Of a DNA stretch of 64,000 nucleotides, positions 1-64,000 are shown piece by piece. The position numbers were made by a program, and so were the translations under genes. Below the pieces are notes generated by a model, which was not told the origin of the DNA, did no database searches, and saw nothing but the letters and a program-made list of their open reading frames with translations. Position 1 is the first letter of the stretch, and the number at the start of each line of letters is the position of its first letter. This DNA is from Ischnura elegans. Lineage: Eukaryota > Arthropoda > Insecta > Odonata > Coenagrionidae. The stretch lies in the NCBI RefSeq assembly GCF_921293095.1, contig NC_060259.1, positions 48,775,812 through 48,839,811 on the forward strand, read 5' to 3'.

Positions 1-600
1 GCGGAAAATTCATATCCACCAAATACATTTAATTTGGCTTGCTGCGTTGACGCTAACCACGAAAGACGGTGGATTTTCATTAGATTCTGACTAACGGTAA
101 TGCATGTCGGTAATGAAAATGAACTCCTCACCTTAGTTAATATCGATTCAACTCGTAGGTATGTGCGGTACCTATGTATTTTAGTGTAATGGAATAAAAC
201 ATACACTGATGTTGTTGAAATTTCGTTTAAGATGAAACCTTTTTCACTGAGTAATGAGTACTATAAATATTACGACAATATCAGTGAAATGAAAATAAGT
301 ATGTAATTCTCTATAAAAATAGTTGCACGCAATGGAACAGTTTAAAATCGTTAAAATGACGGATTGAACTTAGTTTAAGAGTTATTTACGTTAAGGGTAA
401 TTACATTCATATAAATTAAATGTGGACTACTAATTTTGCATAGCATAATATTCAGACAAATTGAAGAGGTTTTATAATTGGAAATGAATTATTTAATGCT
501 GTCGAAAAAATAAAAAAATAATAATGATCCTGCAGTTTCTTCACCATTGACTAATTGATGATCTCTGGGTTTCTTTTTAAATTTTACTAGGTATTTTTAC
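1..600. other. No gene; diverged repeat shared with 61 kb
   Basis: Parts of 200-480 (TGAACTTAGTTTAAGAG, TAATATTCAGACAAATTGAA) align loosely with 61020-61335. No coding sequence recognised. Confidence 0.35.
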
Positions 601-639
601 ATCTTTTTGGACAATATCGTTGTAAATATGTTTCGTATC

Positions 640-2960
640 AGTATTTTTCATAACACCTTTTCGTTATTTTTTATTTCAACTATTTTGGGCTTATTTTTAG
701 CAAAATGTGGCGGTATAGTTTTTTGGTCCTCTGTGCTCCTCGCAATATTCCCATGCAGAATCCTTGAGAAGAGTATATCTATCATATCTGAGACTTGGCT
801 TAATCCTGCCGTTAGTGACTGTGAGTTATCCTTTTCCAATTCCCATTCAGTGTACCGTCGGGATCGACTATCCAGAGGTGGTGGTGTGCTCCTTGCCATC
901 AATTCACAGTTCCCCTCAAAACGCCGCACAGACCTCGAGACAGAGTGCGAAATAGTGTGGTGTGAAGTTCATCTACCCACGAACAAACGTGGAAAATTAG
1001 AGAAAGTTTTTGTTGGTTGTTTTTATCGTCCCCTCGCGAGTGATATTAGTGTGCTTGAAAACTGTCTCGACTCTGTATTAAAGGCTATTGATCTCGGCCC
1101 AATTATCTTGGTGGGTGATTTTAATTTGTCTATTCGCTGGGAGTCCTCAATGTCCGGCCATTCTCTTAACGCAGACGATAACTTTTTCTTGGAACATTTT
1201 ATTCATGCTCTTCGCCTACCGCAACATAACCTCCACAACACCCGTGACCTGGAAACGTTGGACCTACTCCTTTCTACCGTCACCCCTGAGGCTATTACCT
1301 CCGGGCGAAATATTTTCGACTCGGACCACGAGTCCCTGGATGCGACTTTCCTTTTTAAAAGTTCTCGGAAGCTCCGCAGAGTTCAACCCACAACCCCCGC
1401 CCAGTCTGGGCAAAGGCTTGCTGGGAGGACATAAATCACTGTCTCGACTTAATACCCTGGGGTGTTGTTTCCTCTTTGTCCCCTGAAGAAGCAGTGGACT
1501 TCCTCTACGCAGTCCTTGAGAGCGTCACTAAAGACTTTGTCCCGATCGCCAGCCCCAAGACGAAATAATTCCCATTCTGGTTTAAAACTGAAACAATCCA
1601 CATTTTAAAAAAACAAGAACCGTGCCTGGTATCTTTTAAAGTCCTTTCCCAATACTCACACTCGCCGTTCCTTTTCTGACCTACGCCGTTATTCAAAAAC
1701 CCTGATCCGTCGAGATAATGAAGAATATGCCCAAACCCACTGCTCATCCGTTGCATCCAATCCCAAGAAATTCTGGTCCTTTGTCAATCGTCGTCGTAAC
1801 CGGCCTCGCATTCCGAATTCCATTTCATACAATGACCTCAGCGCAGTAGATTCAGAGAGATCTAATCTATTTCTTAGATTCTTTTCTGAATGCCTTAAAC
1901 CCCCTTTTAGTTACCCTCTAACCCATGATCATGCACTTACTCCGAACACCAATCACTGCCTATCCCAAATTCAAACCGACCCTCGGGAAGTCTACTCTTA
2001 TCTTTGCAAGATTTCCCCCCATCGTTACCCTGGTCCTGACGGTCTCAGCCCTATTCTCATAAGAAACTGTGCTTCCTCCCTCGCACTACCCTTATCCATA
2101 ATATTTAACCGTTTTTTTTTCTCTCGGTGTTTTTCCACCGCAATTTAAATTTGCTAACATCACTCCAATTCACAAATCTGGGTCGAAAAGTAATGTCTCC
2201 AATTACCGTCCCATTTCTCTACTTCCAATTCTCTCATCAGTTTGCGAGAGAATTATTCTAAACAGGCTCTATTATTCCACGTCCCCTTTTCTATCCTCCT
2301 TCCAACACGGCTTTCTCCCTGGTAGATCATGCTTAACTAATTTGTCAGTTTTCCAGCACCATGCTGTTGCCTCAATATCTAAGAAAGCCCAACTTGATGC
2401 AGTATTTATTGACTTCTCAAAGGCTTTTGATTCCCTCAACCATAGTCTCCTCCTTCATAAAATAAGTAATAGGTTTAATATCCATGGTAATTTTTTCAGC
2501 CTCTTATCTAGCTTTATTAGTGACAGATACCAGCGCGTCATTCTTTCTGGCATCTCATCTAGTTGGTCTCCTGTAACATCAGGAGTTCCCCAAGGCAGTG
2601 TTCTATGACCATATCTATTTAATTTATACATTGACGACTTAGCCTCCCTTATTCCCGCCTTGCAAGCCCACATGCTGTTTTACGCTGGCGACTGCAAAGT
2701 TTTCAAAACCATCCACACTCCCGCTGACTGCCACGAACTGCAAAACGCTTTAAATACCATTTCACGCTGGTGTCTTACCTGGGAACTAAAGCTCAATGAG
2801 CAAAAGTGCAATACCATGTCTATCAACCTAAAAAAATTCCCCCTTAACTTTAATTACACTTTAAACTCAATACCCGTGAATCGCAAGTCGTCAGTGAAGG
2901 ATCTTGGCGTATTAATTGATACAAAACTAAATTTCTCCGAGCACATAGAAAGTTAAGTCT
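640..2960 (+). pseudogene. LINE (non-LTR retrotransposon) relic: endonuclease plus reverse transcriptase
   Basis: Fragments of one long ORF2 in several frames. The N-part (about 780-1430) is an apurinic-type endonuclease: SETWL, RRDRLSRGGGV, FYRPL, GDFN and a closing SDHES. The reverse transcriptase follows: PGPDG near 2035, FANITPIHKSG and NYRPISLL (2150-2225), QHGFLPGRSC (2300-2335), IDFSKAFD (2408-2430), SGVPQGSVL (2580-2605). The palm motif that should be YADD reads YAGD (2682-2693), so a catalytic Asp is lost; a TGA stop lies right after QGSVL (2606-2608), and frameshifts occur near 1435-1700, 2130 and 2630. The 5' end is missing. It resembles Jockey/CR1-group elements but the clade is not certain. 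Not functional. Confidence 0.88.
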
Positions 2961-3159
2961 GAGGCCATGTCCCTTTTAGGCCTTAAGGCCTTTTAGGCCC
3001 TTTATATCTGTATCTTTTCTCACTGTCTCCACGCCTGTTTCCCACCTCCTTCTGCAAACGTGTCAAATTTTCCCCCACCCCTTTATCAATCGCGGGTTTC
3101 AATCCCGCCAATTTTGTGTCGTAAGTTTTATCATGGCTTTTAACTGTATTTTATATCTT

Positions 3160-4190
3160 CTATCTTTTATGATGTTAGACACGATGTGGTGGAAGTTCGT
3201 AATATTATTAAAATGAGACATTGCAATATTTCCACTTATAGTTGAATTCTCACAAAACGCGTTTCGTCGTTATAAACGACATTATGAAGTGTGAAAATGT
3301 CTTAAAGAGTTTCTCCTTGTAGTATATGTCTTGGTGCTTGAAGGGAGGGAGTAAGGTGGAGGATGGGCTTTGGGTGACGAGAAGTGAGGATATTGAAGAC
3401 TGGGGGGGAAGGGTCGTTTTTTAGGGTCTCGAAGATGAGCAGGGTGGGGGGAGAGGAAAGAAAGGTTCCAGGATGGGTGAGGGTACCCCGCACTCTTTCA
3501 CTGTCTTCTTTCGGGTTGTGGTCGTCCGGATGGAGTCCTCGTCCAGATGATCTTCTCCTCCTGGGTAGTTGACCCCGTGTCCTTCCTCTATTGTTCTTCT
3601 ATGGTGTGAAAGTGGGGGTGTTGTGTAGAAAGGGTTGGTACAAAATTTAAAAAACCTTTGGATATCCTAACGAATTTTTTCGGGGTCAACTGTGACGGTT
3701 GGGAATCTAGGTTCCAAACTCAGATGTGTCGAGAAAGGGGGAAGGGGCGGCTGGGAATGGCTTTTAACATTTTATGGAAGAATCTCTATTCTATATGTGT
3801 CTTTGTTCTTGATATTGTATCACCAGTATGGCGAGGGTGAATGAAAAAGATTTTCATTCATCAATGGAATGGTTATCTGTTTTAACTTTTGAATTTCTAA
3901 AATTTTCAAGGGAGTCTAATTTTTTCCCTTTTATTTCAGTGTGGAGTATTTCTAAATCGAAGTTACAATAAAGACCTGTTTCCAACAGATGTTTTGCCAC
4001 CATTGATCGGTCGTCTCCTTTCCTGAAAGCTCGTTCGTGTTCTTTACCCCTGATTGTGAAACTGCGGCCCGTTTGTCCAACATATGCCGCATTGCACGAA
4101 CCACATGAAACTTTGTACACCCCAGGGACTGTACGCATCAGCATCGAAAAGATGAAACAGCAGCACCAAGGCATGGCCCAATCCCTCATT
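3160..4190 (-). mobile_element. Penelope-like element fragment: GIY-YIG nuclease end plus terminal repeat
   Basis: On the minus strand, 4150-3890 encodes GVYKVSCGSC..YVGQTGRS, then KEHERAF and VAKHLLETG, the GIY-YIG endonuclease domain that closes the Penelope polyprotein, then DLEILHTEIKGKKLDSLENF. The stretch 3730-3300 is shared with the inverted PLE repeat at 30.5-31.0 kb. Downstream at 3292-3251 lies a hammerhead-like core: a perfect GTCGTT/AACGAC stem followed by GAAACGCG. The final part (3230-3160) matches the end of the PLE at 31680-31745. No reverse transcriptase remains, so it is a truncated, dead copy. Confidence 0.8.
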
Positions 4191-4467
4191 GCGCTGATGT
4201 AAGGGTGTATCTCTCCCTTGTGTAAGGTATCCCAAATCAGTGAAGACTAACAACTTTAGCGATTTTTATCTAACCATAAACCTTGGTACGCTTCATATCA
4301 TCCAACAGCAGAACACTCGACTTTAAAAAGATGGATTTACCAAGATGACAGAAAGGAGAATACAATTTTTCATTGAACTTCGTATGCATTCCAAACCTCT
4401 CCTTTCTTCGGCAGCAAGCCCTTTCGCCTTCTGATTCATGCAACGAAGGATTGCCTCCTGAAATCCA

Positions 4468-4645
4468 CACATCTACATAATACCCTGCGAGCCACTTCAA
4501 GGGCGCTTGGCAGGGGATGGTGCATGCAGCATGCAACTAGACTCCCACATGCGCACCACACGGTCCAAAAAACGTCACGCATACTAATAAATTATACTAA
4601 CAAATGCTGTAAGAATAATAATAAAAATCAGAAACATGCATTAAG
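4468..4645 (-). repeat. GTAGATG-tailed dispersed repeat (LINE 3' end)
   Basis: On the minus strand the sequence runs to GTGGCTCGCAGGGTATTATGTAGATG, the tail shared by many copies in this window. It ends next to the MITE/piggyBac junction at 4672. Confidence 0.6.
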
Positions 4646-4671
4646 TCACACTAAAGTTGGTACGCTACACC

Positions 4672-4756
4672 ATAGGCGGATCTAGGGGGCACGGGAGAAC
4701 GTACCTCCCCCCGACTCTTAATACCTATTCAAGATTTTTAATACGGTCCGATAAAG
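4672..4756 (+). repeat. Truncated GGCGGATCTAGG-type MITE fused to piggyBac
   Basis: Starts ATAGGCGGATCTAGGGGG and ends in TTTAATACGGTCC; both halves match the MITE copies at 22517-22668 and 56905-57178. It supplies the first 30 or so codons of the open frame that runs on into the piggyBac transposase, so that frame's ATG at 4657 is not the transposase start. Confidence 0.65.
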
Positions 4757-6187
4757 CTGATTTATTAAATAATGAGTTATTTTTTGATGATGAAATAATT
4801 TCAATTATAGTGACTGAGACAAACCGCTACGCAGCACAGTTTCTTGCTCGTGAGAAAGAGAAAATTACGAAGCAAAAAAAATCGCGCTTCCAAAAGTGGG
4901 TCCCCACAACTCTGGGGGAAATAAGGGTGTATTTAGGTTTACTGATGTTGATGGGAATAATTCAGAAACCAAGCCTCAGAATGTATTTTAGCAGAAAGCA
5001 TTTATTAGAGACTCCATTTTTTCCCAACGTAATGAGTGAGCAAAGATTTTCATTGCTCACCAAATTTCTCCATTTTGTAGATAATACCGATGAGGAATTT
5101 GTAAAAAAGGATCCAAGACTGTATAAAATTTACCAATTAGTAAATATTTGAAAAATAAGTTCCAAAAAGTGTATATACCCGGTAAGGAAATCAGTGTAGA
5201 TGAGTCTTTGTTGTTGTGGAAAGGTAGACTGTCGTGGAAACAGTATATTCCCATGAAAGCTTCCCGGTTTGGGATAAAATTGTTTGAACTTTGTGACTCC
5301 GCAGGGTATTTATGGAATTTTATTATTTACTGTGGCTCAGGGACAAAATTGGGCTGTGAAATCACAAAGGACACAAATCTTTTTTCAACTAAAGTTGTTC
5401 TAAGTTTGTGTGAGAAACTATTAGACTCTGGTAGATGTGTTTATATGGACAATTTTTACAGTAGTCCCGATCTTTTCAGAGGAAAAAAGATGCTGTTGGA
5501 ACCGTGAAAATCACGCGTAAAGGTATGCCAGTAAACCTCAAACAGAAACTAAAGATAGGAGAAGTTGTTAGTGCAAAGTGTGGGAAATTGGTTGCTTTGA
5601 AGTGGAAGGATAAACGCGATGTTGCATTGCTGACTACAAAGCATTCAGACCAAATGCAACCCGTAAGTCGAAAGGGCGGGCTAGAATGTGTAAACAAACC
5701 TATGTGTGTAACAGAGTATAATACATATATGGGCGGTGTAGATTTAAAAGATCAACTTTTAGAATCGTTCCTGCTGGAAAGAAAATGGACAAAAGTGTGG
5801 TACAAGAAATTATTCAATCACTTAGTTAATACGGCTGTGTTAAACGCGTACATTTTATACCGTAAGGCTGGTAATAACAAAGATCACCTAGCATTCAGAA
5901 TGAGCTTAGTGAACAAAATAATTGCTAAGTATCACGGACAGAATTTAGAACAGCGCAAAGGACGGCCCTCTGATATCGATACGGAATGTACGCGATTGAC
6001 CGGGCAGCATTTTGTTCAACAAAACCCGAAAACTGAGACATTTAAGGTTGGAAGAAGAAAGTGTGTTGTGTGCACAAAAAACGGAAAGAGAAAAGAGACA
6101 AGATATAGATGCAAAAACTGCCCAGGAACACCCTCACTATGCTTAGAACCCTGTTTTGAGCAGTATCACACACAGGTCAACTATTAA
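4757..6187 (+). pseudogene. piggyBac-family transposase relic (PGBD4-like)
   Basis: DDE-type cut-and-paste transposase that acts at TTAA sites. Three segments: 4757-5151 (N-terminal DDE_Tnp_1_7 region: FFDDEII, WVPTT..EIRVYLGLLMLMGI), 5150-5507 (EISVDESLLLWKGR, then VYMDNFYSSPDLF) and 5504-6187 (TRKGMP, YNTYMGGVDLKDQL). The three aspartates of the catalytic triad are all present (VDES, MDNFY, GVDLKD). The C-terminus has the cysteine-rich zinc-binding domain, with CVVC, CKNC and CLEPC. It is broken by a 1-nt shift near 5130 and another in an A-run near 5484, where several residues are also missing. The true N-terminus was replaced by a MITE. No convincing TIR or TTAA duplication was found around it. 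Few stops suggest it is not very old. Confidence 0.9.
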
Positions 6188-8105
6188 CCATCGGATAAGA
6201 GGAGCAGGAAAAAGTTAATGGGTCTGAAAATTGTAAGCACGTATTCATAATTATAAAATTTGAACAATTGTTTATATAATATATTTTTTTGGATTTTTTT
6301 GCATAGTGATAAGATTCAAAAAAATATTTTACTTCATGTCTGCACAAAATCTGAAGTGCCTCTTAATTAAAGCACCCTGGGTGGTTTAAATGCCTACGAT
6401 TAAAGCACCGTATAGGGACGGAATAGCGAGGACGCATATGCTGTGTCCCACACGCTAGAGGGGTTAGATGAATTGCACTGCAGCTTGCTAACTTATGAAT
6501 AACCTAAACGATGTTTCTTAATTTTCTTACTGAAGTGAAAACTTCTTACGGTGCGTCAGGCACTTTTTTCAGATGTGTCAAACACTGAACTCGCGTAATC
6601 GTCACTTCAAGATAGTCATCGCCTCGCTGTTAACGCAGGAGAGGTAAATAAAGACAGAAAGATTTTTAAACTTGCTCGTTCCTCATGTATGACAAATATA
6701 TTCTGAAGCAAAAAGGTACGCTACGTTTAGTGTGGACAATAGTTAGTCGATTTTGTTCATAACAATAGTTACAAAAATATTTTCTTGAATTTCGGCTAGT
6801 GACTTGGCTTTTCCGAGTTTATATTCCTAATCCAGTTTCCGGCAGACTACTTAGTATTATGCTGAAACTTGCAGGAAACTTGCATTTGAATAAAACTATA
6901 AATATATTTTTGGTGAAAAAAGTGTAACTTCATCTTGAGTATAAAAGGAGTTATGAATTATTTTTTGGTGAAAGAATTGTACATTTATCTCGATTACAAG
7001 TGGAGTTATGAATTTGCTATGGCCGCACCTCGGCAGGCTTTTCTTAGTGGCCTGAGTCTGTGCTGTAGGCTCCCAACTCCCAAGGAGATCGTTTTGCCAT
7101 TAGATTCGTGGGCGAGGTGAGGCTATTGTTTTGACGGGGAAGAGATTTCCCATGAGGGAAGATTTTTTCGCTTCCAGAGACAATATAAATCCTACTGATG
7201 TTCACCGCTTCGTCGAACGATGAACATATCGAATGAAATAGATTTAGCGTAGTGTGCCTCATAACTTCTGTTAGCCTTACATTACCTCACGTTGATGAAG
7301 TGTAAATGTTATATACAGCGTTAAGTGCCAAAAATTATATTGAAATAGGAATGCGAGATTGGATCTCTAAACTAAATAACAATGCACTGTTTGCCTTTCG
7401 CTAACGGTCATAGCCTCTTCACCACAGATGGTAACTACAGCTATAAAAGTATTTAGTAACCAATTCTTAAGCGCGCCGCTGCGAACGAACACAATAGGTA
7501 AGCATCGACAAATCAAAAGAGGTAGAAAAGTCATCGTGAAGATTTATCAGTGGAATTAGAAAGGTTGTAACAAAACTCTAGACTACCTATCACGAAAACG
7601 TTACATTAAATAAACGTTACATTACATAAAAGTACATTAAAATAGGAATGCAGGATTGGATCTCTAAACTAAAAATCAATACACTGTTTTGATTAACCAT
7701 GTCAAATGATCGACTTAAAAGCACCACAAGATACAAAACTACAATAGATGCTGTTTTTACAAGACATTTGGATTGATTCAAGGCAAAATTGTTTGCTTCT
7801 TACTTCAGTTACCATAAGTCTATGGTATAAGTTTTAGAATGTACAGATAAAGACAATGATAGCAATACAAGAGTAATTGAAATTACTGATGAAGATGAGA
7901 ACTCGGATATTATTAATATTGAAAGTTAGTAATATATTACTTTTATTTGGTAACACAGGCTTCTTGCACATTTTAGTTAGTGCATATTATCTGTGTAAAT
8001 AATAATTGTTACAATTTTAAAATTATTAAAAATAATTAGTTTAATATAATTTATAATTAAAATTATACTTATAAAATAAAGACGATAACTATATGTCCTT
8101 TTAAA
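6188..8105. other. No recognisable gene
   Basis: AT-rich sequence after the piggyBac relic. Around 7700-7930 (plus strand) a broken frame reads RYKTTIDAVFTRHLD, then SYFSYHKSMV, and an acidic end (EITDEDENSDIINIES and stop). It looks like the tail of a transposon-borne protein, but the family is not identified. Direct near-repeats of GGAATGCRNGATTGGATCTCTAAACTA occur at 7349 and 7645. Confidence 0.3.
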
Positions 8106-8109
8106 AACT

Positions 8110-8405
8110 TCGTCAATCAACGTCCAAAAATGTTATACATAAAAAGTTTTCACTTCCAGCGGCAGTCCCACGACTACCATTTTTTTATTTCTAACAGCAT
8201 GCTTTGTGTGTTCTAGCTTTATTGGCAGGAAAAATTAATGGGTAGTGCAGGTGTTTTGCCTTTGAATGAATGAGTGGGAGTAATTTGTTAGTATGTGTAA
8301 CGTTTTTTTTACCGTGTAGTGTGTATGTGGGGATCCTATTGTATGCTCCATGCTGGTGATTGATCACCCTAGAGGTGGCTCGCAGGGTATTATGTACATG
8401 TACCC
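8110..8405 (+). repeat. GTAGATG-tailed dispersed repeat
   Basis: Shares TTTCTAACAGCATG...TGTGTTCTAGCTTTATTGGCAG, then GGTGATTGATCACC and GGTGGCTCGCAGGGTATTATGTACATG with the copies at 16.2, 49.3 and 54.3 kb. Likely the 3' end of a LINE. Confidence 0.6.
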
Positions 8406-8935
8406 GCAGATCTGAGAAGATCCTTAATCTAAGGGCACCTCTCCCCTGACACTCCGTTTTCCTATATATGGAAATATCCTATATTTTCTCCATTATTGAG
8501 AGGGAGGGAATAGAATTGAATTTAAAAAGGAAGTCATGGGAATCTTTGATGCATGATAGAAGGGACTGAACGAAGGGTTGGAGGTTTAAATCAACGAAAG
8601 CAGAGATGCACTCCGTAGGATAGTTTCCGGAGAATAGTCGCTAGTGTACAGTACAACGATTGTGGAACCTTTATCGGCCGAGGTTAACGCTATATTCGGT
8701 TTTTTTATGAGTTTCCTGATGGCACGGGACTCCGAGGGGGTGAGGTTAGGTGGGGGGTTAAGAGAACGTATGAAAGAATCACTCGAGAACCCTGAAAAGG
8801 AGACAGTTTATAAGAGTTGCAAGCGGGTGGTGGGGTGGAAGAGGTTTGGGCTGGTGGAAGGAAGGGGAGCGGAATTTGAGGAGAGCTTTTTGATTACTTT
8901 GGGGCGCCTGATGTCTTCCGTGGAAATTCCGGAAA

Positions 8936-9115
8936 ACCTTCGTCAATTGTGTCGCTGACGGACATTGATCTGTAATTCACAGAGAAATAAGGCATAATTA
9001 GGGGTGTTCTGCGAAATTTATTCACAAGAAGATGTGTTTTATGATATTCATTACATGTCAATGTTATTCCTCGAAATGACAAACGTTGTACTGCAGAACG
9101 AAGTTATCGGCCAAG
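8936..9115 (+). repeat. Unclassified ~400-bp dispersed repeat, partial copy
   Basis: Contains GTGTCGCTGACGG, TTCACAGAGAAATAAGGC and ATTAGGGGTGTT, the shared core also found at 18.5, 23.2, 24.8, 45.8 and 55.4 kb on the same strand. No coding capacity recognised. Confidence 0.55.
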
Positions 9116-9682
9116 GTGGCTAGAAGAGGTACCTTGGGTTTCTGAGGCACCTAATATTGGGTTTTGGCAAAAATGCAAAACGTCCGTGAGGAGAGTGGTG
9201 TGGTTAATCAGAGGCGTTGGGGAGAAGGAAAGCCCGCCGTAGAGGACCGAAATTTGGGCGGGGCTGAGCCATGACCACCTAGATAGGTGGTCATGGCTGA
9301 GCTCGGAAGAAGAAAGGGTTACCTGCTGATCGGTAGGCTCCACTGGGTCCTGGTCATTAGGGTCAATTGGCGTAGGAGCGCATCGAGAAGGACGGGTAGA
9401 GCGTTCGGTCGATACTATGAACCGCGGCGGAGGTGGGGGTGGAGGGGGGAGTTTGAAAAAAGTAGCCAAGTCTGGTTTGACGCCTATGAGGGGGGGGGGG
9501 GCGTGTAGGGGCGGTGAGAGGTGCAGTGGGAGGTAAAAACCCTCTCGGAAATGCGAAATGTAGGTAAAGGAGAGAGAGTTTATGAAGCGATTTATCGCAT
9601 TTCTTCTCGAGAGAGAGGTGCGCAGTAATGCGGCACTACTAATGCCTTGTTTAGACGAAGATTGTCCGAGCGATCGTCCTCA

Positions 9683-9914
9683 AGGCCGTTTTACACGGGG
9701 CAAGTACTTGTACAATCTGACGTGTGTACGAAGGCGCAGTCAAAATTGTGTCGTGTAAAGCGGTGAATTGCTAGAACACATGCGAGAATGCGGGGACGTG
9801 AGATGGCAAAATAGCCCGTTATAATTTCGTTCATGCATTCGCGGTATTCCACGCCATTTTAGAAATTAATGCAGTTCTAACCTGCGCAATTCCGTGCCCC
9901 GTGTAAAACGGCCT
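9683..9914 (-). repeat. MITE, 232 bp, TIR AGGCCGTTTTACACGGGGCA
   Basis: Ends are inverted: AGGCCGTTTTACACGGGGCA and its complement TGCCCCGTGTAAAACGGCCT. Homologous to 53920-54153 (opposite orientation) and 15088-15318. No coding capacity; a non-autonomous DNA transposon whose superfamily is unclear. Confidence 0.8.
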
Positions 9915-9919
9915 AAACG

Positions 9920-11510
9920 ATAGTTGACCGAACTAGCCGTGTGAATGCATGTCCTGACAATAGTTCACGTAGTTCCGAACGCTGCCACTCTACGATGGTT
10001 ATGCGCTAGGACACAGATATATACAATAGATTGGCAATGGGAGTGGGGGGGGTGAAGCCATGCCTTTCTGCTGGCGGCCATGTTGCTTTCACCGACCTAT
10101 GCGTTTGCGTAAGTAGGGAACTGGAGGAAAATTACATTGTGAAAGATAATGGCGCATTGATTAAGGCTATGAACTATAGAAAACGTTGTCATTTTCGTTT
10201 AAGATGTATCCAATTAAAAAGAAAGGGACCGATCGTGACACTTACGTGGTAAATTAACCAATCTTTGAGCGGAACATAACCGTGACGAAGTTATGAAATT
10301 GGTAATATAAGCTGAGCTAAGATTAATACTAATTCGGTTCCTGCTCAATATTATGGAATTGGAATCCATATGCATGAGTTATCTCGAAAAAAAAATATTG
10401 TGTCCCAAATGTAGAAGGGGCGTAGCAGATGGGGAAAATGGTTAACTACGTCGTCTGCTAGTGTAGGAAGGTAGCCTACAATCGTGAATACATGGTATTG
10501 TTCACCCTTAGATTTACCAGCGACATTGTCACACTATTCAAACAAAATAATTCGAAAATTCCAAAGGTTTGATGCTTCCACTTACTGTATTTTTGTTGTC
10601 AAAGAGTTGTTGCTCAGTTAGAGTTGTCAATTAGACGAAAAACGTAGAAGCAATGCTACCTAACCTTTCACTGCCATAAGTAATCGGGCCAAAAATATTA
10701 CGTAATTAAATTTGATTCAACCTATTTAAACCCATTATGATCTAACTTTCTGAGCAAGGCATGCTGCTTGGTGCTGTAAAATGCTTTTCTGAGGTCGTAA
10801 AGAGTCAATGCGATTGAATTCCTATCCTTAAGCATCAGAAATATAATTTACATTATTTTATATAGGCAGTGTTTTGGATTTCCCCTCACGATCACCCAAT
10901 TGCGAACTTGAAAAGAAGTTATTGGCTTAAAAAACTCAACGATTTGATCCATGATCATCAATAATCAGTTTCATGTTGTTATAATATTCGAAGGGGAAGC
11001 AGACTATAATATAAATCTTACATCATGAGGGGGTACGTTTTTAATTAGAATTTCTATCTTACCGGGATAAGTGATTATAACAGACACCATGTTCTATATA
11101 GAAGCCACAAAATGATCAAATACCTGATAAGTGCTACATGGAAAGGTTGAATTATAATGAATGTGACCGCGTCATTTCACCGCGAGCACATGCAAACCAT
11201 TATTTAAGCGATCAGTTTCTCGGAATTTCACTCAATAGATATTAACAAAGTCAAAACTTATGCTTTTGAAAGAAATTCGTTAAGTTTCCAGATAGAGTTA
11301 AAGGTGCATAATACACGCTCCACATATCTAAATAAATTATAATACTACAACGGAAATAAAATTCCGATACAATGTAATAATGCAACAGCGGAAAGTATAT
11401 GACATAATGGAAACTGGAGAAAGTCTTTTCTTGGTAAACACAGAAAACACAACTGAAAACATCATGATGATTCCGTCATCAAAACACAGACACCGAGACA
11501 GAGAATGCAC
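9920..11510. other. No recognisable gene
   Basis: AT-rich DNA with short open frames that show no domain, codon bias or repeat match. Nothing supportable seen. Confidence 0.4.
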
Positions 11511-11520
11511 ATGCTATTAA

Positions 11521-11956
11521 CCCCTCAACGCCGTCATGCGTACCCAGTACGCTTCCTGACCTACTGTATATAAATTTTTTTCTCCGCCAGATATTGTATT
11601 TTAGATTAAAACAAATTGCTCTATCTTTTGAAGAAATGCTTTCCCTCTCCAATAAAATATTCATAACGACTTTAGGCCTTCAGAAATTTTTAAAATGATT
11701 CGATGAAATTCCGTTTTAAACCAGCACATTGACGACTTCGAAAAACTCAACGCCTATATTTATTCAAATCGCTTGAAAAATTATTATATAGTAGCGCACA
11801 ACATTATGCAAGTTTACAAAAATTTTTAATGATAATGATCGTATATTATGAACGATATAAATTATTGAATGATAGTATGCCAATAAGGTGAAGTCTTCTT
11901 AATCTCATCCGGCCGCTGGGATGGTATTTAAATAAATGCCCGCCGCGCTTGAGGGG
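11521..11956. repeat. piggyBac-type MITE, 436 bp, with TTAA target duplication
   Basis: Flanked by TTAA at 11517-11520 and 11957-11960. Ends read CCCCTCAACGCCG and, inverted from the other end, CCCCTCAAGCGCGGCG. CCC-starting inverted ends at TTAA are the piggyBac signature. No transposase inside. Confidence 0.75.
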
Positions 11957-11960
11957 TTAA

Positions 11961-13595
11961 TTACCGATCCTAGAGATATGAAGCTACTGCATTTGAAATG
12001 ATATCGCTTTCAGAAACTCCGGTAAATATCCGCTTCCGTCACACACCTTTAGAATTTGTTTTCGAGAGCAATTTGCATTTCAGCAAAAATAACGTGTCAC
12101 AGTTTCATGATGCTATTTCTATAACTATGTGAATTTTGTCAACAATAAATTTAAAAAGGTAGAGCATAACCTGCACTTCACGTGATATAAATTTCGTGGC
12201 GATACGTACAAAAAAAAGGCTTTGGAAAATATTTTCATGCTCTGTGAGATGGAAGCGGAGACATTACTGAACGCAAACCATGCTTTCCTTATATCTATTA
12301 TTTACGCGTGTAGAGACACATTTTCGCCCCCAGGAAAATTTCCCCTCGTAGTATACTTAAATGTGCACCCCCACATAACGCAGTGGTTCACCATTCTTCT
12401 TTTAAAAAGCTCCAAAAGCAGGAAAAGTAGCCTCTCAAATACACGTATGTTAATGGCACATGAGCAACGGTCGGTGAAAGCAAGATGGCTAGTTGCGCAA
12501 AATTCTTCTGCCGGCCGGCTTCAGCGCCACCGTGAGGAAAACATAGGCACTGCCAATCTATTGTATATATCTGTGCGCTAGGAGACCGGAAAAAGAAGCG
12601 ACAAGAGAAAGACGAAAAGCTCGTGAAACTTTCTTCGCTCTATTTTTTCCCGTGGATTTGTCCTAGGAAGGAAGAATATGGGCGGAAGAAAAATTATTCG
12701 GTAAATACACGTTGAACACAGAAATACCCTGAACCTGCCTACCTCAACAGATTTGTTAACCGTCAATTTCTCGTTCACTCTAGATGTCAGCACTAGAGGG
12801 CAGCACAGAGTTTAACCATCGTTGCGTGAATGCACGACAGTTCCAACGATTGCTGGAACAATCGTAATCTGAACGAGGCATAACTAGAATTGTGTTAACT
12901 TCCTTGAGGAGGTGAGGCACAAAAAGAGAAATTAATTTTTATGAGGGAGAGAAGGGAGTTATAATGTAGGTTAACTATCCTTTGATATTTTGTGAGGGTG
13001 AATTGGCATAGGGAAAGCGAGTATTGAAAAGAAAGAATGCCGAAGGAGGGATGCAAATTGGGTGGAATGTCAGAGAGAGAGAGAAAATTTTACTCGAAGA
13101 CCATTAGAAAAGGTGTCTATTGAAATGCAAGGTGAGAGAAATTCTGTGTGGCTGGTATATTGGAAGTAGTGTAGAGAACTGCCATCCAGAGGACCCTGGT
13201 TACGTATGATTATGTCTGCCTGCACTATATCACTCAAAACAAATACATCGATAATTCTAACCAAAGGGTTTAAAATTTTCGGAAGCAAATGTCTACCTAA
13301 TGCCTATTGATATCAAGCAGTGTAAACTGTATCCGTTTCGGTAGAAAACAGCGATGACAATAAACCTTACAAAAACTATACAAACGAAATTTATAGCTTC
13401 GTATTAAATGAAAGTTTTGGTTTATTCCTGCGACCGAACTAACAGCGTATTACCAATGACAAGATAAAATGGATCGACAGGGTATTATGAGGCTTAGTTT
13501 TCAAAATTTTTTCAATTTCTTATCAACGCTAACTTTTCGTTTTCATTTACTAACATATATTTTTTACACAGTCGCAAGTCTGTACCCTTTGCACT
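11961..13595. other. No recognisable gene
   Basis: No domain or repeat family was recognised apart from low-complexity patches. The 119-residue plus-strand frame at 12222-12581 has no family features. Confidence 0.4.
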
Positions 13596-13599
13596 CCCC

Positions 13600-13765
13600 T
13601 TGTTCCTGGCTACACTGCATCTCTCTGACCTGTGTGCTTGGCCTGTGTCTGGTAAGCGAGCGCGTGTCTAATTAAGCCTAGGATGAGTGCTGTATGCCAG
13701 GTTTGGAATCACCCCGTGCCACACACCCTGGCCGTGGCTTGCACGGTACCTCGTAGATGTAGAGG
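13600..13765 (+). repeat. GTAGATG-tailed repeat, second type (GGAATCACCCC)
   Basis: Core GGATGAGTGCTGTATGCC, GGAATCACCCCGTGCCACACAC and end ACCTCGTAGATGTAGAG. Matches 56780-56905 (plus) and 37785-37920 (minus). Probably a LINE 3' end. Confidence 0.55.
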
Positions 13766-14021
13766 AGTTGAATGAGGAAGTGGAAAGAAGAGTCGGAGAA
13801 CTTAGTTGGCTACATCATGTAGAATGGTGGCTTGATGAAAACATTCTTAGGATAGATTGATAGAGAAGAAATGCGAGGGACAGTACCGAATGAATTACAT
13901 AGGACAGGTTATTAAGGATGCAAAAGAGTAGAAAGACATGGATGTGAAATGGCTAGCTGGTAGGTGAGCGGATTGGAGAGATGCATCAAACCAATGCTAG
14001 GATTGTTAACTTTTGATGGTG

Positions 14022-14280
14022 ATGTCTTTTTTTCCATTTAAAAGAAAAATTAAGCGCTTGAAATCCCTGTTATTATTTACTGCTTTAATAAAAATAAGTA
14101 TTTTATTCATTTATTGAGGTAAATATTCCAGAGAGGCATTTATAAATATTTTCAATAGTAATTTTCCAGGCATCTGACCTCGAGCGATTGATATGTATTC
14201 CAGTTTTAGACGCTAAACTCGCCAGACCTTCGTGGTGCACCGTCGCATCAACTGTAACGCTTAAGTTAGTCCCTGTAATA
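14022..14280 (+). repeat. Duplicated repeat unit, uninterrupted copy
   Basis: Begins GTCTTTTTTTCCATTTAAAAG and runs through AGACGCTAAACTCGCCAGACC to AACTGTAACGC. The same unit recurs at 14340-14475 and 14955-15087, split there by a LINE insertion. Confidence 0.6.
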
Positions 14281-14339
14281 CTCGCCGATCTTCTCTTACA
14301 TTATTTAGCCACAATTACAGCTCAATCTCTCAATTATAA

Positions 14340-15087
14340 CGTCTTTTTTCCATTTAAAAGAAAATAATTAGGCGTTTTACATCCCTGCTAATACTCGCTG
14401 CTTAAATCAAAGGATTATTTTTATTAATTGATGTAAATACTCTAAGAAAGGATTTATAATATATACAATATCCTCAACTCAATCACAGACTGTCCTGAAC
14501 TCCTTTCTTTTCTTAATTTCCGAGTACCCTACCGCCCTACGCGCACCCACTCGCTGCTCCACACACCAGTTCCCAGATTATCACTCATTCAACGCTCACT
14601 TTTTTCCGCCTTCCCTCACTTCTTAATTCCCTTCCTCCAAATATGATCCCTTTTGCCTATCCCCGAAAGCCTTTACTAACCTATCTCTATCTTACCTCTC
14701 TGAACATGAAAAGCGTCACTTCCCATTTTCTTACCACTGCTGCAATTTTCTTTAGCTTTATGTACTTGTGTTCATTAATTTCGAGGTTTTGATTCTCGCT
14801 ATATTTTATGTACTTGATTCTCGGCATATTTTAGATAGATTTGATTCCCGTTACATTATATGTATATTGCGTCTTGTTATATATTACTTATTATCTTGTT
14901 ATTGCGCCACTGTAAATTGGCAATAATTGCTGTATGTGGACTTTAGAAATAAAAAAATATTTTCAAGAGTAATTTCTCAGGTAATTATCCCACAAGTCTT
15001 TTAATATTATTCCAGTTGCGGACGCTAAACTCACCAGGCCTTCGTACTGCATCCATCCCGCCAACTGCAATGCATAAGTCGTTGTAA
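14340..15087 (+). repeat. Second copy of the duplicated unit, interrupted by a LINE
   Basis: Halves 14340-14475 and 14955-15087 together align to 14022-14280. The break point lies in TATAAATATTTTC; remnants of it flank the LINE on both sides, as expected of a target-site duplication. Confidence 0.6.
14476..14954 (+). mobile_element. 5'-truncated LINE 3' end inserted in a repeat
   Basis: Opens with a C-terminal LINE ORF2 segment (SITDCPELLSFLNFRVPYRPTR, then LPRLSLIQRSLFSA-like residues) ending at a TGA near 14643. A T-rich 3' UTR follows and an A-rich tail AATAAAAAAATATT. Related in style to the fragment at 19.9 kb. Confidence 0.65.
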
Positions 15088-15318
15088 AGGCCGTTTTACA
15101 CGGAGCAAGTACTTGATTAACCTGCGTGTGTACGAAGGCGTAGTCATACGTGCGTCGTGTAAAGCGGTGAATAGCTAGAACACCTGCGAGAATGCGTGAA
15201 CGTGAGACGGCAAAATAGTCCGTTCTAAGTTCGTTCGTGCATTCGCGCAGTTCCACGCACTTAGGAGGAATTAATTCACTTTTGGCCTGCGCAATTGCGT
15301 GCGCCGTAAAAACGGCAT
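15088..15318 (-). repeat. MITE, AGGCCGTTTTACACGG family, full copy
   Basis: Same internal order as 9683-9914 (GTGTGTACGAAGGCG, GTGTAAAGCGGTGAAT, GAGAATGCG), with a worn right end (GCCGTAAAAACGGCAT). Confidence 0.75.
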
Positions 15319-15350
15319 TAATGCAAAAGTCGCTTTAATATTCGCATTCA

Positions 15351-15420
15351 GTGGCGTAACTAGGAATTTCATTCGGGGGGGACATCTACATAATACCCTG
15401 AAAGCCATCTCTAGGTATAG
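15351..15420 (+). repeat. Fragment of AGTGGCGTAACTAGG element joined to a LINE tail
   Basis: AGTGGCGTAACTAGGAATTTC equals the left end of the element at 17235, cut off by ACATCTACATAATACCCTG, the GTAGATG tail repeat on the opposite strand. Confidence 0.5.
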
Positions 15421-15639
15421 TAAATGATACGAAAAATAAGTAGGGGGTTTTTAACTAATTTAAAATACTTTTCATAATCGAAAATTCTTCATTTTTCTAA
15501 GAAACCTTTTGTAAATTGATGACTTTTTCGGTATTTTGTTTTCTTTTATGATGAAGTAAAGTAATCGTGTTACATATTTTAGGTAGGCAAGGTAACTGTG
15601 TTGCATGCATATTACATTCTCGCATTTGTTCTGACAATT

Positions 15640-15723
15640 CAAAACTTTACACGACGCAATTTCACTATACTTTCCCACAGACGTCAAATTGAGCATGTGC
15701 GTGCCCGTGTAAAACGTCCTTAA
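15640..15723 (+). repeat. Partial MITE, TTTACACGACGCAATTT end
   Basis: Matches the right third of the copy at 53920-54153 and ends CCCGTGTAAAACGTCCTT. Confidence 0.55.
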
Positions 15724-15929
15724 TAGTGATATAATGATTTATAACGTTCATAACAGTCCGGACCCCCGCCCCTCGCTACGCCACGGCTCGCCGTTCTTCT
15801 CGCCATTTCTTCGCCACAATGTCAGCTCGGCTCTCCCCTTTACGCCCCGCCCACCTTACTCCCCATTGGCCAGCTCTTTGCGGCCATCTCCTCAACCCCC
15901 CCTCCCCTTTCCACCCCTTGGCGCTGACT

Positions 15930-15972
15930 CCCTCTCTCTCTGTCTCTCCCTCTCTCTCTCTCTCTCTCTCTT
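15930..15972 (+). repeat. (CT)n microsatellite
   Basis: Mostly uninterrupted CT dinucleotides, in a C/T-rich region that begins near 15760. Confidence 0.9.
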
Positions 15973-16234
15973 GTCTTCAACCTCTAAGGCACCTTCTACT
16001 TAGTTCTGTGCGCCTCGGAGACATTTTCCCTTTTGCTCGCTAGACTATCTTCCATTGGGATCCCAACATCCTGGACGCGGTGTCGCGAAGTCATATTACG
16101 TCCCTATTTTATCGATTACTGCACTGACGTAGTAATATACAGAGAATTTACTTTTGACTAAGCTAGTCATATCTTACGAACGCTAACATACTACGCTAGG
16201 TCAGATCATAAGAATAAAGTAAGAGGGACTAAAC

Positions 16235-16655
16235 TAGTAAAGTAGGAGAAAATACACTGTAGAGCACATTGATTCATCATGATGTAGTTTTTTCCGCGAT
16301 CGATAAGAGACTATAACGGCAGCGTTGGAACTTATAACTAAGTTAGTTGCTGACTTCAAGTGTGGCCTAACTTGTGTATTCATTAATGCATGTTTATGAA
16401 ATTTCCTTGTAATTTCTAACGGCATGTTTTGCATGTTCTAGATTCACTGGCAGATTGCCTTCTTGATTAGTTAGCAAGTTTTGCTATCTAATCACGATAG
16501 ACCTTGCATGAATGTGGAGTATATTTTTTAGCATGCGAAACATATTTATGACCGTATGGTGTTCATTTGGGAATCCTCTTCCATGCTAAAGATTGATCAC
16601 CCCCTGCCACTTTCTCAATAGGTGGCTCCCATGCTATTACGTAGATGTATACGAG
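16235..16655 (+). repeat. GTAGATG-tailed dispersed repeat, near full copy
   Basis: Shares GATAAGAGACTATAACGGC, TTTCTAAC..GCATGTTTTGC, GATTGATCACCCCCTGCCA and the GTAGATGTA end with 49250-49650 (plus) and 54245-54630 (minus). Confidence 0.65.
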
Positions 16656-16659
16656 CCTT

Positions 16660-17230
16660 CACTTCGTACATAAGTTACTTTAAGCCTGCACCTCATTCGT
16701 CTTATAACTGTCGGAGTCGATAGATGATGAAAATAGACTGAGGGTAGGCTCTAGAGCATGGGTGGGGTGGAGATGATACAGATCGTAGGGAGAAAGAAAA
16801 AGAAATGCGTAGATATTTAGGGGAGGAAGTTGCCAGACGAAATCAAAGTTTCATCCTACTTTTATCGGAGAGGCAACGCTATTTTGAAGTAACATTCATA
16901 TCGGATCAGAGCATTTTTTTCTCCCGTGTCTTATTATAGCATTGGGGCTTTCAATTTACGAGCCAGGACCGTGTACATATGGGTCATAGCTTAGTAACAG
17001 CATTTGTAAATAAATTTGATGCTCTTGAGATGACTCTCTTACTTGATGTTTAGTTAAGGACACCGTGGACATTGAAGGTAAGGACACCGTGCAGGTTTTA
17101 AAATGAAATGTTTTTTGTGTTTGAAACTTTAACTTTGTATAACGCTCTTAGAAATAATGACAATAAATATAATTTACAAGGGAACTTTTCCGTGGGAGAC
17201 ATTAGATATTAAAGAAAATAAATTTCTTGT
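16660..17230. other. No recognisable gene
   Basis: Nothing supportable seen; no repeat match noticed. Confidence 0.4.
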
Positions 17231-17234
17231 TACC

Positions 17235-17487
17235 AGTGGCGTAACTAGGAATTTATTTTCTTTCTATCACATTGGGGGGTTGGGATGGCCTGGGGTGGCG
17301 ACCCCAGACAAAATTTAAAAAAAATGCCATGCCTGGAAATACATTTTACATTATTTTGGCACTAAAAATTGAATTTTAAGCAGATGCAGTTATTATGTGT
17401 CAAAACTAGGCAATAGTCTCAAATATTTTTTTTTTCTCTGCGACTTTGGGGGGATCTATCCCCTTATCCCCCCATAGTTACGCCACT
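17235..17487. repeat. MITE, 253 bp, TIR AGTGGCGTAACTA
   Basis: Left end AGTGGCGTAACTA, right end TAGTTACGCCACT: a perfect 13-bp inverted repeat. Interior is A/T-rich with G and C runs near the ends. A truncated copy lies at 15351. Target duplication not clear. Confidence 0.7.
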
Positions 17488-17489
17488 CT

Positions 17490-18450
17490 GCTGAACCATT
17501 ATTTCAATGAAGAACTTCGAATTAGAATTTAACTTTTTCCTTACAGCCAATATTGCCAAGCATCAACACCATCGCTTGGCATTAATGACTCAGCACGGTT
17601 ACATACTACAAGAATGTTGGCAGTTTGAGAAACGTTGTAGATAAAAACGATTACGGTTGTTTCTTTCTCTTATGCAAACATGATATAATACTTTAGTAAA
17701 ATATTTATCGTAAGAAGAGGGCAATGCAATAGTAAATGTTATTTTGCTAAACTATAGTTTAACATTTTACATGGAGTCATTTTTTTTAGCGTTGGCTAAA
17801 GTTATCTTTCTTCGAATATCTTGCCTAACTTACGTGGGTGCTATCTGTATGCAGAATATATGTTGTATGTGACTATGTAAGTAAATAATGTTTCACTTTA
17901 AAGGCATGTTTCAGGGTTGATGAATAAGTGGTAAATATACGGCGCCCATACAAACGACCATTAAGATGGCGCGCGCTGCATGCAATTGTCACCACGAAAG
18001 CTTAAATATTGCGAAAATATAAGAAAAAATCTAGTTGATTGCTCTCGATTATTCTATCTAAACGTATTATCCATTCTTTGGAATGTGGTTACAAAAATAT
18101 TGCAAACAAAGAATCAATAATGAGTGAAATAATGAGTGGTGTAATGGATAATAATAATAATAATCTAATGAAATAATGAGTGGTGCTCATCCTCCCAAAA
18201 CTTGACATCAACATACTTATAAAAACAATAAAGCAGCCTTTGAACTCTTCATTATCGTAAATTTTAGATAAATAAATACACTATCATGCCACATGACACA
18301 AGTGAAGACTCCGCGTAGCAATTCATGTGGTGCAAGAATTGGCGAATATAAAACCAAACTGTTTTTGTAAATGCTCAAGGAGCAAATAATGCATATAATC
18401 ATTCAAAGATGGCCTTCCTATCGATAGCTGTGAGCACGCATACTATAAAA
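17490..18450. other. No recognisable gene
   Basis: AT-rich DNA; a short duplicated AATGAGTGGTG around 18125-18185. Nothing else seen. Confidence 0.4.
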
Positions 18451-18454
18451 GAGG

Positions 18455-18860
18455 ATCGGTCTCTAAATGTGTTTTCACCCAAGGCGTAATTAATTAGGTT
18501 TACAAAAGTCGCCAATTGTGTCGCTGACGGTCATATTGATCCGTGTTTCACGGAGAAAAAAAGGCATAATTAGGGGTGTTTATACACATGATGATGTGTT
18601 TTATGACATTCATTACATTTCAATGCTATTCCTCGGAATGAAAAACATCGTACTGCAAAATATTGGAAAAGAAGTGGACCGCATTGCACACATTAAGTAC
18701 AGCGCCGCGTACATTTTTGAAGCCGATTTAAATGCGACCGAAGTGGAAACAGAAATCAGCCTTCTATGGGATGGATTTGAGCCTCCTATGTGTAGTCCTC
18801 TTGGCTGTGAGCTAACGGGCAGAAAGAAAAGTCCCTCCGCGGCTCGCATCACACAGTAGG
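18455..18860 (+). repeat. Unclassified ~400-bp dispersed repeat, longest copy
   Basis: Runs from AAATGTGTTTTCAC through GTGTCGCTGACGGTC, the GGAATGAAAAACATCG block and CTATGGGATGGATTTGAGCC. The open frames on both strands here (113 and 132 aa) are not conserved between copies, so they are not taken as genes. Confidence 0.65.
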
Positions 18861-18899
18861 AGTAAACCGATGTATGTGCATATGAAATGTTGCTACACT

Positions 18900-19920
18900 G
18901 GGAAGAAGGCGTGGCGAAGGAAGAAAAGGGGTGTGGGAAGCAAGATAGGCGGGGCTTCACAGGAAAACACTGCAAGCGCCACGGATTTGGCTTACGCGTA
19001 TTAGGGAACAATAAACTAGTAGAAGGTCTCTATGGAAGTGATTGACCTGCTCCGCAGCGGAGCAAAACGGGGACGGTGGGATGATTACTTCTTTCGTGAA
19101 TGAGGTTTGATATTGGCCATCCACTTCACTACATAAATGCATTATGGTCAGGATTTATTGCTATTCATGTACATCTTTAATTTTCTACAATATTACCCTT
19201 CACATAAACAGGTAACGCCATTTATTATTTAGCCTTTTCTTTTTCACGATTAAACATGATCAGTTTATATATATACTATATTTATATAGTATATATATAA
19301 ACTACCATTGACAAGGCCTTAGTGATAAATATATATAAATATATATTTATATTTATATATTTATTATAAACTGATTATAAAATAATGCTGAATATTGTAT
19401 GTGCTTGGGTATAAGACAAAACAGAACATGAAATTTTTTTTTCAGTATTGCTAAACCCGCACCTTCTCTGTTAATGCCTGTGTCATCTAATAACGTTTTC
19501 GTTTATTCCTCAATATCATTATTAAGTACTTCCTTTTTATGCGCAAAGGTAAGGATGTTATGAATTTATTCATAACGAATAATGTGCCAGTAATAGATAG
19601 TTTCCCGATTTATAATGGATAAGCTATATTACAATACATAAGCTTTGCGTAAGATATGAAATTAACTCATGATTGTTAAATTAATGTCTATTTTAATATA
19701 TATTCTCTTCCTATAATTTTTCTACCATTGACAACCATGTCCTCCGGCTCTACCTTCCCATGCTTTCACTTGGCGTTAGCATTTCTATTTTCTTATATTA
19801 CTCCTACAAATAACTAAACACTAAGGGGGTACCGTTTGCTTCTTCTCCCTCCGTAAAAGTCATTTTACACCCACTTAAAGAGACATTGGTTCTATAGCAA
19901 CAAAGTCTCAAAATTAGTGC
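18900..19920. other. No gene; AT palindromes at 19262-19380
   Basis: Contains ATATACTATATTTATATAGTATAT and a second TATA-rich palindrome flanked by ATCAGTTTATA and its inverse TATAAACTGAT, so the whole block can fold on itself. No protein signal. Confidence 0.5.
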
Positions 19921-19926
19921 TTCGCT

Positions 19927-20700
19927 TTGCAACATATTATTTGCCAAGCCTTATTATATGCACTTGGATTATTACACCCCAACCACCGCAGATTGGCGTT
20001 AGACATCAAATTCCTTTACCGCATCATGAATGGGTTCTTCAGATCCAGTGATCTCCAAACATTCTTTTCACTACGCATTCCTGCTCGCAAAATCCGCAAT
20101 GCTGAAGCTCTACACCAGCCCAATTTCCGTCTGGCAATATCTCATAGATCCCTCTTTTTCGCCTGCCTTCAGGGACGCCGACTTATAAAAAATATTGGGG
20201 GGGGACCAAACCGGGGATCATGCCCCGGGAAATTTTATAAGTAGTGAGTTTTAAGTTTTTTTAAGCATTTTAAAAGAGCCATATGATAAAAATTAGAGCC
20301 CTGACAATTTGAATACCGATATATGGACACACCGGAGAAAATCGGCAAGCCTGACACATTTTTTCCTCTCACCCATAACGAATTTTCGAGGGGTATCGGG
20401 CCCCCTCAGGCCCCATGGAGTCGGCGCCACTGCCTACCTTCTATTTTCAATTCAATCTCCAATACTTCTTCCTCTCTTGACATCTTTGCCTCCCGCACCA
20501 ATTTTAATAACCAAGTGAAAAGTCTATCTTTTTGACACCGACCTTTTGTATGTATTGTATATGTTGAAAACGGTTGTTATTTATGATATTATTTTTATAC
20601 ATGTTTATTAATTATATTTACATAATTTATTTTGTTTATAAACCCAATGTAAAGGTCTTAGTGATGTTTTGGGTGTGATACAAATAAATAAAGAAATATA
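19927..20700 (+). mobile_element. LINE 3' end, interrupted by an insert
   Basis: C-terminal ORF2 residues HRRLALDIKFLYRIMNG and SHRSLFFACLQGR, then a foreign block (about 20184-20435; it starts near CGACTTATAAAAAATATTGG and ends GGCGCCACTGCC), then the reading resumes with SISNTSSSLDIFASRTNFNN and a stop at 20533. An AATAAATAAAG tail near 20685 closes it. Confidence 0.65.
20184..20435. repeat. Insert inside the LINE
   Basis: A sequence of about 250 bp with G- and C-runs and GGGCCCCCTCAGGCCCC near its end separates two parts of one LINE frame. Similar-looking ends (GGCGCC) suggest a non-autonomous element, but no second copy was found here. Confidence 0.4.
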
Positions 20701-21309
20701 TTCTGAATTTGTCATCACACGAATGATCTACCGATTTCAAGACGACCTGATTTATTTATGAAGGACTTATTCCGCAATTTTTCATCCTAATGAGAAAATA
20801 GTTTTATCACAACTCATACTTTTACTATTCATTAGTGAAAACCTGAAGATACATTCTATTCTGTTACTCGTGTGCTCCACCTCTCTATGCATAAGTCGCA
20901 TTCTTGCGGCTATTTAGAGACACTCTAACGAGTATTGTTATACAGATTTGTTGTAGTTTCTTTCCTATGTTTGAAGTAGGCCTTCTTTATGACGATTTTT
21001 CAGTGTTAATTATCAACCTAATAACTTTAGCTTTACACTTTCGTGAAGCGTGGAAACCTTTGGGAGAGAGCATTTGGCTGCTGATATAGACATCCTGGGT
21101 CCAAAAACTGGTTGAAGCCTTCGGATACCCACACTTGAAAATTTCTCGATGTGCAAGGTAGCCTGGGGAAGGAACTGGACCCCATAATCTAAATGTGTGA
21201 AGTTAACAAGCCTGTGGTCTATTTTAGGTTGAGCTCTACACTCATCCAGCCAAATCAACATTCGGGTTGAAACACTGAGTGAGGGAGTGATTTTAATCTT
21301 TCAATAATT

Positions 21310-22335
21310 TTTTATCCTGCACTGATGTTACGATTCATCAAAAAAATTTGCCTAACAGCGGTCGTCTGTTACACTGCATTGACACCTATCGACTCCCCCT
21401 CTCTTGTCACCCCCTTTTATGCATCACATACATTAATGACCTTTGCTCCCGAATTAATAGTGAAATACGTTCAATCGCTAACGATCCCGTCATCAATCGC
21501 GAAATTAGTTATCACTCTGAATTTAAAACTCTATCGTCGGATTTAAACCACGTTCATTTGTAGAGCCATGAGTGGGGACTCGAACTTAACCTGAGCTAAT
21601 GCTCGGCGGTACATTTTTTTCGGTGTTCATCCTACTAAATTCATATTTATACTGTGGATGGTATTAACATAAAGGCAACAGACGGAGTGAGGTTCCTGGG
21701 TGTTTCAATAACTTCGAACCTCTCGTGGGGAAAACACAAGGAATATTTTCGGTATAATTAGCCCTGAAGAAGTTACGATTCGTCACGCGTATTGTAGGAA
21801 GATTTCGGATGTGACAGTAAGTAAAGGGTGCTATTTCGCACTCGTCCGACCGCACATAGAATATGAAGCGAGCACATGGGATCCGGTGCACAAAAGGCAT
21901 AATCCGTGAACTAAATGAAATACGAAGGCAAACTGCACGTTCCGTCAAAAACTGCTACGGGCGTAAAGACTGAGTTACCCAGATGTTAAGCGAATTAAGC
22001 AGGGAGCCTCTTGAGAGACTGAGGCTGCGCGCAAGGCTTAGATTAAAAATATTGCGAAAAGATATATTTAGGAGCGACACAAAAAACGTTATCTAAGAGC
22101 CACACTACACTTCTAGGTCCAACAAAAGCGATAAATTAAGATAGATATTTAGCCGAACGGATGGATATGGGAATTCGTTTTCCCCCGAACAATGAAGGAC
22201 TTTAATAAATCCTAGTAGTAATCTGGTGCGAGCATTTGGTTTTTATGTGAAGACTGCTCGTGTCCTACCACCTTCTGCCACACACCTTTTTAGGCGGTTT
22301 GCAGTGTAGTATTTCGGTGTAGATCCTCGCGCCAC
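21310..22335 (+). pseudogene. CR1-like LINE relic, reverse transcriptase to 3' tail
   Basis: Reads YINDLCSRINSEIR, then IAND in place of the FADD of the palm motif, SDLNHVH, SHEWGLELNLS, DGVRFLGVSI, and further on ARSVKNCYGR, SELSREPLERLRLRARLR and RSDTKNVI. Many stops. The 3' UTR ends GGCGGTTTGCAGTGTAGTATT. Same family as 43.2-45.1, 47.2-47.7 and 49.6-53.2 kb. Confidence 0.75.
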
Positions 22336-22516
22336 CATAGGCAAAAGTTGGAGTGCGATTTAATGCGCGGGGACCGGGTTTACATTAGGACTGCTTTCGC
22401 TACCCAGTGGAGTCTCCAATGGTAATATAAATTCTATGGTACACTCTCTGGGAAAACTTGGGGCTTAAAGGACAATTTTGGTCCTTGAAGAGTAGTTTCT
22501 TACAGCATTGGATGCA

Positions 22517-22668
22517 GGGGCGGATCCAGGATTTCTTTCTGGGGGGGCACAAAGATACCTCGTAATACAAAACGAACGCAATGATAGTGGGACCGTATTG
22601 AAAATCTTGCATATTCTTAATGGGTCTAGGGGGGGCACGTGCCCCCGTGCCCCCCCTAGGTCCGCCTA
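22517..22668. repeat. MITE with GGCGGATCCAGG / CCTAGGTCCGCC ends
   Basis: Inverted ends, followed inside by G-runs and GGGGGGGCACG. Interior TGGGACCGTATTGAAAATC matches the 4672-4756 fragment. The right end can form a hairpin (CCTAGGGGGGGCACG with GTGCCCCCCCTAGG). Confidence 0.65.
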
Positions 22669-22699
22669 TGCCTGGATGGATGACTAGCACCGACGACGT

Positions 22700-23195
22700 A
22701 GCTTTTTCGATTTAAATTTCTCATGATAATATTTTCCATATACCTATCTTACCCGAATTTAAGTTCCCAAAGCTATTCGTCGCTTTAGACTATGGAGATG
22801 GAGTTATGCCTTCCCTGACGGAGTCTGGTGCAGGAAAACCGGCATCAATCAATCATATTTATCAATCAATTAAAAATGTGCTCGAGGACATATTTGAATT
22901 GTCCGCTAAGGGTGCAAGTACCTATCTTTCAACAAAAATTCCCTGAAATAGGCTTTCTTTCCCTCATTATTTTCTCTTAATTCTCTCACGCATTATTCTT
23001 TTCTTCATCTGCGCTTTTCAGGGTTTGGAAGGACCACATGACATACAATAAATTAATGAGAACGGCGTGCGTAGTAGGTTTCAATTTCCCCCTTTTTCGA
23101 TTTAATTTTGACGAAATGACTAAATTTAGATGACATGATTCATTATTTCCTCTGTGATGAGGGTAAAATGCAAGTATATTTCAAAGGGATCCTCA
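22700..23195. other. No recognisable gene
   Basis: Nothing supportable seen. Confidence 0.4.
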
Positions 23196-23199
23196 AGTT

Positions 23200-23545
23200 A
23201 TCCTATAAATGTGTTGTAAAACGTCGCGCATTCAAATGGGTTCACAGAAGTCGCCAGTCGCGACACTGATGGACAAATTGATCCGAATTTCACAGAGAAA
23301 TAAGGTATATTTAAGAGTGTTAACCGAAATTTATATACATTTGACCCAACCTGACAAATTAATAACTTTTCATTTCTATTTCTCGCAATTAAAAGCATTT
23401 TACTGCAAAATGTTGAAAAAAATTCATCGCATTGCAATCATCACCGCTCTGCGCACATTTTAGAATACGACGGAAGGGGCAATAGAAATCAGCCTACTAT
23501 GGGATGGAATTGGGCCTCCTCTTTGCAGTCCCTTAGGTAGATAGG
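23200..23545 (+). repeat. Unclassified ~400-bp dispersed repeat
   Basis: AAATGTGTTGTAAAACGTCGCGC, AATGGGTTCACAGAAGTCGCC, TTTCACAGAGAAATAAGG and CTATGGGATGGAATTGGGCC are shared with 18455-18860. Confidence 0.65.
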
Positions 23546-23794
23546 CTAGGCAAATAATGAAAAATACTTACAATATCCGGTCCCTGGAGCGAAGCGTCTA
23601 TGAGAAAGAGTCCCAGTTAAAATCGGCTGCTTGCACACCTTCGTCGGCTCACCACCTCGCTCCCCATGCACGCACTTTTCTGGGCTTTCGCAACGCTGGA
23701 TTATAGTTCTCTCAATGGTTTTGCGGTTAGCTGCCTCGAAGTTATTTTCAAGATGACCTTTCGACCTACCACCTTCTGCCACCAACTCGCAGTC

Positions 23795-24285
23795 AGTGGC
23801 GGCCCGTGCATATACGCATGTTAGCAAGTGCACACCCAAACATTAATGAATTATAGAAGAAGACTATTCCTTTCCCACGAGAGAGATAATAATACTGTCT
23901 ACATATGAATGAACTATGAAGCTTCAAACGCTACAGCTATCTCCACCGCTCTACAAACGTGCGATCCCGTGGCATCGCGCCGGCCGCATTTTCGATCGCT
24001 TGTGGTTGCTCGGGCGGGACGAGGTAAGCGGGGGGGAGGCATGCCATGTTCAAATGGGTGCTGGGAGCAGATCAACACGACGTGAGTACGCACGCGCATA
24101 TTTGGTGAGTAACTCGCAGGTAGTGCAGCGGTGTAGCTGCCACCTACACAACCTGCGCTCAGGATCCTAGTCCTCAAATGCATTCGGTGCCATTTAGCAG
24201 CATTCATTTGAACCCAATGCCCTTTTTTCATCATCGTATATCTTGTCTAATGCACACCCTGGATATATAACCACCAGTCGCCACT
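23795..24285. repeat. Possible MITE, 491 bp, AGTGGCGRC ends
   Basis: Left end AGTGGCGGCCCGTG and inverted right end AGTGGCGACTGGTG match at 11 of 14 bases; both are followed by a GCACAC-type block. No second copy here and no clear target duplication. Confidence 0.45.
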
Positions 24286-24314
24286 GCTCGCAATTCACTT
24301 AACACGTCGAAGAC

Positions 24315-24740
24315 ATGGGCCACAAGAATGACTTCATCCCAACCATTATGCGCTTCGAGAAAAAAGGACGCAGATTAAATGCCCTTGAAGAGCTGGAAAT
24401 TTTAAGCCGCAGGGATTCACACCTAGTAACTGACCACGTCTACCCATTTTGCTTCCCATTCCTCCGCCTTTCCCCTCGCCCATCTAACCCTCCACCCACC
24501 CCACTCGCAGTGACGCCTGCCCAAGCACCGAGCCCAACCGCCACCTCCCACTAATCAACAGCACCCAAAAAACTTCCCACTCCATTTTTAACGCTATATA
24601 TACTAATCTATTTACCTTTCCTCCTCAACTTGAAAATATTACGCGGTAACGAAAACGGCTACGCGGACAAAATAAATCACCATGCGGATTAAGGAAAGTT
24701 CAAATCCTACGATAAAGGATGTTCATCAAGTTACGCCTGC
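24315..24740 (+). mobile_element. Penelope-like element fragment: protein tail plus ribozyme-bearing repeat
   Basis: Frame 24315-24551 includes FEKKGRRLNALEELEI, the segment that follows GIY-YIG in Penelope proteins (compare IKGKKLDSLENF at 3.9 kb). About 80 bp after its stop comes a hammerhead-like core at 24628-24666: CTTGAAAATA, stem TTAC/GTAA, CGAAAAC. The combination is typical of the end of a PLE. Heavily truncated. Confidence 0.55.
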
Positions 24741-24824
24741 TACTATTAATTATAAGAGAAACATCTTCGGTCGGCCACTAAATGCGTTGCCACCACCGCA
24801 CATTTGAACAGATTCCTAGAAGTC

Positions 24825-25190
24825 ACCACTCACGTCGCTGAGGGCAGAGCGATCTTTTTTTACAGGTAAATAAGCTATTACTAGGGCTTCAAAGCTAAAT
24901 AGATGTTGATATCATATTCAGGATAGCATAATTCATCAAAGAAAATGTAAAAATCGCTCAAACATAATATGTTTTTTCAACTAAAAAAACACCACTCCAA
25001 AAATATAAATTTTCAATTTTTTCGTGAATGCAAGTACCATTCAAATATTACGAACAATTACGTCGCTTTGCTTTCTATGTTACGATGCGAACAGTTTTGA
25101 AAGCATTTGAAATACGCTTTTGATGCCAACATAAATCAAACTTGTACGGGATGGACTGTTACCTCCTATGCGTGATTCCCACGCTGAGAA
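24825..25190 (+). repeat. Unclassified ~400-bp dispersed repeat, diverged copy
   Basis: Shares CACGTCGCTGAGGGCAGA, AGGTAAATAAGCTATTACTAGGG and ACGGGATGGACTGTTACCTCC with the family. Confidence 0.5.
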
Positions 25191-25194
25191 GACT

Positions 25195-25945
25195 TGAAAA
25201 ATCGATCTACGTATCTTTGTCGCCCACTCACTTCATAACCTTTCACGAGTTCCAAAAAAACTTTACACGAGTACCGTAAAAAAAATAATGAGTGCACTCT
25301 GCGCACCAATCAAAAATAGAGGCCGAAATTGGAATACTAACATATTGTTTGCAAGGAAAATTGAAAAGTGTATCAAATGAGCAACTTCTTAATAAATAAT
25401 ACCGACACGATGTTAATTTTAATCGAGATAAAATTGCAAAATGAAATAAACATTTGAACGAGGACTACTGAAATAGTCCTCTAAACATAGGGATCTTATC
25501 CATCATGTGATTTCCGAATTGGCCTTTATAATCTCGGTTCTAAAGGTAGAACTCTCAAATATTTATATGCTAATCACACTCTCTGGGGCCGGCTTCGAGG
25601 ACTACATCCGCTCACTAGTACTTTCTCCCACAGTTTCCTTGAATTGACCATTACTTGCGAATTTTCCTATCCTTCCAAAATTACAGTTCAGTTTCTCGAC
25701 GATTATAAAACAACTTTTTCTGTATTAATATGCGGTTGATATATAGAATTAATTTCTTTTTAACATGGATACCGGGTCGTCTTATACATTCACAACATGG
25801 TAAATAACCATTTTCGGTATGTTACCACCTCTATCACGATGTCAGTAACTAAAAAGCTTTACCGCAGAGAAACACGCCAACGACCCCATTGGAGCCGCAT
25901 AACGAGTTCACCTGAGACAAGAACATGCACTTTGAGCGTATGTTA
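25195..25945. other. No recognisable gene
   Basis: Nothing supportable seen. Confidence 0.4.
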
Positions 25946-25949
25946 AATG

Positions 25950-26290
25950 ATTTATTATATACACATTGATTACACCCATGATGTAAACTACTTATGATAA
26001 TTTACACACTTAAAACTACCGACCATGGTTTCGACATTCAATAGCATTTTCAAGGTGATGCAATAGCATAGGCTCCGTATTTATACCGAGAGCCAAGGTA
26101 AGAGGAAGGCGTACATGGAAGAGGCGTGAGGGAAGTGGGAGGGGGAAAGGTTGGGGTGAACAAATGAAGGCCGATAGCAAAAAAAAGAGGCAAGTGTGGT
26201 GTTAGTGCGGGTCAAGGTTTTGCCCAAGGTTTGAAGGTAAGAAGTTCCATTTTATCACCAAGTGAGTAGAATATTCCGAGTGGAGAAGTT
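25950..26290 (-). repeat. Penelope-like terminal repeat with degenerate hammerhead
   Basis: Minus strand reads TATAAATAC, then CACCTTGAAAATGC, a partial stem, and GTCGAAACCATGGTCGG at about 26060-26015. GAAACCATGGTC fits hammerhead stem III with a GTC cleavage triplet. No coding sequence of the element remains next to it. Confidence 0.55.
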
Positions 26291-26635
26291 TGACCGGTTC
26301 CCCAGATGATACGTTCAAGCAATTATATTTTTAATAATTTTTGGGGTCTTAAAATTTTTAGTTATTGGTAACTAATGAGAATAGATTTTTTAAGGCCGGA
26401 AGTTCAAGTGTAGAGTTACATTTAGGGGAATATGAAAATATTTGCCGAGAATATCTATAGTCGATGTAATGGAAATTCGAAGGAAAAGAAAGAGTGATCG
26501 GACAATAAGAATTCCTGAAAATGGAACAACGGGAGTAAATACAAAATATATGTACTTTTATGTTTCTTTATTTTCAACAAGCATTGTGCAATTAAGTTCA
26601 ACAGATACAGGCTTCAATTGGTGGAAGTTAGACAT

Positions 26636-27042
26636 ATTTAAGTAAATGAAAGATCGTAGCACTTTTCCACAAGACTTTTTTATTCGTACAACGCGTTTCG
26701 GCTCACTGAGCCATCATCTGGTACAAGACGCTTGAACACATGTGAAGATCCCTTTTATACCCTTGAGAGAGGAGAGTATTGGAGAAGGAGAGGATTTGAC
26801 ATCTTTGAGGATGGGGGGGGGGGTGGGAACGGGTGTACAGAGTATAGACAATGGGGAAAGATACAACTACGGGATGTGGAGAACCCACGTTGGAGGGAGG
26901 GTTCTGGTCATAACTGTAAAATGACACGTGGGGAAGAACCATAGCAAAACGGGAGGAGGGGGTGTTGAGAAGAGTGAAAAAAAAGGGGGGGGCTTAGGGT
27001 AAAAAGAGGCCGCGTGTCTTTTGAAAGTGAGAGGAGTAAGTA
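26636..27042 (-). repeat. PLE terminal repeat, left arm of an inverted pair
   Basis: Near-perfect reverse complement of 27054-27463, joined by an 11-bp spacer. On the minus strand, ATGATGGCTCAGTGAGCCGAAACGCG (26725-26690) contains stem GGCTC/GAGCC followed by GAAACGCG, the PLE hammerhead pattern. Confidence 0.75.
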
Positions 27043-27053
27043 CTCCTTACTAC

Positions 27054-27463
27054 TACTTACTCCTCTCACTTTCAAAAGACACGCGGCCTCTTTTTACCTT
27101 AAGCCCCCCCCCCTTTTTTTTTCACTCTTCTCAACACCCCCTCCTCCCGTTTTGCTATGGTTCTTCCCCACGTGTCGTCATTTTACAGTTATGACCAGAA
27201 CCCTCCCTCCAACGTGGGTTCTCCACATCCCGTAGTTGTATCTTTCCCCATTGTCTATACTCTGTACACCCGTTCCCACCCCCCACCCATCCTCAAAGAT
27301 GTCAAATCCTCTCCTCCAATACTCTCCTCTCTCAAGGGTATAAAAGGGATCTTCACATGTGTTCAAGCGTCTTGTACCAGAGGATGGCTCAGTGAGCCGA
27401 AACGCGTTGTACGAATAAAAAAGTCTTGTGGAAAAGTGCTACGACCTTTCATTTACTTAAATT
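27054..27463 (+). repeat. PLE terminal repeat, right arm of an inverted pair
   Basis: Mirror of the left arm. Ribozyme-like core at 27376-27412 on the plus strand, so both cores point outward from the centre of the palindrome. Contains a C-run and CCTCTTTTTACC. Differs from the left arm by a handful of bases only. Confidence 0.75.
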
Positions 27464-27501
27464 GTGCAATTAATTACACTAAGTTTTCACAGCCTATGAT
27501 T

Positions 27502-27507
27502 TTTATT
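27502..27507 (-). terminator. Candidate polyadenylation signal of the aquaporin gene
   Basis: AATAAA on the minus strand, about 500 bp after the stop codon. It is the nearest full hexamer noticed between the stop and the PLE palindrome ending at 27463. AT-rich sequence makes chance matches common. Confidence 0.35.
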
Positions 27508-28005
27508 TAAAAATGGATTGAATTATATATATAATAATCAGGTACTATCAGTTGCTTCTTCTGCATGAAGATGAAACAATCAATGGTGGACTTTAACTAC
27601 ACCGTATAAAAATCTAGGCGTTCCTTGTTCCGGGGAAATATTACCCTAATGAAAAGCACGGGAGTAATGGAGATTCAAGATTTTAAAATGCGTAAAACGC
27701 CACGTCTAAACCTAATCGTCCACCAAGGACCTTGTCACATACATCATAATTTTATCATATATCACTTAAATATGATAATACACCCAATAAATACGAGACT
27801 ATCTGCCTGAGCCATATTAGAGTCCGCCAAGGCTACTTATTACCTTTTAGGTACACTACTGTTCGATCTGTCAAAGCTTTGACAGTTCCTCCATTGCTAT
27901 TTTCGTCATTTGGTCAACAGTGCACTTTGCGTCAAAAAAATTTACCACTACCACGGAACGGAACGTTTTGTCAAGGATCTGAGCGAAGAACCAGTTGTCA
28001 CACCA

Positions 28006-28107
28006 TTAAACCTGCGGCATTATTTGCTCAACTTTTCTTTCTTGAAGCACATACTTGTAGAACAACGCTGAGCACACAGCACCGAGCATGGGACCCACCC
28101 AATACAC
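28006..28107 (-). CDS. Aquaporin last coding exon: TM6 and C-terminus
   Basis: 102 nt: 33 codons plus TAA (residues 227-259). Acceptor [19 protein letters not shown] is the conserved start of TM6; the cytoplasmic tail is short and charged (LQERKVEQ). A candidate AATAAA polyadenylation signal lies about 500 bp downstream on the same strand at 27507-27502, next to a PLE palindrome. Confidence 0.92.
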   Translation of the reverse strand: MYWVGPMLGAVCSALFYKYVLQERKVEQIMPQV

Positions 28108-31100
28108 CTAGAAGTAAAGGAATTCTAATTCAAGGACATGCTTTTTAGGGAAAGAATAATTTGCTTAAAATTAGTTCCGAATTACAGCACACAGAAGCAT
28201 AAGTTTATGAATGACTAGCAAAATTTTTTACAAGAAAAACATTAAGTCTCGGATTTAAATGAGTTACATAAACCTTTTAAAAAAATATACCCACACAAGG
28301 TATGAATGCAAACGAGAGCAAGCCATTTGGCCCTGCAGCAACTTACTTTGTACGCAGTCATGCGCACAGGTGCAAAGTTAAATACTCCAAAGGATGAAGG
28401 TCAACACGAAAAGTTATGTGACTTAGTCGGGATTCTAAGCCGGAGTTCCCAATTTCCGGCCAGGCGTGTAAGCCAGTTACACCCCGAAGTTCGATCTGTG
28501 TGAATGGATTGCTTGTGTAACTTGCAAACACACCTGACCGGCAATTGGGAGCTCCGAGTTCGGATCCCGGATAAGTCAAATATTTTTTCATGGCGAACTA
28601 TGACGTATTAACAATTGACAAGTTTAAATAATTTTCTCCATTAGGAAGAGGTTTTTACCGGCAGCCTAAATTATTTCTTACCTTAACAGCTCAATAAATT
28701 ACATAATCATTACGTCGAACTTTAAGGCTAATTCTATTTAGTTGGATCAAATTTGCGGAAAAAATAAGTATAGATACATAGTAAGAAAATCTGTACCCAG
28801 TGGTTTTCCCACGCGCCGGCGAGAGCAGCAGAACCGAAACTCCTCGCTGGATTCATTCCACTACCAGTGTACGGCACCTGAAACGAAAATATGACTTTTT
28901 AACATGGTGGAAAACCATAACTGAAGACAAAGAACAGTTACTAGAATGTAGTACCCTACCCTGTGCTTATATGCAAATAAAAGATAGAAGAATATACCTT
29001 GAAGTTAATGGTTCTTTGCGATACATCATGGATTTACTGATTTTGAATGAAAAACGAAGTTTAATTTTTTACTTGTACCCGTTTTGAATCTAAGAATTCT
29101 CAATAGAATTTAAGTACAGCATAAGATCATTTCATGCGTCATATTTTTACAGTGGCAGAAGAAAGATGCTGACCTAAATAAGTACTAACGGAGGATGTGT
29201 ACAAAGAATGTAAACGCACTACTGGTCATATTTTTTAAATACAAATGGACCTTGTTACCGGTACCTAGGACATTAAGTCTGGAAAATCCCGGCATTATGA
29301 GAACCTATTAGTCACATTTCAGGGTTTTGTGGTATAAATACACCACCTGAGTTAAGTTACGTATTGTATCAATGAATATTCATTGCATAATGACAGAACA
29401 AAATTGCATTACAAATGTCAAAGTCTATGTCAACATACTTAGAGCAGAATTTAAGATGGCTCCTATTGAATGTTAGAGAGGACGTTATAAAGAACGTTTC
29501 TTGAATTTTCGTCATCGTTGATTCATGTGGCACAAAGTTTTACGGAGTTTTTTCCGTATCGCAAGTTTCCGTAGTGAAGCTAAAGTAGTACGCTGATCGG
29601 ATTAAATGAGACCCCCGGCCAAAAATGATAGAGGTGGCTCGCAGGTTATTATGTAAATGTACAAAAAGTCTTAAAAATAAGTCCAAATTTATCGATAAGG
29701 GTAGAAACTTCTTCGACACACATAACAAATTCTGACGTTAACTCGGTGGCATTTTTTACTAACACGTGTTAAAGGTTATCGATTATATATAATTATACGC
29801 ATAATTAACCGCCAAATTTAAATGAATCGGTTTCTCAGTAAAACGCTACATGAAAACTCAAACTACTATCAAATTGGTATTTGCTCTGGCACTCTTGTCA
29901 AGGTTAACGAGGTTAACACGATTAACGTCCAGACAAAATACCAACAATCTTATCAATTAAATATTTATTAGTTTTCACCTTTTGGACCTAAAATAAAATC
30001 ACTGGCAAAAGAAAGTGGATTTTGGTGAGTAATACTTTCAAATGAGAAGTAAGGAAACCGGATCCAATGGACTTGGAGCCCTCCGAAATGATGTAACAAC
30101 AGTTCTCTTACTGCATTCAAATCTGTATCATTCTTCACTAACACAACAAATTTTTTTCCCGTAAACAATTTATATGCTCCATGTGTCAGTACTTACGGCA
30201 AGCAAGTGGCATGTGCCGACTGCTAGTCCAATGGCCAGAGGTCCGGGAGAAGCCGCCACTTTGCTGCACCCGACTGGCTCCTTGGCGCCCAAGTCACAGA
30301 CGGCATGCACCACAAGGACGAGGACAGCGCTTATTAGAGCTTCTACAACGAGGCCCTGGCCAGCAGTCATGGAGCGACCCAAGGAAACGCTACCCAAACC
30401 CAGGGCTCCTATCTCATCTGGAGTCATTGCCTGAAAAAATTAGTGTGAAAAACATTGATATTATAGAAATCCGAATATTATATATACTTACATATTAGAT
30501 AAACAACATTATTAAGGGCAACAAGTCTTAGAGTTCCTCCATATATATGTCTTGGTGCTTGATGGGAGGGGGTAAGGTGGAGGATGGGTTTTGGGTGAGA
30601 AGAAGTGAGGATATTGAAGGCTGTAGGGGAGAATGGTCGTTTTTAGGGTCTCGGAAGAGGAGCATGGTGGGGGAGGGAGGAAAGAAAGGTTCCAGGATGG
30701 GTGAGGGTACCACGCACGCCTTCACTGTCTTTTTTCGCGTTGTGATCGTCAGGATGGAATCCTCGTCCCGAGGATCTTCTCCTGGGTAGTTGACTCCGTG
30801 TCCTCTTGCTTTTCTATGGTGTGAATTGGGGGGGGGGGGGGGGGGTACCGCGTTTGAATGAGGTTGTGTAGAAAGGTTTTGTACAAAATTTTAAAATTTA
30901 TAACGAATTTTTTCGGAGTCAACTGGGACGGTTGGAAACCTTGGGTCCATACTAACATGTGTCGAGAAAGGGGGGCTGGCCAAGGGGCCACCCAAACTCC
31001 ATCCTCCACCTTACCACCTCCCTTCAAGCACCAAGACGTATATAAGGAGGAACTCAAGACTTGTTACACTTGATAATATTGTTTGCAACGACGAAACGCG

Positions 31101-34100
31101 ATGTGTCATAATAAAACTCAGTGGAAATATTGCAATGTCAAATTCGTGCGTAGGTTTCCGCGGCGTTGTTCACGAAGACTGCTAATTTTCGGGTTCAGGC
31201 ACTATGCGAAGGCGTGTACCCAGTGCCATGCTCCTACGGAAAATCATATGTTGGTGAAACATGCCGAGGAATGGCGACAAGGATTTAGGAGCATGTGAGA
31301 GCCACAAATAAAAAAACAACTGCACTTGGCAGCGATTGCAGAGCATGTTTAGAGTGAGGCGGGCCATAAAATTGATTTCGAAAAAGCGATGATAGTGGCA
31401 AAAGAGAGTCGCTACTACCTAAGGCAAATCAGGGAAGCAATTGAAATTCACAAAACAAAATATTAACGGGGACAACGGCTACCCAATCAGCAACGTTTGG
31501 AAGAGAGTGCTAACCAATCTGCGCACAGGGGGAGATCGGCCAGTGCTATATAAGGAGGCAAAAACTGAAAACTTCTCACCTTCGACCTGAAGACGGAAGC
31601 AGGATGGCTTTCGAAACTGTTGTTAACCATAAACGACAGATGCGGCTGGATAACCCGAAAATTAGCAGTCATATTGCAATGTCTTATTTTAATTATATTA
31701 AGAACTTCCACCAGAAAGTGTCCGGCATCATACAAGATATTAGACAAAGTTTCCGTTTAGTAATTAAAATAAAGTGACGAGAAATGTATTAAAATAATTA
31801 TCGCGTTCGATGTGATGCTATGTAAATCTCTCCTTTCAACGGCCTTTTACCCACACCCGAATCTTACCCCATCGGTTAAAGATTCCCACTAAAGAATTCG
31901 CATAAGATCATCTGAAGTAGTCGCGTCGTGAGAGGCACGATTAGCAAACTTTTTGGAAAACAAGTTTTTTTTTATGAATTATGCCATTTGCAAAGTGAAG
32001 TATACTTCTAACATGAAGTTAATCCGTGTGAATAGTAGCAACAAGGAAACGTTTAAAACCTTTCCGCATAGAGTTTAGACTGCACATTTAAAAAATATTC
32101 CGAAATCAAGTATTACATACTTAATCGACAGAGAATAAATTATATAATAAGAATGAGATTTCTTTGATGTGGTATTTTTAACATCTTTGAGTGTAGGCGT
32201 GAACATATTGCGGGAAAACTGTATAGCAGTAAATTAGGAAATATGCCACGAGTCTCATTCTTCACATTCGCAGTCCGAGATCATTTCAATACCATTCCCA
32301 TAATCTCAGGCACCGTGTGAATCCTCGCCAACTACCAACAGGAGAACGTCTGCGCCGTAGAATAGTAACTAAGTCCCACATTTCCAAAAATTCACTATTC
32401 CCCACCCATCAGTTCTCAGTCCACCCTTCTAAAGTTTCCCCCCTCCGTAGCCCCCCAACAAGCCTCTAGCACCCCAGTTCATTCCTAACTCAGGTTTCAT
32501 GTTAAGAAGATCATAAATCTTTCGAAATAAAATATCAAGTTACGCGATAATGATAGAATCATGTTTCACCTCTCCCTCCCTCCCTCTCGATTTTCTCGAC
32601 AACTAACCTTTTTTTTTACAGCCAACTTTTTTCAAAGCTCCCAGTTACTGGAGGAAAAAACATGAGTCATCTAATGGTCCCAAAAGTATTTAACCATGAG
32701 TTTCGGCAAATGATGAGGTATCTTGATTGGATTAAAATATTCGTATTATTCATGAAATTCTAAAGAAAATTATACCAAGCATGCTGTCTTTTTGACGTTT
32801 TTAAGCAATTTAAGCGTAAGCAATTTAATTTAAGCATGCAAATAGTCCTGTTAAAATTAAAAATTGAAGTGCAATGTTGTCTGAATGAATAGACCCCGGA
32901 GTTCCATAGCAGGAAAAAAATTCACTGAAGGAGAGTATAAGTTTCAAGTTACCTGAGAACAATGGGAAGTGATTTCTTTCGAATAGCTTCCCCCCCTCTC
33001 CTACTTGCCAACTCCCATCTTCTAACGCAACTCGCCTTCCTGGTCCCCAATTTTCAAAAAACCCTGATAGCATGAGTCTCATATGTACCGCGTTCTTCGG
33101 TGACAAACAGTAACTTTCTGAAATTAGTGTTTTACCTCCGTATGTCGGCAAGAATAGGAATGCGCATCAAATACAAAAATAATTAGTCCAAATATGACGA
33201 ATTTCCAACATAATTTAACATTGTTAATTATAGTTCCGTCTCTTCTATCTTCGATTTACAAACGAATCATCAGTTCCTATATTAGACCGCACCCAAAAAG
33301 TGATGAGAAATTTCCATTACAACAGCATAATTTTGCTCGAATTCGCATCGTAGTATTAATAAAATTTCCACTAATATATCCAATGATCAAAGTAATTCGG
33401 ATTACACGCAATAATTAGAAAAAATAGGTGTGCGCACATTGCGTTTTATTTTACACCTTAATAAACATAATTATGCGTCTTGTATCTTCGATTGTCTTCC
33501 ATATATGACAGTGTAGAAATTGACAGATTGCGAATTAAAAAAAAATTCTAACGCATTCTAGTAAATTAAGATATTTTTCGGTTTCAACGCGCAAAAATGT
33601 GGTACTCTTATCAACTGAATTTGAAAAAATCTGGTAGAACTGTAAAAATGCAGGCCTTTTTTATTGTTATTCTGCCCTAGCAAGACGAGACAGACTGGAA
33701 GTCGTACCCAGAGAACTCTCCCCATCCCCACCACGCCCCTACCCTCCCATACTTTCGCAGGCCCCCCCTTCCTCTCGCTGAGCTGGCGAGTCGTTCTAGT
33801 TCCCCAACTTGCCCCTGGCAACGGCATCCGAGGGATCGTACTTTGTCATTATTATTATTATTATTTATTACTTATAACTGCGTATTTATTGGTTTTAAAA
33901 GTCGCATTAGACTAGTTCCTTGGCTAGAATTATTTTGATGCAACTTTTTTCCAAATATAATATATTCAATTAATTACAACATGTATAACCTACACTTTCA
34001 AATTTATGTCAATTTAGACAAGACAGACCAAAATTGCAATACTGTTAAATGTTAGCGAAGGTTTCACGTCGAGTGTCGTATGCATCACTCAAATTAGGAA

Positions 34101-37100
34101 AATCGTTCAACGGGGCAATTGCCTATCACCTTAAATATTTAATAAATTTAACCAGCCATCAGAGCACCAGCGACCGACAGACCATGAATAATAACAGAAT
34201 ATGGCATCAACACATGCCGAATCCCCGTTCAGTTTGAGCGAGTGATTTAATTTAAATAGCCTGGAAATTGAAGTTACATGTGTAGGCTCAAGTTGAATGA
34301 ATCGGCACACCATTGAGCTAAAAAATTGATAGCTCTTGTCTGAACAATTAAACAGCAGAACACGAGATGCCTATCTGAATAGAACAATTTTAAAATTGAG
34401 GTGTCGTGCTGATTGCTAATAAGAGTTGAATAAAATCTCTTTCGTCTCCGGTCGACATTCCTCTCCCTTTCATCCGAATATATCTAAAATATACACCGTG
34501 AAGTTTATAATTAAACATAGAATGAAGTTTTTTTTCAAAAGATTATTCAAAATAGACGCGGCATAAAATTCGAGGAAGAGTCTATAAACAATATCCAATG
34601 CTCAACTTTTTCTTCGTACTCAACTTTAGAACAGCAGATGGGTCTTTTTCGGGTGCGTTCGTAATGTTGGACTATCCAAGACAGGTTACATTTATTACTC
34701 ACCTTCAAAATACCCGCACCAGCGAGCGCACCCACGCACTGCGCCAGGATGTAAAGAATCGCACGGAGAAGAGTCACTTGGCCGGAGACAAGCAGCCCAA
34801 CAGTGACAGCGGGGTTTATATGACCACCGCTTACGTGCCCCGTCACCTGAAAATGTAAAAAGCAAAGAGGATTAATTCCTTAGTCTAAAATAATCAATTG
34901 CCAAGCCGGCGATGTTCATGTTACACGGTACCATGTGAAAATGTTCTCTGATGAAAAAGTCATTTCCCTGTATTTTCATATGGAAAATGTCCTTTTTTGT
35001 TTCTTTTTAGGTTTTTCATCTCTGTAAATTGTGTTTTTTTATGTACCAGTTAAACATTGAACACACCTTGTAAGACCCCTTACCGCCACCACCTTCATGA
35101 TAAAAGTTTTACATTCTTTCGTTGAAAGATTATTTACACCAAAGCCGTTAATAGTGAGCTGTCTGAGATACCATATAGGTGTCTCGAATAGGAATACAAT
35201 GTATACAGGACGCAAAAAATTGTGAAATGGATGTTAGTTCACGCGTCTGCCACGGCTAGTAGGCAGCCGCTTTCCGCGGAAAGAACTAGTCCTGGACTAC
35301 ACAATATGGAAAGCGTTGTTATGCTAATAACAAAGCGCTGACATTGTTCCTTTTTATAGCAAACGTCGAGTCTTGAAACTAGCAACAAATTAAAGAATAT
35401 AAGATAAATCATCCAACTTACAATTAGACTAGAAGCCTTTCCGCAGTTAGCGATTCATACAGGGAAGAAACGAAAATCGGAATTTACGACTAAAAGAGTA
35501 TTCTGAAAGTTGACTACAAAATAAACATACGGAATATGGCTTTAGCACATTATTACCAAACACCAATTTATATTGCTCTATTTGGAAGTATTTCACAAAC
35601 AAGCGTATTCATTGTTCCTAAACCTTTTCCTGAGATATTATCCTGCATTCTTCTACGCGTATCATCACACGAGAAATCAAAAATACGAATGTGCACTGGA
35701 TTATAATTTACTTCGGTATGATATTTTTTTCCAATCGCTATTAACATTCCTATAAGCAAATATGTCAATAATGCTTAATATATTCCCGTTATCAGCGAGT
35801 AAGCTACATCCTCATGTTCATCGAAAAGTTCGAATGTCTTAATAATTATCCTAAGTAAAGTCTCGATGATTAAAAAAACTATCTGAAGCATTAATTACAA
35901 GACTAGTTTGCCTATTTCTTAACATTTAAAGACACATTTAGTATATCTTTATCTTTTCCTCTTTCATTAAGAGGTCAAACTATGAATTTCCCCTTTTTTT
36001 GTCCCTTTTTTCTGCTGGAATCATTCACCCCGCAACACGGCTGAACGCGAGCATGGATGGCAACCGCGACGGAAACGACAATATTAAAATTGGCGTATGT
36101 ATTGGACAAGACTATGTGAAAAAAGACTAGTATCATGCTAGGATTGGTCCGAAAATTTTATTTGTACCATATGTGCAGCATAAGTTTACCAAACGACTCT
36201 GATGTTCCTCTCTTCCTCGCGCGATGGGTTACTTGTTTGGCTGTGGAGGGGGGGGGGGGGGCAGGGTTCACGGGGACTTCCTACATTTGAAATAGTGTTT
36301 AGGGCTCTTGACGGAGGTTTAAGTAGCCAAGTTGCAGCAATTGCACAACCCGATCAAATCAAAGCGATCCTCGATTGACAAGGAACGCGAAAGCAATACG
36401 CGAAGGTCGACTTCGGAGAATAACGGAAACGTCTGCGCAGGGTATGTGGACCATCTTTTAAAAGTGGCTGCACTAGTTAATATCTTGCATACATGAACGC
36501 GGGAATGAACGCCAAAATGCACCGTTTAACCACCCAACTCGTGCGAATGAATGCACAGAAAATGAACCTCTTCTAATTTGATTCACGCATTCGTTATATT
36601 CCGTTCCGGTCAACCAAAATCATTCGTGCAATCTGACATCAACCCGGACGTGTTTCCGGGCAGACTAACTCAGTACCTGTTACTTATATATCGCGTAACC
36701 GGACCTCAAGGAACATTGTGCATTTCTAACGTTGAAACAACGATACTTCTAATCTAAAATCGAAAGGATGGATTCATTTTCCCGTGGAAGAACCCTAATA
36801 TTTCTGTATGAAAGCAAAGCCTCTCATTAATGCTAGATGCGATAAACTATGAGGTGTTGATTGGATACCCGAATGGAGATCTGAATCCTTTTAGCAAACC
36901 CGTTCAATTCAAGTTTTATTAAAACTCTTAAAGGCAAAGTTCACTCCTCTACATCAAATCTAATGAGCAGGCATTTGCGTACGAATATATCTTTAAGTTT
37001 CAAAATATTAATTAAAAAACGCATAATAGGGATAGTCTTATCCTCCAGAAGAATGGGACTAACTCGAAGGAATATTATAACCGGTCTGAAAATCCCATGT

Positions 37101-37670
37101 CAAGCACAAACTGGATCATAAAATCCAGTTTCAAATGAAACCAAACTACTTGGATCGCTGGAGCTAGTAATAGGCGCTTATTACTTTCCACACTGATTTA
37201 ATACTCCGCAACCGGTGTCTACGTATTCTACGTCATTGTCAAGCGTAACCGTATCTTCATACAAGCCAGAGTTCTTTTTATATTTAAATGTATATTTAAT
37301 ATTGGACAATATGCTTCTATAATATATTAATACTATGCATAGCTTCCACAAGAAGTTAAGCACATTCACCCACCATCAGCAACCCTGCAACTAGGTCCGA
37401 AATTCGAACTCCCCAACCCTATATTGAGGAGAGTGAGCAATTTTATCTTACCTGCACCATGGCTGTAACGGTGAGTCCGAAGCAGAGAGCGATATGAAGG
37501 ACAGATGGGGCGTAGTCTTCGTTCCAGCCTCGAGAAGTAGACCCACACGCCACGAGCACGAGAAAAAAGGTGCCGATGCACTCCGCAGCCAAGGCGCGCC
37601 ATATAGAGCCGCCGGACACGTCTGACAGGCCGAGGAAATTCAAAAGGGCAGTAACCCTGGGGCCCTTCAT
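28006..37670 (-). CDS. Aquaporin (water-specific MIP family channel), five coding exons
   Basis: Membrane channel that lets water cross the plasma membrane. Exons at 37670-37452, 34846-34703, 30430-30197, 28877-28797 and 28107-28006 all have GT donors and AG acceptors, join in phase 0, and give 259 residues, a usual MIP length. Seen: WRALAAE and a hydrophobic TM1 (about 24-43), TM2 (55-73), first NPA box in GGHINPAV (NPA 84-86), TM3 (95-115), TM4 (about 150-165), TM5 (182-198), second NPA box MNPARS (208-210), and the closing HWVYWVGP of TM6. Aligned to the AQP1 pattern, the selectivity filter reads Phe64, His196, Ser205, Arg211, which points to an orthodox water channel of the insect Drip/Prip type; Ser replaces the mercury-sensitive Cys of human AQP1. 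The start ATG at 37670 has an in-frame TGA six bases upstream. No internal stop or frameshift, so it looks functional. Introns 2 and 4 contain repeats. Which insect subfamily it belongs to is not settled. Confidence 0.93.
28420..28577. repeat. 50-bp inverted repeat, tRNA/SINE-like hairpin in aquaporin intron 4
   Basis: Arms 28420-28469 and 28528-28577 match inverted at roughly 80%. The right arm, GAGTTCGGATCCCGG, looks like a Pol III B box with its flanks; CACACCTGACCGGCAATTGGGAG is a SINE-like phrase. Not a functional tRNA: no cloverleaf can be drawn. Confidence 0.5.
28797..28877 (-). CDS. Aquaporin exon 4: second NPA half-helix
   Basis: 81 nt, 27 codons (residues 200-226). Acceptor CGTTTCAG, donor TGG|GTACAG. 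Encodes [15 protein letters not shown], holding the second NPA box and the filter Ser205 and Arg211, then ENHW, which continues straight into VYWVGP of the last exon. Too short to show as an open frame on its own. Confidence 0.92.
29630..29662 (+). repeat. Short GTAGATG-tail remnant
   Basis: AGAGGTGGCTCGCAGGTTATTATGTAAATGTA equals the last 30 bases of the tail repeat. The rest of aquaporin intron 3 shows nothing recognisable. Confidence 0.5.
30197..30430 (-). CDS. Aquaporin exon 3: TM4 and TM5
   Basis: 234 nt, 78 codons (residues 122-199). Acceptor TTTTTTCAG before GCAATG; donor GCC|GTAAGT. Carries the amphipathic linker after TM3, TM4 ([15 protein letters not shown]), loop D/E, and TM5 ([15 protein letters not shown]) with the filter His196. 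It sits beside a PLE inverted-repeat pair that starts about 70 bp upstream of it, inside intron 2. Confidence 0.92.
30497..31080. repeat. Inverted pair of PLE terminal repeats in aquaporin intron 2
   Basis: Left arm 30497-30590 and right arm 31005-31080 are inverted copies (ACAAGTCTT, TCTTGGTGCTTGA, GTAAGGTGGAGGATGG). The stretch between (30600-30965) aligns in the same order with 3360-3740 of the PLE at 3 kb. A poly-G run of about 18 lies at 30826-30845. Confidence 0.65.
31066..31135 (+). repeat. PLE hammerhead-like core and flank
   Basis: CTTGATAATATTGTTTGCAACGACGAAACGCG followed by GGAAATATTGCAATGTC, colinear with the minus-strand segment 3292-3215. The core is degenerate (TTGATAA for CTGATGA). 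Confidence 0.55.
31200..31745 (+). mobile_element. Penelope-like element fragment with GIY-YIG domain and hammerhead
   Basis: The plus strand encodes [21 protein letters not shown], then a stop and frameshifts, [42 protein letters not shown] and [13 protein letters not shown]: the GIY-YIG nuclease and tail of a Penelope protein. After a TATATAAGG near 31548 comes a hammerhead core (31578-31630). The end (31680-31745) matches 3230-3160. Inactivated by stops; inserted in aquaporin intron 2 beside another PLE piece. Confidence 0.75.
31578..31630 (+). ncRNA. Candidate hammerhead ribozyme (PLE-borne)
   Basis: CTGAAGA fits the catalytic CUGANGA box exactly. It is followed by GGAAGC-AGGATG-GCTTTC (stem II with a G-U pair, 6-nt loop) and GAAAC. 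Hammerheads in Penelope terminal repeats are established knowledge; whether this copy still cleaves is unknown, because stem III (ACTGTTGTT) is poor. Confidence 0.55.
31750..34700. other. Rest of aquaporin intron 2, no gene seen
   Basis: AT-rich intron sequence. A C-rich stretch at 33680-33800 followed by (TTA)n at 33850 looks like a LINE 3' end but could not be assigned. Nothing else recognised. Confidence 0.4.
34703..34846 (-). CDS. Aquaporin exon 2: first NPA half-helix
   Basis: 144 nt, exactly 48 codons (residues 74-121). Acceptor TTTTCAG and donor AAG|GTGAGT are clear. It encodes [14 protein letters not shown], the re-entrant half-helix with the first NPA box, then TM3. Reading continues past the donor into intron sequence, so an open-frame search alone would overextend it. 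Confidence 0.92.
34850..37450. other. Aquaporin intron between first and second coding exons, no gene seen
   Basis: AT-rich. Poly-G run near 36246-36260 and a 14-bp palindrome CTTTCCGCGGAAAG near 35270. No repeat family member recognised. Confidence 0.45.
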
Positions 37671-37697
37671 TCTTCAACTGGATTTGGACCGAATTAA
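37452..37697 (-). CDS. Aquaporin first coding exon (with 27 nt of 5' UTR)
   Basis: Coding part 37670-37452 gives residues 1-73, including TM1 and TM2 and ending AMVQ before a GTAAG donor. Upstream at 37698 lies a good acceptor (branch-like CTAAT, pyrimidine-rich tract, ATAG), so the exon probably starts at 37697 with 27 untranslated bases that contain no ATG. A rival acceptor (TCCAG) lies inside these 27 bases. Confidence 0.85.
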
Positions 37698-37784
37698 CTA
37701 TGTAGAAGTGGAAACAAACATTAGTAGGCCAATTTATACAGTTCTCCATTCAATATGAGTTAAGATTATAATATTTAATCTTCT

Positions 37785-37920
37785 TCTACGAGGCACCGTG
37801 CTAACCACCACCATGGTGTGTGGTACGGGGTGATTCCATACCAGGCATGCAGCACATCCTAGCCTTAATCAGAATCGCACTCGTTATCCGAACACCGGTA
37901 GAGCACTCAGGACAACGACA
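37785..37920 (-). repeat. GTAGATG-tailed repeat, second type
   Basis: Minus strand reads ATTAAGGCTAGGATG, GGAATCACCCCGTACCACACACC and GGTGCCTCGTAG, as in 13600-13765. Lies in the presumed 5' intron of the aquaporin gene. Confidence 0.55.
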
Positions 37921-38355
37921 CACAGATAGACCAGAAATCGGGAGAGAGCTAAGGACACGACCATGCTACCATATACATTTATTCATTACTACGCAAGCCA
38001 TCTTAATAGGCGTGTAACGGTGTTTATTAGGATACCAGCCGTTTACAAGTAAAAAGGATATTCTCAAACGAAATAACACTCAGCATTTAGTAAAGCCCTA
38101 CACTTGTACTAAAATGCACATGAAATTAACATCCAAAGGGCAGCAGGTTTCTTCAACAGTACAAGGACACTTTGAATACTGTTGGAACTGCGTATGAAAA
38201 TTAAATATGAACGTTTGAGCTTTTGCAGAATCGAGGTAAATGAAAACGGTATTTAGAACATACTACACCTCGAATTATACAAGACACACTTCGATATACA
38301 AGACTTCTAATAAGAGATTATGAAGGTCATCTTTCATAAAAATGAGAAAACGTCG

Positions 38356-39147
38356 CACAGTGGGCTAGAATCGAAAAAAGCTGGCCAAAACCTCAAAATC
38401 GATTTTTTTGAGCTAGGAAATTGAAACTTCGCATACACATTCTCAAATAAATTGTGCATAACTTCCCAGATTATTTTGGTCCTGTGTTTACACTTTAACA
38501 ATATATGTGAGGTCAAAGTTGAGCAAATTTAGCGAAAAACGACCACCCTCGATTTTTTCTGAAAATTGCCGACTTTATCCTCGTGCAGTGGTTTTATAAA
38601 TAGATTTATCGACAAAACTGTTATACCATCTTAATTGACACTTCTTATTCTTTCATTTGAAGGGTTTTTAAAGATTTTGTTTCATCAATAATCATAGATA
38701 CATAACAAAATGGCGGAGCCTGTTTTCAACCCATTTTTTCACATAAACGTAGAAAAAAAGTAGACATTGTCACCGGCTTACACTAAGTAACTTATATCAT
38801 GTCGTTCTTTGAAGCTTCTATATTGTGAATCTAAAGTCAAACCTTGCACCAATTTGCAACCCCGAATTTTAAATAGTTTTTTCGAACGCACGGACGACAC
38901 CGGTTCTGGCCGGCGGCGGCGGAGAGTACGGCGACGCGGCAAGCGGGTGGATGCAATATGGTCTCATTCACTTTTATGTGTGGATAACAGATATATTAGT
39001 GACAGAAAATAATCACCAGAAAGTAAAATTTATAAATATTGCTACGAATGACTCTCATTATGCAATCGCTGGGCACTGCAAGAGGTGCACTGAAAGGTTT
39101 CCTTCTTTGAGTGCATTCCATGGGGAATGGACTTAAATCGCGTGCTT
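38356..39147 (+). repeat. Left 792-bp terminal inverted repeat of the Transib-like element
   Basis: Begins CACAGTG, followed after 21 bases by GCCAAAACC, which matches the V(D)J nonamer ACAAAAACC at 7 of 9 positions. Contains a GC-rich patch (about 38890-38945) rich in CGG. The open frames inside both arms are mirror copies of each other and show no family match. Confidence 0.85.
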
Positions 39148-40868
39148 TACAAACTAATAAACTTTTTAACAATAACAGATAATATATTCCTTAAACGTGA
39201 TGGAAAATGGCTCAATACAGTACTTGATTTTGCCGAAATTTGCCAAATCAAGTACTGTCTTGGTGCTTGAAGAGTTCATTATTCTTATCCAGTAAGGTTA
39301 TTTAATTTATATTCTTGATTTAAAGCAATTAATAACTATTCCTTATGCAGCACAATTTACATGTTGCTCTAGTTTAGCCAGTGCAGATGGACGTCAATTC
39401 ATGTTTTTAGGGTTGTATGAAGAGAACGACTAGGAGGAAAACGAATGCAAAAGGAAGATACAGTGACCATCCTCGGAGGCAAGAACTCTTGCCAAGTGGA
39501 TAAAATGCAACCCCGAGTATTATGTTATGTCAGATTAAGAGGCCCTCTCACTAAGTAATTGTGTCCATGCAGCTCACAAAATTTCGGTGCAAGGGTCTTC
39601 GAAAATCTGAAATGCCAGGGATATAATATTAACCCCAGCGATGAGAGAGTGACGCGAGTATATGATTTCATTTACCCGAGTGAAATTATTGTAGCAGAGG
39701 TTATATAAGAAGTTTCCAAAAATGGTTCTGCATCTTACTGCGACTCGAATCTTAACGTACATTTCCACAGTTCCAAGTTTCGCGTCGCATATAAAGTGCA
39801 CTTAAATTTGCAAACACGGCTTTGACAGCAGTTAGGACATGCGCAATATAATCACACGTGGGAACGAGGGCCTATGTCTCATGAATTATTGCTCGTGAGC
39901 ACCTTTGTGCCTTCTTGTTTAGGTAAAAAATGCTGTTCCTTAGGCCAAGCATGAAACAGGCACAAGTATTCAAAAGTCATCACAATTATTCTAGATTTCC
40001 TCTCCAAATAATTTAATTTTCTCTCTCTCACACTGACGCTTTAAATACAATTATGGTATGCCACCAACCGTACATAAGGTCTTCATTCAAGGAGCTGACA
40101 TTGCAAGAGAGTCCATTCTTAATTGCGACAACTGACAGGGGAAGCGATATAAGGACGTGAGAAAGTTCCGTGAACGGTTGACTAGAAAAATGGCACGAGT
40201 GGCCACAAATAGGGATTTATTCCGAAGACAACTACTAATATCATAACTGATAATGACAAAAATTACGCCAATTAAACTGGAGGAAACACACAGCTTGCCG
40301 AAAAATGTAATGGATCTGTTTTTGAAAAAGGAAAACAATGCTTTAGCTCAGACAGTGAAAGTGATAAAAACTCGTCAGATAGTGAATGAAAAACAGTAAC
40401 CTTTTATTGCTGACAGTGATAATTGCAGTATGTTAGTTGGGAAAAGTGTAAATTTTGCTGCTTTTGTTTATGTTATGTTTGTATGGTAAAATATTTCTGA
40501 AAAATAACCATTTTGTCAGCAGCGCAGTTTAATAAGAATAATGACGTTGATATATAGGTAAGAGATTTAAATCAATACTTTAAATTGAGTATAAGGCATA
40601 CATTAAAATAAACTGTATTTCTTAGGAAGAATACATCATTTGATGTGAGTAATATGCCTTCCGAAACTTTTAAAGCTAACAGGAGTTCAAACTTCAAACC
40701 AAAAACAAGTTCGAAGGGCTCGGCACTACAACAATACTGTAAAACGACCGTGGTCAGAAGGCCTTTAAATATGTATGGAGGGTTAGGAAGTGGAGGCTAT
40801 GGGTCATCGAAGGCTCTTGCCTAGAAATAGAGCTTGTTTGTTAATAAAAGAGTCCGTTTCCCCACTTT

Positions 40869-41660
40869 AAGCACGCGATTTAAGTCCATTCCCCATGGAA
40901 TGCACTCAAAGAAGGAAACCTTTCAGTGCACCTCTTGCAGTGCCCAGCGATTGCATAATGAGAGTCATTCGTAGCAATATTTATAAATTTTACTTTCTGG
41001 TGATTATTTTCTGTCACTAATATATCTGTTATCCACACATAAAAGTGAATGAGACCATATTGCATCCACCCGCTTGCCGCGTCGCCGTACTCTCCGCCGC
41101 CGCCGGCCAGAACCGGTGTCGTCCGTGCGTTCGAAAAAACTATTTAAAATTCGGGGTTGCAAATTGGTGCAAGGTTTGACTTTAGATTCACAATATAGAA
41201 GCTTCAAAGAACGACATGATATAAGTTACTTAGTGTAAGCCGGTGACAATGTCTACTTTTTTTCTACGTTTATGTGAAAAAATGGGTTGAAAACAGGCTC
41301 CGCCATTTTGTTATGTATCTATGATTATTGATTAAACAAAATCTTTAAAAACCCTTCAAATGAAAGAATAAGAAGTGTCAATTAAGATGGTATAACAGTT
41401 TTGTCGATAAATCTATTTATAAAACCACTGCACGAGGATAAAGTCGGCAATTTTCAGAAAAAATCGAGGGTGGTCGTTTTTCGCTAAATTTGCTCAACTT
41501 TGACCTCACATATATTGTTAAAGTGTAAACACAGGACCAAAATAATCTGGGAAGTTATGCACAATTTATTTGAGAATGTGTATGCGAAGTTTCAATTTCC
41601 TAGCTCAAAAAAATCGATTTTGAGGTTTTGGCCAGCTTTTTTCGATTCTAGCCCACTGTG
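40869..41660 (-). repeat. Right 792-bp terminal inverted repeat of the Transib-like element
   Basis: Reverse complement of the left arm over its full length with no net length change; a landmark (CGGTTCTGGC) sits exactly 545 bases from each terminus. Near-identity implies recent insertion or gene conversion between arms. Confidence 0.85.
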
Positions 41661-41917
41661 CGTCGTTACATATGAGCACCATATTACAGCGTCATGATGA
41701 CGAAACCAATGACGACTACCCAAGATTTAATTTAAACAGTTTCGAGTGAATAAGAGTGCATACTTCAGCTTAGACTCCTCAATAGTTATTAATCATAATC
41801 GATGATGAAATAGACTATCATGAAAAGATCCACATAAACATTGATTTAACGCACTACCGAGTTACAAGATTTTCAATACTGATAGCTGAAAACGCTTGAT
41901 AGTTATTCCACACTAAC

Positions 41918-42030
41918 CTTTACAATATCCTCTAACTCTTTTTCTTTTCCTTTCGTTCCTTCGTCTGACTTGATGTCTCTATCCACTGCAGCGTTCTTGT
42001 GCTCAGCTGTCCAGTCTCAGGTGTAGAGAG
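41918..42030 (-). other. Candidate non-coding first exon (5' UTR) of the aquaporin gene
   Basis: About 110 bases downstream of a TATA box, without any ATG, ending in a consensus-like donor (GTAAAG|GTTAGT at 41918). An in-phase need does not arise because it is untranslated; the next acceptor on this strand that makes sense is at 37698, before the aquaporin start codon. This link is inference: only a transcript would prove it. The resulting first intron is 4220 bp and contains the Transib-like element. Confidence 0.5.
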
Positions 42031-42052
42031 AACGAGGAATGGAGGTTCTTCC

Positions 42053-42060
42053 TTTATATA
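42053..42060 (-). promoter_or_regulatory. TATA box, candidate aquaporin core promoter
   Basis: TATATAAA in the context CCCTATATAAAGG on the minus strand. A start site 25-32 bases downstream would fall near 42030, giving the ATG-free leader exon described separately. Not proven to be used. Confidence 0.5.
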
Positions 42061-42363
42061 GGGAAAGAAGGAGGATAAGTAGGGGAAGAAACTTAAGCTG
42101 CCGGGGGAAATTCCGTTCGAAGGGAAGAGCAGGCATTGAGCAAGGACAGGATGAATAAGAAGTGCATTTGACGTTTAGAGGGAACGGGTGGGAAGGGATT
42201 TGCACGATGGCTTCGAAGTTAGAGTGAGATAAGCATGGTCTGGGACGGTGTTGGAATGGGGCCACAAATATTCAACATTGGAGCCGGTGGACACGATCGC
42301 AATTTGTGCTCCCAACCAAAGTGCCATGATTGTTACAACAGAGGAATTTAAAGACGGCCTATT

Positions 42364-42900
42364 GTACTATCGTTTTCAAAAGTATGTAGACACCCAGGTG
42401 TCCTAGTTAACTGATGGGGCCGGGTGGTGAAAACCTGTGAGGTTGGCACAAAGAGCGGCCTGCATCCCTCACTCGTATGCCACCAGGAGCTGACGAGGAC
42501 AGAGGTGGACGCGACCTAGCTATTGAAGCCGGAGTCAAACTGCAGGAGCATGAGCCCAATCAGAATTAAGATTAGCGGATGGAATACACTGGGGTAACTC
42601 ACGTAGCGCGGTCTGAGTGTTTTCTTTCGGGCTCCGTGGCAAAGTTTTCCTATCTCTATATCCTGGGACTCACCGTTTATCTCTTCCCAATGCGTCGCTC
42701 CGTGGCCGACAAGGTCTATATTGTGCGCGGTAATTGCGGTAAAGTTCTGGGAGGGTTCGAATCAGAATTCATAATATTTTTTTTTCTACTTTTCATAGAT
42801 GTCCTGAACATCAACATAATTTACGCATATGACTCAAGAAAAATTTATTACTGAATTTTTTAAACGACTGATATTATTAACGAAACTTTTAACATCAAAT
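42364..42900 (+). repeat. tRNA-like SINE-type repeat, copy 1
   Basis: An internal segment carries a Pol III A box (TGGCCGACAAGG, 42703-42714) and B box (GGTTCGAATC, 42754-42763) separated by 39 bases, as in tRNA-derived SINEs. The whole ~540-bp unit recurs inverted at 45235-45770 and 48255-48750. The shared sequence also extends about 330 bp upstream of the A box, so the tRNA part is internal. Confidence 0.6.
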
Positions 42901-43149
42901 TAACTTAGGAGCGTGAGAGCCGGAAAAAAAACAAAAATTCCAAAACGCGTACTCCTGGGAAAGCAATTAAATCAATGTAATAGGCAATTCCAGTTGATTT
43001 TCCCACCTTGAGCATAAGCGAGGAAAATAATCAACCGAAAGTCAGTCTACAAAATATGATATCATGTTTAGCGCAGTTAATGCCGGAGCATATAAAACGA
43101 GAGCGCAAAATTCAAACATAAATTTCAGGACGCAGATATGTTCATAAGA

Positions 43150-45060
43150 ACAGAGAGTTGTATTACAGAGGATATATAAGCGACAGCAAAGCTTTATAAA
43201 ACTTACAGATGCGATCGACGCGATAGGACTGGTGGCGGAGTTTTAGTATCAGGTAATTCACATTTACACAGCACTGCCCACGAAATTACCGACAGTGAAA
43301 TAGAAAGAGTATGGTCTACAATCAAACAAGAAAACAAATAATTTATACATTTTTCCTCTTTTTATAGACCCTTAAACTTCGAAATTGATATTACTAGAAG
43401 TAGGTAATAGGGTAGTTTCCATCGTCAAAGAAAACTAAAGGCATTGATTCTGAATCGTTACCAACCATTAGTGTATTCATAATACACGAATTATTTGGAA
43501 AGTTTCCTTAGTTTGAAAGGGTTTTAATAATCCTTATGTAAGCCAAGCGCTACCTGCTAGCTGGGTAATATGCTACCTACTAGCAGTCTGAATCGCAGCG
43601 GCGCACATAGCCTCGCACCAAGGTGGCTTCACACGGCGGCAGCTGGAACCAGAATGACGTCACACTGGCTTTCCCAAGTATTCATACTTAGCCGTCGCGT
43701 TTTCACGAGCTTGAAAATTTTCACTTTTTATTTATATGTATTTTAAATCGCAAAAAATAGATATCGTCATTTAAAAATCTAAAATCGTGAAATATGTACT
43801 TCATGAGTAATGATCTTTCGATTTAGGAAATAAAAAAATCATGGGGAACCACCCTATAGGAAAATCAAATATCCGCATTAAGTTTGAGAGACGAAAAAGG
43901 TGTAGTAATTATTAGGGGAAATTTTAATCTCCCATTTCCAAATTGGTATTCTTACACTGCAAACTGAATTCAAAGAGTAGGGAAATTAGCGTGATATTAC
44001 TTCATTCACTCACTTACACAAGTAGTTGACAAGTCTATGGGAGAAATAAAACATAAGGCCTTTAAGCAGTAAGCCATCGTAGCTGATAAAACAAATCTAT
44101 ATTATTAACGGTTTAAGTGAACACAGAGTCATTTTTACAATCTTAAAAATTGGCGTAGACTCATTTGTAAAACCAAAACGGAATATTTGTTTATTTGATA
44201 CCTGCAACTTCATTAAATTTGGCGAGAAGCTTCATAAATCGTACACGGACTTCGTAACTGAAGCAAATAATAAAAACAGTGAAGTATCATGGAAATACTT
44301 CTTAGAAATTCTACGCAAACGAATCAACTAGTATATTCCGTACAAACTGAAGTTCGGTAGTAAAAAAACCTCGCTGTTACAACAACAATGTTGGGAGGGT
44401 CCTCAAGAAACAGAGAAAACTGTACAACTTACTCAAAAGGTCCTTTTTATTTATTTTACCGGATTAGACAAGACTTATTCATTATATACATAAATTATCC
44501 ATGGCGCTTCATTTCTTTCGGAGATCATTCAACTATCCCCATATATGTGCGGTGGATAGTTTTAACATAAAAGCGACAGGTAAAGTGAAGGCAGAGTACT
44601 GAAGAAGTTAGAATTAGTCAAGTGTACTGTGAGAATATTCTCGGACGAGAAAGTAAAAGATAGGTGCTATTTCGCACACAAAAACTGCTACGGGCGTACC
44701 GAAAGTCTTGCACAGATGTTAAACGAATTAGGTTGGGAGCCACAAGAGACTCGGATACTGCGCGCTAGGCTTACTTATATTGCTTTTGCAATGGAGAATG
44801 CATATATTTATGAGCGACGCGGGGAACATAATACAAGGGCCTCACTACGTTTCCTGGTCCCACACGATAAATGAGAGAGATATTTTGCCGAACGGATAGG
44901 TATTGAAATTTGTTTTTCGCCCGCACAATAAAGGACATTAATAAATGCTAGGCGTAATTTCGTAATTTATTTTTGTGTGTAAACGGCAGGTGTCCTAACA
45001 CCCCCGCCAACACCTATTGAGGCGGCTTGCAGGGTAGTATGTAGATGTTGATGTATTAAA
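43150..45060 (+). pseudogene. CR1-like LINE relic, endonuclease to 3' tail
   Basis: Fragments in order: CGACGCGATAGG region encoding the RGDRTGGGV-type endonuclease block (43215), FLYRPLN (43367), GEILISHFQI in place of GDFN (43915), SEHRVIF (44115), KYFLEILRKRIN (44300), then NCYGRTESLAQMLNELGWEPQETRILRARL (44685-44780). The 3' UTR ends GGCGGCTTGCAGGGTAGTATGTAGATG (45025-45050). Much of the reverse transcriptase is missing. Dead copy. Confidence 0.7.
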
Positions 45061-45234
45061 ATGATGATGAAATACTTTTAATAATTTTACACTTACGAAC
45101 GCAATTGACATCACCCATATCTTCAAACTTATTAATACCGCTCACCCCGGAATTTGCTGTGATACATTTAGATGGGATGAATGAGCAGACTATGATGTTT
45201 TTGTGTTAGCGCAGATAAAGTCAACATTTTAATA

Positions 45235-45770
45235 ACTTTAGTCGTTTAAAAAAATTCAATACTAAATTTTACATTAGGTATCTGCGTAGATTATGCTGAT
45301 GCTCAGGATATCTCCTTTTAAAAATGCAAAAATTATTATAAATTCGGATTCGAACCCTACCAGAACTTCACCGCAACTACCGCGCACAGCATAGACCTAC
45401 TCGGCCACGGAGCGACGCATTAGTGAGAGATAAACGGTGAGTCCAAATATGAATCTAAAGATAGGAAAACTCTGCCACATAGCCCGAAAGAAAACACTCA
45501 GACCGCGCAACGCGAGTGTGGACGTGAGTTACCCCAGTGCATTCCATCCGCTAATCTTAATTCTGATTGGGCTCATGCAATTGCAGTTTGACTCCGCCTT
45601 CGGTAGCTAGATCGCGTCCACCTCCGTCCTCGTCGGCTCTTGGTGGCATACGAGTGAGGGATTTAGGTCGCTTTATGTGCCAACCTCACAAGTTTTCACC
45701 GACCCTACCACATCAGTTAAGTGGGACTCCTAGGTGTCTACATACTTTTGAAAACGATAGTAAATGTGTT
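45235..45770 (-). repeat. tRNA-like SINE-type repeat, copy 2
   Basis: Inverted relative to 42364-42900. On the minus strand the A box is TGGCCGAGTAGG (45407-45396) and the B box GGTTCGAATCC (45356-45346), both closer to consensus than in copy 1. Confidence 0.65.
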
Positions 45771-46000
45771 GTCAAACACCGCGTATTTAAATGGGATTTC
45801 AAAAGTCTCCTCTCGCGTCATTGACGGGCAAGGCGACCCGAATTTCAAGGGAAAAAAGTATAATTATTGGTGTTAAAATAAATTAATATTCCAAATTATG
45901 TGATCCATCAAATTCATAACTTTACAATTCTGTTCCTAGTAATCGCAAGAACTACACTGAAAAAACATTGAAAAAAGTGTACAGCACAGAGCCTTCAATT
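45771..46000 (+). repeat. Unclassified ~400-bp dispersed repeat
   Basis: AAATGTGTTGTCAAACACCGCG, CATTGACGGGCAAGG and the GGTGTTAAAATAAATT block match 23.2 kb. It abuts the tRNA-like repeat with no gap, which may mean that the two form one composite unit. Confidence 0.55.
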
Positions 46001-47150
46001 AATAATGATAATGAAATTATTGTCCTAGGATAATATCCTCTGGAACACAAGAATTACGCATCTCCACAATTGGACTCCGTCATAGGACAATATAAGGTAA
46101 TTTAAATAATAGAACGAGAGAAAAATTCCTTCAAGAATAATCACGGCAAAAATGTAGTTAAAGTATGAAGCCAAAGTCATGAAAATGAAACAAAACTTGT
46201 CAATTAAGAATTATGTTAAAGATATGTAAAGTTGACTTTTTAATCTGGCACACAACATCGGTATTGCTGCTCCGTTGAAGAATAAACACCATCAATTGAT
46301 ACATCCATGTACACATGTGAAAAAAATAGTACAACGCATACACCAAATAATAAAAAGCTCATAGATTCAGTCAGAGCAGTTTATAATGAAATCAATGGGT
46401 TTATGCTTTAGAATCGTCCTAATCTGCCTAATCCTTGTACTAGGGGGGGGGGGGGCGAAATTCTAACATGAATGATCGTTTTTACGTTGGGAAACGTTTA
46501 TTAAATTTTCAGTCAGTGAACTCCTCGGCTGTATTCTCATGCTTTACGCTATATTTTTTCACCATCTGCATTCAACCTTTAAATGATTATCAGAAAATCT
46601 TAACTATACTTTCAAAAATTAATTTGAAAAGAGCTCTTTTGAAGACATGGTCTTAAAAAAATTATCACAAAAAAATTGGATAAAAAATATACTCGTAGCT
46701 GTCACAATGTATTATTACATCATATTTTAAACGTGAGCAATAACTTTTTCTCCTGCTGATATTACCGACCCACACAAGGCTGAACCCAGCAAAAGAATAA
46801 AATTTGGATGTGACTGTTTCTACATAAGAACATGCAGCATTACATAACTACGCGCAAATAATCAGCAGTTAATGAAGAGGACTATATTAGTCAGGGTTTT
46901 CACATTGGCATTTCATGTTATTCCGATTAATCCTGGACTCAGACATCTAAGTATGCCAAAAATTCTAAATACTGCGGTGCGTTAAGTTATACTCCAAATC
47001 TTACTAAGGATTTGGTGATTCTTTTAGACTCATATTTCAAAACTGAAGTAACAACATCGTGCATATTATTACCGCAACGTAATTAGATTTTCTAAAATAT
47101 TTGAGTGATCTTAATTTTTAAAATTCAGACGCTAATATCATGTTAGTTTT
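46001..47150. other. No recognisable gene
   Basis: AT-rich; poly-G run at 46442-46455. Nothing supportable seen. Confidence 0.4.
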
Positions 47151-47154
47151 TCGA

Positions 47155-47670
47155 TAAATGGCGTTTGGCAGAAAAGGGAGGTGCCACTTCGCACTCGTCC
47201 GGCCTCACCTTGAAAACGCAGAAAGCATATGGGATGCGATGCAGAAAGACTTAATCCACACTAAAATGCATAGGAAAGCTGCGCGATTCGGCAAAAACTG
47301 CCACGGGCATACAGAAAGCGTTACACCGATGTTAACGAATAAGGTTGGGAGTCGCTAGAGACTCGGAGGCTACGCGCAAGGCTAACACTGCTAGAGCAAT
47401 TGGGAGTGGATATCTTTAAGAGTTACACGGAGAATATTATATTAGAACCCCACAACATTTCTAGGTCCGACAGAAACGATAAAGTAAAGAGATATGTCGC
47501 CAAACGAATAGGGATGAGAGTTCGTTTACCTCAGCAAGATAAAGTAATTAATGCTTGGCGAAATTTTGTAAGGGAATTTCCTTTTACCGTGTTAACGGCT
47601 GACGTCCTAACAACCCCCGCCATATGCATATTGAGGCGGCTAAAGGGGCAGTCCTTATGTCGATGCTAGT
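47155..47670 (+). pseudogene. CR1-like LINE relic, 5'-truncated 3' end
   Basis: Reads CHFALVRPHLENAESIWDAMQKDLIH, RKAARFGKNCHGHTESVT, then in other frames the ETRRLRARL-like block and ENIILEPHNISRSDRND. The 3' UTR has GCGGCTAAAGGGGCAGTCCTTATGTCGATG. Same family as 21.3 kb. Confidence 0.75.
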
Positions 47671-47944
47671 AAAGTTGGGAAATATTCAAAGATATCTTAC
47701 GACTAAAACGAATTAAAATATATTTCCGACGTCGAGAGTCACATTTATTTGAACGAGCGCAAAGATCTTGAAACATACCACTGATGTGTGTCTCTGAGGT
47801 TTTGAGGACATTTTTCACTTGATTAATATAAAGGTGATCTTTTCCACCAATTAGTACAAGTTTTACAGCTTTGTAACCCTGAGAATTTTATGTGGAAGTG
47901 ACGAATAATTACAGCCGTATTACAAAAAAAATGAACACTCTGTG

Positions 47945-48254
47945 ACCACGTCTACATCCTGAAACACATGCTCGATTCTAGCCCTCTCTTTTTAACGCTA
48001 TGACAAATAACTATTAACTTTATGTCATATTTTATAGATTGACTCTTGGTTGGTTATTTTCCACGCTAATGTGCATTAGGCGGGCGAATTGCACTGGAAT
48101 TGCTTATTACATTTGATGTCATTGCTTTCCCTGGAGTATGCGTTTTGGAATTTTCGTAATTTTTCGTCACCAGCGCTCCTAAGTTATCTATGTGCAATGT
48201 GAAACTTTTCGCAATGCGGATAACCTCGGAGGCAACGTTCAGTTAAATAACTTT
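47945..48254 (-). pseudogene. LINE fragment, start of endonuclease domain
   Basis: Minus strand includes ERARIEHVFQDVDVV, parallel to KRAEIEHIFQDADVVVGT at 51750-51690. The flank with CCTCGGAGGCAACGTTCAGTTAAATAA matches 51985-52010. Cut by the tRNA-like repeat at 48255. Confidence 0.6.
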
Positions 48255-48750
48255 CCTCGTTTAAAATTTTCAGCATTAAATTTTTTTAGTCATATGCATA
48301 TATTATGTTGATACTAAGAACGACTCTTTTAATTAATGAAAAAAGTATGATCACTTCCGTCTCGAACCCTCCTAAAACTGTATCGCAACTACTGCGCATA
48401 GAACAGACCTCGGCTACGGAGCGACGTATTAGTTAGACTTACACAGTGAATCCAATTATTAAACTAAAGATAGGAAAAACCTCGCCTCGGAACCCAAAAG
48501 ACACTCTTGAGGTCCCAGCGTGTTCGTGGGCGTGAATTACCTCAGTGCTTTCCATCCGCTAAAATTAATTCCGAAGGGGCTTAAACTCCTGGATTTTGAC
48601 TCCAGCTTCGGTAGGTCAGTCGCGTCATCTTCGTCGGCACAGGATGCAGGTTTGCTTTACGTGCCACCCTTTCAATTTTTCACCAACCCGGCCATATTAA
48701 TTAGGTGGGTCTCGTGGATGTCTACGTATTATTGAAAACGATAGTGACAC
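48255..48750 (-). repeat. tRNA-like SINE-type repeat, copy 3
   Basis: Colinear with 45235-45770 and in the same orientation. B box decayed (CTCGAACCCTCC on the plus strand, 48361), A box area CTCGGCTACGG near 48410. Confidence 0.6.
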
Positions 48751-48754
48751 TCCT

Positions 48755-49245
48755 CTTTATTTAGCCGTGACACGATAAAGCTGCCAGCTCAATCGTCTTC
48801 GTGTCTCTTCGGCTTGCGGTCGGTCGGAATTCCTTGCGTGAGCAAAACGATTGTTATCGGTTTCAAAGACTCTGGAAAAGAATGCCGAACTTTTAATTCA
48901 TGGTTCGCAGCTGCGGTTGGTAGAATGAATAACGAAGAGGTGAATGCACGTCCAAGGCCAAGGTCAGTCGACTTTCGCCACCCTTATCTGTTCGCAACTC
49001 GGAAGGTCCGCACAGGTTAAAGGAAATAGACGCACTCACTATTTCGAGCGGGCCATTGCAAACTTTTCTAGCCAGAGTTTGAATTCACAAATCCTTCCCT
49101 CCTACCTTACCTCCCTACACCCCTACTGCTTCAACCACCTCGCGCTTCCCCAGCGAGTAGAGGCAGCCACGCATAATCATTCACATTCTTTGTGCTCAAC
49201 GGTATTCAACGGTTGTTACACGATATTGTTCGTATATTGAATTGT
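48755..49245. other. No recognisable gene
   Basis: Less AT-rich than its surroundings, with two overlapping plus-strand frames that show no domain. Nothing supportable. Confidence 0.35.
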
Positions 49246-49249
49246 TCAA

Positions 49250-49645
49250 CGATAGATAAAATAAAAGAGATAAACTGTATAACCGATAGATTCAGAATTT
49301 CATTTTTCCAAGATCATTAAGAGACTATAATGGCGGCGTTAGAACTTAAAAATAGGTTAGTTTACATGTAGTTTAGCCTACCAACTTATGAATTCATTAA
49401 TGAGTGTTTCTGAATTTTTTAGTATTTCTAACAGCTTTTTTATGTGTGTTTCAGCTTTGTTGACAGATTGCCTTCGTGAGAAGTTGGCAAGGTTTGCCTT
49501 TGCATGAATGTGGAAGTATAATTTGTTAGTATGCGTAGCATTTACATGCGTATTGTGTGCATTAGGGAATCCTCTTGCATGTTGGTGATTGATCACCACC
49601 TGCCAAACACGCTAGAGGTGGCTCCTAGGGTATTCTGCATACATA
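49250..49645 (+). repeat. GTAGATG-tailed dispersed repeat, full copy
   Basis: AGATTCAGAATTTC, AAGAGACTATAATGGCGGCG, GATTGATCACCACCTGCC and GGTGGCTCCTAGGGTATTCTGC; colinear with 16235-16655. Confidence 0.65.
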
Positions 49646-50035
49646 TTCGCATCTACATACTACCTCGCAAGGCGTATAAAAGGCGTGTGGCAGGTGGTGT
49701 TAGGACACCAGTCGTGCACACACAAAAAGGAAATGCGAAATTACGATTAGCATTTATTTAGGTCCTTTAGGTTGGGGGAAAAAAGCAATTCCCATTTCCG
49801 TCCCCTCCGTTCGCCTAAATATCTCTCTTTATGTATCGCTTCTGTCGGACCTGGAAATATAGTGGGGCTCTAATATTATGTTCTCTGTGTTGCTCTTAAA
49901 TATATCCATTATCAGTTGCCCAAGCAATCTAAAGCCTAGCGCGCAGCCTCCAAGTTCAGCGGCTCCAAGGCCAATTTGCTTCACATCTGGGTAACGCTGT
50001 CTGTACGCCCGCAGCTGTTTTTGACGAACCACCCA
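49646..50035 (-). pseudogene. CR1-like LINE relic, C-terminus and 3' tail
   Basis: Minus strand codes KNCxGRTDSVTQM-like residues around 50010-49985, then DIFKSNTENIILEPHYISRSDRSD (49915-49840) and a 3' UTR ending GCGAGGTAGTATGTAGATG. Frameshifts present. Confidence 0.7.
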
Positions 50036-51299
50036 TCCTTCTTTTGTATTTACATCTACATATACATCTACATAATACCCTGCGAGCCACTTCTAGGGTG
50101 TTTGGCAGGGGGTGAAAATTTAATTTAGAGTAATTTGTATAAAAGTCTATTGTGAGATACCGTGTCAAAATCTTTCTTGAAATCTAGAAATAATGCATCA
50201 ACTTGTCTTCTCGATTCACCAGATTTGAGAACGTCGTGAAGAAAGAGCGCGTGCTGAGTTTCGCATGATCTACCTTTTCGGATGCCGTGCTGATAATCGT
50301 GGAGAAAGTTACGTCTGTCCAAGAAAGTCATGATATTGCTAGGAAATACGCTTATATCGGTGTAACGCTTGCAATTTTCCAGTCAAGCGGTAACTTTCCT
50401 TCAGAAAGTGGCTCCTAGAATATTATCCCTAATTGTAAGTAAGGTGCTATCTGTGGAGCTAACTCCTGGAGGACACGCGGAGGTATTCTCTCCGGACCCC
50501 GAGATTGACTATTCTTTATCGATTGTAGTTTTTTGTTATCCCATCTCGTTGTATAGAGATTTCTTCCATCGGTTCTTCAGTAAATGGTATTTCTAAATTA
50601 AATTCAGTATCGTCTGCAGTGTATACACTCTTGAATTGGGACTTTAGCCTTTTAGCTTTAGCCAATATTTTCGGTGACGAGTTTACCATATTTATGAAGT
50701 AACTAATCTACGTTTGAAGATTTTCCCTAAGGTTCTCTCGCACACGACGAAAGGATTTTCTGATTTTCTTCGAGTGATTAACCGAGTACCTTTTTAACTT
50801 TGCCAGGGCAGTTCGCATAGTTTTTTTTTGTTATTTGGCGTTATGCATTGTAACTTTCTTTTGCTTCAAGTTCCTTCGATTTATTACCTAACGTAACGTA
50901 CTTTTTGTACAAGTTGTGTCGTTTTCTCTGTTCTTTAAGTCCCCTTCTGACATTGTTGTGGTGCCAGTGTGGTCCTTTATTATCACATTTTAGTTTTTGC
51001 TGAATATATTTATTGATTCCTTGGCGCAGGATTTCTAAGAAGTACTTTCATGTTACAATTGTTCTTTTATCCTCTGTTTTAGCTACGAATTTTGTGTAGG
51101 CGTCATTAAGCATCTTGTCAAATTTAGTGAAGTCACTTTTATCAAATAAGTAAATATTGCATTTTGGTTTTACAACTGACCATACATCATTTTTTAGAGT
51201 TTTTGAAATTACTACGTGATCACTCAGACCGTGAATAATATGACTTGTTTTATCAACTTAGTACAACTAATAACTTCAGGCTTTACTTTGTGAAACCTC

Positions 51300-51600
51300 T
51301 CCATATTGGAAGTAAGGAAATAAAACTTTGTAAGGTTCACTGTTATTTAATTATGGGCGCGACCCGGGTTTCGTAACTTGGTTACATCGCCAGGTGACTG
51401 ATCTTGCATGCATCATACATTTATACACAAAGTACACAAGTGACTGTGAGGACATCTATCGGAAAGGATAAGGACTGGTTGAAAGAGCGGGGGTGAGGGT
51501 TAAACACGGACTGAAATAGGGAGAGGGGGTGAGGGAAAGGGGGAAAGGCTGCCCCCTGTCTGAATTTCATGGGCAGCGCTGAGTAAATGTTATTCAACTG
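51300..51600 (-). repeat. Penelope-like terminal repeat inserted in the LINE
   Basis: Minus strand: CTGGCGATGTAACCAAGTTACGAAACCCGGGTCGCGCC (51395-51358 region), a hammerhead-like fold with stem GTAAC/GTTAC and stem III ACC/GGT before a GTC triplet, followed by AATAAAACTTTG-type sequence. It separates two halves of the endonuclease domain of the LINE. Confidence 0.65.
51356..51395 (-). ncRNA. Degenerate hammerhead ribozyme motif (PLE-borne)
   Basis: Core CTGGCGA (one change from CUGANGA), 5-bp stem II with CAA loop, GAAACCCGGGTC. The altered core base should weaken or abolish cleavage. Confidence 0.45.
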
Positions 51601-53234
51601 CTATAAAAACTCCGCCACCTATTCTATTGCGTCAATCGCATCAGTAAATTTTATATCATAGAGGAAAAGCTTCGCTATCGCTGGTATCTTCCGTAAGCCA
51701 GCTCCCTGTTCCCACGACCACGTCAGCGTCTTGAAAAATATGCTCGATTTCGGCGCGCTTGTTTTTTACGCTACGGCAATTACGAACAGCAAGGTTAATA
51801 TCATATTTTGTAGATTGAGTTTCGGTCGGCTCTTGTCCACGCTTTTATGTACTAGGCGGGTGAATTTTACTGGAAGTTCCTACTATTTTTGGTATGTTTT
51901 CTTTCTCTGGAGCACGCGGTTTGAGAATGTTGACGCTTTTGTTCTACGCTTACTTTGTTGTGGGATGCAATGCGGTTTTCCTCGGAGGCTACGTTTAGTT
52001 AAATCATTAATAATCCCACTAGATGACCTACCCTATAGTCTAAAAAATTACTATAGAGCTAAAAAATCCTACAAGCTACCCGTTCAGACGCTCTTAGGAA
52101 TAATTCAGCCCAGACGGATTGAGGGGAGCCCGGCACGATCTAAGCACCGGCCGAACGGCACCACTACCCCTCCGAACGCGTTCCACCTCCGAGCTTAAGA
52201 TCCCTAACCTTTTCCCAAAATGTACGTGTGGACGTTTCTTGACCCGGGAGAAGAAAGCCGTATATTTCCGCCGGAGATTCTCCTGACCAAGAGAATAAAA
52301 GCCGTGTATATACGTTTTCTAGCTCTCCCCCTTTTATGACAGTCGCGGGTGTACTACGCCTTTGTTTCGGAACCCAACACTAAGGGGTCTAGGCTTTACC
52401 CTCGGAATCCGGGAGCAGGTACCCTGACCCCTCGTCCTTTATTACCCCTCTTAGCGGTAAAGGACCGCGGTCATGCAATTGTTTATCCAGTCAGTTTTCG
52501 AAATAAATATTTGTTCTTTTCTCCAGAAATGTAAATTAAGAATTGAATTCTTTGTCTTTTGAGCTGCGTTTACAATTTTTAAACGAAATTCTGCGATAAA
52601 TATTAACTTATATCTCGAGTTCTGAATAAACATCAACATGGAAATTGTTACTGCATTAAATGCGTTAACATAGACCTTAGAACTTCGTTTAAAATTTGAC
52701 AGAAATGAGGAGCTCAGAAAAAATGAGGAATTCAATTCAAAGTCTGCAGTTTACGTGCAAGCGACAATTATCCTTGTGCTGAATGCATATAAGCAATACA
52801 TAAGTTGACCACGAACCAATGCCGCAGGGGCCGCAGGTATGGTCGTAAACCCGGAAAGGAGGGAGCACAACCTCTCTCGGAGTCCGAGATAATGCAGAGT
52901 CCCAGCGGGGAGGGGTCGAATAAGGATCCGCGAGACCTTTCTCAACGAATGTCCTCCAAAAATGCTCCGCACCACGAGAAAGAAGAGTCTCTTGGGGCTC
53001 AGTACAGCAGTCATGCTAAGACGAAAACTCCGCCGTCTCGAAAGGGCTAAAGGAATTTAAGATCTCATCGGCTCTGCTTTCGGAGGTATCATTAGTGCCG
53101 ACATGGGCCACCACCCGCAGTCTGGAGCAATCTGTATCCTTCACCGCTGCTTTTACCGCCAAACTTGGTATTATGTTACTATGTAGATGTAGATATATTT
53201 TTACATGAAAAAGCCTGTTGACTAACAAGTATTT

Positions 53235-53915
53235 ATGTTGTAATTATTTATGTTTATATGACCCCCAGAGAAATAAACATTTATGTACTATTGTTTTCAA
53301 CCATTAATTTTTACTAGGAAATACCGAAATTGATAATGTGACATTTATATAAAATGTATATACTATGAGCATATGATGTTTGTAAAATCTTTGAAACTCA
53401 TTCGAGCACGGGAATCATTAGGAATAGATATAAATATTAAAAAACAGCAAACAAAACTGTAAAAATTAGTCATTCCATGAATAAATTATTGCGTGTTAGA
53501 AAATTAATGTCGGTTATTATAACTTGAAGCTGCAGGTTGACATTAAGTGACGAGAAAGTTTCTTGTTAATATTCATAAATTTTAAAATCATGGTTTGATA
53601 TATAAAGTTCGATCTAGTTGGCACATTTGGCATAAAAAGGATATTGATATTTAAAAGAAAAAAGACAAAAATAATACAGTATGATACAAATGATAAATGC
53701 CAATAATATGTTCCTTGGCTATAGATTATTGCCCTAATTATGATAAAAATGTTACATTTAAGGTCCTTTTATCACAAAAACCACATTCGACATCGACAAC
53801 ACAAAAATACGTAAAATATTAAATCATTTCTAAACTGGCTGGTTGGAGTTAGTCACGCGTCTCATTGGTACAGCTCCGCCATTCGCGTCTATGACGCGGT
53901 AATCAGTAGCGCAGT
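53235..53915. other. No recognisable gene
   Basis: Very AT-rich. Nothing supportable seen. Confidence 0.4.
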
Positions 53916-53919
53916 CTTA

Positions 53920-54153
53920 AGGCCGTTTTACACGGGGCACGGAATTTCGCAGGTTAGAACTGCATTAATTTCTAAAACGGCGTCGAATTGCAAGAATGCA
54001 TGAACGAAATTAGAACAGGGGCTATATTGCCATCTCACGCCCACGCATTCTCGCATGCGTTCTAGAAATTCACCACTTACCACGACGCAATTTTGTCTGC
54101 ACCTTCGTACACACGTCAGATTGTGCAAGTACGTGCCCCGTGTAAAACGGCCT
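53920..54153 (+). repeat. MITE, AGGCCGTTTTACACGGGGCA family, best copy
   Basis: 234 bp with near-perfect inverted ends (AGGCCGTTTTACACGGGGCACG / CGTGCCCCGTGTAAAACGGCCT). Opposite orientation to 9683-9914. TTA flanks the left end and TTA follows the right end, a possible 3-bp duplication. Confidence 0.8.
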
Positions 54154-54244
54154 TTAGACTGCCACAGCTCGTCCTCGGCGGCAACAGATGTGATAAATCG
54201 GCTTCAGATAGTTACATCGACCAGGCATGCGTTTTTTCTAAATC

Positions 54245-54632
54245 TGCATATTACCCTGCGAGCCACCTCTTGAGTATTTGGCAGGGGGTGATGAACCACT
54301 AGTATGCAGTACGCAAGAAGATTCCCACATGCACACCACAGGGACATAAAAGGTAACGTACACTAACAATTTATGCTTCCATATCCATGCTAAGGCAAAA
54401 GTTGCAAACTATTCGTTAAGGTAGCTAATCCACCATCGAAGATAGAACACACGAAACATGCTGTTAGAAATAATAAAAAAAAATCAGGAACATGCATTAA
54501 GGAATACATGAGTTAGCTGGCTAAACAATAAGTCATCTAATTTATTCTTGAGTTCCAACGCTGCCGTAATAGTCTCTTATCAATCGTGGAAAAACGAAAT
54601 TCTGAATCTATCTGTTGTACGGTCTATCTCTC
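54245..54632 (-). repeat. GTAGATG-tailed dispersed repeat
   Basis: Inverse of the 16.2 and 49.3 kb copies. A piggyBac-type MITE has inserted at its far end (TTAA at 54633). Confidence 0.65.
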
Positions 54633-54636
54633 TTAA

Positions 54637-54953
54637 CCCTTTTAGTGCCAGTCTATTTTGTCCGGTATGCTGAAGAATGCCAGGGCTTTTTTTGGCTAAT
54701 ATGTATGCTTGCGCTTGATAATTTACATAAAGACATGCATTTACATTCATTTTCAGAAACTATTTTTTTTATTTCCTCCCAAAGCTAACGGGTATATTAA
54801 AGCATGTAAGATTCAAAAGATAGTTGCCAAAGCATTATGAAAAACAATAAATAAAAGGCGTGAATGTTAAAAAAAACGGCGAATAGATCGGCCCTTGGCA
54901 CTCTGCGCACATACCTCCCGGGCCGATGGATCGACCTGCTGGCACTATAAGGG
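54637..54953. repeat. piggyBac-type MITE, 317 bp, with TTAA target duplication
   Basis: Ends CCCTTTTAGTGCCAG and, inverted, CCCTTATAGTGCCAGC; TTAA directly flanks both ends (54633-54636, 54954-54957). AT-rich interior without coding capacity. Confidence 0.82.
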
Positions 54954-55379
54954 TTAATTCATTTATATGATCTGATGTACACTAGTTTGTTGGCGTTTGC
55001 GTTGGCCAGCGTCGTCGGAAAATACATAATCAGTCACGTCCTGGCGCTATTTCAGCAGTAAAGTGTCAGCAGAGGAAATCGCTTTGTCCTACTTCATGGC
55101 TACGCAAGCTACTGAAGTGCTTGTGCTCTTTAGAAATATTTAGCCGTGAAATTCAATTTTTAATCCATCCAATTTGGATCGCGTCACCATGACAAAAGGC
55201 GTTCACGATTCCTGTGACGTGAGAATAGGCAGCATACTCGACGCTTGCTTTTCGCTTATCGATCGCAAAGGATACCCATTAAAAGCATACCCATTACCTA
55301 ATAAATGCTCTCAGGCAGGACACGAATAATATAATTGAGGATTCTGGGTTAGGCTACGGAATATGCTGTCACCCGCCGT

Positions 55380-55490
55380 GCAGTTGAATTGTTGTACTAC
55401 AGTCGTCACTCGTAGTGACGACTGTAGATCGAATCGGAAATCACGGGGAAAATAAACTATAATTAGGGTAATTAACCGTTATTTATGTCC
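55380..55490 (+). repeat. Unclassified dispersed repeat fragment with perfect hairpin
   Basis: GAATCGGAAATCACGGGGAAAATAAACTATAATTAGGG aligns with the core of the ~400-bp family. The part before it is a perfect 14-bp stem (55397-55427, CTACAGTCGTCACT, loop CGT). Confidence 0.45.
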
Positions 55491-55499
55491 AACATGAAA

Positions 55500-55690
55500 C
55501 ATCTACATAACACCCTCTTAACCACCTCAAGAGTGCTTGACAGGGAGTGATCAATCACCAGCATGCAGCATGCAAGAGGATTCCCACATGTACGCCACAA
55601 GGTCATAAAGTATTATGTATCATAACAAAAAATACGTGCATATTCATGCACGTATACGTGCATATTAATGCAAAACTTGCCAATGGTTAG
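55500..55690 (-). repeat. GTAGATG-tailed dispersed repeat
   Basis: CATCTACATAACACCC, GGGAGTGATCAATCACCAGCATGC and GGATTCCCACATG on the plus strand are the inverse of the common tail. Confidence 0.6.
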
Positions 55691-55839
55691 TAATTTTTAT
55701 AGTAAATCCATGCGAAGTTGGAACAAAGTAAAAATAAAAAGATGCAAAGAGTCGTTATGGCGAGTGACGCCATTAATTTTATAAAACTAGATACCGTTGG
55801 TATCGATGTAAATCACAGTCACTGGTGTCACTTTTTGGA

Positions 55840-55990
55840 ACTGTTCCACGTTAAAAATAAAAAAATACTTTGTTATATTCCACACTTTATTTCAAATAGT
55901 ATGACCCGGGTTTCTGCCTATCATACTATCATCAGTTTTTTTTTTATTTTTAACCGTTGCCATCCTTAGTATAACGAGGGAAAATATCAT
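55840..55990 (-). repeat. Penelope-like terminal repeat
   Basis: Minus strand: CTGATGATAG...GCAGAAACCCGGGTCATAC, then AAATAAAGTGTGGAATATAACAAAG, the layout seen in the 51.4 kb copy. Confidence 0.55.
55900..55935 (-). ncRNA. Hammerhead-like core (PLE-borne)
   Basis: CTGATGA and GAAACCCGGGTC are both exact hammerhead core elements, including stem III ACC/GGT and a GTC cleavage triplet. Stem II (TAGTATGATAGGCA) does not pair well, so activity is doubtful. Confidence 0.45.
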
Positions 55991-56184
55991 TTAAAATCTC
56001 TGTTTTACTAGCTTTTCTTAATTTTCTTCTCTTGATCATGTCTACCTTAGTATGACGGTAAACGAAGGATATTTTTCACGTCGCCTGGAAAAATTCTACG
56101 AATTTAATTAGTAAATCTGGCCTGTAGGTACTTTTCTACACCCCTGTTAATGATCCAACCAAATACCATGCGAATATAATCCAT

Positions 56185-56757
56185 CTAACCTATAACTTTG
56201 TGTCGCTCTATCTGGTAAGACCATCTACTTTAAAATTTGAAATAAATGGATCACTAATATTAAAAAGAACGAATAAAAACAAGAGAAGAGACATCGTAAA
56301 TAAATCTGGGTTGACTGCTGCCATCTCCCATATATTAAAATAGCCCAATTATTATGACAGAAACGATCACAAGGTTAAGATTAAGGAAATAGACAGCAGA
56401 ACTTATAGATTTAAGTTGTCTTTTATCCGCATACAACAAGGGACTATGCTTAGTACCTGCGATAGTTTAGTTGTAGGATAGCTTGATACCAACTAGATAT
56501 AATAGGCTCTTAATATGTATTAAATAATTTACTGTAATTGCCTATACTAGCTTCCTGCATGCATTTCTTGGCATGTTTTAACTCATCCATGAAACAACTT
56601 CTACGCCAACTGTTCGTTTTCTAGTACAAGTAGCTTTATTTTCATGGTATTCGTGGCCTTAGCTATCCTCCTAACTTTCTAGCGCTCTATCTCGTAAAAC
56701 CATATACTTTAAAATTTGAAATAAATGGAACACTTACTTAAAAGAACGAATAAAAAC
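56185..56757 (+). repeat. Direct duplication of a ~95-bp segment
   Basis: 56185-56281 and 56662-56757 share CGCTCTATCT, ACTTTAAAATTTGAAATAAATGG and AAAGAACGAATAAAAAC. About 380 bp lies between them, without recognisable content. Confidence 0.55.
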
Positions 56758-56779
56758 AGAAATCTTCTGGTCTGACCGC

Positions 56780-56905
56780 ATCTCGCTGCCCTGTGAGCTT
56801 GGCTAGTGTCCCGCAAGCTAGCACGCGTCCGATTAAGGCTGGGATGAGTGCTGCATACCAATGTGGAATCACCCCATGCCACACACACACAGTACCTCGT
56901 ATACA
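56780..56905 (+). repeat. GTAGATG-tailed repeat, second type
   Basis: GGGATGAGTGCTGCATACC and GGAATCACCCCATGCCACACAC as in 13600-13765; cut by the MITE that begins at 56905. Confidence 0.55.
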
Positions 56906-57178
56906 TAGGCGGATTTAGGGGGGGCACAGGGGTAGTGCCCCCCCCCCCCATTAGACGCTTAAAAAATAGACAATTTTTTAATACGGTTGTCATTACGATC
57001 GTTTTGTATTGTGTATTACGGAGTCTAAATCATTTAATTTCATATTAATAACTTTCATATTAAAATAAAGGGAATATTACGTACAGTAATTGTTGCATCT
57101 TTTTTTGATCTCAAGTATGAGAAGATCGTTTTCCTGTCAGACCCTTGTGCCCCTCAGAAAAAAGTCCTGAATCCGCCC
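56905..57178. repeat. MITE with TAGGCGGATTTAGG / CCTGAATCCGCC ends
   Basis: 274 bp with inverted ends, G- and C-runs next to the left end. The interior TTTTTTAATACGG matches the 4.7 and 22.5 kb members. Confidence 0.65.
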
Positions 57179-57297
57179 TTCCTAGTAGATGTAAATGGAA
57201 CTTCTGATAAATTAATATCATTAAATGAAAGAGGTCCGGAAATCTGCAAATTTAACGATGATGAATAAAATCCATGCATTTTACATAGGGAATTTAA

Positions 57298-57432
57298 TAG
57301 CACAGATTAGAACTGCATTATTTCTCAAACAGCGTGGAATTGCGCGAATGCTTGAACGAAATTAGAACAGAGGCTACGTTGCTACCCTACGTCCATACAT
57401 TCTCACATGCGTTCTTGGAATTCACCGCTTCA
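57298..57432 (+). repeat. MITE (AGGCCGTTTTACACGG family), right part missing
   Basis: Matches 53938-54078, then stops after TTCACCGCTT. The sequence that follows begins CAGGGCGCTTTCACAGTTCGG and is foreign to the MITE, so another element probably inserted here. Confidence 0.6.
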
Positions 57433-57778
57433 GGGCGCTTTCACAGTTCGGCGTTGCGTTAACGCCTTAGCTCGCGAGCCAATCAGATCCATGCACAAAA
57501 CAGCATATTTATTGTGCGTTTGGTACGAAATCATAATCATATGCTCCCGGGCCGACCTTATGCCTGTTCTACACGCTAGGATCAGCTCATCCGGCTTAGC
57601 TCAGCCAAATCGCTCAGCGCAAACCCGTTCTTAACGAGAGGCTTAAGTCGACACCTCGCCATCTGATGGCGATGGTTGCAACTTAAAAAAAACTGAAAGC
57701 GGGTGAACGTAGCCATTTTCATGTGTAGCTTGAAAACGCAGTTTAGCATTAAACAGTTTCAATCGAAGACAATAAGAA

Positions 57779-59217
57779 ATGGAAGGAGGTGAAATTGAAG
57801 GATTTCCAGATGGATTTTCATCCGAGGATGAAAATTTATTGATTCCGGAGGTTTGTAGTGTGAAAAGTTTAATTATTTGTTGAAATGTACTTTGCGTATT
57901 ACAACCCAGTTAACCAAATGTTACTTATGTTTCAGTTTATTAAAGGTCTGTCAAAGAAGGCTTCGGAAAGAAAACGCCGGATGGATGAGGTGACCCGAAC
58001 GGTAAAGAGGCGGCTACGCTTGAGGAGGTTGGCTATTCAATTTTTGAGTGGTCGAGGAAGAGAGCGACGGAGGTGGCTACAGCCGGAGTTGCACTTCCTC
58101 AATTTGGAGGAAGGGTGTTGGGAGAAGTGGTGCCCTTCTACACGGAGGAAAGGTTCCGAAAAAATTCAGAGTGGGGCGCGAGACATTTTTCACCCTGGTG
58201 GGTGTTTTGTCTGCCTCTATAGAGAGGCAGAACACTGTGATGAGGAATGCTATTAAGGTGGAGAAGAGGGTGGCAATAGCCATATTTTGCCTTAAGGGCT
58301 ATTCAGATTTCTGGGCTGTTGGGAACATGTTCCGGGTTTGTGCGAGCACTGTACCCTCAATTCTGTACGAGGTTTGTGACGGTATTAACAAAGAGGTGTT
58401 CCCTTTCATAGTGCAATTCCCCAGGGACAATGCTCGTAAAGAGGAATTTGCCAGGGGGTTTTGGAGTCTCTGGCAATTCCCCAATACTTTTGGTGCTCTT
58501 GACGGTACCCACATTCGCATCATTAAGCCGTCTGAAGATCCAATGGACTATTGGAACTACAAGGGGTATCACTCAATGGTGTTGATGGCCCTGGTAGACC
58601 ACGAGTATAAGTTCCTTTATACTAATATAGGCAGACAAGGAAGAGTAAACGATGCCACTGTTTATAATTTTAGTGGCCTGAAAGTGGAGCTCGAGCGTAG
58701 AGAGTTCGACTCAAAACTGCATGTAATTGGGGATGGAGGTTTCCCTTGGTCTCCCTCTCTCCTGAGGCCATATGTACAAACTGGCAACATGAATGCAATT
58801 CATTCGCATTTTAAAACACGTTTAAGTAGGGCCAGGTTAGTGGTGGAGGACGCATTTGGGAGGCTAAAGGGAAGGTGGCGTGTGCTGTTAAAGAGGTTGG
58901 ATCTCGGAGTTAGTAATGTTCAGCGTGTGGTGAAGGCTTGTGTGGCACTTCATAATATTTGTGAACAGCAGAAGGAGTACTTTTATCCGGAGTGGGTACC
59001 TGCTCTGAATGAAGTTGCCCTTAACTTCGAGCAGCCTAATGTCGCTGTGCGAGAGGACAGCAATGTGGAGGGAGCTCGAAAAAGGGACAGATTGGCCCAC
59101 CACTTGTTTCATGACAACATTTTATTCAATACATGTAATTCAAAAAGCAGCAGGAAGGGGTCCCAGATGGGAACCCAATGGAACTGCCGGTGTTCTAATG
59201 AACGCTTTATTAATTAA
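57779..59217 (+). pseudogene. PIF/Harbinger transposase (HARBI1-like, DDE_Tnp_4), N-terminus frameshifted
   Basis: Nuclease that moves Harbinger elements together with a Myb-like partner. Exon 1 57779-57850 (MEGGEIEGFPDGF...), an 85-bp intron (GTTTGT...TTTCAG), exon 2 from 57936. The catalytic region 58170-59112 is open without a stop: RVGRETFFTLVGVLS, FWAVGNMF, FPNTFGALDGTH, NYKGYHSM, GRVNDATVY, GDGGFPWSP, VVEDAFGRLKGRWR, ACVALHNIC. Catalytic residues: Asp at 58501, Asp at 58732, Glu at 58846. Between 57990 and 58165 the homologous sequence switches frame about three times, the last in an A-run at 58157-58162, so a full protein cannot be made as written; sequencing error would be an alternative cause. 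It faces the Myb-like gene at 61.5-63.2 kb, the usual two-gene plan. Confidence 0.88.
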
Positions 59218-59219
59218 TA

Positions 59220-61490
59220 CATCAGGAGGTGGTTGGGGAGACAATTTTGAACAACATTTTTATTGGCGATTTCTATTGTTTGATACTATTAATCTTTCTG
59301 TGAGGTTAATCATATGCCTTCCCAAAATCTTAAAACTAACTCTTACTTATCAGAAAAATCTTGCTAACCTCTCTTATTTTTTTAAAGTCTCCTTTATTAC
59401 CATTTTTTTCAATAAATGCTGTTAGGTAAATCTTTTCACGCCGTGAAACTCAAACGTGTCAAAACAAATCAATTTAATTCGGTGTACCTATTAAAGAAGA
59501 GCACAGCATAAGTATATCATTCCAAGGAAAGAGAGAAGTACTGCCTTTGGGATGTCATTAGAGGAAAAAGACAAATGCAGCAATCGTAACTCATTGAATG
59601 TTGTATGAATGGGTTGATAGTAATGCAATGGAAATATATTAACACATTCAATGCAGGCCCGATTTTCACGAACATCATCAGAATCGGCCGATAAAATACG
59701 AAAGAATAATAGTGTGTGGTTTTCATGCCATAACTTCCGTTCAAATACTGCTACATATTTTCAAACAGCACACACGGGCCGAGGGAAGCTTGCTGAAGGC
59801 CATGCACACAATCTGAAAACTCGGAAGTTGATAATAGTCACATATGGAGGGGGAGAAAAGCCCCCTTAGAGAAAGGTACGTCCAGCAGAGCACGTCAATT
59901 GACATGCTCTGTATGCTCTAGAAAAACTTGATATTTTAAAACAAGTAGAAGGTACAAGGAAGCACCTGAGATCATAGTTCAATGAGCACCATTAAGTTGG
60001 ATAAGATGCCATCAGGCTCAGACAAAAGGGAAGTACTACGTCTTGACAAAAAAAAATTGGGTACAGCAGTTATTTCTTCCAAATGATATTGCAACCTAAT
60101 ATGAAAAATTGGAAAATAATTGAAGGGCGGTATGGAATTTTGGTTGATTTGTCCTCGAGTGACCGTCATGTATATTGAAACCTTGTTTTCCTCATGGGTC
60201 CAGTTTTCGGAAGGGACTGCAAAGAGAAACTGCAATAATTGCAAATTGGGGGTACTTTGTAATTTTTTTTATTATCCAGAAATTTCACATTCGATGAGTG
60301 ACTTAACGCTCATCCCCAGAATAATCTTCTTCAACTCCTCCTCCGTTATCACCCTCGCTGTCGTCCTATGCCTCACTGTCTCCTTCACAGGAGCTATTTC
60401 CTGTCTCTGCACACACTAAAAAGAGACAAAACCAAAGAGTTAGGGATACATCCATCTCAGACACAACCAAAATCTAGTTTGAACATATTCGCTTTATGCT
60501 GGGGTTCATGATCTCAACTGGGATATAGATAGTCCCTCTGAATATGAGAGGTTTAAGCGGTTTACTTGAGCCCGGATGAAGAGAAAGTGAACACAGACTT
60601 AGAGAATTACGGAAGCAGCTTCAACATTAACATGGGAAGGGTGAGGTTAGGTTCAATAAATGTGAGCTGAATATGTTAAAATTGCCAGTGTTTCAACCGA
60701 AAAAAGTACCTAATCAATGAGTCAATGGTATGAACTGAATAAATGGAATCTACATTTTCTACAGAAATTATTCAAATTGAACAACGTATGTGGAATGAAG
60801 TCCAATTCAATCAATAAGAATAATTTGAATATCGCTTGAAAGCATTGATGCCACCCACAAAAGGCTTTCAATAGAAAATTATCATTTGATTATAACTAAT
60901 AATACACTTAATAGATTGGTAATAAAAAGAACTATTCACCTTAAGTACTATTGATCTGACTCATTACTACGTGCAGTATGTATTTCAGGGCGATTGAAGA
61001 ATGTATATAGTGATTTATTTTAACATTCTTCAGTGATATAAATTTTTTCACAGAATACTCAGAACTCTAACAATATCAGGTATTCCTTTGATCTAAGAAT
61101 TTTCAAGATGGAACTAATTCTTCTTCATTCTTAGAATTACCTAAATGTTTTGATGAGAATGCAAGTCTTCATGAAACAGCTGCATGCAATGGAAATGTTA
61201 ATCATTTCTTTAACATGATAGCTTGAACTTCGTTTAAAAGATATTTCAGTTAATAGTGATTACATACAACAATATATAAAAGAGAACACTATGTTAGCGT
61301 TATATGATATTCAGACAAATTGAATAGTTCTGAATACAATTTAGTATAGACATAATTAATAAGAAATATTATTATCACTGTGAATAGCTACTCATCCCAG
61401 TATTTGCTCGCTATGCAGTAAATTGACATATTCACATTAATTCGAAGATCAAACTGTTCATTATGAATGATTCAAGTAAACACTTAATAC
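59220..61490. other. Middle of the Harbinger element, no firm gene
   Basis: Between the two convergent genes. A minus-strand stretch 60418-60277 with acceptor CTTTTTAG could be an extra exon of the Myb-like gene (47 codons including TEEELKKIILGMS, then stop); it would need a weak donor GCG|GTAATT near 61569. The part around 61020-61340 resembles 200-480 of this window at modest identity. Otherwise nothing recognised. Confidence 0.4.
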
Positions 61491-61495
61491 GGCGA

Positions 61496-63243
61496 TTAAA
61501 ACGCAAAATTCCGTTTAAATTTATGTGCAAAAGAATACAAGGTCCAATAACACATAATTACCGCCTGCTGCTGACCCACAGCAGAAGCACCTGGCTCCAT
61601 CCTTGCCTGTTCCAGCTGGGCCTGGACCAAGGCGGTCTTAGCCCGCAGATAATCCTGCAGGCACCTCGCAGTTTCTCTCTCCCTCTCTTCATCAATCCTC
61701 CTCCTCTTCTGCTCCTCCCGCATCACTTCCAACATCTCCTTATCATGCTTGATCAGTTCTTTCATGTATGAATGTGCCTGAGAAGGCGACCTCCTCTCAC
61801 TTGAACTAAAATAAAAAAATGGAACTTCATTTGCAATGATATACAACCAAATGGTATACAACCAAGTGTTCCAACCAAAGTTTCCCCTAAAACTACTCAG
61901 GATTATTTGGAAATTCCAAGCAACATTTCCTCCATCACTCACTGCAATGAATATTAGAAGGAGCTATCACCATAAACATAACTCTAATAAACAGCCAGTA
62001 TCTTATTATTAATCTATATTGTTTTAAGTTGATAAAGAGATAGCAATTGCAAAAGTAATTATAATGACATAACCCAACACCAGGACCACTGACTTGAATT
62101 TTCACCAGTTAAACGGCAGTCGTAATTAATGTCAAGAAACCAATAAACATGGAAAGACCGCACGTATGCACCGTATTACACTTACATCATCGCACTTCCG
62201 CTGCCGCTCCTCTCACCGCCGCTGTCTGCATCTCCATCACCGTCAGGGCTCCGATGACTCGAGGAGGCGCCAGGCGTTTGCTCTATACGAAATTAATGCT
62301 TGCGGTGAATATGGGAACAACAATGGCACGGATACGATGATGGTAATTTTATTCTCAACACAATTTTGCAGGGGTGTAAGTAGTAGAAGATACACAAAAA
62401 TATTTACGTACCAGTTTGGATGGAGTCATCGGCCCTGGCTTCACAAAAAACAGGCCTTGCCCCAAAAGCCTCCATCATCTCCCCAAAATGCGCCCATTGG
62501 GAAGGGGAAGACCCTATGGAAAGAAATTAGGTAACTAATAGGTAACCTAGTCGAAACTATTAGCAACGGAGCGCCATTCTAACTTCATGACCACAAGCTT
62601 CACTTCAGTCATCACATCCACATGCGTACAAATTATAACTTATGGGGACTAAGCATTACTAAAAAGGTACACTTATTCAATTGTGTTATGCACTACGCGT
62701 TCATTGATGAAAACTCCTCTTAAATCGCATATGGTGGGGTTATTAAAGAGAGCACAAAATGCTATTTTAATAACCTCATGGGTGGAACCACGTGATCATA
62801 AGAAACATTTTAAAACTTATTAATTGATACGTTCAAAATTAGGCCTAACACTTGAAAATGCAAACCAACATGTAAAAAAACTCATTGATGACGAAAGTGA
62901 GGTGCCCGACACCACCATTGTTAATATATGGTAAACCACATGTATGCGTCTATCACTATCTTACTATTCTCGCAAATTACTAAATCAAGGAATTCTTACC
63001 TGATCTCGTCTTCATCTTCTCCTCCATAAATTTGGCTTTCAGGTTCTTCATTTTTGTCCGAACCTCCAGCCCAGTCCTCTGATATCCGTTTAAAGTTAGG
63101 GTGCTCGCAAGTTCCTCCCACACCTTATTGTGCTTTTCCAGCCCCTCAAACTTTCGATCAATTAAAAACATATTATATGTTCTCATGAGCGCATTCGTTT
63201 CCTCGAGCCCCCAATTCCTTGCTCTGCAAACTTCATTTGCCAT
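61496..63243 (-). CDS. Harbinger-associated Myb/SANT-like DNA-binding protein, four exons
   Basis: Partner protein that in PIF/Harbinger systems binds the transposon ends and helps the transposase into the nucleus. Exons 63243-63000, 62513-62412, 62282-62186 and 61805-61496 have GT-AG borders and matching phases (1, 1, 2), giving 250 residues with no stop. The start ATG has a strong context (ACCATGG). Residues 10-80 are a Myb/SANT-like trihelix: NWGLEETNALMRTY, KVWEELASTL, RTGLEVRTKMKNLKAKF. Then W-x-HFGEMMEAFGARP, a Ser/Gly/Asp-rich linker (about 117-148) and a long charged coiled coil (KHDKEMLEVMREEQKRRRIDEE). Undamaged, unlike its transposase. Could alternatively be a domesticated host gene, but the neighbour argues for a transposon gene. 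Confidence 0.82.
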
Positions 63244-63319
63244 GGTAACTGCAGCAAATTTCTCGACCACGCCGAACGAAGTCTCGCGCCAAATGAGACA
63301 GAGTGATATGCCGGGTCTA

Positions 63320-64000
63320 CACTAGTAACTTAAGTGACTACTTAAGTTGGCTCTGTATTTAAGTTGGTAGTGTAGGTGTCACCAGCTTCATTTAAGTACA
63401 CCTCCACTTAAGTCATCTTAGAACCCAACTTAAATTGCGTAGGCAACTGTTTCCGCACGGTTGAAGCTCTTCATGTGTTGTAAATGGCACATAAATACCC
63501 ATCTCGCATCATCCCGTTGATTATGTTCTAAGTTGTGCTGTATTGTATGATGTGGTTATTGAGCGTTCTATTACGTTAGTTAATTTCTAGTGTTGGGGAT
63601 ATTAATTCGACGAATTTATTTTGTAGTGTTTCTCATCTTATTGTTGGTTTTATTTCCGTGAAAACTAATTGCTATGCCTGTTGCTCACGGTGAAACTCGA
63701 TTTATAAAACTTAGAAACGTTTTAAGGAATTTTAAGACTGACAATGAGGCGACGGCAGAGGATCCGGTAAAACAGTTTATTTTCCATGGTGTCATAATCG
63801 AAAATAACGTAAACGAATGCACTCAGTAACTTCCCACACACTGTTATTGAAAATATTGCATAGGGCTTTAATGTTAGTCCTAGGGATGCCGAGGGAGATA
63901 AGATGTGGCGATTTCATTGGACGTGGGAGGAATTAATGGTTGAAATTTAACATCAATGGTTTTAATAAAGCAGTGGAATTTGACTAGCAATAAGTGTTTT
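63320..64000. other. Upstream of the Myb-like gene; AACTTAAGT repeats
   Basis: Between 63325 and 63440 the motif ACTTAAGT or AACTTAA(A/G)T occurs at least seven times in both orientations, next to GGGTCTACACTAGTAAC. Such clustered short palindromes could be transposase or Myb binding sites near an element end. No matching inverted terminus was found on the left side, so the element border is not fixed. The remainder shows no gene. Confidence 0.4.

What the first reader, a model, noticed from the sequence alone, without database searches (positions are those of the whole stretch)
38356..41660. Transib-like element with RSS-type ends and 792-bp inverted repeats
Seen: ends CACAGTG, arms of exactly 792 bp that are nearly identical, and CGTCG on both sides. 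Known: Transib elements have CAC-starting ends, 5-bp GC-rich target duplications, and are the proposed source of RAG1 and V(D)J signals; CACAGTG is the exact V(D)J heptamer. After 21 bases comes GCCAAAACC, 7 of 9 to the nonamer. Transib ends are normally short, so repeats of nearly 800 bp would be an unusual architecture.
Basis: partly seen in the sequence, partly recalled or inferred. Interest (0 to 1): 0.82.

Follow-up and report, generated by a model that had tools for sequence, protein, structure and literature searches.

The report
Long-armed relative of antibody-gene-cutting transposons
This is a copy, with a decayed gene, of a jumping-gene family (Transib, relatives of the enzyme that cuts and joins our antibody genes) present roughly a thousand times in this genome; it is unusual because its mirror-image ends are about 800 bases long instead of about 40 and seem to copy-correct each other.

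Summary
Window 38356-41660 is a 3,305-bp element with CACAGTG ends, 792-bp inverted arms (1 mismatch) and CGTCG on both sides. It is a non-autonomous Transib: 28 of 29 two-ended copies have identical 5-bp flanks, consensus CGNCG; joined flanks of a sister copy match uninterrupted empty sites; its interior holds a decayed RAG1-like transposase C-terminus (E 8e-12); Transib transposases of the same genome match the solved Transib transposase 6pqn (E down to 5e-117). The 37-base end, up to 3 mismatches, occurs 2,113 times (pattern read backwards: 0). The architecture is unusual: ten transposase-related elements here have 35-47-bp terminal repeats, whereas 26 of 28 measured copies of this family have 790-907-bp arms. 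Arms evolve together: 47 arm-to-arm mismatches where about 251 are predicted; private variants are 76 mirrored, 37 one-arm, with fewer mirrored near arm edges. Arm-to-arm gene conversion fits best. No autonomous partner with the same ends was found. The nonamer claim is weak (22% of shuffles do as well). New variant of a known kind.

The parts
38351..38355 (.). left target-site duplication CGTCG
38356..39147 (+). left arm, 792-bp terminal inverted repeat
   Evidence: 1 mismatch to the right arm
38356..38362 (+). terminal heptamer CACAGTG, the same as the V(D)J consensus heptamer (that consensus is from the finding and recall)
38384..38392 (+). GCCAAAACC block (end positions 29-37); overlaps the G29 and A33-A35 positions shared by most of the 21 Transib ends aligned
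   Evidence: resemblance to the V(D)J nonamer not above chance
39148..40868 (.). interior, 1721 bp, without a long open frame; this copy lacks 11 bp present in the consensus of 18 copies
40040..40321 (+). decayed C-terminal part of a Transib (RAG1-core-like) transposase; in the family consensus it runs in two frames and holds stops
   Evidence: tblastn E 7.8e-12 with the L031 transposase and 1.6e-8 with an L033 frame; family consensus E 5e-13 with L029
40869..41660 (-). right arm, 792-bp terminal inverted repeat
41661..41665 (.). right target-site duplication CGTCG

Best explanation
The element is a non-autonomous Transib-superfamily DNA transposon with foldback-like architecture. Shown: its family inserted with 5-bp duplications at CGNCG; its interior carries a decayed Transib transposase piece; of the order of a thousand copies exist; the two long arms stay nearly identical within a copy while copies diverge. 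Inferred: a RAG1-like Transib transposase supplied in trans binds the terminal 35-40 bp, cuts at CAC and pastes the element into a CGNCG target; and the long arms are maintained, and sometimes lengthened, by repeated gene conversion between the two arms of one element.
For: 28 of 29 two-ended copies have perfect 5-bp duplications, CGTCG 13, the rest CGNCG-like. Empty site: the joined flanks of copy L025 match at least 40 places without interruption, and the two of them that I fetched have CTCTG once where L025 has CTCCG on both sides. Transposase remnant. Transib transposases in the same genome; matches to 6pqn at E 5.2e-60, 7e-117 and 4.7e-117, and weaker ones to RAG1 or RAG1L (that 6pqn is the Helicoverpa zea Transib is recalled). 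Of ten elements with both ends read, 8 have perfect 5-bp duplications. 2,113 termini, control 0. Concerted arms in 26 copies: 47 mismatches seen, about 251 predicted; private variants 76 mirrored, 37 one-arm. Edge effect: Fisher p 9e-5, 3e-3, 2e-4 and 7e-4 for edges of 60, 80, 100 and 130 bp. Arm length differs between groups of copies: 790-794, 820-833, 907 bp.
Against: No autonomous element with these ends was found in the loci whose ends were read, so the trans-acting transposase is not identified. Copy L065 has unlike flanks, CGATG and AGACT; L018 has one end only. L035 and L050, two of the ten transposase-related elements, lack a perfect duplication. The Pfam RAG1 model found nothing over its cut-off in the genome; the L043 frame passes it (27.9 bits against 25), L057 has no Pfam match. 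'Private' means absent from 25 other copies of about a thousand, so the timing of homogenisation is open. The figure of 251 rests on an automatic alignment with indels, and misaligned interior bases would inflate it. In L015, L019 and L026 the arms differ by 1, 2 and 3 where 0 are predicted.
Confidence: 0.93

Rival explanations
1. The arms are identical only because the family is young: a founder with a perfect inverted duplication spread recently, and no process corrects the arms.
For: 16 of 18 close copies are under 1% from their consensus in substitutions; some variants are shared by groups of copies in mirrored form.
Against: Within a copy the arms differ less than the interior predicts (47 against about 251); variants seen in one copy only are more often in both arms than in one (76 to 37); eight older copies, 3.8-5.7% from the consensus in their longest matches, have 0-6 arm-to-arm mismatches (L064 counts 6 there and 8), and the roughly 9%-diverged L058 has 47 mirrored and 6 one-arm differences in 658 columns.
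Confidence: 0.06
2. Homogenisation is a by-product of each transposition: the excised linear element folds back on itself and mismatches between the arms are repaired before reinsertion.
For: Explains mirrored copy-specific variants equally well.
Against: No direct evidence for a folded intermediate; the deficit of mirrored variants at arm edges is expected for conversion tracts, though fraying ends could mimic it.
Confidence: 0.25
3. A MULE, hAT or P/Galileo-type foldback element whose ends resemble RSS heptamers by chance.
For: Long terminal inverted repeats are typical of foldback-like elements such as Galileo (passages of PMC3573991).
Against: 5-bp CGNCG duplications, Transib transposase remnant, end sequence shared with transposase-bearing Transibs.
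Confidence: 0.01
4. Assembly artefact across inverted arms.
For: Near-perfect inverted arms are a classic place for misassembly (general knowledge).
Against: 28 copies between matching 5-bp duplications, with copy-specific variants in both arms.
Confidence: 0.01

Closest known systems
Transib superfamily transposons (Drosophila transib1-4; Hztransib of Helicoverpa zea)
   Same: CAC-starting ends, 5-bp duplications, RAG1-core-like transposase (here as a remnant and in related elements of the same genome).
   Different: Terminal repeats are 40-45 bp in transib1-4 (table passage of PMC10299278) and 35-47 bp in ten elements of this genome; here 792 bp, and 907 bp in one copy. Hztransib is said to have 'long TIRs', without a number in the passages that I saw (PMC1852546). 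Anopheles gambiae Transibs are said to have imperfect TIRs (passage of PMC3442997).
Transib MITEs of Helicoverpa armigera and H. zea
   Same: Non-autonomous Transib derivatives with 5-bp duplications.
   Different: 75-564 bp long with 13-57-bp terminal repeats, as I read the columns of the table passage (PMC9033116; header row not fully seen); the present family is about 3.3 kb with arms near 800 bp.
Galileo (P superfamily, Drosophila)
   Same: Foldback-like architecture; terminal repeats up to about 1.2 kb, longest in copies without the transposase frame; length varies by recruitment of internal sequence; authors discuss recombination and conversion tracts (passages of PMC3573991; the phrase 'gene conversion' does not occur there).
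   Different: Other superfamily: P-type transposase, 7-bp flanking sequences (same passages).
RAGL / ProtoRAG transposons and V(D)J recombination signals
   Same: CAC-starting ends, 5-bp duplications, RAG1-related recombinase (passages of PMC7204232 and PMC8355894).
   Different: No nonamer above chance at this element's ends; a RAG2-like gene was not looked for.

Membership tests
Transib superfamily | 5-bp target-site duplication | tested here: met
   28 of 29 two-ended copies; empty sites
Transib superfamily | GC-rich CGNCG-like target (feature named in the finding and recalled) | tested here: met
   C1 28/28, G2 23/28, C4 25/28, G5 28/28
Transib superfamily | terminal repeats beginning CAC with a heptamer-like end | tested here: met
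   CACAGTG at both ends; alignment of 21 ends
Transib superfamily | RAG1-core-like transposase in the element or its relatives | tested here: met
   remnant inside the element; transposases of related elements match 6pqn
Transib superfamily | autonomous element with the same ends | tested here: inconclusive
   not found in the loci read; the genome could not be read in full
V(D)J recombination signal (12/23 RSS) | nonamer at a 12- or 23-bp spacer | tested here: not met
   best match 7 of 9 at spacer 21; 1089 of 5000 shuffles reach 7
Galileo / P superfamily foldback | 7-8-bp duplications and P-type transposase | tested here: not met
   5-bp duplications and Transib remnant
RAGL transposon (RAG1L + RAG2L) | RAG2-like gene beside the RAG1-like gene | not tested
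   no RAG2 search was run; the longest stop-to-stop frame touching the window element is 87 aa

The most novel reading that the evidence does not exclude
A foldback lineage has arisen inside the Transib/RAG superfamily: arms of about 800-900 bp, about twenty times the usual length, are homogenised within each copy and have grown inward, possibly with arm repair coupled to each round of transposition, and the long-armed form amplified to about a thousand copies in a genome that also holds many Transib lineages with large open transposase frames.
Probability: 0.5. Interest if true: 0.6.

Novelty: new variant of a known kind. Interest (0 to 1): 0.5.

Why it matters
Transibs are the accepted relatives of the RAG1 recombinase, and one paper states that autonomous copies are typically one or a few per genome (passage of PMC4411706). 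A genome with numerous Transib lineages, a family of about a thousand copies with the CACAGTG heptamer, and a target palindrome that can be measured offers natural end and target variants for testing how RAG-like enzymes choose ends and targets. The concerted arms are a natural case for measuring gene conversion between inverted repeats of one element.

Tried and rejected
Pfam scan of three frames of the element: two matches, both below the curated cut-off. The 5,252-bp copy L024 looked like a possible autonomous form; its extra DNA holds a DDE_1 (pogo-like) frame that begins at the junction, so I read it as a nested insertion with a deletion (inference). The 4,543-bp copy L058 is an older copy with a nested insertion whose end is 81% alike over 78 bp to this family's end. 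The genome-wide Pfam RAG1 search gave 12 hits, all below the cut-off, but led to real transposases. The DNA search with the interior (40 of 847 candidates scored) returned only stretches 95-100% alike plus short inverted matches, so a more distant parent could not be seen that way. I read 3' flanks of twelve further transposase loci: none held CACAGTGGGCTAG. Host species not identified. Literature: eight searches. One search ('Transib' with 'long terminal inverted repeats') gave 0 papers; ('Transib', 'MITE', 'long TIRs') gave 7, of which I opened passages of one (PMC1852546). No passage that I opened (eight papers) describes a Transib with arms of this length, but most listed papers were not opened, subscription papers are mostly not held, and the 2005 paper that linked Transib to RAG1 is not held.

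Full report
Observation. The element lies at 38356-41660 with 792-bp arms that differ at one position, CACAGTG at both ends and CGTCG on both sides. The longest stop-to-stop frame touching it is 87 aa.

Copies. The window lies in a 1.72-Gb, 110-contig assembly; the arm search scored 40 of 2563 candidates, and the 40 places (several are the two arms of one copy) matched at 98-100%. The 37-base terminus with up to 3 mismatches occurs 1063 times forward and 1050 times reverse; read backwards it occurs 0 times. Only the first places, all without mismatch, on contigs C1 and C2 are listed there; I paired them by hand: 26 pairs, 24 of them 3,234-3,441 bp long and two longer (5,252 bp, L024; 4,543 bp, L058). 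'About a thousand copies' is half the number of termini, so it is an estimate. I fetched 20 copies, L058 and eight more. With the window that is 30, of which L018 has one end only. Of the other 29, 28 have identical 5-bp flanks: CGTCG 13, CGACG 3, CAGCG 3, CGCTG 2, CGCCG 2, CGGCG 2, CATCG 1, CGATG 1, CTCCG 1; the miss is L065. Beyond the duplication the target is palindromic: with both orientations counted, A precedes it in 39 of 56 and T follows in 39 of 56, and two bases beyond them lies a CG pair (G 33 and C 26 of 56 on the left, mirrored on the right). The sites are not all independent: L025 and L028 lie in copies of one repeat, and L061 and L063 have near-identical flanks (by eye).

Empty site. 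The flanks of L025 joined with one copy of the duplication match 40 scored places (of 2022 candidates), each spanning the junction. The two fetched show the five bases once where L025 has them on both sides.

Transib identity. The genome search with the Pfam RAG1 family gave 12 hits below the cut-off, some in open transposase frames. The L033 frame and the L031 and L057 proteins match 6pqn at E 5.2e-60, 7e-117 and 4.7e-117; L031 also matches vertebrate RAG1 at E 3e-6 and weaker, and L057 a RAG1L chain at E 1.7e-6. Protein searches with L033, L057 and L031 list 118, 76 and 88 matching stretches (101 of 2492, 62 of 5520 and 79 of 5341 candidates scored; one gene can give several stretches), including open frames of more than 600 and up to 727 aa. 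Ten transposase-related elements with both ends in view, about six lineages by eye, have 35-47-bp terminal repeats; eight of ten have perfect 5-bp duplications. Among 21 ends that I aligned, CACAGTG is exact in 21, G8 in 20, G29 in 20, A33, A34 and A35 in 17, 19 and 20; they were picked with patterns that allowed one mismatch in or next to the heptamer, so its constancy is partly by choice.

The element's own transposase. tblastn of the L031 transposase hits element positions 1685-1966, window 40040-40321, at E 7.8e-12, and of an L033 frame positions 1697-1969 at E 1.6e-8. In the family consensus the match runs in two frames and holds stops. From recall, the catalytic glutamate of RAG1 falls in the block that carries one of these stops. 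The remnant is nearest to the L029/L031 lineage among those compared (40% and 37% identity over 70 aa); the 3' end of that lineage (L040, L071) differs from this element's end, so it is a cousin, not the shown parent.

Arms. In 18 close copies the arms within a copy differ by 1.4 on average, against 7.7-8.0 between copies. Of 65 arm variants, 31 occur in one copy only but in both of its arms, and 18 in one copy and one arm. In the outer and inner 60 bp of the arms 2 of 12 variants are mirrored, in the rest 42 of 53 (Fisher p 9e-5; edges of 80, 100 and 130 bp give p 3e-3, 2e-4 and 7e-4). With eight older copies added (26 in all), private interior changes predict about 251 arm-to-arm mismatches if the arms were independent; 47 are seen, and private variants are 76 mirrored to 37 one-arm. 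That prediction rests on an automatic alignment and misaligned bases would raise it; the mirrored counts do not depend on it. L015, L019 and L026 go the other way, with 1, 2 and 3 mismatches where 0 are predicted. L058, not in that count, has 47 mirrored and 6 one-arm differences in 658 columns. Arm lengths by BLAST are 790-794 bp in the window copy, 17 close copies and L064, 820-833 in six older copies and 907 in L061; the truncated or rearranged L028 and L024 have 356 and 576-581. Growth inward and correction between arms are what conversion between inverted repeats would give; Galileo shows comparable length dynamics (passages of PMC3573991).

Reading. The family is a non-autonomous Transib with foldback architecture. 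Insertion with 5-bp duplication and the decay of its transposase are shown; mobilisation by a Transib transposase in trans, and conversion as the homogenising process, are inferred.

Noticed in passing
host genome G000; e.g. L043-L047, L055, L057: A rich set of Transib lineages with large open transposase frames, at odds with the remark in PMC4411706 that autonomous Transibs are usually present in one or a few copies.
   Followed up: partly
L024:1122-3496: A pogo-like DDE_1 transposase frame nested in one copy of the family, with part of the host element missing.
   Followed up: partly
L058:3009-3949: A nested insertion whose end is 81% alike over 78 bp to this family's end, perhaps a related Transib inserted into a Transib.
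   Followed up: partly
L025 flanks; L079; L080: A repeated palindromic element of about 230 bp whose middle carries a GTTA-CTCYG-TAAC target; L025 and, by its flanks, L028 are inserted there.
   Followed up: partly
window 562-2953: Broken non-LTR retrotransposon; endonuclease (562-1431) and reverse transcriptase (2102-2605) domains found by Pfam, the rest by eye.
   Followed up: no
window 4645-6184: piggyBac-like transposase (DDE_Tnp_1_7, zf-Tnp_2) in several frames.
   Followed up: no
window 58048-59214 and 62983-63321: Harbinger-type DDE_Tnp_4 nuclease and, about 4 kb on, a Myb/SANT-like domain on the other strand.
   Followed up: no
window 34550-34879: An aquaporin (MIP) exon on the minus strand, the only host-gene-like match among the eight window frames scanned.
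   Followed up: no
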